From the NCBI RefSeq assembly GCF_020832205.1, contig NZ_JAFIFD010000043.1, forward strand, positions 1 to 38,958: a stretch of 38,958 bases of DNA, in the 5' to 3' direction. Shown piece by piece: positions 1 to 38,958 of this stretch. Source of the stretch: Exiguobacterium sp. Its GTDB lineage: Bacteria; Bacillota; Bacilli; Exiguobacteriales; Exiguobacteriaceae. Positions within the stretch are counted from its first letter, which is position 1, and every line of letters begins with the position of its first letter. Position numbers and translations under genes: made by a program. The notes beneath the pieces are model-generated. The model was not told the origin of the DNA and ran no database searches. It saw only the letters and a list, made by a program, of their open reading frames with translations.

Positions 1-1
1 T

Positions 2-35
2 CCTAACGTTCTTGTGTCGCAACTTAAACGTTAGG
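2..35. repeat. short inverted repeat at window edge
   Basis: CCTAACGTT at 2-10 is the exact reverse complement of 27-35, with a 16-base spacer. It has no T-run, so it is not a typical terminator. Its role is unknown and it may belong to a gene outside the window. Confidence 0.4.
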
Positions 36-43
36 GTGAGATT

Positions 44-913
44 ATGATTGCTGGCAAGTCCTTTTTCTTTTCAAAAATAGGAGTGCAGAGTTGTGTACGT
101 TTCCGTTGCACACTTCTGCACTCCTATTTTGCACTACACAGACTTCAGTATCGCGAACATTTTTCAGTCAAACAAATGGAGTATCGAGAATGGAAATTGT
201 CAATCGCTCTACGAATCTTCGAAGGAATAAAGGTTTGCTCCACCGGAACGAGCGCAGAGCTATTTTTAAGAAAAGATGAACTCTTTACCTGGCTTTGGGC
301 ACAATGTTATGAGAACCGCAAAAAGCATATCCCTATTCATCTATTAGAGGATTGCACGCACCCCGTATTTTTACTAGCCCTTTACCTAGATGATGGTAGC
401 CTATCACTGACGAAATCGAAACGCTCTAAACTGAACCAAACGATTATCACTTCTCATATCTATCTCTATCTACAAGCTTTTTATCTCGACAAACTCGAAG
501 CTTTAAGTGATTTCATTTATCGAACCTTTCATCATCATTAGTTTGTATTGAGCCGTCGCTCAGATGGACATCTTTATACGCTATGCATCCAGAAAACAGA
601 AGAAGCAATCCGTTTCTTAAACGATTTGTCACCTTATGCTTACGCTATTCCATCAATGCATAAAAAGCTAGATTAGGAATATCGCTTGCAACTCGAACGC
701 GAGAAGGATCCAGACATGACTGTCATCGCCTCAAAAGCAAAAAATGAATATACATCTGAAGAAATTGATTATATCATCCAAGCAAAAAGCAATGGATTGA
801 CTGATGAGTCAATCGCGAAGTATTTGAACCGTACGTATTGGTCAGTCGTTTATAAGTGGCAAGATATTAAAAAACATCATTTAAAAGAGAGTGAATTTGT
901 CTATGTATACTAA
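44..913 (+). pseudogene. decayed LAGLIDADG-type endonuclease
   Basis: A single frame runs from about 44 to 913 but is cut by two TAG codons, at 539-541 and 674-676. Between and after them the frame still encodes sensible protein. The middle part has LALYLDDGSLS, which resembles the second LAGLIDADG motif of intron or free-standing homing endonucleases, preceded by a segment (SVKQMEYREWK) like the region that follows the first motif in this family. The last ~60 codons look like a small helix-turn-helix (GLTDESIAKYLNRTYWSVVYKW). The first LAGLIDADG motif is missing; its place is occupied by the 16-bp inverted repeat at 74-130. I read this as an N-terminally truncated, inactivated gene. The neighbouring hag gene is intact, so nothing suggests that the element interrupts it. 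The region is more AT-rich than most of the window. The family call rests on motif memory, not a search. Confidence 0.6.
74..130. terminator. long hairpin, probable bidirectional terminator
   Basis: AAAATAGGAGTGCAGA at 74-89 is perfectly complementary to 115-130, with a 25-base loop that can itself partly pair (TGTG with CACA). A-rich and T-rich ends lie on both sides, as in a bidirectional intrinsic terminator. It could end transcription of a gene upstream of the window, or be the edge of the event that truncated the endonuclease gene. Confidence 0.5.
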
Positions 914-952
914 AAATGTCCGTCCCTCCTAGAACGAGGGGCGGACATTTTT
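912..952. terminator. bidirectional intrinsic terminator
   Basis: AAAAATGTCCGtCCCTC pairs with GAGGGgCGGACATTTTT across a short loop. It lies just downstream of the flagellin stop (minus strand) and of the endonuclease remnant (plus strand), so it serves both directions. Confidence 0.85.
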
Positions 953-996
953 GCAATTAGATTCTTGTGGCTTTTGGTTAAGAAATAGTATTAATC

Positions 997-1839
997 TTAA
1001 CGAAGAAGTTGAAGAACTGCTTGCGGCTGTTGGTTTGCTTGACTGAGCATTGCTTGTGAAGCTTGGTTAAGGATGTTGTTCTTCGTGAAGTTCATCATCT
1101 CTTTCGCCATGTCAACGTCACGGATACGTGACTCAGCAGCTTGAAGGTTTTCAGCCGAAGTGCTCAAGTTGTTGATTGTGTGCTCGAGACGGTTTTGAGT
1201 TGCTCCCAAAAGTGAACGTCCTTTTGATACTGTTTCGATTTGAGTCGAGATTGTCTCAATCAACGCTGTTGAAAGCGCTGAAGTCGCAACGCTTGCTCCA
1301 GACAAAGTTCCGACCGCTGCTTCAATAGTTGTCAAATCAATCCCTGCAGTGGCAAAATCCACTTCCATAGTTTGTGCGTTGTTAGCACCAACTTGGAATG
1401 TCACCGTTCCACCAACACCTGCAGAACCGTCTAAAAGAGTCTGTTCGTTGAACTCAGTGTTGTCTTTGATGCGCGTGATTTCTTTACCAAGTTCAGCCAA
1501 CTCGTCACCGATTGCATCGCGGTCTACTTCTACGTTCGTGTCGTTCGACGCTTGAACCGCAAGTTCACGCATACGTTGAAGAATTGAGTGAGTCTCGTTC
1601 AATGCGCCTTCAGCTGTTTGAATCATTGAGATACCATCTTGTGCGTTTTTCGAAGCCATATCAAGACCGCGAATTTGTCCACGCATTTTTTCAGAGATTG
1701 CAAGACCAGCAGCGTCATCTCCAGCGCGGTTGATGCGAAGACCTGAAGATAATTTCTCCATTGCTTTCCCAGCGTTTGAAGTGTTTGCTGTCATGTTACG
1801 GTGTGCGTTCATTGCATTAAGGTTGTGGTTAATAATCAT
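997..1839 (-). CDS. hag: flagellin
   Basis: This is the filament protein of the flagellum, exported by the flagellar type III apparatus and polymerised under the FliD cap. The 280-residue protein has the conserved N-terminal D0/D1 (MIINHNLNAMNAHRN, then KLSSGLRINRAGDDAAGLAISEKMR) and C-terminal D1/D0 (ESRIRDVDMAKEMMNF, ending AVLQLLR). The central variable region is short, as in other Bacillota flagellins without large D2/D3 domains. The ATG at 1839 follows a TGGAGGG ribosome site at 1848-1854. The gene is monocistronic, with its own SigD promoter and a ~118-base leader bearing CsrA-type sites. In B. subtilis hag directly follows csrA; here the two are ~17.7 kb apart. The identification is certain. 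Confidence 0.98.
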   Translation of the reverse strand: MIINHNLNAMNAHRNMTANTSNAGKAMEKLSSGLRINRAGDDAAGLAISEKMRGQIRGLDMASKNAQDGISMIQTAEGALNETHSILQRMRELAVQASNDTNVEVDRDAIGDELAELGKEITRIKDNTEFNEQTLLDGSAGVGGTVTFQVGANNAQTMEVDFATAGIDLTTIEAAVGTLSGASVATSALSTALIETISTQIETVSKGRSLLGATQNRLEHTINNLSTSAENLQAAESRIRDVDMAKEMMNFTKNNILNQASQAMLSQANQQPQAVLQLLR

Positions 1840-1847
1840 TGTAATTT

Positions 1848-1898
1848 CCCTCCATAGGTTTGAGTTTTTTCCGCTCTTCCAAATCCATTTGTCCGAGC
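1848..1898 (-). promoter_or_regulatory. hag leader: RBS and GGA hairpin (CsrA-type sites)
   Basis: The transcribed strand has AUGGAGGG at the ribosome site (1848-1854) and, ~25 bases upstream, a stem GCUC...GAGC (1873-1876 with 1895-1898) enclosing CAAAUGGAUUUG (1880-1891), so an AUGGA is held in a hairpin loop. In B. subtilis CsrA binds two GGA sites in the hag leader, one at the Shine-Dalgarno and one in an upstream hairpin. The layout matches; binding is inferred. csrA and fliW are both in this window. Confidence 0.6.
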
Positions 1899-1899
1899 A

Positions 1900-1930
1900 T
1901 ACAAGGTTTAGGCCGGCCCCTCACCTTGTA
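1900..1930 (-). promoter_or_regulatory. upstream hairpin in hag 5' leader
   Basis: TACAAGG (1900-1906) and CCTTGTA (1924-1930) are complementary, with GGCCGGCC in the loop. It is the 5' part of the long flagellin leader and may stabilise the mRNA. There is no T-run, so it is not a terminator. Confidence 0.45.
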
Positions 1931-1963
1931 TTAGTTGGTAACGTTTTTGCGTTTCCATACTCT

Positions 1964-1990
1964 ATATCGGAGTCATCCCCGTACTGTTTA
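1964..1990 (-). promoter_or_regulatory. SigD promoter of hag
   Basis: On the minus strand TAAA (1987-1990), exactly 15 bases, then TCCGATAT (1964-1971). The SigD consensus is TAAA-N15-GCCGATAT, so one mismatch. The expected start is near 1957, giving a leader of ~118 bases. The same -10 sequence occurs before yvyF at 24370. Confidence 0.85.
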
Positions 1991-2044
1991 GTCTTTTCCA
2001 AAAAAAAGTTACACGTTATGACTCCTTATATTTAAATCACATAG

Positions 2045-2069
2045 AAAAACGACCCATCATTGGGCCGTT
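2045..2069 (-). terminator. terminator of the ureide operon
   Basis: Minus strand ACGGCCCA / TGGGTCGT with a four-base loop and a T-run. It lies immediately after the carbamate kinase stop and separates the operon from the hag promoter. Confidence 0.8.
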
Positions 2070-2074
2070 CCTCC

Positions 2075-3007
2075 TCACTTCACTACCACTTCCTCCACAA
2101 ACCTCGTCCCTGTCTTCCCTGCAATCGCCTCACCCGCTTGCTCGAGCGACGTGATGATCGCCTCACGCCCTGGCCGTGACGTCACGAACGAGAGCGCCGA
2201 CTCGACTTTCGGCAACATACTACCGGCCGGGAACTGCCCGTCTTGAATATACTCTCGTGCCTCATCCACCGATAACATCGCAATCCCGCGCTGCGTCGGC
2301 TTCCCAAAGTCGACTGCGACTTGGTCGACCGCCGTCAAGATGAACAACACGTCGACGTCAAGTTCACGCGCGAGCAGCTCACTTGCCCGGTCCTTATCGA
2401 TGACCGCATCGACCCCGACGAGACGTCCGTCTTCTCGGACGACCGGAATCCCGCCACCGCCACCGGCGATGACAACGTGGCCGGCTGACACGAGCGAACG
2501 GATCACGTCCACCTCGATAATCTCGATCGGTTCCGGTGACGGGATGACGCGGCGATACCCGCGCCCCGAGTCCTCGATGAACATCATCCCTTTCTTCTCG
2601 AACCGACCGGCCTCGTCTTTCGTATAAAATTGACCGATCGGTTTCGTCGGACGCTTAAACGCCAGGTCGTCTTTTGCGACGAGCGTCTGCGTCACGACCG
2701 ACGCGACCGCTTTGTCGATACCACGGCGTCCCAACTCTTCACGGAGTGCTTGTTGCAAATGATAGCCGATATATCCTTGGCTCATCGCAACGGCTTCCGC
2801 CATCGGGACGTCCGGTTGCGCGTCCGCCTCGTCGAACACTTGATGGATCATGCCGACTTGCGGCCCGTTCCCGTGCGATAAAATGATGTCGTGTCCGGCT
2901 TCAATCAAATCAGCGATCGAACGTGCTGCTTCGCGGACGAGTTCGAGCTGTTCGGTCGGACTGTTGCCGAGGGCATTCCCGCCGAGGGCGATAAGTAACT
3001 TAGACAT
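2075..3007 (-). CDS. allK: carbamate kinase (catabolic)
   Basis: Carbamate kinase of the amino-acid kinase fold makes ATP from carbamoyl phosphate and ADP, releasing carbamate that falls apart to CO2 and ammonia. The 310 residues match the usual family length. Visible motifs are the N-terminal GGNALG, SHGNGPQVG near residue 45, the glycine-rich GGGGGIPVV, and DKDRASELLA. The ATG at 3007 overlaps the stop of allG in ATGTCTAA, so translation is probably coupled. There are no arginine deiminase or ornithine carbamoyltransferase genes nearby, so the ArcC role is unlikely. Its place after allF/G/H matches E. coli ybcF (allK), which finishes oxalurate breakdown. The enzyme class is certain; the symbol rests on context. 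Confidence 0.9.
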   Translation of the reverse strand: MSKLLIALGGNALGNSPTEQLELVREAARSIADLIEAGHDIILSHGNGPQVGMIHQVFDEADAQPDVPMAEAVAMSQGYIGYHLQQALREELGRRGIDKAVASVVTQTLVAKDDLAFKRPTKPIGQFYTKDEAGRFEKKGMMFIEDSGRGYRRVIPSPEPIEIIEVDVIRSLVSAGHVVIAGGGGGIPVVREDGRLVGVDAVIDKDRASELLARELDVDVLFILTAVDQVAVDFGKPTQRGIAMLSVDEAREYIQDGQFPAGSMLPKVESALSFVTSRPGREAIITSLEQAGEAIAGKTGTRFVEEVVVK

Positions 3008-4403
3008 GGCTGACCTCCTCTGAATACGCTTTTAACGCTTTCGCGAAACAGTCGAGCGGCGGATGGACGATGCCGGCCCCGACTTGACCGATTCCGGCCT
3101 CGCGGTGCGCCATACCTGTGTTGATGACCGGGAGAACCCCCGTCTCGATGACTTTTCGAATGTCGATGCCGAGCGGCGTGCCGCGGAAATCGAGTGTCGG
3201 AATCGAGTACGTGTTGTTCTCGTCTTCTGTGATTGTATACATCGAACGCGAATAGTCGAGCGCGTCCTCGACTGCTCCCCCGACGAACTGCACGATCGCC
3301 GGGGCGCCGCCCATGGCGAAGCCGCCAATGCCGAGCGTCTCGGTGATGGCGCTGTCGCCGAGGTCCGGTGCCGCGTCAGTCGGCTCGAACCCTGGGAACA
3401 ACAACCCTTCGACGAAGTTCGCCGGTGCCGTGAACCATCCGTCGAGACCGCTCACCCGAATCCCGAAGTCGACACCGTTCCGTGCCATCGTCGTGACGAT
3501 GGTCGAGCCTTTCACGCCGTGACCGGCGTCAAGCGACGCTTTCGCCGCCGGCATCGACAAGTTGAGGAAATAGTGCTCATTCTTTTGAATGAAGGCGAGC
3601 GCTTGTTTCCGGACGTCATCATCCAAATCCGCTTCCAGAAACGCCGGCATCATGTCCCGAAGGAACAGGCTCGTCGCCGCCTTATTGCGGTTATGGCACT
3701 CGTCGCCCATATGGAGCGCCTGGGCGATCAACGTGCGCAAGTCGACCGGACCCGATACGTCGAGCGCTTTTTGAAGCGCCGACATGTACACTTTCTCAAT
3801 CCACCGTAAGCGCTCGAGCACTTCAATTGAGAACGCCCCGAAGCGGAGCACTTTCCCGAGCCCTTCGTTCACCGTGCAGTACGCCCGGTTCCCATCCGTC
3901 ACGTTCTCGATGATATGGACCGGCATCGATGGCGAGATGACGCCGGCCATCGGTCCGACCGCGTCATGCTCGTGGCATGGGGCGAACTCGATGGCACCCG
4001 ACGCCGCGAGTTCACGAGCCTCGGCTTCCGTCGTCGCGAGCCCTTCATAGAGGATGGCCCCGATGACGGCACCTTGCATCGGTCCACACATGTCCGCCCA
4101 TTCGACGGGCGGACCGGCGTGCAAGATGAGGTGGGCGTGCATCCCTGGAATCTCATAGCGAGCGTGGTTGATGCCTACGAGCATCGGATGGGCCGCTTTG
4201 ATCTTCGCGACGGCCTCCGCGTTCCGCTCATTCGTCTCATCCGTGTTCAACCGGTCGAGCGCTGCGAGCAAGGCGATATCCCCGCTCGCTGGAGGCGACC
4301 AGTCGTATTGGACGACGTCCGTCCCTTGCCGTTCGATATCTTTTGAGAACGTCGACGCCCCGATGTTGATGGCGTGTAACGTTGAATTGAACCAGTTAGC
4401 CAT
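3000..4403 (-). CDS. allG: DUF1116 protein, oxamate carbamoyltransferase subunit AllG
   Basis: This is a YlbE/DUF1116 family member, one part of the AllFGH complex that in E. coli converts oxalurate and phosphate to oxamate and carbamoyl phosphate. I place the start at the ATG at 4403 (MANWFNSTL, 467 residues). It follows a GGAGTGGAG ribosome site and overlaps the allF stop in ATGGCTAA. The longer frame, 22 codons upstream, would begin inside allF with a low-complexity basic stretch and is unlikely. Family-like features are the HAHLILHAGPPVEWADMCGP segment, CHEHDAVGPMAG, glycine-rich segments such as GIGGFAMGGAPA, and the C-terminal NTGMAHREAGIGQVGAG. It is probably cytosolic. The family assignment is firm; substrate specificity cannot be read from the sequence. 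Confidence 0.88.
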   Translation of the reverse strand: MANWFNSTLHAINIGASTFSKDIERQGTDVVQYDWSPPASGDIALLAALDRLNTDETNERNAEAVAKIKAAHPMLVGINHARYEIPGMHAHLILHAGPPVEWADMCGPMQGAVIGAILYEGLATTEAEARELAASGAIEFAPCHEHDAVGPMAGVISPSMPVHIIENVTDGNRAYCTVNEGLGKVLRFGAFSIEVLERLRWIEKVYMSALQKALDVSGPVDLRTLIAQALHMGDECHNRNKAATSLFLRDMMPAFLEADLDDDVRKQALAFIQKNEHYFLNLSMPAAKASLDAGHGVKGSTIVTTMARNGVDFGIRVSGLDGWFTAPANFVEGLLFPGFEPTDAAPDLGDSAITETLGIGGFAMGGAPAIVQFVGGAVEDALDYSRSMYTITEDENNTYSIPTLDFRGTPLGIDIRKVIETGVLPVINTGMAHREAGIGQVGAGIVHPPLDCFAKALKAYSEEVSHV

Positions 4404-5949
4404 GGATCTCCACTCCTTTTTTGACGATGGTGCTGGCGATTTCGACCGCCTCGGCGTTACTGCGGGCAACGAACGCCCCGACTTGTTCGAGACGACGTTT
4501 CTGGTCGGCGTATCCTTGTTTATCGGTGTCGGTGCCGCAGATGTACGTCACGATTGGCAAGATGCGACCTTCTCGTTTGGCGATCGCTTGCGCTTGTTTC
4601 AACGTCTCGATTGATTCCCCGACCGGGTCGTCGTGTGAACCGTAACCGAGTTCAAAGTCGAGGAGGAGTACGCCACACGTCGGATCGGCCGCTTCTTTTA
4701 AAATACGCTCGTTGCGTAGCGCCGGCTCGATCATCGGATGCGGCTTGCCGACCGTGAAGGCGTCATCGCCGAGGTCGACGAGCGTATGGCCCGTGCTCGT
4801 GAAGACGTCGGTCATTTTCTCTTCTGTGCGTTTGGCGACGTTGCTCGTGAGCGGATTGACCCGGCCCCGTAAAATCGACAGCGCCTCGGCCGTGAGCGTT
4901 CCCCCGCAGAACAAGCCGCGAATGAACCGCTCCGTCCCTTGCGTCCGGTGCACGACGTTGCTCCACGTCTTCGCCTCTTCTGAGACGAGTTCGACGTTCA
5001 AGTTCGGCTCATACGTCCGGACCGCGGCGAGCGCCGCCTCGAACAACGTCGTCGTGAACGTCACGTGTGGCGGCAAATCATCAGGTGCTTTTCCGTCAAG
5101 GAGACCAAGGACGACCGGCTTGTCGGCACGCGTCACACGTTCTAAAATCATCTGTTCGACTTCTTTGGCCGGCGGTTTCGAGATGAGAACGAGCACGTCC
5201 GTCGCCTCGTCCGCGAGCAACGCGTCGATACCTTGGCGCATCATGATGCCACCGATGTCACTCGACAAGTCGCGTCCTCCCGTCCCGATCGCTTGGGAGA
5301 CACCGTAGCCGAGCCGGTCGACTTGGACCATCACTTCTTGAAGGCCTGTCCCGGAAGCGGCGATCATGCCGATCCCGCCCCGGCGCACGTCGTTGGCGAA
5401 ACAGAGGCCGGTCCCGTTGATCATCGCCGTACCGCAGTCCGGCCCCATGACGAACAGTCCGTTCTCGGCGGCGTACGTCTTCAAGTCCCGCTCGTCTTCG
5501 ACTGAGACGTTGTCACTGAACAACATGACGTGAAGGCCGCTCTCGAGCGCCCGGCGTGCCTCACGGGCCGCGAACTCACCCGGCACCGAAATGACGGCGA
5601 GATTCGCCTCTGGACTCATCTCACGCGCTGCGCCAAACGTCGTCACGCTCGTCTTCTCGCCTCGCTTCCCGCCCGCTTTCTTCGCACCGAGCGCTGCCTC
5701 GACTTCTTCTAAGATTTGCGGTAGCACCGACTCTTCGGCACGACAAGCGATTAACAGGTCGGCATCAGACGCCTCACGCGCCTCGTCCGTCATGAGCCCG
5801 ACGTTCTCGAGCAGCTCTTTATTCATCGGGGTTGCCATCGAAACGATGACCTCATCGACTCCTTCTTGTTTTTTTAACTTCCCGGCGAGCGACATGAGCG
5901 TCACCGAGTCATGATACGTCTTCTTCTTCACGATCGTTTGATGAATCAC
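4396..5949 (-). CDS. allF: FdrA-family acyl-CoA-synthetase-like protein AllF
   Basis: FdrA belongs to the succinyl-CoA synthetase alpha-chain fold and is a part of oxamate carbamoyltransferase (AllF). The fold uses phosphate chemistry, which suits phosphorolysis of a ureido bond. Visible features are the N-terminal KKKTYHDSVTLM typical of FdrA, a nucleotide-binding segment ending in GPDCGTAMI, GMIAASGTGLQEVM, GTGGRDLSSDIGG, and a C-terminal domain with FCGGTLTAEAL and GYGSHDDP. I chose the GTG at 5949 because AAAGGA lies at a normal distance and the protein then starts MIHQTIVKKKTY like its relatives; the GTG at 5958 has no spacing. This gives 517 residues, against ~555 in E. coli. It overlaps allH by 41 bases. 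The family call is secure. Confidence 0.9.
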   Translation of the reverse strand: MIHQTIVKKKTYHDSVTLMSLAGKLKKQEGVDEVIVSMATPMNKELLENVGLMTDEAREASDADLLIACRAEESVLPQILEEVEAALGAKKAGGKRGEKTSVTTFGAAREMSPEANLAVISVPGEFAAREARRALESGLHVMLFSDNVSVEDERDLKTYAAENGLFVMGPDCGTAMINGTGLCFANDVRRGGIGMIAASGTGLQEVMVQVDRLGYGVSQAIGTGGRDLSSDIGGIMMRQGIDALLADEATDVLVLISKPPAKEVEQMILERVTRADKPVVLGLLDGKAPDDLPPHVTFTTTLFEAALAAVRTYEPNLNVELVSEEAKTWSNVVHRTQGTERFIRGLFCGGTLTAEALSILRGRVNPLTSNVAKRTEEKMTDVFTSTGHTLVDLGDDAFTVGKPHPMIEPALRNERILKEAADPTCGVLLLDFELGYGSHDDPVGESIETLKQAQAIAKREGRILPIVTYICGTDTDKQGYADQKRRLEQVGAFVARSNAEAVEIASTIVKKGVEIHG

Positions 5950-6754
5950 GATTCCCACTCCTTTGTGCGATAATGCCGGCGTGAACGCCGACTAAAAAGT
6001 CTGTGCCTGATGTCGAACCGATGGCGAGCACGCGTTTCAGTGCATCGAGGTCGGTCAACGAATGAAACAAATCGAGCACCGCCTCGTTCGTCCGTCCGTG
6101 ATACGCATGACGGAGCATCTGGTAGCTGACGCGCGTCGTCTTGTCGCGGCTGATCCGGAGCATCTCGAGCGGAACGTCGAGCGGTTGTCCGAGCAGATGA
6201 GCAGCGAGCAAGCGGCCGGTCACATAATCGTCGCCAGCAGGCGTCAGTCCGGGACCAAGACCGATCAACCGGTCGAGCTTTCCTTCTGCCATCACCTGGT
6301 CGATGAAGCGCTCTTCTGTGTTCCAACGTCCGGCGCTCAACGCCTCGAATCGTTTTCGATACGGCCTGAGCACCCCGCCTTCTTTTCCGTATGTGATGAG
6401 GAACTCGTACAACTCGTCGACCGAGGCGTCATCGACAGGACGTGCCTTGACGTGGAGGTCGACCGGTGCCGCGTCAAGCGACACCGTCAACCCGTTCTCA
6501 AACGTGAAACCTTCCCCGATGACGACGCGTGTCCCGATGTCCGGGGCGACCGAACGAAAGTCGAGCACATCACTCAGTTGAACCATATCGGGCGCGAGCG
6601 GACGACGGGGCGTGGAGACGGCAATCAGCCGATCCCGCTCAATCAACTCGATGTTCAGGACGTTTTGAAAGACGCTATGCACGTAACCGATCTGTCCATT
6701 CAACAAGCCGACGTCTAGCATCGCATCCCGCCGTACCCCCTCGAGCCAAGACAT
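5909..6754 (-). CDS. allH: DUF2877 protein, oxamate carbamoyltransferase subunit AllH
   Basis: YlbF/DUF2877 family, the third part of the AllFGH carbamoyltransferase. The family signature LIGLGPGLTPAGDDYVTG lies near residue 165, and GSTSGTDFLVG near residue 250. There are 281 residues, no signal peptide and no membrane segment. The ATG at 6754 shares one base with the stop of the upstream permease (TAATG), and the 3' end overlaps allF, so the four enzyme genes are one translation-coupled block. The family is certain from the two glycine motifs; the role in the complex is taken from the E. coli proteins. Confidence 0.88.
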   Translation of the reverse strand: MSWLEGVRRDAMLDVGLLNGQIGYVHSVFQNVLNIELIERDRLIAVSTPRRPLAPDMVQLSDVLDFRSVAPDIGTRVVIGEGFTFENGLTVSLDAAPVDLHVKARPVDDASVDELYEFLITYGKEGGVLRPYRKRFEALSAGRWNTEERFIDQVMAEGKLDRLIGLGPGLTPAGDDYVTGRLLAAHLLGQPLDVPLEMLRISRDKTTRVSYQMLRHAYHGRTNEAVLDLFHSLTDLDALKRVLAIGSTSGTDFLVGVHAGIIAQRSGNRDSSNDREEEDVS

Positions 6755-8298
6755 TATGACACCTTCTCTCGTTCCGGAACGACGTCTTCTTTTGCCCGGT
6801 ACAGGCTGAGCGCGATCAAGCCGGCTGCGGCGACGATGTAGCCGATAGCGACATCTAGCCCGACACCGATCCCGATTTCGGCACTATGAATGATGCCGAA
6901 GAAAGCGAGCAGTGCGGCAATCCCGGCATAAACCGCGGCGAGCCGGAACTTTTGATCGATAATGTAGATGACAATCGTTGCTAAGAGCATCGAGACGAGA
7001 ATGTCCGCCGAGCCGAGCGTCTGCCAGCCAAGATACGGGATCCCGTTCGCAGCAAGCGTTGCGTAGCCGACTTCTTGTGCCGACGTCCCGATCGCACCGA
7101 GTGCGTTGTTCACTTGCGTGATGATATAACTCGCGACGAACGGCATGAGCGCGATGATGAGCGCCGGGATATGCCGTTTCTCCGTCTCCCCGAACGCCTG
7201 GGCCCCGATGACCATCGCGATATAGACGAGGATCGGAAGCAAGGCGACGAGCGGAATGACTGACAAGACGAGCGGGAGCAAGCCGAGGAAGGCGAGGAAG
7301 ATGACCCCGACCCCGGTCGCTAGCGAGTAGCCGACGCGGGCCCCGGCTTTCTTCCAACCCGGGTGGCCGATGTAGATGATCATCGGATAGACGCTACCGA
7401 AGAAAGCACCAACGAGTGTAAGGAGTGCCGGGACGAGCATTGTGATCGTCGTCGGGTAATGGTCCCCGTCCGCCGCCGCACTTTCGATGTTGTCGAGACT
7501 CTCCAAGAAGTCATAGATGGCGAGCGGGATCGCCGCCGGTAGGAATGGCGCGAGAAGCGCAAAACCTTCCGCGAGCAAGTCGAGCCCGAAGATTGACGGG
7601 AACGCGAGCGAGAATCCGGCCGCTGCCGTGCGTACTTCATTAAAGTCCATGTAGCCTGTCGCCCAGGCGAGCACCATCCCGACCGCAATCGCCATAAGGC
7701 CGGCCGGCATATTTCCCGGTAAGCGCTTATGGGCGAGCCAGCCGGCGAGCACGATGACGAGCGTGAGCAACCCGATGTACGGTGTTGTATACACTTGTCC
7801 GAGCGGGTTCATCGCGATATATGTGAGCGCGATTCCCGCGAGCGAGGCAAGCATCGCCGAACGTGGGATGTACTTTTGGATGAATGGGCCGATGAACGCC
7901 CCAATCGTCATGATGAGACCTTGGACAATGTTCCAGGCGACACCGACCGCCCAAGCGATCATCCAGTCGTTCGTTTGAACATAGACCGGGAGCATGACCG
8001 CGAACGCGACGACGAAATAGTGCGGGACACTGATCCCGTACGGCATCGCGGTGACGTTGTCGCGACCTTCCCGTTGTGACAGGCGACGTGCCTGGAAGGC
8101 GAGGATGATGCCGCCGAGACCGACCGCGATCGCCGTCGCCGGGACGATCTTCCCATAGACGATGTCGCCCGGCATATTGATGGCGAAGACAAGGAGTCCG
8201 ATTGCCGCCAACAAGTTCGTGAGCACGTTACTGAATAAACCGAAGAACCCGTTCAAGTCCCCTTTGACGAACCATGGGGTGGCGTGTCGGTCATTCAT
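6754..8298 (-). CDS. NCS2-like nucleobase/ureide permease, copy 1
   Basis: A polytopic membrane protein of 514 residues with about 12 hydrophobic segments, of the xanthine/uracil/vitamin C permease superfamily. Features shared with the second permease of this operon are GDLNGFFGLFSN at the N terminus, VTAMPYGISVPH, the acidic segment FLESLDNIESAAADGDHYPT (the NCS2 substrate-site region), GHPGWKKAGARVGYS, and PILVYIAMVIGAQAF. The start at 8298 (MNDRHATPW) is chosen over the ATG five codons upstream because GGAGGAG then lies at normal distance and the start overlaps the amidohydrolase stop in ATGAATGA. Substrates of this branch are largely untested. Context suggests a ureide or related small amide, as inference only. 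Confidence 0.8.
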   Translation of the reverse strand: MNDRHATPWFVKGDLNGFFGLFSNVLTNLLAAIGLLVFAINMPGDIVYGKIVPATAIAVGLGGIILAFQARRLSQREGRDNVTAMPYGISVPHYFVVAFAVMLPVYVQTNDWMIAWAVGVAWNIVQGLIMTIGAFIGPFIQKYIPRSAMLASLAGIALTYIAMNPLGQVYTTPYIGLLTLVIVLAGWLAHKRLPGNMPAGLMAIAVGMVLAWATGYMDFNEVRTAAAGFSLAFPSIFGLDLLAEGFALLAPFLPAAIPLAIYDFLESLDNIESAAADGDHYPTTITMLVPALLTLVGAFFGSVYPMIIYIGHPGWKKAGARVGYSLATGVGVIFLAFLGLLPLVLSVIPLVALLPILVYIAMVIGAQAFGETEKRHIPALIIALMPFVASYIITQVNNALGAIGTSAQEVGYATLAANGIPYLGWQTLGSADILVSMLLATIVIYIIDQKFRLAAVYAGIAALLAFFGIIHSAEIGIGVGLDVAIGYIVAAAGLIALSLYRAKEDVVPEREKVS

Positions 8299-8986
8299 GG
8301 TCTTCTCCTCCAATCGCGTTCAAAAATTCACTAGACGGCGCCGTCCAGCCGAAGATGCCTCCTTGTTGGTGGATCATGCGAATCGAATCCTCATGGTCTT
8401 TCGGATCGAACGCCGCCGAGCAATCTTCGAGTAATAGACAGTCGTACCCGCGGTCGTTCGCCTCACGGATCGTCGTCTGTACGCAAACGTGCGTCGTCAC
8501 ACCGCCGACAAGTAAGTGCGTGATCTCTTTTTGTTTCAGGACGTCATCGAGTTCGGTGTTGTAGAACGCACCTTTCCCCGGCTTGTCGATGATCGTCTCC
8601 CCGTCGAGCGGTTTCAACTCGTCGACGATGTCATGGCCGTACTCGCCACGGACGAGGATGCGTCCCATCGGACCTTCGTCGCCGATGCCGGCGCCTTGTT
8701 TCTTGCCGCGGTTCAACTTGCTCGGTGGGCAGTCCGACAAGTCCGGCAAGTGCCCTTCCCGCGTGTGGATGACGGTCATCCCGGCCGCACGGGCCGCCTC
8801 AAGGACACGCTGTGTCTGCGGGATGATTGAACGGGTGAGCGTGATGTCGTTCCCGAGCTTCTCGCCGAAGCCGCCCGGTGCACAGAAGTCGCGCTGCATA
8901 TCGATCAAGACGAGTGCCGTCGACTCAGGACGGAACGTGAAGTCATATGGTTTAGCTTGCATTTTCATTTCGGTTGTCGTGTTCAT
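8291..8986 (-). CDS. isochorismatase-fold cysteine amidohydrolase (biuret-hydrolase-like)
   Basis: A cytosolic amidohydrolase of 231 residues with the cysteine-hydrolase triad visible: D29 (LVLIDMQRDF), K134 (IIDKPGKGAF) and C167 (GGVTTHVCVQTT, with the usual non-proline cis turn before it). From memory it is closest in pattern to biuret and triuret hydrolases: HTREGHLPDLSDCPPSK, GAGIGDEGPMGRILVRGE, REANDRGYDCLLLEDC and QQGGIFG. It differs more from RutB-type ureidoacrylate hydrolases. In this operon it could make the ureido substrate for AllFGH (for example allophanate from biuret, or oxalurate from its amide) or remove ammonia from oxamate afterwards. The start at 8986 has an AGGAGG site. 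The fold and triad are sure; the substrate is not. Confidence 0.85.
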   Translation of the reverse strand: MNTTTEMKMQAKPYDFTFRPESTALVLIDMQRDFCAPGGFGEKLGNDITLTRSIIPQTQRVLEAARAAGMTVIHTREGHLPDLSDCPPSKLNRGKKQGAGIGDEGPMGRILVRGEYGHDIVDELKPLDGETIIDKPGKGAFYNTELDDVLKQKEITHLLVGGVTTHVCVQTTIREANDRGYDCLLLEDCSAAFDPKDHEDSIRMIHQQGGIFGWTAPSSEFLNAIGGEDHE

Positions 8987-10514
8987 GGGTGATTCCTCCT
9001 AATTGATGATTTGATTTGTTTTTACCGACGATATAAAACAGGAAGCCGATGATGACGTAACTGAGCGCCATCGGGCCATTGACCGCGAAACCGACCGTCT
9101 CCGCATGGATGATGCCAAAGAAGGCGAGCATCGCCGCGATCAAACTCGCGAGCGCCGCCTTGTGGAAGGTCCGGTCGATGATGAAGACGAGGATGCTCGC
9201 CCAGAGGACGCTGACGAGGATTGCACCCGAGCCGAGGACGGACAAGCCTTCATAGTTGAGCCCCGCGGCGAGGATAGTCGCGTAGCCGACCGTCGCCGCA
9301 TCTGTCTCGGCGGCGTTCAGTGACGTGTTAATAATATTGTGCCCCCAGTTCGCGACCCACGGGATGATCGCCAAGATGACGGCTGGCGCGTAGCGTGGGT
9401 TCGTCTCTTGGAACGCCTGGGCGCCGATGACGAGACCGATATAGATGAGGATCGGTAAAATCGCGACGACCGGGATGATGGCGTATAAGACCGAGACGAT
9501 GCCGAACCACGTCAAGACGAGCATCGTCACCCCCGTCATCCAGGAGTAGCCGATCCGCGCGCCCGCCTCTTTCCAACCGGCGTGGCCGATATAGACCGCG
9601 ATCGGGAACGGGCTACCGAACGAGCTCGCGACGAGTGTCGACGTGGCGTCGAAGACGAGCGCTTGGCGCGTCGGGTATTTATCTCCCGCTACTTCCGCGC
9701 TCTCCAAGTTGTCGATCGTCTCCATGAAGTTATAAATACCGAGCGGCACAGCCGAGGCGAGGAACGGTAAGGCGACCGCCCAACCGTCGACGAGCCGGGT
9801 GACCGAGAACGTCGGGGCCGACAAGTTGACGGCAGCGAACGCCTGGCTCACTTCACGGACGTCCATCACCCCGCTCACCCAACCGATGAACGTACCGGCG
9901 AGGATGGCGACGAGACCGACAGGGAGACGAAACGGCATGTTCACTTTCCCGAACCAGCCGAGCAAGATGATGCTCAAGGAGACGAGTCCGGTGTACGGGA
10001 CGTCCCACGTGTCCATCGCCGGGGCCATCGCGATGAACGTGAGCGACACTCCGGTGAGCGTCCCGAGCATCGCCGGGCGCGGTAACCATTCCCTGATTTT
10101 CGGGCCGATGAGCGAACCGCTCATCGCAATCAACCCGTTGACGAAACACCAGACGAGCCCTGTCGTCCAGGCGAGATACGGGTCTTCTGTCTTCCAGTAG
10201 ACCGGACCCATGATCAAGAAGACGATGAGGAACATGTGTGGGACGCTCACCCCGGTCGGGAGTGCCGTCACGTCCGTACGTCCCTCCTCCTTCGACAGCC
10301 GGATCGCCATGTATGTGTAGAACAGGCTGCTGACGAAGATCGATAAGCCGACGGCCGGTAGGATTTTGCCGTACACGAGCGTGACCGGCAATCCGATGGC
10401 GAGATGAAGCAGACCCGCCATGACAAGTAAATTTGTTAAGTTGTTCGTGAATAGACCGAAGTACCCGTCCACATCCCCTCTCGTCCAATACTTGATTCGA
10501 AATGGTGAGTCCAT
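8952..10514 (-). CDS. NCS2-like nucleobase/ureide permease, copy 2
   Basis: First gene of the ureide operon. The protein has 520 residues and about 12 membrane segments, and is paralogous to the permease at 6754-8298 (shared GDVDGYFGLFTN, VTALPTGVSVPH, METIDNLESAEVAGDKYPT, GHAGWKEAGARIGYS). The copies differ at many residues inside motifs, including FMETIDN here against FLESLDN there, so they may take different substrates. The start at 10514 (MDSPFRIKYW) has GAGG eight bases upstream; the earlier ATG at 10571 would lie in the promoter leader. Its end overlaps the amidohydrolase gene by 35 bases. A role in uptake is inferred from family and context. Confidence 0.8.
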   Translation of the reverse strand: MDSPFRIKYWTRGDVDGYFGLFTNNLTNLLVMAGLLHLAIGLPVTLVYGKILPAVGLSIFVSSLFYTYMAIRLSKEEGRTDVTALPTGVSVPHMFLIVFLIMGPVYWKTEDPYLAWTTGLVWCFVNGLIAMSGSLIGPKIREWLPRPAMLGTLTGVSLTFIAMAPAMDTWDVPYTGLVSLSIILLGWFGKVNMPFRLPVGLVAILAGTFIGWVSGVMDVREVSQAFAAVNLSAPTFSVTRLVDGWAVALPFLASAVPLGIYNFMETIDNLESAEVAGDKYPTRQALVFDATSTLVASSFGSPFPIAVYIGHAGWKEAGARIGYSWMTGVTMLVLTWFGIVSVLYAIIPVVAILPILIYIGLVIGAQAFQETNPRYAPAVILAIIPWVANWGHNIINTSLNAAETDAATVGYATILAAGLNYEGLSVLGSGAILVSVLWASILVFIIDRTFHKAALASLIAAMLAFFGIIHAETVGFAVNGPMALSYVIIGFLFYIVGKNKSNHQLGGITHEHDNRNENAS

Positions 10515-10545
10515 AGGCGTGACCTCATTTCTTAAAATGACTGCA

Positions 10546-10630
10546 AATTCGCGAATTCTTGGTACACCCATAACGTACCATCGAATCTTTTATCAATCAT
10601 TGTCAACAAAATATGAATGAAGCGCTTTCA
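10546..10630 (-). promoter_or_regulatory. promoter/operator region of the ureide operon
   Basis: On the minus strand a consensus -35 TTGACA lies at 10601-10606; no good -10 is present at 17 bases, as expected for an activator-dependent promoter. Downstream lie GGTAC-N9-GTACC (10561-10579) and a perfect 12-base palindrome AATTCGCGAATT (10546-10557). Upstream of the -35 lies TGAAGCGCTTTCA (10618-10630), a catabolite-response-like sequence lacking one base. Candidate sites for PucR and CcpA; binding is inferred. Confidence 0.4.
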
Positions 10631-10715
10631 ATTTGTCATGTTTTGCTAAGTCGAGAGGATAATCGCTCAACCATGCGGTTTTCGTCTAACGTCAGCATTC
10701 ACTTGTCACCGTTTG

Positions 10716-10741
10716 GACATGCAAAAAGACGAGCGCATGTC
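10716..10741 (-). terminator. weak hairpin at the end of pucR
   Basis: GACATGC (10716-10722) pairs with GCATGTC (10735-10741), overlapping the pucR stop codon. The loop holds a TTTTT on the transcribed strand, and there is no T-run after the stem. At most a weak terminator or mRNA end. Confidence 0.3.
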
Positions 10742-12296
10742 ACAATTCGGACAAACGTTCGTCTTCGATACGACTATTCAACACGTGCAACGCCTGGGAG
10801 GCCACGTAATATTCGCTCATCTTCTCCCCATCCGTCAAATCAAACCCGAGTGCTTTCAGACGTTCAATCCGGTATCGCAGCGTATTGTAATGAATGAACA
10901 ACTGTTGTGACGCTTTTTGGACGTTCATTTGGCAACGGATGAGCGTCAAGAGCGTGCGCAACAATTCCTCTTCCCCGAGAAGACGGCCTAGTCTACGTTC
11001 GACGAGCCGACGGAGCGGCGCATCCTCGAGTTCGAACAGCAACGCATACATCCCGAGCGCGTCGACGGTTTGGACCGGCTCGAGATTGATGCTACGCATG
11101 ATCCGCAGCGTTTGGCGCAGCCGTTCATATTCACCCGCCAAGTCGCGCAACCGATCGATTCGGGACGAGCAGGCGATGATGACGTCACGACGTTCGCGCG
11201 CCGCCTGCTCATGCACGTACGTCCCGAGCTCGATGAGCGTCGTGTCGTCCGGCTCATTGACGAAACAGATGAGGCTGTCCTCGTAATAAATGACTTTATG
11301 CGTCAACTCACGGTCACTGAAGCGTCCGGATAGCCACCGCTCGAACCGCTCAATCGTCTCACTCTCTGGCAACATCCGGACTTTTTGTTCGACCGCGATC
11401 ATACCGAGCGGGAGCGACAAGTTCCAGTTGAAAGAATGGGCGCGCCTAAGAACTTCTTCTTCACTGCGAAACCGGCCGTTCAAAATGTCACGGAGAAACG
11501 CGTCCAAGTAGTTACGCTCTTGCTCAAGAATGGCGCGTTCACGTTGAAAATCAAGAGCCAATAGAATGGAGGCTTGCTCCATCGCCACGTGGATCGTCGT
11601 CGTCCGTTTCCCGGCGACATCGAGCGCGATCAGTTCGCCGAGTGATTCCTCGCCGACCCGGATTGGTTGGGCAATGACCTCATCCCCCGTGAAAATACGG
11701 TCACCTAGCTTGACCGCCATCCCATCCCGTTCGAACGGTTCATCTGAAATCGACTGAGCGCGCAAGTCGCCTTGGCCAGAGAATAGGAAGACCGGCATTT
11801 GAATCATCCCCGACAAGACGGTAACGAACGTGTTGATGTGCGCCCCGTTCAGCAGAAGGCGCATCAGTTGTTGGTGAATCTCATCCCTGAATTTCAAAAT
11901 GGAGTTTTGTTTCTCCAATAACACTTCAAGCACCGCGTTACTTAATCCCGAAAGGTTTGCGTCTTCCGGCAGCGTGATGAGAGGAAAATTGTGGTGGTCG
12001 GCCGCTTCGACCATCATATCGGGCAGGGTCGTGACGTAACGCCCGAGTTTGACCGCAAGACCGGCCAACCCTTTTTCCGCGAGACGCGGGACAAGTTCCC
12101 GCATCGCTTCCTCGTTCCCGGCGATCGGATAAAACGTCGTCAATAAGAGACTCCCTTTTGACACGTAAGGCAAAATGTCGGGCACTTCCATGAACGAGAC
12201 GTTATTCACGAGCCGGTCCACGCCCTCTTTCCCGGCGATGACCGTCGCCCCTGCATAGGCAGGTAAAGCCAAAACTGCCTCCACATCGATTTTCAC
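10740..12296 (-). CDS. PucR-family transcriptional regulator
   Basis: A 518-residue PucR/CdaR-type regulator. The N-terminal PucR domain (about residues 5-125, LALPAYAGATVIAGKEGVDR then SFMEVPDILPYV) resembles that of purine and ureide catabolism regulators. A GGDEF-like middle region follows, and the C-terminal helix-turn-helix holds MNVQKASQQLFIHYNTLRYRIERLK. The start is the GTG at 12296, seven bases after GGAGGG; the longer ATG frame would begin in the upstream terminator region. It lies just upstream of the two-permease operon on the same strand, so it is the likely activator. B. subtilis PucR responds to allantoin-type effectors; the effector here is unknown. Confidence 0.88.
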   Translation of the reverse strand: MKIDVEAVLALPAYAGATVIAGKEGVDRLVNNVSFMEVPDILPYVSKGSLLLTTFYPIAGNEEAMRELVPRLAEKGLAGLAVKLGRYVTTLPDMMVEAADHHNFPLITLPEDANLSGLSNAVLEVLLEKQNSILKFRDEIHQQLMRLLLNGAHINTFVTVLSGMIQMPVFLFSGQGDLRAQSISDEPFERDGMAVKLGDRIFTGDEVIAQPIRVGEESLGELIALDVAGKRTTTIHVAMEQASILLALDFQRERAILEQERNYLDAFLRDILNGRFRSEEEVLRRAHSFNWNLSLPLGMIAVEQKVRMLPESETIERFERWLSGRFSDRELTHKVIYYEDSLICFVNEPDDTTLIELGTYVHEQAARERRDVIIACSSRIDRLRDLAGEYERLRQTLRIMRSINLEPVQTVDALGMYALLFELEDAPLRRLVERRLGRLLGEEELLRTLLTLIRCQMNVQKASQQLFIHYNTLRYRIERLKALGFDLTDGEKMSEYYVASQALHVLNSRIEDERLSEL

Positions 12297-12315
12297 AAGA
12301 CATCCCTCCACACTC

Positions 12316-12324
12316 AGTGTAGCA
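12316..12324 (-). promoter_or_regulatory. extended -10 promoter of pucR
   Basis: Minus strand TGCTACACT, an extended -10 that abuts the T-run of the receptor gene's terminator and lies just before the GGAGGG site. The leader would be only ~15 bases. Confidence 0.45.
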
Positions 12325-12352
12325 AAAAAGCGCATGCTTTCGCATACGCTTT
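12324..12352 (-). terminator. terminator of chemotaxis receptor gene
   Basis: Minus strand AAAGCGTATGC, GAAA loop, GCATGCGCTTTTTT. It lies five bases after the receptor stop codon. Confidence 0.85.
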
Positions 12353-12357
12353 CAAAC

Positions 12358-13650
12358 TCATGCTTCCACTTTCACTTGCTCCGTCTCGTTCTGCAAACTT
12401 TCCGCAACACGCACAAGCTCCGTCATCGCTCCGTTCACTTCACCGAGACTCGCGGCTTGCTGGCTCGCCGCTGACGTGACTTCTGTCGCGTAGCGTGACG
12501 CTTCTTCGACCATGCCGACGATACCGGCCGAGTTCGTCACGACCGAGTCGATTTGGCCGCGCGACTCATCGAGTAACGCATCGACCGAATGGACGTGGCT
12601 GTACACTTCGTTCGCCGAACTGTGAATCGTCGCGAACGCACCACCCGCCTTCTCGACGAGTCCGACGCCCGTCTCAACTTCCGCTTTCACGTTCGCCATC
12701 GATGACGATGTGTCGCCAACGAGACGTTTGACGTCGACGATCAAATCCGTGATCTCTTGCGTCGAGTTCGCCGTCTGTTCCGCGAGCTTTTTGACCTCGG
12801 CCGCGACGACCGCGAACCCGCGCCCGTGCTCACCAGCCCGTGCCGCTTCGATCGACGCGTTCAAGGCAAGTAAATTCGTCTGTGCCGAAATATCGCTGAT
12901 GACGTCCGTGATACGTGAAATCTCACCTGTCATCTCCGTCAACTTGCTGTTGAGTGTCGACGACTGCTCGACTTTGCCGGCGATCGCGTGCATCGCATCG
13001 ACCGATGACGAGGCGAGACCTTTACCGCTCTCGGCTTCTTGTTGCATCTCACTCGCCGCGTCAAGCGCCGAGCCCATCTCTTGACGGATGTTCTCCATCG
13101 TCCGAGCGACGGCACCGAGCAAGTCCATCGAGCTGTACGTCGCGTTGACGTTGTCTTCGAGCATCTTGTTGAGCGAGTCCATCGCTTGACGGATATTCTC
13201 GCCGGCGACATTCCCTTCTTGAACGGCCGCGGCGATCTCTTGCGCTGAACCCGTCAATTGGTCCGCCGTGTAGCGCATGTTCGTTCCTTGTTCCCGAAGA
13301 TGACCGACCATGTTGTCCATCGAAAGAAGCAAACGCCCCATCTCTGAGCGGTCGTTCGTCTTCTCACCCGCGAAGGCGACCGTCAAATCACCATTCCCGA
13401 CCTGGACCGCTTTGTCCGACGCCGACTCGATCGCCTTGAGCGGACGACGCGTCACCAAGTAGATGACGATGCCTCCGATAATTGAAATGAGTAGTGCCAC
13501 GGCCGTCCCGACGAGCATGACCTGACCTTTTGGCATCTCGAAATCGGTCGCAAGTAAGAGCGTGATGTACCCGACCGCCCCGGCCGTCACGAACGTTGTG
13601 GTCAAAATCCACGCGAGCAGCTGGGCCGTAAAGTTTTTGAATAGCTTCAC
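12358..13650 (-). CDS. methyl-accepting chemotaxis protein without a sensor domain
   Basis: A chemotaxis receptor of 430 residues that signals to CheA/CheW. Two membrane segments (about residues 8-32 and 42-64) are joined by only ~10 residues, so there is no extracellular ligand domain. A HAMP linker ([13 protein letters not shown]...) and a long coiled-coil signalling domain follow, with the conserved tip [30 protein letters not shown]. The start is the GTG at 13650, eight bases from AGGAGG. The ligand may be sensed in the membrane, through a partner, or as an energy signal. The nearby catabolic operon invites a link, but a terminator separates them and nothing proves one. Confidence 0.9.
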
Positions 13651-13685
13651 TATGAGTTCCTCCTCTGTGTAATTCATCACCTTCT

Positions 13686-13693
13686 ATATCGTC
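13686..13693 (-). promoter_or_regulatory. possible SigD -10 for the receptor gene
   Basis: Minus strand GACGATAT, one mismatch from the SigD -10 GCCGATAT, placed ~36 bases before the GTG start. The -35 at the right spacing reads ATAC rather than TAAA, so the call is tentative. Confidence 0.35.
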
Positions 13694-13741
13694 TCATTGG
13701 AAGCTTTTGTATAGCGTTTTCAGTTGAACGTTTGGTCAATG

Positions 13742-13767
13742 AAAAAACGCCCTCCGCATGGAGAGCG
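13742..13767 (-). terminator. intrinsic terminator
   Basis: Minus strand CGCTCTCC, ATGC loop, GGAGGGCG and six Ts, just after the stop of the small membrane protein gene. Confidence 0.85.
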
Positions 13768-13772
13768 TCCGT

Positions 13773-14096
13773 TCAAAACGGGTCGGTGTCTTTTGTCACA
13801 CGTGTCCGTTCACGCGTCGTCGTGAGCGCATCGATCGCGAGTGCGATCGCCGCCGCCCAGTGAAGCATCATCCCGACGATCGGGATGAAACCGAGCACCG
13901 ACGCCGTGATGCCGACGATCGGACCGAACGACAACCGGTTCAACCGAGTGAGCGACAAGACGAGCACGACGATGTGAAACGCGAGCATGAAACCGAGCGG
14001 TGAATAGCCCATGCTGATGATGAACAAACCGCCTAGGATCGGGATGCCGAGGAACGCCTCGAAAGCCGCTCCGAGCCATTTCAAATTTCTGACCAT
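13773..14096 (-). CDS. small multi-pass membrane protein, unrecognised
   Basis: 107 residues with about three hydrophobic segments (ILGGLFIISMGYSPLGFMLAF, VVLVLSL, IVGITASVLGFIPIVGMML) and a charged C-terminal tail. I do not recognise a family. The ATG has GAGGTGAG upstream, and the gene starts nine bases after the acetyltransferase stop, so the two are probably one transcript ended by the terminator at 13742-13767. A housekeeping envelope role is possible; nothing more can be said. Confidence 0.7.
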   Translation of the reverse strand: MVRNLKWLGAAFEAFLGIPILGGLFIISMGYSPLGFMLAFHIVVLVLSLTRLNRLSFGPIVGITASVLGFIPIVGMMLHWAAAIALAIDALTTTRERTRVTKDTDPF

Positions 14097-14105
14097 GTTC
14101 TCACC

Positions 14106-14933
14106 TCACAGTTCTAATAGATAAAACTCATAGCCGCCATTTTCCGCGAAACCGGCCCGCTTGTAAATCTCGAGCGCGGCCTTGTTCTCCGTCTCGACGT
14201 CGAGCTCAAGTTTTGTCCGGCCCATGCGGAAAAGCTGCTGGACCATCTGCTTCAGCATCTTCGAGCCGTAGCCTTTCCCTTGCTCGCTCGACCGGACGCC
14301 GAACGCGTGGATGCTTCCGGCGGCGTCGCCTGCGAGAAGCGCACGGATGACGCCGACCGGACGGCCTTCGACTTCACCGATATACGTCACGCGGTCCGGC
14401 GTGTCGATTTGGCTGTAGATGTTCTCCGTCACATCAACCGGGTCACCGAACGCCTCAGAAAGCGTCTCGATGATCACCGGACGGTCAGCGTCCGTCGCCT
14501 CGCGGAGCGACACCTCGTTCGGTTTCAAGAACAGCTCCGCCTTCTTCAAGACGAGGTTGTACTCCGAGAACTGGTACGCCGCGCCAAGGTGGTCGACGAC
14601 CGCCTTGCCGGACTTCGACTTCCGGTCGATGACGAACGTGAACGCCTCGCAACCGTTCGCTTTCGCGTCTTGTTTCGCCGCCGTAAGGAGCGCCGTGAAG
14701 ACGCCTTGTTTGCGGTAGTCCGGATGGACGAGCGCGTTCACTTCATATTCATTCTGTAAATACGGGAACAACATCAAATACCCGATAAGCAAATCGTCCG
14801 CATAGATGGCGTAGTCGTTCTGACCGACCGCCTCGTGGCCGACTTTCACGTCGATTCCGTCATGTGCGTTGACCGCTCCTTCGAGCACCCGCACGTCTTC
14901 TGTTTGTCTCACTTCTTCTACTGTATAGTTCAT
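14106..14933 (-). CDS. tandem GNAT-domain N-acetyltransferase
   Basis: 275 residues with two GNAT folds. The first (about 40-125) has ALVHPDYRKQGVFTALL, and the second (about 140-275) has FGVRSSEQGKGYGSKML, both in the acetyl-CoA pyrophosphate-binding position (R/Q-x-x-G-x-G/A-like). Both loops keep the glycine pattern, although the first is less canonical. Substrate unknown. The ATG at 14933 has AGGTGAT upstream. A compact extended -10 lies right behind the terminator of the preceding gene. Such double-GNAT proteins are common in Bacillota. Confidence 0.85.
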   Translation of the reverse strand: MNYTVEEVRQTEDVRVLEGAVNAHDGIDVKVGHEAVGQNDYAIYADDLLIGYLMLFPYLQNEYEVNALVHPDYRKQGVFTALLTAAKQDAKANGCEAFTFVIDRKSKSGKAVVDHLGAAYQFSEYNLVLKKAELFLKPNEVSLREATDADRPVIIETLSEAFGDPVDVTENIYSQIDTPDRVTYIGEVEGRPVGVIRALLAGDAAGSIHAFGVRSSEQGKGYGSKMLKQMVQQLFRMGRTKLELDVETENKAALEIYKRAGFAENGGYEFYLLEL

Positions 14934-14950
14934 AACATCACCTCAAATGT

Positions 14951-14959
14951 ATTGTAGCA
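14951..14959 (-). promoter_or_regulatory. extended -10 promoter of the GNAT gene
   Basis: Minus strand TGCTACAAT, a few bases after the T-run of the terminator at 14966-14990 and ~17 bases before the start codon. No -35 is visible. Confidence 0.45.
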
Positions 14960-14965
14960 CAACCG

Positions 14966-14990
14966 AAAAAGCCCGCCGAAGCGGGCGGAC
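14966..14990 (-). terminator. intrinsic terminator
   Basis: Minus strand GCCCGC, TTC loop, GGCGGGC and five Ts, directly after the stop of the 161-residue protein gene. Confidence 0.85.
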
Positions 14991-15476
14991 TCATAACGTG
15001 CGGAACTCGAGCTCCGGGAGCGTCTCGAGGAGCTCCGTGATCTCATCCGTGTGCGCCTCAGCGCCCGGAACGGCCTCAGTCGGCTCGACCCAGAAGAACG
15101 TCTTATCGCTCGCGCCGAGGTAGTTGCCGTAACCGACTTCTTCCGCGAACGCTTCTTCAGACAGCTCGCGGTCAACGAGGTCCAAGTGGAACAGCAACTG
15201 GTCGTCGCCGCCTTCTAAGTTATAGTAGAGGTCGAACGTGCCGTAGCTCGCCTTGTCGCCAATGTCGGTTACGTCTTGCGACTTCTCGATATAGACGTCC
15301 CCGCGCTCGATCGCCTCGGCGATCTTCGACGGAAGGATGATCTCGTAGCCGAGGGCACGGTCACGGATCGTCTGAGACGTGTCGTCTGTGCGTCCGCGTG
15401 ACGAGACGACACCGACCGTTGCGACGAGGGCTCCGGTCACGCCGAGCGCGACGGCCCACTTCAATGTTTTGTTCAT
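14991..15476 (-). CDS. membrane-anchored or secreted protein, unrecognised
   Basis: 161 residues with an N-terminal hydrophobic segment after two lysines (about residues 7-25, WAVALGVTGALVATVGVV), without a lipoprotein cysteine. The rest is acidic and looks like one globular outer domain. I do not recognise a family. The start has GAGGAG at a good distance and the gene ends in a strong terminator, so it is probably transcribed alone. Confidence 0.7.
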   Translation of the reverse strand: MNKTLKWAVALGVTGALVATVGVVSSRGRTDDTSQTIRDRALGYEIILPSKIAEAIERGDVYIEKSQDVTDIGDKASYGTFDLYYNLEGGDDQLLFHLDLVDRELSEEAFAEEVGYGNYLGASDKTFFWVEPTEAVPGAEAHTDEITELLETLPELEFRTL

Positions 15477-15570
15477 CTAGATTCACTCCTCTTTAGTCTT
15501 GCCATGAGACGATTATCGCACAAAATGCACCCAAATCATTAAATATTCTGAAAAAATGTTTAGGGATGCG

Positions 15571-15599
15571 TTGACGCACGTTCCCCAATCCCATACGAT
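15571..15599 (+). promoter_or_regulatory. SigA promoter
   Basis: TTGACG (15571-15576), 17 bases, TACGAT (15594-15599), one mismatch in the -35 and two in the -10 against TTGACA/TATAAT. The leader to the ATG at 15633 is ~27 bases with GAGGAA. Confidence 0.7.
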
Positions 15600-15632
15600 A
15601 AAAGTATCGCATTATAGAAAAGAGGAACTGAC

Positions 15633-16130
15633 ATGTCAAACGAATCACAATTGTCACGGGCGCAGCTCGACGCGCTCTTAAAAAACGTCTTCGCCCTTCA
15701 AATCCCGGTCATCGAGAAGTTCATGACCGATCTGTTCAAACAGTACGTCTCGACGGCGTCCACGTTCAAACAAGACATGGACACGATGAAAGCGACGGAC
15801 TGGCATAAGCAGTTCTTCGGCCAGAAAGCGATGCCGCACCTGTTCATCGAGAACCTCGGCTTCGGTGCCTCGTTCCGTCACCAGGAGCAGGCGAAAGTCG
15901 TCAAGATTCCTCCGAACATGACAATCGTCAAACCGGACTCGGACTCGCAAATCGAGGAGATCTTGCAAAACCTCGACAAGACGATGGCATCGATGCCAAA
16001 CATCAAAAACAAAGGACTCGTCAAAAAGTTCTACAAAGAGACGCTCGAACTCATCTGCCAGCTCGGCAGCCGGACCGGCATGATGGACGACTTCTACGAA
16101 AAAGTCAAAGGCAGTTTGACGAAATCTTAA
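15633..16130 (+). CDS. conserved-looking cytosolic protein, unrecognised
   Basis: 165 residues, no signal peptide or membrane segment, largely helical by composition, with one clear cytosolic domain (AQLDALLKNVFALQIPVIEKFM near the start; KNKGLVKKFYKETLELICQLG near the end). It stands alone, with a good SigA promoter and its own terminator, and is the only plus-strand gene between the hag region and yitT. Codon use looks like the neighbours. I do not recognise the family and offer no function. Confidence 0.75.
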   Translation: MSNESQLSRAQLDALLKNVFALQIPVIEKFMTDLFKQYVSTASTFKQDMDTMKATDWHKQFFGQKAMPHLFIENLGFGASFRHQEQAKVVKIPPNMTIVKPDSDSQIEEILQNLDKTMASMPNIKNKGLVKKFYKETLELICQLGSRTGMMDDFYEKVKGSLTKS

Positions 16131-16135
16131 ATGAC

Positions 16136-16164
16136 AAACCCACGTCCACGGACGTGGGTCTTTT
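16136..16164 (+). terminator. intrinsic terminator
   Basis: AAACCCACGTCC, short loop, GGACGTGGGTCTTTT, six bases after the stop of the 165-residue protein. It also lies at the 3' end of the convergent gene at 16163. Confidence 0.85.
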
Positions 16165-16348
16165 ACTGCCTTCCTCTCGGCTCAAACGTCACCAACCGTT
16201 CGACGCCGGCCATAATCGGCTTTGCCCGTCCGATGAGCTGTTGCGTCGCTGGTAACGTCAACGACTTCTGATGGGCGTCTTCACTTGCCCACACCTCATA
16301 GACGACAATCGAGTCGTCGTCGAGCGAGACGCTCACCCGATACGCCAT
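16163..16348 (-). CDS. half-length ABM-type (quinol monooxygenase-like) protein
   Basis: Only 61 residues from the ATG at 16348 (seven bases after AGGAGG), which resemble the second half of an antibiotic-biosynthesis-monooxygenase (ABM) domain: SLDDDSIVVYEVWASEDAHQ followed by a C-terminal strand RLVTFEPRG. Full ABM proteins are ~95 residues or longer and form dimers; the first strand and helix are absent here and the space upstream is the end of the exporter gene. It may be a shortened but folded relative or an N-terminally lost remnant. The earlier ATG at 16354 lies within the ribosome site. The family call is moderate. Confidence 0.55.
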   Translation of the reverse strand: MAYRVSVSLDDDSIVVYEVWASEDAHQKSLTLPATQQLIGRAKPIMAGVERLVTFEPRGRQ

Positions 16349-16350
16349 CT

Positions 16351-17301
16351 TCATCCCTCCTTCCCGTAGCGGTCAATCGAAATCGGTTTCTCCATTCCTT
16401 TTAGGGAGGCCCGGCTGTGAAGCGTGACACCGGCCATGACGAGCCCGATCCCTGCAAGCGACAGTCCCGACGGCAGCCCCGCCTTTAAGAAAAGGATCTC
16501 ACCGACGAGCGCGAACAGCACTTCGAGCGCCTGCGTCGCCTCGACCGTGGCGAGCCGTCCCATGTCGTGTTTGACGAGGTCGGTCGCCTTGAAGAAGAGC
16601 ACCGTCGCGATGACGCCGGACAGTAGCGCGACGAGGAGCGTCTGCGACACTTGTGCCCCCGACGGCGCACCAGTCGTCCACCCATACCCGAACAACAACA
16701 GCCACACCGGGAGCGAGCCGATGCACATGCCGAGGATACGCTCGAACACGTCCAGGTCGGTGTGGGCCATCATCTTGCGGTTGCCAAGCGGATAAGCGAA
16801 CGCCGCGACGAGCACGGGGAGCACCCCGATGAGGAGGAAACGCGGCTCGAAGTCGGCGAGGAACTCGACTTGCATGAGGACGACGCCGAGCAAGATGATG
16901 CCGGAGAAGCGGAGCGCCGGCCACGGGATCTGTTCGCGCGTCCCGTCTGAACGTTTAAACAGCGGCGACAACAGCGCCCCGGCGAGAATTGTCACTTGCC
17001 ACGTGCCGGCGATGAGCCAAGGTGGCGCGGCCTCGGCGGCGATGCAGATCGGCACGTAAAACAGACCAAATCCGACCGTCCCCCAGACGAGCCACGGCAT
17101 CGGCTCGCTCGAGAGTGCCCGGCGCACGCGGCTTATCCCGCCGCGTATGGCGACGACGAGGACGAGGAGCGGGATCATGAACAAAAAACGGAGCGAGGCG
17201 CTATACGCCCAGTGCCCGCCCCCGACGTGCATCGCTTCGTTCAACACGAACGTGCTCGCAAAAAACAAAGCGGCGAACACCCCAAATATGAGCGGACGCA
17301 T
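16351..17301 (-). CDS. DMT-superfamily exporter
   Basis: 316 residues with about 10 membrane segments, of the drug/metabolite transporter superfamily, multidrug-resistance efflux branch (PF13536-like): FGVFAALFFASTFVLNEAMH at the start, WLIAGTWQVTILAGALLSPLF in the middle, FKATDLVKHDMGRLATVEATQALEV late. It probably exports or imports a small metabolite; the substrate is unknown. The stop (TGA at 16351-16353) lies within the ribosome site of the small ABM-like gene, so those two genes are co-transcribed. Confidence 0.85.
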   Translation of the reverse strand: MRPLIFGVFAALFFASTFVLNEAMHVGGGHWAYSASLRFLFMIPLLVLVVAIRGGISRVRRALSSEPMPWLVWGTVGFGLFYVPICIAAEAAPPWLIAGTWQVTILAGALLSPLFKRSDGTREQIPWPALRFSGIILLGVVLMQVEFLADFEPRFLLIGVLPVLVAAFAYPLGNRKMMAHTDLDVFERILGMCIGSLPVWLLLFGYGWTTGAPSGAQVSQTLLVALLSGVIATVLFFKATDLVKHDMGRLATVEATQALEVLFALVGEILFLKAGLPSGLSLAGIGLVMAGVTLHSRASLKGMEKPISIDRYGKEG

Positions 17302-17384
17302 CGAATCCCTCCTTCCTGAATTCCCACTTGTTCCATAAGTTGTGTCAGATTCCCTGCCTCGACGAGTAAAATCGTTGTGAGCTT

Positions 17385-17393
17385 TGCTATACT
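17385..17393 (+). promoter_or_regulatory. extended -10 promoter of the yitT-like gene
   Basis: TGCTATACT, an extended -10 with one mismatch from TATAAT, ~31 bases before the ATG. No convincing -35 is present. Confidence 0.5.
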
Positions 17394-17423
17394 AGTAAGA
17401 AAAAGGAAAGGGGCGGATCCGCG

Positions 17424-18338
17424 ATGCAGCGTCCACCGATGCCTTCCCCGTCACCGGAGGAAGTGCAGCGCTTGAAGCGCGAACATAACCCGATCAAAGG
17501 GACGGAACTCGTCGCCAAAGGCCTCCTCCTCTTGTTCGGTGCGTTCATCTTCGCCATCGGGCTCGAGGCGTTCCTCGTCCCGAACCAAATCATCGACGGC
17601 GGCATCGTCGGCGTGTCGATCATCGTCTCGTACGTCTCCGGCACGAAACTCGCCATCTGGCTCGTCTTGTTCAACTTGCCGTTCATCTACTTCGGCTATC
17701 GCCAGATCGGGAAGACGTTCGCCGTCGTCACGCTCGTCGCCATTTTGCTCATGTCGGGCTTCACGATCCTGTTGCATTCGATCGAACCGTTCACGGACGA
17801 CTTGTTGTTGTCGACCGTCTTCGGCGGCTTCTTGCTCGGTGTCGGGATCGGTCTCGTCATCCGGGCCGGCGGGTCGCTCGACGGGACGGAGATTTTAGCG
17901 GTCTCTTTCACGAACCGGTTGCCGTTCTCCGTCGGCGAGATCGTCATGTTCTTCAACATTTTCATCTTAGGGACGGCCGGGTTCGTCTTCAGTTGGGACC
18001 GGGCGATGTACTCGCTCCTCACTTACTTCATCGCCTTCAAGACGATCGACGTCGTCTTAGAAGGACTCGACCAGTCGAAGGCGGCGTGGATCATCACGAC
18101 GTCGCCGGAAGATGTCGGCCAGGCGATCATGGACCGGCTCGGCCGCGGCGTGACGTATCTCCACGGCGAAGGCGCCTATACGGGCGACGGCAAGAAAGTC
18201 GTCTTCACGGTCATCAGCCGGTTAGAAGAGACGAAGCTGAAAGACATCCTCGACGATTACGACGACAAAGCGTTCCTCGCCATCGGCAACATCCACGACG
18301 TCCGGGGCGGGCAGTTCAAAAAGAAAAACATCCACTAA
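17424..18338 (+). CDS. YitT-family membrane protein
   Basis: 304 residues. About five membrane segments (DUF161 half, about residues 28-215: FGAFIFAIGLEAFLVPNQII, GGIVGVSII, IGLVIRAGGSLDGTEILA) are followed by a cytosolic DUF2179 domain (about 222-290: AAWIITTSPEDVGQAIMDRL, GVTYLHGEGAYTGDGKKVVF). This is the standard YitT architecture. The N terminus is proline-rich (MQRPPMPSPSPEE). A transport function is often proposed for YitT proteins but the substrate is not established. The gene is monocistronic, ending in a perfect palindromic terminator. Confidence 0.9.
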   Translation: MQRPPMPSPSPEEVQRLKREHNPIKGTELVAKGLLLLFGAFIFAIGLEAFLVPNQIIDGGIVGVSIIVSYVSGTKLAIWLVLFNLPFIYFGYRQIGKTFAVVTLVAILLMSGFTILLHSIEPFTDDLLLSTVFGGFLLGVGIGLVIRAGGSLDGTEILAVSFTNRLPFSVGEIVMFFNIFILGTAGFVFSWDRAMYSLLTYFIAFKTIDVVLEGLDQSKAAWIITTSPEDVGQAIMDRLGRGVTYLHGEGAYTGDGKKVVFTVISRLEETKLKDILDDYDDKAFLAIGNIHDVRGGQFKKKNIH

Positions 18339-18362
18339 AAAATCGGCCGCGGCCGATTTTTT
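18337..18362. terminator. palindromic bidirectional terminator
   Basis: AAAAAATCGGCC followed by its own reverse complement, a 26-base dyad with GC core between convergent yitT-like and GGDEF genes. Confidence 0.9.
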
Positions 18363-18364
18363 GT

Positions 18365-19420
18365 TTACCCGATTTTCACTTGGTCGCGCCCGTTCGTCTT
18401 CGCCGCATAGAGCGCGGCGTCGGCCCGCTCGAAGACGAGCGTGCCCGGTTCGGCGTGGGCGAGTGACGCCCCGACCGAGATCGTCATCGGGATGACCTGT
18501 CCTTCGAACGTATACGTCGACTCGCGCACGACGCGGACGAGCCGCTCGGCGAGCTCGGTGACGTCCGTCGTGTCTTCGAGTACCATCAAAAACTCTTCCC
18601 CGCCGTAGCGCCCGACGAAGCCTTCAGCCGGACACTGTTCGCGAAGCGTCGCTCCGATCTGACGGAGCGCCTCGTCGCCGGCCCGATGCCCGTATGTATC
18701 GTTCAACTGCTTGAACCGGTCGATGTCGATGACGAACAACGCCCACGGTACGCCGGATGCCTCCACGTCGTTCAACCGTTCGAGCGTCATGTACCGGTTC
18801 GGGAGCCCCGTCAATTCGTCGATCGTCGCCCGCTGCGTATGGAGCCGAAACATGCGTAAATGCGTCTCGATCTGTTTCGCGACCCAGTAGCACATCCAAC
18901 CGCCGAAGAATGTCATGACGAAATACGGCAAAAACACATTTGTGAACGCATGCATCGGAACGTTACCGGCGATGCGGAACAAGACGAGTACGGCTCCAAA
19001 TACTAAATAGGCCGAGTATAAGTGACCGCGCCGCAATGACAATCGATTCAATACGAGCGATAAGACGAAGAACAAGCCGAGCGTGCCAAACGAGCGGATC
19101 AACTGATCGGTCATACCGTCGAGGCCGAAGCGACCAAGAAGTGTGAGCCCAATCGTCACCCCGACCCCGACCGGTCCGGCATACGCCGCCGCCAAGGCGA
19201 GCGGGATGATGCGAAGGTCGATGCGCGCGTCTTCGACCGAGAACGAATTAACGGTCAACAAGACAGCCGCAATCCCCATCGCGAGCCCGAAAGACATCCG
19301 CACGGCGAGCGGCGACGCCGATTGAATCGGCAAGACGTGGCGCATGAGGTAGAGCGTGAGCGACAACAACAAATAGATGATGCTGATATTGATGAAGAAG
19401 ATATTGACAACTTGACCCAA
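18365..19420 (-). CDS. membrane diguanylate cyclase (5TMR-LYT + GGDEF)
   Basis: Makes cyclic di-GMP from two GTP, a signal that usually lowers motility. The N-terminal half has about six hydrophobic segments of the 5TMR-LYT type (AAAYAGPVGVGVTIGLTLLGR is a typical part). The C-terminal GGDEF domain starts near DELTGLPNR and has FVIDIDRFKQLND and the active-site RYGGEEF (about residue 275). No RxxD inhibitory site precedes GGEEF. I prefer the TTG at 19420, because a promoter (19454-19483) lies downstream of the earlier ATG at 19492 and GGAAAGG is upstream of the TTG; this start is not certain. The gene lies immediately downstream of csrA. Confidence 0.85.
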   Translation of the reverse strand: MGQVVNIFFINISIIYLLLSLTLYLMRHVLPIQSASPLAVRMSFGLAMGIAAVLLTVNSFSVEDARIDLRIIPLALAAAYAGPVGVGVTIGLTLLGRFGLDGMTDQLIRSFGTLGLFFVLSLVLNRLSLRRGHLYSAYLVFGAVLVLFRIAGNVPMHAFTNVFLPYFVMTFFGGWMCYWVAKQIETHLRMFRLHTQRATIDELTGLPNRYMTLERLNDVEASGVPWALFVIDIDRFKQLNDTYGHRAGDEALRQIGATLREQCPAEGFVGRYGGEEFLMVLEDTTDVTELAERLVRVVRESTYTFEGQVIPMTISVGASLAHAEPGTLVFERADAALYAAKTNGRDQVKIG

Positions 19421-19453
19421 ACGACCGCGCCCTTTCCCCGAAATTTCCCATCT

Positions 19454-19483
19454 ATCGTATCGTAACCGTATGACCGATGTCAC
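19454..19483 (-). promoter_or_regulatory. possible SigA promoter of the GGDEF gene
   Basis: Minus strand GTGACA (19478-19483), 18 bases, TACGAT (19454-19459). If used, the transcript starts inside the longest open frame, which favours the downstream TTG start. Confidence 0.45.
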
Positions 19484-19506
19484 CCCGTACAAAAAATCTT
19501 GACGCT

Positions 19507-19535
19507 AAAAAGCCGAAAGCTCACGCTTCCGACTT
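19507..19535 (-). terminator. terminator of the fliW-csrA end of the flagellar operon
   Basis: Minus strand GTCGGAAGC, GTGA loop, GCTTTCGGC and five Ts. The stem overlaps the last codons of csrA. Confidence 0.8.
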
Positions 19536-19748
19536 GTTTTGCATCATCTGTCGCATCAAGTTGGCACTGTCCCGGGCCGACTCGTTCTCGGTTTGCATTT
19601 GGACGTACACTTCGTGGCGGTGGATGTCGATATGGCGCGGGGCGTCAATGCCGAGCTTCACTTGGTCGCCTTCGATTGCGAGCACCGTCAGCGTCACATC
19701 GTCGCCGATATGAATCGCCTCGCCTTGTTTTCGTTTCAATACGAGCAT
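19521..19748 (-). CDS. csrA: carbon storage regulator CsrA
   Basis: A small RNA-binding dimer that blocks translation of flagellin mRNA until FliW titrates it. 75 residues, starting [18 protein letters not shown] with the family pattern, then [19 protein letters not shown], the RNA-contact region. It overlaps fliW by one base (TGATG). The hag leader in this window has the two GGA elements expected of its target. The C-terminal tail is normal for Bacillota. Confidence 0.97.
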
Positions 19749-20185
19749 CAGCGCACCTCCGCTGTCTGGCCGCCGAGCGGGTAACGGGCCGGGTAGGCGT
19801 CATCTAGGATGACTTGCTTGCCGCGGCGCTCGTTCGTCTCGATGACGATCGGGGCCTTCAAGTTGAGCGTCGACGTATCGAACGGCTCGCGGAGCGTGAC
19901 GATGGCGTACACGGAGACGTGTTCGGCCTCATCGATGCCGAGCTGGTCTTTCGCCCCGTCCGTCAACTCGAACGCGTAATCCGGCTTGTGCCAGAACGGG
20001 TTCGTCACGACGAAAGCGCACGCCTTGTCCTCGAGCGACTGGAGCGACCAGAACGGGAGCTCATCGCCATACGGGATTAAGACGAAAGTCTTCGAGTCCG
20101 GGAAGCCCGGGATCTCGCTGACGAACGAGATCGTCTCTTCTTCTTTTACTTCGATCTTGCCAAAATAATCTGTCTCAATGAACAT
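19748..20185 (-). CDS. fliW: flagellar assembly factor FliW
   Basis: Binds flagellin and, alternatively, CsrA. When flagellin is secreted, FliW is freed and inhibits CsrA, so flagellin synthesis matches export. 145 residues with the family features [20 protein letters not shown] near the start and [21 protein letters not shown]. The ATG at 20185 is 15 bases after the yviE stop, and the last base is shared with the csrA start. Confidence 0.96.
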
Positions 20186-20200
20186 GGATTGTCCTCACTT

Positions 20201-20776
20201 TCAACGCGTCTCATCATACATGCCACCGACCGGCCACATCTCGAGCGACGCCTGTTGACGGAGCGAAATGTCCGTCGTCCACGGCGTGAACGAGATGTCG
20301 GTCGGGGTGAGCGATACATCAATCTGGGCCGGTATCACGTTCCACTCGATTTTGACATCCGCCGGCGTATACGTCAACTTGACGCGGTCGATCGACTTCG
20401 GCATGAAGTCGAGGTCCGCGATCGGGTACGGGTCGTTCACTTTGCTCGCGGCGATGCGCGGGATCGGGTTGCCGTTCTCAATGCGCATGAGCTGGTCGCC
20501 TTCGCTTGCGGCCATGCTCGTCGCCTCGCGCGCGCCTTGTTCCCCGAGCTGCCCGAAATGGCGGCCGAGTTCGAGCGCGCCTTTCAAGTTGCTCTCGCTC
20601 CTAGCGACCGACGAGTCGACCTCGAGCGTGCCTGGCGTCGTTCGTTGCGTCATCTCGGCCTTGCCTTGGGTCATCGATACGTCGGCCCGGCCTTGTCTCA
20701 TCTCGAGCACGGGTCGGTTCGACGTCATCTGGATCGCGGCGAACGTCTGCCGCATCTCAAGTCTCGCGAGATTCAT
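20201..20776 (-). CDS. yviE: YviE / DUF6470 family flagellar-operon protein
   Basis: 191 residues, the same length as B. subtilis YviE and in the same place between flgL and fliW. The N terminus MNLARLEMRQTFAAIQMTS and repeated short strands (ADVSMTQGKAEM, ISFTPWTTDISL) are typical of the family. It has no membrane segment or signal. The role is unknown beyond its flagellar-operon position. The start is six bases after the flgL stop. Confidence 0.88.
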   Translation of the reverse strand: MNLARLEMRQTFAAIQMTSNRPVLEMRQGRADVSMTQGKAEMTQRTTPGTLEVDSSVARSESNLKGALELGRHFGQLGEQGAREATSMAASEGDQLMRIENGNPIPRIAASKVNDPYPIADLDFMPKSIDRVKLTYTPADVKIEWNVIPAQIDVSLTPTDISFTPWTTDISLRQQASLEMWPVGGMYDETR

Positions 20777-20782
20777 CGGCGC

Positions 20783-21712
20783 TTACCGGAGGAAATCGAG
20801 GAGCGTCGGCTGGATGATGCGGGCGCCGGCCGACAATGCGGCCCGGTGCACGGTCTCGTGGGATTTGAGCTCCATGATGACGCGCTCGATGTCGATGTCT
20901 TCGTTGTTTGACATGATCGTCTTCGCGATGATCTCGTGGTCTTGCAGACGGTTGTCGACGAGCTCCAACCGGTTCGCGCGCGCCCCGAGCTCGGCCCGTT
21001 CCGTGATCAAGCCTTGACCGAGTTTGTCGAGCGTCGCAAGTTCCGCTGACAAGTCCGCCCCGCCCGACGTCTCGTCGCCAAGGAGGCGGCTCAAGTTGCG
21101 GAGCCCTTCGAACAAGTCACGTCCGAAGATCGTCTCCGGCTGCATGTTCACTTGCATCTTGATGCCTTTTGACACTTCGAACTCGATCTTCCCGCTATTG
21201 GCCGGGACACCACCTGTGTAAATCGAATCGACGTCTAGCGCCGGGTCGGCGAGGAACGCCTTCAGCGCCGTCATGTCGACGAGTGGCGCGTCCGTCTTCG
21301 TGCCGTTATAGATGTACTTCTCGCCCGACTTCGAGTTGGCGAGCGAGCCGATATGTTCGACGAGCTGGTCGATCTCACTCTTGATGATGGCGCGTTGCGA
21401 CGCCTCGTACGTGTCGTTCGCCGCTTGCGTCGTCAGTTCACGGATCCGTTTGACGGCTTCCGTCACTTCGCTCAGCGTCGAGTCGGTCAAGTCCATCCAG
21501 CTCGTCGCCTCGCTGACGTTGCGGCGGAACTGGTCGACTTCGCGCACCTCGGTCCGATAGCGGATGCCTTGCATCGCGACGACCGGGTCCTCAGAGGCGC
21601 GTTGGATCCGCTTCCCGCTGATGAGTTGTTCCTGCACTTTCGCGAGCGTGTTATAGCTTGAAGACAAGTGCTTCAAGTTCGTCTGTGTGAGCATCGTTTG
21701 TGTGACACGCAT
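20783..21712 (-). CDS. flgL: flagellar hook-associated protein 3 FlgL
   Basis: Second hook-filament junction protein, exported via the flagellar apparatus. 309 residues with flagellin-like termini: MRVTQTMLTQTNLKHLSSSY at the start, the Q-x-x-SGKRIQRASEDPV segment, and a C-terminal NEDIDIERVIMELKSHETVH. It begins six bases after the flgK stop (GGGAGGT ribosome site) and is in the flgN-flgK-flgL-yviE-fliW-csrA transcript. Confidence 0.96.
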   Translation of the reverse strand: MRVTQTMLTQTNLKHLSSSYNTLAKVQEQLISGKRIQRASEDPVVAMQGIRYRTEVREVDQFRRNVSEATSWMDLTDSTLSEVTEAVKRIRELTTQAANDTYEASQRAIIKSEIDQLVEHIGSLANSKSGEKYIYNGTKTDAPLVDMTALKAFLADPALDVDSIYTGGVPANSGKIEFEVSKGIKMQVNMQPETIFGRDLFEGLRNLSRLLGDETSGGADLSAELATLDKLGQGLITERAELGARANRLELVDNRLQDHEIIAKTIMSNNEDIDIERVIMELKSHETVHRAALSAGARIIQPTLLDFLR

Positions 21713-21718
21713 CAGTCA

Positions 21719-23209
21719 TTACCTCCCTACGATTCCCATACCGTTGATGATTTTGTCGAGCATCTCGTCGACGGCGGTGATGTTCCGTGCCGCCGCGTTG
21801 TAGGCGTGCTGGTACTGGATCATCATCGTCATCTCCTCATCGAGCGACACGGCGCTCACCGCCATGCGGCGCTGGTCTGAGCTCGCCATGAGGGCGAACG
21901 TGCTCTTGGCGAGGCGTCCGCTCTGGTCGGCGGCGACGGCCATGTTGCCGATGACGTTTTGATAATATTTGCCGATCGACGTGTCGGTCGTGACCGATCC
22001 GTTGAAGGCGAGCGCTTTCGACTTCAAGTCGGCGAGCGCGAGCGCACCGCTGCCGTCCCCGATGTTGCCGTCTTTTGAGGCGGCGATCAAATCAAGGTTT
22101 TTCATGATCGTATCGCTCACTTTGATTGTCGCGGCACTGTCGACGTTCGCGAAGAAGTCGTTCGTCCCGTCCAAGCCTTTGGCGTCCTTGTTCTCACCAT
22201 GCGCCGTGTTGAACGCCGAGGCGAACTGTTTCGCCATCTCGTCCAAGTCTTTGAGCATCGTCGTGAAGGCGCCATCCGCAGCTTCTGGACCATCGACCGA
22301 ACCGTACATCTCGACGAGCGCTTTCCACTTCCCGTTCGGCATGTCGGCGTGCGTCAAATCGGTGACCGTATCGGCCGCGTCCGTCATCTTCAAGTTATCG
22401 AACTTGCCGGTGCCCCCTGAGATACCGTCAACGAGCGTCACGTCTTGTCCGTTGATCGTGACGCGGATGTCAAGGCGACCTTCGGCGACGCGTTGCGAGT
22501 TGCCGCGCGTCTCACCGTTCAAGTAATCGACCGGGACGCGTTTGAAGTCCATGTACTGGGCGAGCTCGTCCATGTAGCGGTCGCGCTCGTCGTACAGCTC
22601 GTTCGGCAACACGCCGAGCGGTTCGGCGTCACCGATTTGACGGTTGACGTTCGCGATCTTCGTCATAAGGTCATTGACTTTCTTCACGACGACGTCCGCT
22701 TCCGACTTCAAGTCATCTTGGACTTTCGTCAAAGAAGACGACATGTAGTTGAACGTCTCCGTGAGCGTCATCGCCCGTTGGCGTACGACACTGCGGGCAC
22801 CGGTGTCATCCGGATTGACCGACAAGTCTTGGAGCGACGCCCAGAACAAGTCGAGCGATTTGGCGAGGCCGTTCTCTGACGGCTCGTTGATGATGTCTTC
22901 CATCCGGCCGAACGCCGCTTGTTTCGTCGCGTAAAACGCGTTCTTAACCGACTCGTCCCGGTACTGCTGGTCGATCATCAAGTCGCGGATGCGGGCGAGC
23001 GTTTCGCCGCGGACCCCGGTCCCGAACTGTCCGGCTTTCGTCCCGCCAAAGTTGACGCTCAGCTGCTCGGTCATGCCGATCGTCAGGCGTTGGCGCGAGT
23101 AGCCCGGATTGGAGGCGTTGGCGACGTTGTTGCCGGTCGCCTGGAGCGCCCATTGGTGCGTCGACAGGCTGCGGCGTGCCGTCTCTAATCCCATAAATGT
23201 TGAACCCAT
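21719..23209 (-). CDS. flgK: flagellar hook-associated protein 1 FlgK
   Basis: First hook-filament junction protein. 496 residues. The N-terminal rod-type motif ATGNNVANASNPGYSRQR and the C-terminal SLDEEMTMMIQYQHAYNAAARNI are characteristic. The ATG at 23209 (MGSTFMGLETARR) has GGGGGA seven bases upstream; the internal ATG four codons on is less well placed. FlgN, the next gene upstream, is its expected export chaperone. Confidence 0.97.
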   Translation of the reverse strand: MGSTFMGLETARRSLSTHQWALQATGNNVANASNPGYSRQRLTIGMTEQLSVNFGGTKAGQFGTGVRGETLARIRDLMIDQQYRDESVKNAFYATKQAAFGRMEDIINEPSENGLAKSLDLFWASLQDLSVNPDDTGARSVVRQRAMTLTETFNYMSSSLTKVQDDLKSEADVVVKKVNDLMTKIANVNRQIGDAEPLGVLPNELYDERDRYMDELAQYMDFKRVPVDYLNGETRGNSQRVAEGRLDIRVTINGQDVTLVDGISGGTGKFDNLKMTDAADTVTDLTHADMPNGKWKALVEMYGSVDGPEAADGAFTTMLKDLDEMAKQFASAFNTAHGENKDAKGLDGTNDFFANVDSAATIKVSDTIMKNLDLIAASKDGNIGDGSGALALADLKSKALAFNGSVTTDTSIGKYYQNVIGNMAVAADQSGRLAKSTFALMASSDQRRMAVSAVSLDEEMTMMIQYQHAYNAAARNITAVDEMLDKIINGMGIVGR

Positions 23210-23221
23210 GAATCTTCCCCC

Positions 23222-23578
23222 TTATACGTCGCGGCTGAACGAGCGCGTCTCGAACGCTTGTTGGCCGTAAGTGAAGTCGTCTGCCTCTGGCATGAGCATG
23301 TCGAGATGCCAGTTGATGTAGTTCAGTGACTGCTCGAGCAAGGCGGCGTTCAATTCGTTCTGCCGTTTCAGTTCGAACAGCACCGGTCGTAGCGCTTCTT
23401 TCTCTTCATCGTCCAAAACGAGCAAACCTTGAAGCCGTTCCGCTTCTTTTTGTGTAATTTGGCGAATGAGTTTCGCTTCTTCTTTGACGAGCGCGCTGAA
23501 AGCGGGCATGTCGCCTTGGACGAGCTGGCGTTCCTTCTCGTAGGCGAGTTCGAGTAAACGTGTATGTAATGTGAGCAT
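23222..23578 (-). CDS. flgN: flagellar export chaperone FlgN
   Basis: Binds FlgK and FlgL before export. 118 residues from the ATG at 23578 with GGAGAG upstream; a helical, charged protein with LTLHTRLLELAYEKERQLVQG near the start and a long helix KEEALRPVLFELKRQNELN. The same frame extends to an ATG at 23659 with GAGG seven bases upstream, which would add 27 residues. That extension is translated through the terminator at 23596-23641, so it may be regulatory. Identification rests on size, helical pattern and position, which fit B. subtilis yvyG. Confidence 0.85.
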   Translation of the reverse strand: MLTLHTRLLELAYEKERQLVQGDMPAFSALVKEEAKLIRQITQKEAERLQGLLVLDDEEKEALRPVLFELKRQNELNAALLEQSLNYINWHLDMLMPEADDFTYGQQAFETRSFSRDV

Positions 23579-23595
23579 AAGTCTCTCCTTTTTCC

Positions 23596-23641
23596 AAAAA
23601 AAGAGCCGACTAAAAAAGGGGTTCCCTTGTCTAGTCAGCTT
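23596..23641 (-). terminator. intrinsic terminator between flgM and flgN
   Basis: Minus strand AGCTGACTA pairs with TAGTCGGCT (one wobble), with a second pairing AAGGG/CCCTT inside, and ends in seven Ts. It lies just before the flgN ribosome site, leaving no room for a promoter, so downstream flagellar genes need read-through. Confidence 0.8.
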
Positions 23642-23689
23642 CCGTGCCGTGTTATCCATGCGAAGGCCTCAAGCGGACCTCGCTTCCAT

Positions 23690-23941
23690 TCATCCTTGTA
23701 GAAAGCGTTTGGCGATGTCGCGCGCGTCCCGTGAATACGTCCCTGCGTCGATTTCGGCCTTCAAGGCGTTGATCTTCTCGAGACGATCCGGATGTTTCAC
23801 CGGTTCTTCAAACCGGGCGCGGGCTTCCGCCGATATCGATATTCGGTCCGTTTGGCGTGTTGGCTCGGGCTTCGTCTCGGCTTGCGTTTTCTTCTCATAA
23901 GTGTTCGGTAAATGTACCCACTTGGCAGAATCGATGCGCAT
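23690..23941 (-). CDS. flgM: anti-sigma-D factor FlgM
   Basis: Holds SigD inactive until the hook-basal body is finished, then is lost by export or inhibition. 83 residues: a variable, charged N-terminal half (TYEKKTQAETKPEP) and the C-terminal sigma-binding half with DRISISAEARARFE and DRLEKINALKAEIDAGTYS, ending DARDIAKRFL. It lies between yvyF and flgN as in B. subtilis. The only SigD promoter seen upstream is that of yvyF. Confidence 0.93.
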   Translation of the reverse strand: MRIDSAKWVHLPNTYEKKTQAETKPEPTRQTDRISISAEARARFEEPVKHPDRLEKINALKAEIDAGTYSRDARDIAKRFLQG

Positions 23942-23964
23942 GCGTGTCCCCCCTCTTCATGATG

Positions 23965-24354
23965 TTAGTCCAAACGATAAGCGCGAGCGCTTGATTTCGT
24001 GACACTGGCTTGCAAATGTTGAAGTTCCTGCTGCAAGTCGTTCTGGCAGCTGGCACATACTTTGCCTGCGTTCGTCGGTTTCCCGCAACGGACGCAACTG
24101 ATGGCAAGTGCCGGATTGTCCTTGATGATCAAACGTCCTTCATGGATGTATCGCGTGATATCAAGTTCGGAGACGCCTGTCGCTTCGACGAGGGCCCCGA
24201 TCGTTGTCTGTTTGTTGGCTGGTTCGCGGATGAAGTCGCGCACTTTCAAGAAGTTTTGAAAATCGACCTCACTGCAAGACGGACAGTATGGCGAGCGGCC
24301 CTGTTTCATGAACAAGCGCCCGCACTTTTGACAAGTTGTAGCTTCCAATGTCAT
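23965..24354 (-). CDS. yvyF: YvyF flagellar-operon zinc-motif protein
   Basis: 129 residues of the TIGR03826/YvyF family, next to flgM in many Bacillota. Two zinc-type cysteine clusters are visible: CQKCGRLFMKQGRSPYCPSC at the start and CVRCGKPTNAGKVCASC near residue 95. In between lies an HTH-like stretch (TIGALVEATGVSELDITRYIHEG). Probably a regulator of late flagellar expression; function is unproven. A SigD promoter overlaps the end of comFC. The ATG at 24354 is very close to its AGAGGTGA; the TTG at 24348 has better spacing. Confidence 0.88.
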   Translation of the reverse strand: MTLEATTCQKCGRLFMKQGRSPYCPSCSEVDFQNFLKVRDFIREPANKQTTIGALVEATGVSELDITRYIHEGRLIIKDNPALAISCVRCGKPTNAGKVCASCQNDLQQELQHLQASVTKSSARAYRLD

Positions 24355-24367
24355 TCACCTCTGCCCT

Positions 24368-25036
24368 TTATATCGGACGCGTTTTTGATTTGTTTAGCGC
24401 CCGGAACAAGCAAACCGCAGAAACTTCTTCATAACCAGCTCTCTTGAGCGTGAACGCCGCCTGGTGAAGCGTCGTCCCCGTCGTATAGACGTCGTCGACG
24501 AGAACGATTTTCTCACACCGGGCTGTCTTATGTATAGCGAACGGGTTTGGACGGTGTCGCCTTTGTTCTTTCCCAAGTTCACGCTGACTTGAAACCTCCG
24601 CTTTTGACAAAAGTTGGTGCGTCGGTCCGATTCCTCGAGCGAGCACGTCCGCCTGATTGAAGCGTCGCGTCAAAAGCCGCTCCTCGCTAAGCGGGATCGG
24701 CACGTATTTGACGCCCGGTTCGCGCGTCCGTTTGAGCCCATCGGCAACGTGACCGATCAGTGCGACGTCACCGCTGAACTTGAAGCGATGGAGCCAATTC
24801 GTACCTGCCTCGTCGTAAACGTAGAGACAACGGACCGTCAAATCGAGACCAAGCGCGAGCCAGCGGACGCAGTCGTCACACGTCCGTCCGTCTTCAGTCG
24901 GATGGCCGCAACGGGAACAGCCTTGCTCGAGCGGGGTCAACATCGTTGCACAGTACGGGCAGACCCAGTCGCGTTTCAAAAGTGTCGCCGGACTCCACGG
25001 CACCTTCATCGGTTTACGGCAGACGAGACAGTTCAT
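24368..25036 (-). CDS. comFC: competence protein ComFC (phosphoribosyltransferase-like)
   Basis: Needed for uptake of transforming DNA, acting with the ComFA motor in the cytosol. 222 residues: an N-terminal double zinc cluster (CLVCRKP, CPYCATML, CSRCGHP, CDDC) and a C-terminal phosphoribosyltransferase domain with the PRPP motif VLVDDVYTTGTTL and FNQADVLARGI. Its ATG overlaps the comFA stop (ATGA), so the pair is coupled. comFB, which lies between them in B. subtilis, is absent. The last bases carry the SigD promoter of yvyF. Confidence 0.94.
   Translation of the reverse strand: MNCLVCRKPMKVPWSPATLLKRDWVCPYCATMLTPLEQGCSRCGHPTEDGRTCDDCVRWLALGLDLTVRCLYVYDEAGTNWLHRFKFSGDVALIGHVADGLKRTREPGVKYVPIPLSEERLLTRRFNQADVLARGIGPTHQLLSKAEVSSQRELGKEQRRHRPNPFAIHKTARCEKIVLVDDVYTTGTTLHQAAFTLKRAGYEEVSAVCLFRALNKSKTRPI
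24370..24396 (-). promoter_or_regulatory. SigD promoter of yvyF-flgM
   Basis: Minus strand TAAA (24393-24396), exactly 15 bases, TCCGATAT (24370-24377), with one mismatch to consensus. It is identical in both boxes to the hag promoter. The start would fall near 24363, only ~10 bases before the yvyF start codon. Confidence 0.85.
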
Positions 25037-26184
25037 CGGCGGTTCGCCTGTTTGATCGCTTTGATGGCCCGGTCTTGCCGGAACGTCCGCTCGTTGTAGA
25101 AAAACACGACGTCTCCTGTCGGCGCATCCGGTTTCCGTCCGGCTCGGCCCGCCATCTGGATGAGCCCGCGCGACGTGAAGAGCACGTGTTCACTGTCGAG
25201 GACGGCGACGTCAACCCCGCGCACCGTCATGCCGCGCTCCCAAATCGATGTTGCGAGTACGATCCCGTTCGTCGTCTCGAGCCATTCGAGCACATCCGTC
25301 CGTTCGTTCGTGTCGGCCGAGACGGCCTTACAGGTGAATCCGTTCGCTTCGAGCCATTCCCCGTACCGGACGAGGTCGGCTTTCGTCGGCACGAACAACA
25401 GCCGGGGCGTCTCCCGTCGGCAAAACGTGATGACTGCCTCGTCTGTCTGTTTGACGAGCGTCGGGACGGGCAAGTCGTGCCCGTGATAGCGGCGTGACAA
25501 GTGTATAGTCGGGAACTGGCGTTGCCAGACGGTCGGTGTCGCCGTCACGAACAAGAAGACCCCTCTCCCCGCGCGTCGGATCGTCTGCCAGAGCGCCATG
25601 TTGAAGGCGAACGGGAACGCGTCCGACTCATCGACGAGCACGTAGTCGAAGACGTGCTTTAAATTCAACAGGAGCGGCGCCGTCGCGACGGTGATCATGT
25701 CGATTGTGTCTTTGTCCCCGCCCCCGTAACGCCGCGTGATCGGGACAGAGAAGGCGTGCTCCAATCGCTCGGCCCATTCGATGGCGACGTCGCGCCGCGG
25801 TGAGACGATGAGCACGCGCTTCCCTTCATTGACGACGCGCTCGATGACCGGGAACGCCATCTCGGTCTTCCCGGCGCCGCAGACGGCGTGGACGAGCCCG
25901 CTCGTTTGAGATTTCCACCAGATGAGCAATTGCCGGCTGACGTGCTTCTGGTCGGCCAATAACTCAAACGGCATGACGAGATTGGTCGATTCGACCGGTG
26001 TCGTCGAATCCTCTTCCCCGAGAAAGTCGCACTGACAGAGACGACCAAGATGAAGACAGTTCCGGCAATAACGGCACGCACCGTGGTGGCACATGAACGA
26101 GCGGGTGTCCGCACTAAGACAGCGTTGACAAATACCGAAGCGGATAGCAGGTATACCAATGTCGCGGATGACGATTTGTCCCAA
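25033..26184 (-). CDS. comFA: competence helicase-like ATPase ComFA
   Basis: ATP-driven motor that draws single-stranded DNA into the cell during transformation. An N-terminal zinc cluster (CQRCLS, CHHGACRYCRNC, CQC) is followed by Walker A AVCGAGKTE, the DESD Walker B, TATPT (motif III), and motif VI QMAGRAGRK. I choose the TTG at 26184 (AAAGGA nine bases upstream; 383 residues), because the ATG at 26235 has no ribosome site, but the start is not certain. It overlaps comFC by four bases. The cluster order matches B. subtilis apart from missing comFB and the tre genes lying upstream. Confidence 0.93.
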   Translation of the reverse strand: MGQIVIRDIGIPAIRFGICQRCLSADTRSFMCHHGACRYCRNCLHLGRLCQCDFLGEEDSTTPVESTNLVMPFELLADQKHVSRQLLIWWKSQTSGLVHAVCGAGKTEMAFPVIERVVNEGKRVLIVSPRRDVAIEWAERLEHAFSVPITRRYGGGDKDTIDMITVATAPLLLNLKHVFDYVLVDESDAFPFAFNMALWQTIRRAGRGVFLFVTATPTVWQRQFPTIHLSRRYHGHDLPVPTLVKQTDEAVITFCRRETPRLLFVPTKADLVRYGEWLEANGFTCKAVSADTNERTDVLEWLETTNGIVLATSIWERGMTVRGVDVAVLDSEHVLFTSRGLIQMAGRAGRKPDAPTGDVVFFYNERTFRQDRAIKAIKQANRR

Positions 26185-26320
26185 TACAATCAGTCCTTTT
26201 TGACTAAAGGTATCATGTGAGAAGTTTTCGGACATGAGGTGTTATCTGCATGTAGCGTCACCACTCCCGTACAGAACCTGAGCCATTTGAGACTTACGCC
26301 CGAGGCGAACGGTTCACTAT

Positions 26321-26337
26321 CTCTTATTTAATAAGAG
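26321..26337. promoter_or_regulatory. 17-base palindrome between comFA and a small gene
   Basis: CTCTTATT T AATAAGAG, arms of eight, in the intergenic space between divergent genes. A possible operator or AT-rich promoter element; no regulator can be named. Confidence 0.4.
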
Positions 26338-26366
26338 TAGCCCAATAATTGGAAAGTAGGTGTCCG

Positions 26367-26720
26367 ATGCACAAACGACCACTTCATAACGTCTTGACCA
26401 TACTCGGAATGATGGTCGTGTTCTGTCTCGGTTGGTGGGTGTGGTATGTGTTCAACGGCAGCGAGGCGGCCGAACAGCGAGCCGTTCGATCAGCCACAAC
26501 ATATGTCGACACAACGTATCCCGAGATGGAACTCGTTGTAACCGACGTGACGTACTTATCACTATACGATGCGAAATATTACGTATTGTTCGCGCCCCCG
26601 TCCCATATCGAAGCTGAGTTGTGGGTGCGCGTCACTCGAGCCGGAGACGTCGTGGACGACAATTTCGGGGATGCCATGAACGTCTCGCGGTCATTGGACC
26701 GACGTGACGCCTTCGACTAA
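26367..26720 (+). CDS. small membrane-anchored protein, unrecognised
   Basis: 117 residues from the ATG at 26367, which has TAGGTG upstream (the TTG at 26349 is unlikely). One N-terminal membrane helix (about residues 9-30, LTILGMMVVFCLGWWVWYVF) is followed by a small alpha/beta domain outside, with YPEMELVVTDVTYLSLYDAKYYVL and ELWVRVTRAGDVVDD. This resembles small YpmB-like anchored domains, but I do not claim the family. It stands alone between divergent comFA and convergent treA, ending in a shared terminator. Confidence 0.7.
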   Translation: MHKRPLHNVLTILGMMVVFCLGWWVWYVFNGSEAAEQRAVRSATTYVDTTYPEMELVVTDVTYLSLYDAKYYVLFAPPSHIEAELWVRVTRAGDVVDDNFGDAMNVSRSLDRRDAFD

Positions 26721-26732
26721 CACCTATAATCA

Positions 26733-26770
26733 AAAAAACTCGTCAGACGAAATCGTCTGGCGAGTTTTTC
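26733..26770. terminator. bidirectional terminator
   Basis: AAAAAACTCGTCAGACGA pairs with TCGTCTGGCGAGTTTTT, between the convergent small membrane gene and treA. Confidence 0.9.
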
Positions 26771-26780
26771 TCGTTATGTG

Positions 26781-28418
26781 TCATGCGTTCCGCTTGTAGA
26801 ACATGATCGCCTCGTACGCCCGGAGCGACAGCGTCGTCCCGTCGAGTTGCGGCACGTCGTAGTTGTGACTGACAACATCGGCCCGCGTGAAGCCTTCCGG
26901 AATCTCATGCGTCGTCTCAGGGCCGTAGAAGTTCGCGACGACGAGCACTTCCTCTTCGTCCGTCTTCCGCGTGTACGCCCAGACGTCAAGCGCGTCCGGC
27001 GTCAGGAGCGTATAGTCCCCGTCCGTCAACACGTCGAGCTCTTTTCGGAGTGAGATCAAGTTCTTGTAGTGGTAGAACACCGAGTTCGGGTCGTCAAGCG
27101 CCGTCTCGACGTTCACTTCCTTGTAATTCGGCGCCACGTTGATCCACGGCGTCCCGCTCGTGAAACCGGCATGCGGCGTCGCGTCCCACTGCATCGGCGT
27201 CCGCGAGTTATCGCGCGACTTCTGCTTGATGGCGGCCATCATATCCTCGTGCGACACGCCCTGTTCGCGCTTCAACTTGTAGATGTTGAGCGTCTCGATG
27301 TCACGGTACTCGTCGAGCGAGTCGAAGCCCGGGTTCGTCATGCCGATCTCCTCGCCTTGATAGATATACGGCGTCCCTTGCAGGCCGTGGAGCACCGTCG
27401 CGAGCATCTTCGCGCTCTCGACGCGGTGGTCGGTGTCATTGCCGAAGCGGCTGACGACGCGCGGCTGGTCATGGTTGCACCAGAAGATGGCGTTCCAACC
27501 CTTGCCGTGCATCCCTTCTTGCCACGTCGACATGATGTCTTTCAACTGGACAAAGTCGAACGGGGCGGCGACGAACTTCTCGCCGTTCGGATAGTCGACT
27601 TTCAAGTGATGGAAGCTGAACGTCATGCTGAGCTCTTGCTCGTCCGGGTTCGAGTAGCGGACGCAGTGGTCAAGCGTCGTCGACGACATCTCGCCGACCG
27701 TGATGACGTCGTGCCCTTCGAACACTTCACGGTTCATCTCTTTCAAGAATTCATGGATGCGCGGCCCGTCGGTGTAGAACTTGCGTCCGTCCGAATCGTC
27801 TTCCGGGAAGTCTTGTTGTTTCGAGATCAAGTTGATGACGTCAAGGCGGAACCCTTTAATGCCTTTCTCGCGCCAGAAGCGCATCATCTCATAGACGTCC
27901 TCGCGCATCTGTTCGTTCTCCCAGTTGAGGTCGGCTTGCGTCTCGTCGAACAAGTGGAGGAAATACTGGCCGCTCTTCTCGTCGTACTTCCAGGCGTTGC
28001 CGCCGAACTTCGACTCCCAGTTCGTCGGCTCGTCGCACCAAATGTAATAGTCGCGGTAGCGCTCGTCTCCGGCGAGCGATTTTTGGAACCACTCGTGCTC
28101 GGTCGAGGAGTGGTTGACGACGATGTCCATCATGAGCCCGATGCCGCGCGCCTCGGCCTCGCGGATGAGCTCATCCAAGTCATCCATCGTCCCGTACGAT
28201 GGGTCGATGGCGTAATAGTCGCTCACGTCATAGCCGTTGTCGTTTTGCGGCGACTTGTATACCGGCGTCATCCAGATGTACTCGATGCCGAGCTCGGCCA
28301 AGTAGTCGAGCTTCGCGGTCACCCCTTTGATGGATCCGGTGGCGTTGCCTTCCGGGCTGTAGAAACTTTTCGGGTAAATTTGATAGACGACGGATTTGCG
28401 CCAGTTTGTTTGTGTCAT
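26781..28418 (-). CDS. treA: trehalose-6-phosphate hydrolase
   Basis: A GH13 enzyme cutting trehalose 6-phosphate to glucose and glucose 6-phosphate in the cytosol. 545 residues. The catalytic residues by position are D193 (GFRLDV), E243 (VGEMSS) and D317 (CNHDQPR). The N-terminal WRKSVVYQIYPKSF and DIVVNHSSTEHEWFQ are typical of the oligo-1,6-glucosidase/TreC group; coupling to treP decides the substrate. The ATG at 28418 has AAAAGGAG upstream. It is last in the treP-treA transcript. Confidence 0.94.
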   Translation of the reverse strand: MTQTNWRKSVVYQIYPKSFYSPEGNATGSIKGVTAKLDYLAELGIEYIWMTPVYKSPQNDNGYDVSDYYAIDPSYGTMDDLDELIREAEARGIGLMMDIVVNHSSTEHEWFQKSLAGDERYRDYYIWCDEPTNWESKFGGNAWKYDEKSGQYFLHLFDETQADLNWENEQMREDVYEMMRFWREKGIKGFRLDVINLISKQQDFPEDDSDGRKFYTDGPRIHEFLKEMNREVFEGHDVITVGEMSSTTLDHCVRYSNPDEQELSMTFSFHHLKVDYPNGEKFVAAPFDFVQLKDIMSTWQEGMHGKGWNAIFWCNHDQPRVVSRFGNDTDHRVESAKMLATVLHGLQGTPYIYQGEEIGMTNPGFDSLDEYRDIETLNIYKLKREQGVSHEDMMAAIKQKSRDNSRTPMQWDATPHAGFTSGTPWINVAPNYKEVNVETALDDPNSVFYHYKNLISLRKELDVLTDGDYTLLTPDALDVWAYTRKTDEEEVLVVANFYGPETTHEIPEGFTRADVVSHNYDVPQLDGTTLSLRAYEAIMFYKRNA

Positions 28419-28460
28419 GTGTGTAGTCTCCTTTTGTAAGAGTTTTCATTCCAATCGAAA

Positions 28461-28484
28461 AGAGGGACGAACTGCCGTCCCTCC
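28461..28484 (-). terminator. treP-treA intergenic hairpin
   Basis: GAGGGACG pairs with CGTCCCTC across six bases, followed by TTTTCG. A weak terminator or RNA-processing hairpin that could lower treA relative to treP. Confidence 0.45.
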
Positions 28485-28495
28485 CTCCCGAGTCA

Positions 28496-29944
28496 TCATG
28501 CTACTTTGTTCTGTTCGATCTCACCTTTCTTCATGTAACGCTTCGATAAGACGAGCGTCAAGACGAACGGGACGACGATCGCTATGACCATCCCGACGAT
28601 GAAGAGAAGGATTTTGTCCGTGAAGATCGAGAGGAAACCAGGGAGTCCCCCGACACCGATTCCGATCGCTTGGACGTTATTGAGCGTGATGAAGATGGCG
28701 GCTGTTGCCGATCCGATCATCGCCGAGTAGAACGGGAACTTGTTCGGCAAGTTGACCCCGAACATGGCCGGCTCGGTGATCCCGAAGTAAGCGGAGATCG
28801 CCGACGTCGACGCCATACTCTTTTGTTTCGCGTTGTGCTTGTAAACGACGAACATCGCGAGTGCGGCCGAACCTTGGGCGATGTTCGACAAGGCGATCAT
28901 CGGCCAGATGAACGTACCACCCGTCTCGGCGACGAGCTGCAAGTCGATGGCGATGAACAAATGGTGCATCCCCGTGACGACGAGCGGTGCATAGAACAAT
29001 CCGAACAGGAGCGCCCCGACGACCGGGATCGCTTCGAACACGTTGACGAGGCTCATCGCGATGATGTTACCGAGACCACGCGTGACAGGACCAACGATCG
29101 CGAGCGCGAGGAAGCCGGTGACGACGATGGCCGTGATCGGCACGACGAGAAGCTGGATCGCGTTCGGCACATGTTTCTTCAAGAAGATCTCAATATGGCT
29201 CAAGATGAAGGCCGCAGCCAAAATCGGCAGGATTTGACCTTGATAGCCGACTTTCTCGATCTCGAACAAGCCGAGGATGTCGAACGTCGGGACGTCGCCT
29301 TCAAGCGCCGCTTGACCGTAACCCCAGGCGTTCAAGAGGTCCGGGTGGACGAGCAAGAGACCCATGACGATCCCGAGCACTTCGCTGCCGCCGAACCGTT
29401 TCGTCGCCGACCAACCGACGAGTGCCGGCAGGAAGACGAACGCCGTGTTCGCCATCATGTTAATGAGGTCCCACAGCCCTTGCAAGTTCGGATACGCCTC
29501 GATGAGCGTCGCGTCGTCGACGAACAAGCCTTCCGACGCGAGCAAGTTGTTGATCCCCATCAATAGACCGGCGACGATGATGGCCGGAATGATTGGCATG
29601 AAGACGTCCGAGAACACTTTGACGAGTTTTTGCAGCGGGTTCATCTTTTTGCCGCCGGCCGATTTGACCTCGGCGACCGTCGCCGCCTCAAGTCCGGCGA
29701 GCTTGATGAACTCGGCGTAGACGCGTTCGACGTCCCCCGCCCCGATGACGACTTGATACACACCCGAGTTCTCGAATGCGCCTTTGACGAGATCGGCTTC
29801 TTTCACTTTCGCCTCGTCGACTTTCGATTGGTCTTTCAGTGAGAGACGGAGCCGCGTGACACAGTGCGCCGCCTTGTCGACGTTATCCTTGCCCCCGATG
29901 GCTTCGAGGATATCCGCCGCGATTTGACGATAATCTGCCTTCAT
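28496..29944 (-). CDS. treP: trehalose PTS transporter, EIIBC
   Basis: Brings trehalose in and phosphorylates it; phosphate comes from a glucose-type EIIA not seen here. 482 residues. EIIB is N-terminal, with phospho-cysteine C28 in AAHCVTRLRL. The EIIC domain (about 100-470) has about 10 membrane segments with GITEPAMFGVNLP, the conserved sugar-site segment. The ATG at 29944 has AAAGGAGG upstream. A cre-like site lies in its leader. Confidence 0.95.
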   Translation of the reverse strand: MKADYRQIAADILEAIGGKDNVDKAAHCVTRLRLSLKDQSKVDEAKVKEADLVKGAFENSGVYQVVIGAGDVERVYAEFIKLAGLEAATVAEVKSAGGKKMNPLQKLVKVFSDVFMPIIPAIIVAGLLMGINNLLASEGLFVDDATLIEAYPNLQGLWDLINMMANTAFVFLPALVGWSATKRFGGSEVLGIVMGLLLVHPDLLNAWGYGQAALEGDVPTFDILGLFEIEKVGYQGQILPILAAAFILSHIEIFLKKHVPNAIQLLVVPITAIVVTGFLALAIVGPVTRGLGNIIAMSLVNVFEAIPVVGALLFGLFYAPLVVTGMHHLFIAIDLQLVAETGGTFIWPMIALSNIAQGSAALAMFVVYKHNAKQKSMASTSAISAYFGITEPAMFGVNLPNKFPFYSAMIGSATAAIFITLNNVQAIGIGVGGLPGFLSIFTDKILLFIVGMVIAIVVPFVLTLVLSKRYMKKGEIEQNKVA

Positions 29945-29962
29945 AATGTAGGCCTCCTTTGT

Positions 29963-29978
29963 TTGAAAGCGTTTGTTG
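29963..29978. promoter_or_regulatory. catabolite response element
   Basis: TTGAAAGCGTTTGTT, one mismatch from the TGWAARCGYTWNCW consensus, lies downstream of the tre promoter, where CcpA would act as a road-block. Confidence 0.65.
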
Positions 29979-30006
29979 AATACGGTTACATATGATTACA
30001 AACAAA

Positions 30007-30054
30007 GTTTAACTTATATAGACGAGTCGTGTCAACAACTTATCTATATAAGTT
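30007..30054 (-). promoter_or_regulatory. tre promoter with TreR-type operators
   Basis: Minus strand TTGACA (30030-30035), 17 bases, TTAAAC (30007-30012). A perfect dyad AACTTAT-CTAT-ATAAGTT (30037-30054) lies just upstream of the -35. Its half AACTTATATAGA recurs inverted, in the spacer (30011-30022), so two operator-like sites flank the -35. Confidence 0.65.
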
Positions 30055-30118
30055 ATCGTGACAAACGTGTGACAGGCGTTCATTCATTTTGTTCCCTCTC
30101 GTGTCGATTCGAAACGAC

Positions 30119-30147
30119 AAAAAAAGACCCTTCCCGAAGAAAGAGCC
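30119..30147 (-). terminator. terminator of treR
   Basis: Minus strand GGCTCTTTC, TTCG loop, GGAAGGGTC and seven Ts, starting right after the treR stop. Confidence 0.8.
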
Positions 30148-30855
30148 TTAGCGGCGGGCCACGTCACTGAACTGGAACTTGTCGAGCCGGTGACGGGACT
30201 CCGTATATTCGAACTGCCGTCCTTCATACAAGAACGTGTCGTTCGTGATGACGATGACGTATTCGTAGTCGTGCAAGTCGAGCCGCATCCGGTCGAGCGC
30301 CGTCACGTCCTCGGCGGCGATCTTCCGTTTGGCGTAGCTGATCTGGAGCCCGAGTTCGCGCTCGACGTACTCATAAATCGAACGCTCGGCGATCTGTTTC
30401 GTCAAGCCGGGTACGAGGTCTTTGACGAAGTAGTTGACGTCCAAGATGACGTTCTCGCCGTCAAAGTTACGCACCCGCTCGACGCGGTACATCGCTGTCC
30501 CCGGCTTGAGGTCCATCCGTTCGGCGAGCCAAGGCGGCGCCTCGATCTCTTCGAACGACGCCACGGTCGTCTGGATCGAGCGGCCGAGCATGCTCGCGTA
30601 CACTTCGGAGAAGCTGACGATGCCGTTGAACTGGAACTCGATTTGCTCACGGCGCAAGACGAAGACGCCTTTGCCGTGATGTTTCCGGACGTAGCCGTGC
30701 TCTTGAAGCAGATCGAGCGCCTTGCGGACCGTACCGCGGCTCGCCTCGTACGTATGCATGAGCTCGGTCTCCGACGGCAGCTTCGACTCTGCTTCGAGGA
30801 CACCGTTTCGCATCTGTTCAGCGAGCTGTTCGTAGATTTGTCGATATTTGGCCAC
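30148..30855 (-). CDS. treR: trehalose operon repressor (GntR family)
   Basis: 235 residues. The N-terminal winged helix of the GntR family (ESKLPSETELMHTYEASRGTVRKALDLL) is followed by a UTRA ligand domain (about 85-230, ending YTESRHRLDKFQF), the HutC subfamily to which TreR belongs. It represses treP-treA and is released by trehalose 6-phosphate. The start is the GTG at 30855 with AAAGGAG upstream. The degV terminator is immediately in front, leaving no visible promoter of its own. Confidence 0.93.
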   Translation of the reverse strand: MAKYRQIYEQLAEQMRNGVLEAESKLPSETELMHTYEASRGTVRKALDLLQEHGYVRKHHGKGVFVLRREQIEFQFNGIVSFSEVYASMLGRSIQTTVASFEEIEAPPWLAERMDLKPGTAMYRVERVRNFDGENVILDVNYFVKDLVPGLTKQIAERSIYEYVERELGLQISYAKRKIAAEDVTALDRMRLDLHDYEYVIVITNDTFLYEGRQFEYTESRHRLDKFQFSDVARR

Positions 30856-30876
30856 GCGCCTTCTCTCCTTTCATCG

Positions 30877-30904
30877 AAAAAGACGACCGCTCGGCCGTCT
30901 TTTT
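30877..30904 (-). terminator. terminator of degV
   Basis: AAAAAGACGACCG pairs with CGGCCGTCTTTTT. It sits between the degV stop and the treR ribosome site. Confidence 0.85.
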
Positions 30905-30905
30905 G

Positions 30906-31754
30906 TTACCAGTTGCGGCGATACCACGTGATGCCGATCGCACCCGGTCCGAGATGTGTCCCGATGACCGGTCCGAAATGGCTCCCCGAGATGTGCGCCT
31001 GCGGATACTTCGCTTTCATTGAGGCGATCTCTTCGGCTTGCCGTTCCGGGCAGTTGGCGTGAATGATGCCGATACAATACCCTTCACCGTCACCCGTGAT
31101 CGACTCTTCCATCATCTCTTCGATGCGACGCACCGCTTTCTTGTACGTCCGGATTTTCTCGAACGGGACGATGAGCCGGTCCTGGAAATGAAGCACCGGT
31201 TTAATCTGAAGGAACGAACCGACGAGCGCCTGGGCCGCGCTCAGCCGTCCGCCGCGCTGCAAGTGGTCGAGGTCGTCGACGACGAAATAAGCACGGACCG
31301 AGGCGCGGACTTTCTCCAAGTGCGCCATGATCTCTTGAGCCGAGGCACCGGCGTCCCGAAGCTTGACCGCTTCTTCGACGAGGAACGCTTGCGGCATGCA
31401 TGAGATTTCTGAATCGAACGCGTGGACGTTGACGTCGACCATGTCGTTCAAGGCGATCATCGACTGGTACGTCCCGCTGATCCCGCTCGAGAGGGTGATG
31501 GCGATGACGTCGGTCACTTCGTTCGGGAGCTGTTCGATCAGTTCGACCGTCTCCCCGATGCTCGGTTGTGACGTCGTCGGCAAGTTCCCTGCCTCGATAC
31601 GGCTATAGAACGCCTCAGTCGAGATGTCGACGGCTTCGCGGAAAGACTCCCCGTCAAAGATCACGCTGAGCGGCGCGACGTGCACCTCGTGCGCTTCACA
31701 AAATTCGGCCGGCAAATAGGCGGTACTGTCGGTCAAAATAGCTATGTTTCCCAT
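30906..31754 (-). CDS. DegV-family fatty-acid-binding protein
   Basis: Binds one fatty acid; some members (FakB) present it to the FakA kinase for phosphorylation. 282 residues. The family pattern is clear: ILTDSTAYLP at the start, TTSQPS near residue 60, ITLSSGISGTYQS near 86, and GPVIGTHLGPGAIG at the end. In B. subtilis the gene after degU is yviA, the same family, so synteny supports it. fakA is not in this window. The ATG at 31754 has GTGAGG upstream. Confidence 0.92.
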   Translation of the reverse strand: MGNIAILTDSTAYLPAEFCEAHEVHVAPLSVIFDGESFREAVDISTEAFYSRIEAGNLPTTSQPSIGETVELIEQLPNEVTDVIAITLSSGISGTYQSMIALNDMVDVNVHAFDSEISCMPQAFLVEEAVKLRDAGASAQEIMAHLEKVRASVRAYFVVDDLDHLQRGGRLSAAQALVGSFLQIKPVLHFQDRLIVPFEKIRTYKKAVRRIEEMMEESITGDGEGYCIGIIHANCPERQAEEIASMKAKYPQAHISGSHFGPVIGTHLGPGAIGITWYRRNW

Positions 31755-31812
31755 TCTATATCCTCACTTTACATCGTTTCATTTTTCCAATTATGTTAGG
31801 ATTCCATTCCAT

Positions 31813-31821
31813 ATTGTAACA
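31813..31821 (-). promoter_or_regulatory. extended -10 promoter of degV
   Basis: Minus strand TGTTACAAT, following a weak stem-loop with a T-run (CGATGC TTT GCCTCG, then TTTTT) after degU. No clear -35 lies upstream. Confidence 0.45.
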
Positions 31822-31849
31822 CAAAAACGAGGCAAAGCATCGGTCATGG

Positions 31850-32542
31850 TCAAATCTCGACCCATCCGCGGCGAATCGCGTCGACGACGGCTTGCGTCCG
31901 GTCGTTCACGTCCATTTTACGAAGGACAGACGAGACGTGGTTTTTGACCGTCTTCTCACTGATGAACAGCATGTCGCTAATGTCGCGGTTCGAGCGTCCG
32001 TCGGCGAGCAAGTGGAGCACTTCGACTTCGCGGCGTGACAACAGCTGGTAGACAGGATCGTCCGTCCGGTTCTCGACGTTGCGGCCGGCATGCTCTTCTT
32101 TGATTTGAAGGAGACGGCGATATTCTTTAAGTACGTTCGTCGTCACTTTCGGATGCAAGTACGCCCCGTCTTTGGCGACTGAACGGACGGCCGAGATGAG
32201 CTCGGTCGATGCGACTTCTTTGAGCAAGAAGCCAGACGCGCCCGCTTCAAGCGCGTGCGTGATGTACGACTCGTCGTCATGGATCGACAATATGAGGACG
32301 CGCGTGTCCGGCGAGAGGAGCGACAACTGTTTCGTCGCCTCGATTCCGTTCAAGTCCGGCATGTTGATGTCGAGAATCAAAATCTCTGGATTATGTTCGT
32401 TCGCGATACGGATCGCATCGAGCCCGGTGCGCCCTTCGGCGACGACGTGAAATTCGTCCTCTAAATCAAAAATCCGTTTCAAGCCTTCGCGAAACAGCTC
32501 GTGGTCATCGACGATTGCGATGCGTGTCTGTGTCAGTTCCAT
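31850..32542 (-). CDS. degU: response regulator DegU
   Basis: Two-component regulator of exoenzymes, competence and motility. 230 residues. The receiver (about 5-122) has acidic DD at 12-13, the phosphorylation site D58 (LILDINMPDLNG) and K near 108. The C-terminal LuxR-type HTH (about 165-228) has LSRREVEVLHLLADGRSNRDI and VKNHVSSVLRKM. It overlaps nothing but follows degS by 27 bases, hence one operon. Whether the degV transcript reads on from it is unclear. Confidence 0.97.
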   Translation of the reverse strand: MELTQTRIAIVDDHELFREGLKRIFDLEDEFHVVAEGRTGLDAIRIANEHNPEILILDINMPDLNGIEATKQLSLLSPDTRVLILSIHDDESYITHALEAGASGFLLKEVASTELISAVRSVAKDGAYLHPKVTTNVLKEYRRLLQIKEEHAGRNVENRTDDPVYQLLSRREVEVLHLLADGRSNRDISDMLFISEKTVKNHVSSVLRKMDVNDRTQAVVDAIRRGWVEI

Positions 32543-32569
32543 TTTATGATTCCCCCTTGGTTCTTTCCG

Positions 32570-33694
32570 TTACGTGATTGGAATCGACATGCGGACGACT
32601 GTCCCTTTGCCGACTTCCGAATCGATGGTGATACTGCCGTTCACGAGCTCGATCCGTTCGCGCATCCCTACGATGCCGAACGACTCTTCCCCGATCGTGC
32701 TCGGGACGAAGCCGATGCCGTGGTCGCGCACGTGGATATGGATCGCGTCGTGCGCTTGTTCGACGTTGACGATGATCTCTGGCGTCTTCGAATGCTTGAT
32801 CGCGTTTTGGACGGCCTCTTGAACGAGGCGGAACACGTTGATCTCAAGCTTCTCCGGGAGACGCGCTCGGTTGCCGCGATAGTTGAGCCGCGTCTTGATC
32901 GTCGTGTACTCTTCCGTCTGATGAAGGTAACGCTCGAGCGTCGGCAAGAAACCGAGGTCGTCGAGTGACATCGGGCGGAGGTCATAGATGAGCCGCCGCA
33001 CATCGACGAGAGCACCGCGGATGAGCCGTTTCAACTCGTGCAGTTCAGCGAACGCTTCGTCCTTGCCGCGTTTGTCGAACGTCTTCTCGATCAAGTCGGC
33101 CCGAATCAAAATATGAGCAAGCGATTGCGCCGGTCCGTCGTGCATCTCACGGGCGAGGTGGCGCCGCTCGCGCTCGGCCGCCTCGAAGACGCTGATTGCC
33201 ATCTCCTGCTTTTTCATCATGTCCGAATACTCTTGCTGCAAGTCGTCCCTTAAGAAGTTCAAGACGACGGACACCCGGCTGACGAGCTTCTCGGCCCGTT
33301 CGATCGTGTCCTCGAGGACGAGCAGTCTGCGCTCGAGGTCGTTTCGACGCTGCTGGGCGTTCATCTCTTCTTTTTGAACGAGAAAACGTTCGAGCTGCAT
33401 TTGGTTCGCCCGCTCGTAGGCGTCTCGAATCTCTTGTTCGCTATGTATATGAAACTTCTTGCTCACTTGGACGAGCTTATTCTTTGCCGCTTTCACGAGC
33501 AAGTCGAGCCGGTCCGATTCTGTAATATAAAACTCGATTTTTTCCGTCAAATCTTTCAACTCGTTTTGAATCAACGAATACTCGTTGGCCGAACTCTCGG
33601 TTATCCGGACGATCTCCTCTTTACTTTCCGTCACCGTATCAATCATATTTGTTATGATATGTTCTAAAGCTGTACGATCGGTAATATGATTCAC
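32570..33694 (-). CDS. degS: sensor histidine kinase DegS
   Basis: Cytosolic sensor kinase, partner of DegU. 374 residues (B. subtilis ~385). Long helices (coiled-coil sensor domain, about 10-165) are followed by the HisKA_3 box with phospho-histidine H185 (EMHDGPAQSLAHI), then an ATPase domain with NAIKHS (N box) and GIGFVPS / SFGIVGMRERIE. No membrane segment. The start is the GTG at 33694 with AGGGGA upstream. Divergent from yvyE. Confidence 0.97.
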   Translation of the reverse strand: MNHITDRTALEHIITNMIDTVTESKEEIVRITESSANEYSLIQNELKDLTEKIEFYITESDRLDLLVKAAKNKLVQVSKKFHIHSEQEIRDAYERANQMQLERFLVQKEEMNAQQRRNDLERRLLVLEDTIERAEKLVSRVSVVLNFLRDDLQQEYSDMMKKQEMAISVFEAAERERRHLAREMHDGPAQSLAHILIRADLIEKTFDKRGKDEAFAELHELKRLIRGALVDVRRLIYDLRPMSLDDLGFLPTLERYLHQTEEYTTIKTRLNYRGNRARLPEKLEINVFRLVQEAVQNAIKHSKTPEIIVNVEQAHDAIHIHVRDHGIGFVPSTIGEESFGIVGMRERIELVNGSITIDSEVGKGTVVRMSIPIT

Positions 33695-33866
33695 GATGCC
33701 ATCCCCTAATACGTCGGTAGTTAGTCCTCGTTTCTATTATCGTCTCAAAAAGCGAATGTTACAGTGTCACATAGAGGTCTCCTTAGCAAAATTCGCCAAG
33801 AGAGGCGTGATCGCCTACTTGAATTCTAAAAAAAATATTCAAAAATAGAAAGGAGAATTTTCAGAA

Positions 33867-34508
33867 ATGTCTGCTGAACCAAATTATACTATAAAACAAG
33901 ATGGAGAATACGAGGTCGTCATTCAAAAATCAAAATTCATCGCTTACTTCAAACGGGTCGAGACGGAAGAAAAGGCGCAAGCTTTCATTCAAGCGATCAA
34001 AAAAGCGAATTGGAGCGCCAACCATAACTGTTCAGCCTACATCATTGGAGAACGGAACGAGCACCAGAAAGCGAACGATGACGGCGAGCCGAGCGGCACG
34101 GCCGGCATGCCGATGCTCGAAGTGTTGCGAAAACGACAGTTGAAAGACACGGTCGTCGTCGTCACCCGTTACTTCGGCGGCATCAAACTGGGTGGCGGCG
34201 GACTCATTCGGGCCTACGGCGGCACGGTGAGCGAAGGGCTCGATGCGGTCGGCATCGTCGAACGTGTGCCAATGCAACGCTTGACGCTCGCGGTCGATTA
34301 CGGTTGGATTGGGAAAGTCGAGAACGAGCTGCGTCAATCGGACTATCTCCTCGACGACATCGTCTATGCCGAAGACGTCACGTTCCACATCTCCGTCCCG
34401 GTCGAGGCGACCGAGACCGCACTCGCCTGGCTCATCGACCTGACGAACGGACAAGGGGGACTCGAGACCCAGGACATCCGTATCATCGAACGTGATTTTG
34501 TGCGGTAG
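33867..34508 (+). CDS. yvyE: YigZ / IMPACT-family protein
   Basis: 213 residues: an N-terminal YigZ domain (KSKFIAYFKRVETEE; the core DDGEPSGTAGMPML and TRYFGGIKLGGGGLIRAYGG) and a C-terminal UPF0029-like half. B. subtilis yvyE lies in the same place beside degS. The exact biochemical role in bacteria is not settled. The start is well marked by AAAGGAG. The leader (33818-33860) is very A-rich with a TTGAAT/ATTCAA inverted repeat. The LCP gene starts 41 bases on. Confidence 0.93.
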   Translation: MSAEPNYTIKQDGEYEVVIQKSKFIAYFKRVETEEKAQAFIQAIKKANWSANHNCSAYIIGERNEHQKANDDGEPSGTAGMPMLEVLRKRQLKDTVVVVTRYFGGIKLGGGGLIRAYGGTVSEGLDAVGIVERVPMQRLTLAVDYGWIGKVENELRQSDYLLDDIVYAEDVTFHISVPVEATETALAWLIDLTNGQGGLETQDIRIIERDFVR

Positions 34509-34549
34509 GTCACGTATACTAAAAGAAACGACTGAAATGAGGAGAAGAC

Positions 34550-35566
34550 ATGGAACAACGCCCTCGCAAGAAACGTCCCCCGTGGAAAGCCATCATCATC
34601 GCCCTCGGCATCGTCCTCGCCCTCGGCGGTGCGGCGTTCGGCTACTTCGTCTTCAAGGCGAACGAGACGGCCGAGAACGCGAACGACGAGCTCAACCGCG
34701 GCGACAAATCCGACCGGCGTGACGACACGGTCGACTTGACGAAAGATCACTTCTCCGTCCTCTTGGCCGGTGTCGATGGCGGAGCCTCGCTTGAAGAAGG
34801 ACGGACCGACTCCCTCATGGTGGCGACGTTCAACAAGGAATCTCGCCAAGTCACACTCGTCAGCATCCCGCGCGACTCGTATGTCGACATCGTCACGACG
34901 GACGGCGAGTTCAAGGACAAGATCAACCACGCCTACTCGTACGGCGGCATCGACACGACGATCGCCACGGTCGAGAACTTGTTCGACATCCCGATCGACT
35001 ACTACGCGACGATCAACTTCGACGGGATCGAAGACCTCGTCGATGCGGTCGGCGGTATCGAAGTCGACGTCTTGATCCCGATCTCGGGGCGGGCGACGGG
35101 GAACGTCGAGCTCGAACCGGGCGTCCAGACGCTAAACGGCAAAGAAGCGCTCGCCTACGCCCGGATGCGCAAAGACGACCCCGAGGGTGACGTCGGCCGG
35201 GCGAAACGCCAGCAACAAGTGCTCGAGGCGATCATCAACGAGGCGACGACGATCAACTCGTTTACGAAGCTGAACCGGATCATGAATGCCGTCGGCAACA
35301 ACATCCGGACGAACATGTCGCTCTCCGAGGCGTCCCAGCTCCAGCCGTATACGAAGTCGCTCCGCTCGTTCAACCAAGAGACGTTGAAAGGCGACGACTT
35401 GACGATCGGCGGCGTTTACTACTACGAGATCGACGAGGCGGACCTTGAAGACAAGCAAGCGCTCCTCAAAACCGAGCTCGGACTTCCCTTCACGGCCGGG
35501 ACCGACCGTGACTCGGAAGAAGAGTCGGACGTCGACGACGGACTGAGTGAGACGACGACCTATTAA
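34550..35566 (+). CDS. LytR-CpsA-Psr (LCP) cell-wall ligase
   Basis: Transfers wall polymers such as teichoic acid from lipid carrier to peptidoglycan, outside the membrane. 338 residues: a basic N terminus and one membrane helix (about 13-33), then the LCP domain (about 75-230) with GRTDSLMVATFN, SIPRDSYVDI and NHAYSYGG; the arginines of RMRKDD and GRAKRQQ typically contact the lipid pyrophosphate. The acidic C-terminal tail (EEESDVDDG) is unusual. It is tagU-like; tagO, which starts teichoic acid synthesis, is convergent next door. Confidence 0.92.
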   Translation: MEQRPRKKRPPWKAIIIALGIVLALGGAAFGYFVFKANETAENANDELNRGDKSDRRDDTVDLTKDHFSVLLAGVDGGASLEEGRTDSLMVATFNKESRQVTLVSIPRDSYVDIVTTDGEFKDKINHAYSYGGIDTTIATVENLFDIPIDYYATINFDGIEDLVDAVGGIEVDVLIPISGRATGNVELEPGVQTLNGKEALAYARMRKDDPEGDVGRAKRQQQVLEAIINEATTINSFTKLNRIMNAVGNNIRTNMSLSEASQLQPYTKSLRSFNQETLKGDDLTIGGVYYYEIDEADLEDKQALLKTELGLPFTAGTDRDSEEESDVDDGLSETTTY

Positions 35567-35602
35567 AAAATGACCACAGACATCATGTCTGTGGTCATTT
35601 TT
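35565..35602. terminator. bidirectional terminator
   Basis: AAAAAATGACCACAGACAT and its complementary arm ATGTCTGTGGTCATTTTT, between the convergent LCP and tagO genes. Confidence 0.9.
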
Positions 35603-35605
35603 GCG

Positions 35606-36664
35606 TCAATCCGACGCGTTCGTCCGGCCAAGCAGGCGCCGCGCCATCTGGATAATTGGTTTATAGTTCGGGTGGATCAGTTCCGTCGACTCGACGATCA
35701 GTTCGATGACGATCAAGACGATGACGAACGTGATGATCGCACCAATCGTAGTCGTCTTTGCGAACAAAATCGAGGCGATGCCGAAGAAGAACGTCATCCC
35801 GTACATGAGCAGGACAGCTTGCCGCGTCGTGAACCCCATGTCGATCAACTGGTGGTGCATATGCGACTTGTCGGGCGACATCGGCGGCCGCCCTTGGACG
35901 AGCCGGCGGACGATCGCAAAGATCGTGTCCGAGATCGGCAGGCCGAGCAACAATACCGGCACGACGAGCGAGAACAACGTCACGTTCTTGAACCCGATGA
36001 GCGAGAACACGGCGAGCATATAACCGAGAAAGAGCGCCCCGGTGTCCCCCATGAAAATCTTCGCCGGATAGAAATTGTGGACGAGGAAACCGAGCGTGCT
36101 CGCGAGGAGCAACAAGGCCATCATCGTCAAATAGACGTTTCCTTGGATGATTGCGAGAAGCGCGATTGTCCCGAGGGCGATACTCGACACCCCGGCGGCG
36201 AGACCGTCAAGGCCATCAATCAAGTTGATCGCGTTCGTGATGCCGATCAGCCAAAGCACGGTCACCGGAATGCTCCATGAGCCAAGATACAGCTGTTGGT
36301 CAAACGGCAAATTGATCATCTCGATGCGCATGCCGGAATGGAGCACGACGACGGTCGCAATCATCTGGCCCATCAGCTTGACGCGGGCCGACAGTTGGAA
36401 CCGGTCGTCGATGAGGCCGGTTAAGATGATGACGACGGCACCGATCAAGATGGCGTCATTGTAACGGCTCGCTGGCAAAAGGAGCGCATAACCAATCAAA
36501 AACGCGATGAAGATGGCGAGGCCGCCGATTCGTGGCATCGGACGTACATGTACTTTTCGGGCGTTCGGGTGATCAACCGCTCCGATTAAATACGCAAACC
36601 GGCGCACGAGCGGCGTGATCAAGATGGCCATCACAAAACTGACCAACATGGCAATCCATAGCAT
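35606..36664 (-). CDS. tagO: undecaprenyl-phosphate GlcNAc-1-phosphate transferase
   Basis: Starts wall teichoic acid (and related polymer) synthesis by moving GlcNAc 1-phosphate to undecaprenyl phosphate. 352 residues, about 10-11 membrane segments, MraY/WecA family: the LIDDRFQLS loop, NAINLIDGLDGLAAG, and GDTGALFLGYML. The ATG at 36664 follows GAGAGGAAC. It has a strong extended -10 promoter. Confidence 0.95.
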   Translation of the reverse strand: MLWIAMLVSFVMAILITPLVRRFAYLIGAVDHPNARKVHVRPMPRIGGLAIFIAFLIGYALLLPASRYNDAILIGAVVIILTGLIDDRFQLSARVKLMGQMIATVVVLHSGMRIEMINLPFDQQLYLGSWSIPVTVLWLIGITNAINLIDGLDGLAAGVSSIALGTIALLAIIQGNVYLTMMALLLLASTLGFLVHNFYPAKIFMGDTGALFLGYMLAVFSLIGFKNVTLFSLVVPVLLLGLPISDTIFAIVRRLVQGRPPMSPDKSHMHHQLIDMGFTTRQAVLLMYGMTFFFGIASILFAKTTTIGAIITFVIVLIVIELIVESTELIHPNYKPIIQMARRLLGRTNASD

Positions 36665-36705
36665 GGGCCCACAGTTCCTCTCTCAATAAAAATAGACTCT
36701 GGCGA

Positions 36706-36714
36706 ATTATAGCA
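36706..36714 (-). promoter_or_regulatory. extended -10 promoter of tagO
   Basis: Minus strand TGCTATAAT, a perfect extended -10, ~42 bases before the tagO start. No good -35 exists, as is common for this class. Confidence 0.7.
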
Positions 36715-36757
36715 TATTTCCCGTCACCGAAATCGTATCAGAAATATTACAGCCAAG

Positions 36758-36783
36758 AAAGCCCGACGAACGATTCGTCGGGC
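36758..36783 (-). terminator. terminator of the Rok-like gene
   Basis: AAAGCCCGACGAA, CGA loop, TTCGTCGGGCT. The T-tract after the stem on the minus strand is short (TTTCTT). Confidence 0.75.
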
Positions 36784-36788
36784 TAACG

Positions 36789-37205
36789 TCATGCGTGCGC
36801 TGGTTCCGTCGGGGCTGTCTCAGCTGTTTCTTCATATGTATAGAGGCCTCGGCCGATTTTCTTGACTTCCGGATTGACCGACTCGATTTTCACCATCAGT
36901 TGGTAGATGTTACTTATATGGTGCCGGTAACGAAGTTCGAGTTCCATCTGGATGTCGCGGACGCTCATCGTTTTCCGTTCTTTCAATAAGTCCGTCACTT
37001 GATGGACGTACACCTCAAGCGGATAACGTTGGTTGACACGACGTGGGCGCAATCGTTTTGTCGCATCTGTCATGACGAATCCCTCTCCGTTCTCCCGGCT
37101 GAGCTCCGAAATCAAATACTCGGCCCGTCGCTGCAATTGACGGTAAGACTCCTCGATTTCCATCAGTTCCCGATAGATGTGTTCATTGACGTTTGTATTT
37201 CCCAC
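36789..37205 (-). CDS. Rok-like DNA-binding protein
   Basis: 138 residues of the layout of the B. subtilis nucleoid protein Rok: an N-terminal coiled-coil-like helix (about 8-42), a basic linker (RLRPRRVNQR), and a C-terminal winged helix (about 75-125). The end (NPEVKKIGRGLYTYEETAE) resembles the Rok end YPEVKKPYRGQYI from memory. Rok binds AT-rich DNA and represses comK and foreign genes. The start is the GTG at 37205 with AAGGGGG upstream. Its own leader is AT-rich, so autoregulation is plausible. The match is by pattern, so moderate confidence; a general small wHTH regulator is the alternative. Confidence 0.6.
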   Translation of the reverse strand: MGNTNVNEHIYRELMEIEESYRQLQRRAEYLISELSRENGEGFVMTDATKRLRPRRVNQRYPLEVYVHQVTDLLKERKTMSVRDIQMELELRYRHHISNIYQLMVKIESVNPEVKKIGRGLYTYEETAETAPTEPAHA

Positions 37206-37296
37206 TCACAAATCCCCCTTCTACATCCCATTAAAACCCTTGATTCCCTATTTAAAATTAAGAATTTCTAATTATTCCTTATTTCCATATAAAAGT

Positions 37297-37318
37297 GTAA
37301 CGTATTTGTAACGTATTT
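37297..37318. repeat. 11-base tandem direct repeat in AT-rich leader
   Basis: GTAACGTATTT occurs twice in a row, in the AT-rich space upstream of the Rok-like gene. Possible regulator site; the minus strand also has TTACAC-N17-GAATAA, a weak promoter-like pair. Confidence 0.5.
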
Positions 37319-37362
37319 GTCATCTTATATTAAGGTAATTCTTTCACTCGGGACTTTATACC

Positions 37363-37401
37363 TAAAATAAAGACGGCGACTGTTCGGGGCAGTCGCCGTC
37401 T
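37363..37401 (-). terminator. terminator of pgmB
   Basis: Minus strand AGACGGCGACT and AGTCGCCGTCT with an eight-to-nine-base loop, then TTTATTTT. Confidence 0.85.
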
Positions 37402-37422
37402 CACGGAAGATGATTGTAGTCT

Positions 37423-38088
37423 TTACGCTCCGACGCGTTCGAGGATGCGTCCAAGCGAGAGTTCGTCGGTCGAAGAAACGATGAGGTCTGCATGACCGAG
37501 CATCGACTCTTCCCCGACGGCGACAGCAAACATGTTTGCCGCTTTGATCGCAGTCACGCCTGCGGCTGCGTCTTCGACGCCGATGGCATGTTCGGGTTTC
37601 ACGCCAAGAGCTGAGGCAGCCTTCAAAAACACTTCGGGATGTGGTTTTGAGTCGGCGACAGTTGCTGCATCGACAATGTGGTCGAAGTAATGACGGACGC
37701 CAAGTGCGTCAACGACCGCGAATGCGTTTTTTGAAGCGGACGCCATCCCGATTTTGAGACCAGCCTCTTTAATTTCATCGAGGAATGAAACGATGCCCGG
37801 GAGCAAATCGTCAGAAGAGATATGTTGAATGAGTTCAACGTAATGCTCGTTCTTCTTGTTCGCGAGTTCCGCTTTTTCAGCCGGTGTGAAGTCAGACTGT
37901 CTCCCGCCGAGCGCGAGGATGCGTTCGAGCGAGTCGGTGCGACTCACGCCTTTGAGCGTCTCATTGAACTCACGGTCAAATGGAATGCCGAGCTCTTCCC
38001 CGAGTTGTTTCCAAGCGAGGTAATGGTACTCCGCGGTGTCGGTGATGACACCGTCCAAATCGAAAATGACTGCTTCAATCGTTGACAT
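37423..38088 (-). CDS. pgmB: beta-phosphoglucomutase
   Basis: HAD-family enzyme interconverting beta-glucose 1-phosphate and glucose 6-phosphate, a product route for maltose or trehalose phosphorylase. 221 residues from the ATG at 38088 (GGAAAG upstream; the earlier ATG at 38112 is in the leader). The DxD pair is in FDLDGVITDTAEYHYLAWK. SASKNA (motif II), K in DSKPHPEVF (motif III) and GVEDAAAGVTAIKAA (motif IV) follow. No disaccharide phosphorylase is in this window. A strong promoter with two LacI-type operator sequences lies upstream. Confidence 0.93.
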   Translation of the reverse strand: MSTIEAVIFDLDGVITDTAEYHYLAWKQLGEELGIPFDREFNETLKGVSRTDSLERILALGGRQSDFTPAEKAELANKKNEHYVELIQHISSDDLLPGIVSFLDEIKEAGLKIGMASASKNAFAVVDALGVRHYFDHIVDAATVADSKPHPEVFLKAASALGVKPEHAIGVEDAAAGVTAIKAANMFAVAVGEESMLGHADLIVSSTDELSLGRILERVGA

Positions 38089-38176
38089 ACATGCTTTCCG
38101 CCTTTCCTTCAAATGTTTCTGTCGTCAGACTACATTTAGGGAACTTGACAAGTACCCGCTGCTCGTTGGTCATCGA

Positions 38177-38245
38177 TGCAAACGGTTGCACTTGTTCGAT
38201 TTCTATTATATCGGATATCGCCTTATCTATGCAACCGCTTTCGCA
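38177..38245 (-). promoter_or_regulatory. pgmB promoter with two LacI-type operators
   Basis: Minus strand TTGCAT (38229-38234), 18 bases, perfect TATAAT (38205-38210). TGCAAACGGTTGCA (38177-38190) is a LacI/GalR-type dyad with a central CG, placed about +8 to +21. TGCAACCGCTTTCGCA (38230-38245) is a related sequence overlapping the -35. A MalR-like or CcpA-like repressor is inferred; none is encoded here. Confidence 0.65.
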
Positions 38246-38246
38246 G

Positions 38247-38281
38247 AAAAAATTAAAAAGAGGAGCGCATCGCCCCTCTTC
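38247..38281 (-). terminator. terminator of the Asp23 gene
   Basis: Minus strand AAGAGGGGC, short loop, GCTCCTCTTTTT and a second T-run. It lies seven bases after the Asp23 stop. Confidence 0.8.
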
Positions 38282-38287
38282 GACTGC

Positions 38288-38623
38288 TTACAATTGGATA
38301 CCGACCACTTTCACGTTGACGGCGAGCGGTGTCATCGCGAGCATCGTGTCCATGTCTTGCGTGATGCGCTCTTGGACGGCCGTGATCGTCTTGATGATCG
38401 ACTGTCCGTATGCGACGAATACCGCCAACTGGATGACGACGCCTTCTTCGGTCTCCTCGACTTTCACGTGCTTCATGAGCGCGCGCTCCGACAATTTCGT
38501 GTCTTCTTGCGTGAACGAGACGTGCTTCGTCTCTTTCACCGCGACGGCGGCGATCATTTCGACGACGTGGCGTGAGACGTTGACGTCTCCTTCAGTACTG
38601 TTCATTCCATTTCCGTATGGCAT
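38288..38623 (-). CDS. Asp23/Gls24-family envelope-stress protein
   Basis: 111 residues of the Asp23/Gls24 family (DUF322): GDVNVSRHVVEMIAAVAVKE near the start, then VKVEETEEGVVIQLAVFVAYG and ITAVQERITQDMDTMLAMTPLAVNVKVVGI. Members usually associate with the membrane face and respond to envelope stress or alkali. The ATG at 38623 follows AAGGAAGTG. A -10 of TACACT lies ~40 bases upstream, near 38667, without a clear -35. Confidence 0.88.
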   Translation of the reverse strand: MPYGNGMNSTEGDVNVSRHVVEMIAAVAVKETKHVSFTQEDTKLSERALMKHVKVEETEEGVVIQLAVFVAYGQSIIKTITAVQERITQDMDTMLAMTPLAVNVKVVGIQL

Positions 38624-38697
38624 GGTGTCACTTCCTTAGCTCTAGTTTCGTTACCCTAGTTTAAAGTGTAGCGGAAAACACGCGTTTAGAAAAGGGT

Positions 38698-38958
38698 TTA
38701 CGCCTTTGTCGCCCGTTCGTCTTGGACTTTGCGGACATCGATCTCGACGAGCGGTCGCAAAAGCCGGACGACGGGCGGGCTGATGATGAGAAGGACGATC
38801 GCGAACGCCACCCCGAACAAGACGAGGAGCTGGAGCCATGACGTCGGCATGAACGCCGCCGGCACGAACGCTTTCCACGCGACGACGAGGAAGACGTGTA
38901 CCAAGTAGACGTACAGGCTATACTTGCCGGCTCTCGTGAACACCGGCAGCTCACGGCC
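38698..38958 (-). CDS. membrane acyltransferase, C-terminal part (cut by window edge)
   Basis: Only the last ~86 residues are visible. They contain the family signature GKYSLYVYLVHVFLV and a membrane helix (LQLLVLFGVAFAIVLLI), as in acyltransferase_3 / fucose 4-O-acetylase-like proteins that acetylate cell-surface sugars. The frame is open to the window edge. The tail RPLVEIDVRKVQDE is cytosolic by charge. The full family member cannot be decided. Confidence 0.75.
   Translation of the reverse strand, partial: GRELPVFTRAGKYSLYVYLVHVFLVVAWKAFVPAAFMPTSWLQLLVLFGVAFAIVLLIISPPVVRLLRPLVEIDVRKVQDERATKA

Follow-up and report, generated by a model that had tools for sequence, protein, structure and literature searches.

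The stretch analysed here (the window) is the whole 38,958-nt contig NZ_JAFIFD010000043.1, positions 1 to 38,958, of Exiguobacterium sp. assembly GCF_020832205.1. Seven tightly packed minus-strand genes span positions 2075-10571 (2075-10514 if the first permease starts at its second in-frame ATG) in the order permease, isochorismatase-like cysteine hydrolase, permease, AllH, AllF, AllG and carbamate kinase, and a PucR-type gene lies upstream on the same strand:

2043..2074, minus strand: terminator-like hairpin with a 14-pair stem and T-rich tail, beginning at the base after arcC (a consensus match only)
2075..3007, minus strand: arcC, carbamate kinase of 310 aa (TIGR00746, 367.7 bits; cutoff 358.25)
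3000..4403, minus strand: allG (DUF1116), OXTCase subunit homologue (PF06545, 320.7 bits; PDB relative 3clq); its open reading frame has a TTG opening at 4469 and an ATG at 4403
4396..5958, minus strand: allF/fdrA, CoA-ligase-fold subunit of 520 aa (NF004760, 514 bits; cutoff 433; PDB 3dmy, FdrA)
5909..6754, minus strand: allH (DUF2877; PF11392, 82.3 bits)
6754..8313, minus strand: permease 2, a homologue of permease 1 (44% identical by alignment)
8291..8986, minus strand: TrtA/BiuH-type cysteine hydrolase, His class (Isochorismatase domain, 157.2 bits; D29, K135, K138, C168 and Q208 conserved, H166 distinctive)
8952..10571, minus strand: permease 1, UraA/SLC26-type fold (possible start 10514; predicted model pLDDT 88.1)
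10740..12335, minus strand: pucR, PucR-type regulator gene (PF07905, 112.3 bits, plus HTH_30)

ORF calls and domain matches (arcC, AllG, FdrA, AllH, Isochorismatase and PucR) confirm the seven-gene block that an earlier sequence-only reading had described, and its being one operon is supported. Terminator-like sites are not in excess over the whole region (8 against 11.0 in shuffles). The kinase belongs to ArcC, as its score exceeds the TIGR00746 cutoff, and the domain models place homologues of AllF, AllG and AllH, the parts of oxamate carbamoyltransferase, together in the block. No Pfam or NCBIfam family matched either permease under the limits applied, and the name "NCS2-like" given to them holds at the level of fold only: the predicted model of permease 1 has the fold common to UraA, UapA, SVCT and SLC26, with Z of 22-28 to the PDB structures of SVCT1, UapA and UraA but also of SLC26. 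Nucleobase, ascorbate and anion transporters have this fold in common.

The hydrolase had been called BiuH-like, which is right for the family but goes no further, since it misses the cutoff of the BiuH equivalog NF050097 (309.8 against 370 bits) and its discriminating residues are mostly those of TrtA. Its best PDB matches are TrtA (6xix, 273.1 bits), RhdBiuH (6xjm, 271.6) and then BiuH (6azo, 256.1). The catalytic residues D24, K129 and C162 and the substrate-binding Q202 of TrtA from Herbaspirillum sp. BH-1 (PMC7948467, available text) are all matched, by D29, K135, C168 and Q208. At the six sites that discriminate TrtA from BiuH (F35, N41, A134, E160, Y187 and I205 in TrtA numbering) the hydrolase has the TrtA residue at four (F35, N41, A134 and I205) and departs from it at two, with F for Y187 and H for E160; at this fifth site the hydrolase class carries His in place of the Glu of TrtA and the Asp of BiuH. 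His at that position and Phe for Tyr187 occurred in none of the characterised enzymes compared (TrtA, BiuH and RhdBiuH), a point against the triuret reading favoured below. With BiuH of Rhizobium leguminosarum (PMC5806882, available text) the hydrolase shares its family, the catalytic triad and the equivalents of Lys145 and Gln215, but those of Tyr47, Tyr53, Asp173 and Val218 are missing, F40, N46, H166 and I211 standing in their places. At most of the discriminating sites the hydrolase resembles TrtA and not BiuH. According to the available text of PMC7948467, TrtA yields carboxybiuret, which has a half-life of about 20 min, RhdBiuH cleaves both biuret and triuret, and the enzymes downstream of TrtA in strain BH-1 are BiuH and AtzF, whereas in the operon here they are AllFGHK.

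The same eight genes occur in identical order in Peptoclostridium acidaminophilum, where a pucR gene also opens the locus, and at two further loci (L027 and L028); two distant Bacillota genomes (G049 and G313) have all eight in a different order. Thus the gene block is no chance array, and the linkage of the amidohydrolase with allFGH, for which the sequence-only reading had proposed a comparison of gene order in other Bacillota, holds far outside the genus. Genome-wide model searches of the window genome gave no match to AtzD, urease or the AH_C domain, no match over cutoff to AtzF or allantoinase, and, at E<=1e-50, no BiuH-like gene besides the operon's own. We rejected a link of the operon to allantoin, as the best match to the allantoinase model reached only 249.4 bits (cutoff 357.85); such a match was present in all four genus genomes tested. 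The AtzF model TIGR02713 had two matches (230.6 and 153.6 bits; cutoff 511.05), which were not accepted as AtzF but read as GatA-like amidases, because the amidase part alone was matched and AH_C gave no match. With urease unmatched and AtzF and allantoinase below their cutoffs, the carbamoyl donor is therefore probably not allantoin-derived oxalurate, as had been anticipated in the earlier proposal of another source.

AllG and AllF of the window are 48% and 40% identical to those of E. coli K-12, whose AllFGH, working with AllK, interconverts oxalurate and oxamate plus carbamoyl phosphate (PMC11326118, available text). Both operons encode these three subunits together with a carbamate kinase, but the operon here has no adjoining allantoin genes, adds a hydrolase and two permeases, and encodes an AllG from a separate clade: K-12 AllG sits in a 100/100 clade with loci L145, L005 and L007, which includes the genus's other AllFGH set (G010 and G016; 61% to K-12) and leaves the window AllG outside. 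We ourselves chose grouping with K-12 AllG as the mark of the oxalurate branch. In AllF, all 81 alignment rows share His407; we claim no catalytic mechanism by way of a phosphohistidine, since the PDB alignments of AllF to succinyl-CoA ligase do not extend to the His407 part.

In related AllFGH sets, cyanuric acid hydrolase (AtzD), the product of which is carboxybiuret (PMC6219798), is the upstream enzyme in place of the TrtA-type hydrolase. Three well-supported AllG sister groups combine the two kinds of locus: AtzD loci L107-L109 and L111 with His loci L013 and L014 (support 100/99), AtzD locus L023 with TrtA loci L019 and L020 (100/99), and AtzD locus L110 with His locus L030 (100/98). The first two groups recur in the AllF tree, and a His genome (G313) and an AtzD genome (G031) have AllG proteins 81% and AllF proteins 79% identical. 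These groups bear on an oxalurate pathway, in which the hydrolase would turn oxaluramide or another amide into oxalurate, and AllFGH would split the oxalurate as the E. coli complex does, into oxamate and carbamoyl phosphate. The sole measured AllFGH activity that we found is on oxamate/oxalurate (PMC11326118, available text), and the unusual His166 of the hydrolase leaves room for a different substrate; however, AtzD, which replaces the hydrolase in sister loci, yields carboxybiuret and not oxalurate, the window AllG lies apart from the clade that holds the genus's other set, and the operon has no additional oxamate-using gene. We regard this pathway as quite improbable.

We lean instead, with somewhat more than even confidence, toward an operon that takes up a polyuret, triuret being the likeliest, and breaks it down with conservation of energy by way of carboxybiuret, carbamoyl phosphate and ATP. 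One or both permeases would import the polyuret, and the TrtA-like hydrolase would take one terminal amide off triuret as ammonia to give 1-carboxybiuret. With phosphate as acceptor, AllFGH would split off the terminal carbamoyl group (carboxybiuret + Pi -> carbamoyl phosphate + allophanate) and then probably act on allophanate as well (allophanate + Pi -> carbamoyl phosphate + carbamate); ArcC would form ATP and carbamate from carbamoyl phosphate and ADP, the carbamate decomposing to CO2 and ammonia. The yield would be up to two ATP per triuret, against none by the hydrolytic TrtA-BiuH-AtzF route. The carbamoyl phosphate and ATP logic is a plausible prediction, and triuret via carboxybiuret is favoured by linkage, residues and trees, because the hydrolase is TrtA-like at most discriminating sites, the enzyme found with AllFG is of the TrtA type at some loci and AtzD at others, each of which releases carboxybiuret, and K-12 AllG is in a separate clade. 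On the same grounds the suggestion made from the sequence, that oxalurate, allophanate and biuret-type compounds fit equally, is not supported.

Oxalurate resembles carboxybiuret in being an acylurea that ends in a carboxylate. Our literature search, with subscription journals mostly outside its range, returned AllFGH activity reports on oxamate/oxalurate only and none on carboxybiuret or allophanate; it found no paper that directly connects AllFGH with carboxybiuret, allophanate, triuret or cyanuric acid, save for co-location in the available text of PMC12625717. Carbamoyl-transfer equilibria lie toward carbamoylation (PMC4016543), which counts against the polyuret pathway, and phosphorolysis by AllFGH therefore needs pull. 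Carboxybiuret decarboxylates to biuret with the half-life given above (PMC7948467, available text; PMC6219798), and AllFGH might then phosphorolyse biuret itself (biuret + Pi -> carbamoyl phosphate + urea) with no need for BiuH; we consider this very unlikely, as the known AllFGH substrate bears a carboxylate and urease is unmatched in the window genome, so that the urea nitrogen would be lost.

A TrtA/His gene is present at 75 of 80 surveyed loci. It is accompanied by BiuH without AllFG at 39 of these, by AllFG without BiuH at 12, by neither at 24 and by both at none. The 24 loci with neither count against the polyuret pathway, and other downstream routes must therefore exist; AllFG and AtzF together at two loci (L061 and L066) also count against it. 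The 19 His-class loci comprise 11 where allF/allG is present and the retrieved sequence holds no BiuH gene, six with BiuH and no allFG, and two cut by a contig edge. In comammox genomes trtA, biuH, atzF and allFGHK occur together (PMC12625717, available text), and AllFGH looks redundant there, again to the detriment of our reading. For both comammox Nitrospira and AOA the same text describes trtA/biuH next to allFGHK, the same gene families close together as here, and, with AtzF and BiuH present, two separate pathways were proposed for comammox; neither of those genes was found in the genome here. Two independent modules, polyuret hydrolysis and breakdown of oxalurate as a separate substrate, might likewise share the present operon, as published for these nitrifiers, but this strikes us as most improbable. 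The polyuret branch would be a dead end, as AtzF over cutoff, a second BiuH-like gene (E<=1e-50) and urease were all not found, and the permeases, hydrolase and AllFGHK travel as a single block.

Among 398 Bacillota genomes, 10 of the 11 full-length AtzD-family genes lie in AllG-bearing genomes (against 60 of 398 overall), eight of them within 3 kb of AllG. For the seven genes above 480 bits (482-560) the counts are six and five; the others scored 404-425 bits (G156, G236 and G386, which are loci L112-L114 with tandem AllG copies) and 390 bits (G345). We did not assume that these four lower-scoring genes encode cyanuric acid hydrolase; their proteins may be barbiturase-like, and three of the eight closely linked genes, being among the lower-scoring ones, may have another substrate, which weighs against the polyuret pathway. 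In G031 the AtzD matches the Moorella enzyme that has been characterised, save for the engineered changes described in PMC6557486. G031 has no AtzF over cutoff and no urease match, and each of five AtzD-AllFGH genomes (G031, G130, G227, G230 and G255) has a single amidase-family match and lacks a BiuH-like gene at E<=1e-50. We therefore know of no enzyme that would make allophanate in these five genomes. They argue against allophanate as the sole AllFGH substrate, with the hydrolase also or instead cutting biuret to allophanate and AllFGH merely substituting for AtzF, as do the absence of a BiuH gene from all 12 AllFG loci with a TrtA/His gene in the 80-locus survey and the four BiuH residues missing from the window hydrolase. 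We judge that alternative unlikely, even though AtzF exceeded its cutoff in none of 12 AllG-carrying genomes tested and is found in G237, a genome with AtzD and BiuH but no AllG, and RhdBiuH accepts biuret as well as triuret (PMC7948467, available text). Another genome, G181, carries AtzD, a BiuH-signature gene and allF/allH, a set that favours the allophanate alternative and points to allophanate rather than carboxybiuret there, against the polyuret pathway.

We are evenly divided on a wider claim, that AllFGH enzymes of this branch are carboxybiuret/allophanate carbamoyl-phosphorylases. Carboxybiuret would then have, besides its deaminase and decarboxylase routes, a third one that ties the breakdown of triuret and cyanuric acid to ATP synthesis. 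Such enzymes would be encoded in Bacillota, on mobile plasmids of enterobacteria and in more than a quarter of the complete E. coli genomes. If so, cyanuric acid and triuret, which are triazine and fertiliser residues and products of urate oxidation, would feed substrate-level phosphorylation in addition to serving as nitrogen sources, and the steps missing after the well-studied Moorella cyanuric acid hydrolase would be named. The AllFGH family would cover several acylureas, where our literature search found oxalurate alone reported, and a function would be gained for the second AllHFG-carbamate kinase set of E. coli, which is present in 1547 of 5426 complete genomes.

The eight genes of the putative operon lie in the window as follows:

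10740-12335, minus strand, pucR
8952-10571, minus strand, permease 1
8291-8986, minus strand, cysteine hydrolase
6754-8313, minus strand, permease 2
5909-6754, minus strand, allH
4396-5958, minus strand, allF
3000-4403, minus strand, allG
2075-3007, minus strand, arcC

The seven genes from permease 1 to arcC each overlap the next end to end, and a terminator-like hairpin stands 3' of this block, after arcC. The two permeases share 44% identity, and neither matches any Pfam or NCBIfam model; the AlphaFold2 model of permease 1 (pLDDT 88.1) matches SVCT1, UapA, UraA and SLC26 proteins. Outside the operon, a short open reading frame near the flagellin gene (44-541) appears by eye to resemble a longer and perhaps LAGLIDADG-like gene at 3946-4782 of the related locus L006.

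The linkage of the hydrolase with allFGH, which the sequence-only reading proposed to check in relatives, is seen as linkage to AllG in genus genomes G000 and G015 and as a position beside AllG in three of the five genomes with a BiuH-family match (E<=1e-50) among 398 from Bacillota. AllG is present in 4 of 19 genus genomes and in 60 of the 398, and the only strong BiuH-family matches in the genus (2/19) are the AllG-linked ones of G000 and G015. The remaining genus carriers of AllG, G010 and G016, have another allFGHK set (L005, L007) that lacks the window-type hydrolase and in which AllG shares 61% identity with the E. coli K-12 protein; the set is possibly an oxalurate-type contrast to the window operon. 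An MFS-type transporter gene adjoins the set at L005. As for the other Bacillota with a BiuH-family gene, in G181 it shares a contig with allF and allH, and allG forms the start of another contig; G237, the only one of the five above the BiuH cutoff, gave no match in the AllG search. All eight genes occur in window order in Peptoclostridium acidaminophilum and at loci L027 and L028, and the order in G049 and G313 is pucR, allF, allG, permease, hydrolase, permease, arcC. A permease-hydrolase-permease-allFG-arcC locus was also seen in a metagenome-assembled record titled Staphylococcus epidermidis (L029), a contig that is possibly mis-binned.

TrtA and BiuH are told apart by six sites, according to PMC7948467. 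The window hydrolase belongs to a class with His (H166) at the fourth site; 19 such loci (the window, L006, L013, L014, L018 and 14 from an 80-locus set) have F, N, A/S, H, F/Y and I at the six sites and Gln at 208, versus E at the fourth and Y at the fifth in TrtA-type genes and Y, Y, D, T, V in BiuH-type genes. Within the fetched stretches, 11 of these 19 have allF/allG as neighbours, six have a BiuH gene (L026, L031, L032, L035, L038, L041) and two have neither, both at a contig end (L025, L036); L038 may still possess allFG, since its contig stops just past the hydrolase. L025 and L034 additionally carry an AtzD-family gene. The 80 loci are the best 80 of 580 candidates and no random sample. 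AllFG was found in none of those with BiuH plus a His-class gene (0/6) or BiuH plus TrtA (0/33, 12 with AtzF). His-class genes without BiuH (8) have AllFG in five loci and neither in three; TrtA without BiuH (28) has AllFG in seven (AtzF too in two), AtzF in five and neither in 16; BiuH stands alone in five. Fisher's test, which takes no account of kinship, gave 5e-5. L030 was scored "neither" although allF and allG are found there, because a contig end truncates allF; L049, L056, L060 and L062, with a distant allG-like gene and no allF, were scored likewise. Seven loci (L044, L047, L048, L063, L079, L091, L093) combine a TrtA-signature gene with a permease-1 homologue, and no BiuH, AllFG or AtzF was called in the stretch fetched. 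AtzF-like BLAST hits were seen at L020, L037, L059 and L068.

AtzD-family genes occur in 12 of the 398 Bacillota genomes and are full-length in 11, ten of which carry AllG (Fisher 3e-8, uncorrected for kinship, several genomes being close relatives). The distance to AllG is below 3 kb in eight genomes; in G345 it is about 12 kb and the AllG match is weak, and in G181 AtzD is grouped with allF and allH. Six of the seven genes scoring above 480 bits are in AllG genomes, the exception being G237, with BiuH and AtzF in place of AllG. Over their full lengths, the AtzD of G031 and the Moorella enzyme of crystal structure 6BUM align (732 bits), and the mismatches fall at sites engineered in the crystal construct, per PMC6557486; on the strength of this protein G031 is probably a Moorella. 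At L112, L113 and L114 tandem allG copies adjoin a lower-scoring AtzD-family gene, with distant allB/allC-like genes at two of the three; these loci perhaps serve a pyrimidine or barbiturate route.

AllG trees (quick, 93 rows; careful, 46 rows, omitting the distant L049, L056, L060 and L062 and retaining ten rows without recognised context) contain three starred sister sets, each combining AtzD-linked with TrtA/His-linked rows, and a weaker fourth mixed set (L018 with L016, 83/92). Sets 1 and 2 recur in a quick AllF tree (40 rows, the L030 AllF being too short to include), where the fourth set is starred (99). Since 54 of the 93 AllG rows of the quick tree bear no recognised context label, AllFGH has further roles.

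Oxalurate, carboxybiuret and allophanate share two features, a carboxylate and, at one end, a urea-type carbamoyl group. Carboxybiuret is the TrtA product, with a half-life of about 20 min (PMC7948467), and the AtzD product also (PMC6219798); its interception by this branch of AllFGH is the economical reading. The AllFGH of the window branch would catch it ahead of decay, giving carbamoyl phosphate and allophanate, the latter perhaps being handled by AllFGH in like manner, and ArcC would recover ATP. Carbamoyltransferase equilibria lie toward carbamoylation (PMC4016543), so that ArcC and the loss of CO2 and ammonia would have to pull the reaction. Substrate assignments here derive from homology, residues, neighbours and trees, and on these we hold this account, with triuret the probable substrate, to be the best explanation with a confidence somewhat above even, slightly lowered because three of the eight closely AllG-linked AtzD-family genes are of the lower-scoring kind.

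Other downstream enzymes were sought in 13 genomes. AtzF exceeded its cutoff in none of the 12 that carry AllG and once in the other, G237. Urease gave no match in the window genome and matched in only two of the 13 (G181, G227), partially and barely above cutoff. AtzE is a relative of GatA and would be expected to match the amidase-family search too; G031, G130, G227, G230 and G255 have one such match apiece, taken to be GatA.

An E. coli plasmid operon, hydrolase-allH-allF-allG-arcC (L019), has a hydrolase with the TrtA signature. Among 5426 complete E. coli genomes, 1547 hold DNA that matches it (at least 80% covered in 1543), at 1488 chromosomal and 127 plasmid places. In the two chromosomes inspected it sits between ysgA and metE, and the one hydrolase compared shares 96% identity with the L019 enzyme; the operon appears to be an AllFGHK-like set separate from the allantoin set. 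A cytosine permease gene adjoins such an operon at L019 (5816-11374), L168 and L169, and the C-terminal domain of allophanate hydrolase, standing by itself (AH_C, 143.5 bits), adjoins the L019 genes at 11391-11780. A cassette of AtzD (580.9 bits with the cyanuric acid amidohydrolase model, whose cutoff is 360), NCS2 permease and allHFG-arcC (L023, 2739-10381) matched 49 plasmid records, with 80% or more of it covered in 47, and 36 are predicted conjugative; hosts include Citrobacter, Klebsiella and Enterobacter, and showers are given as the source for some. E. coli K-12 yahE-yahF-yahG-yahI-yahJ (L167, 2926-9508) resembles another set of AllH, AllF, AllG and carbamate kinase, accompanied by an amidohydrolase.
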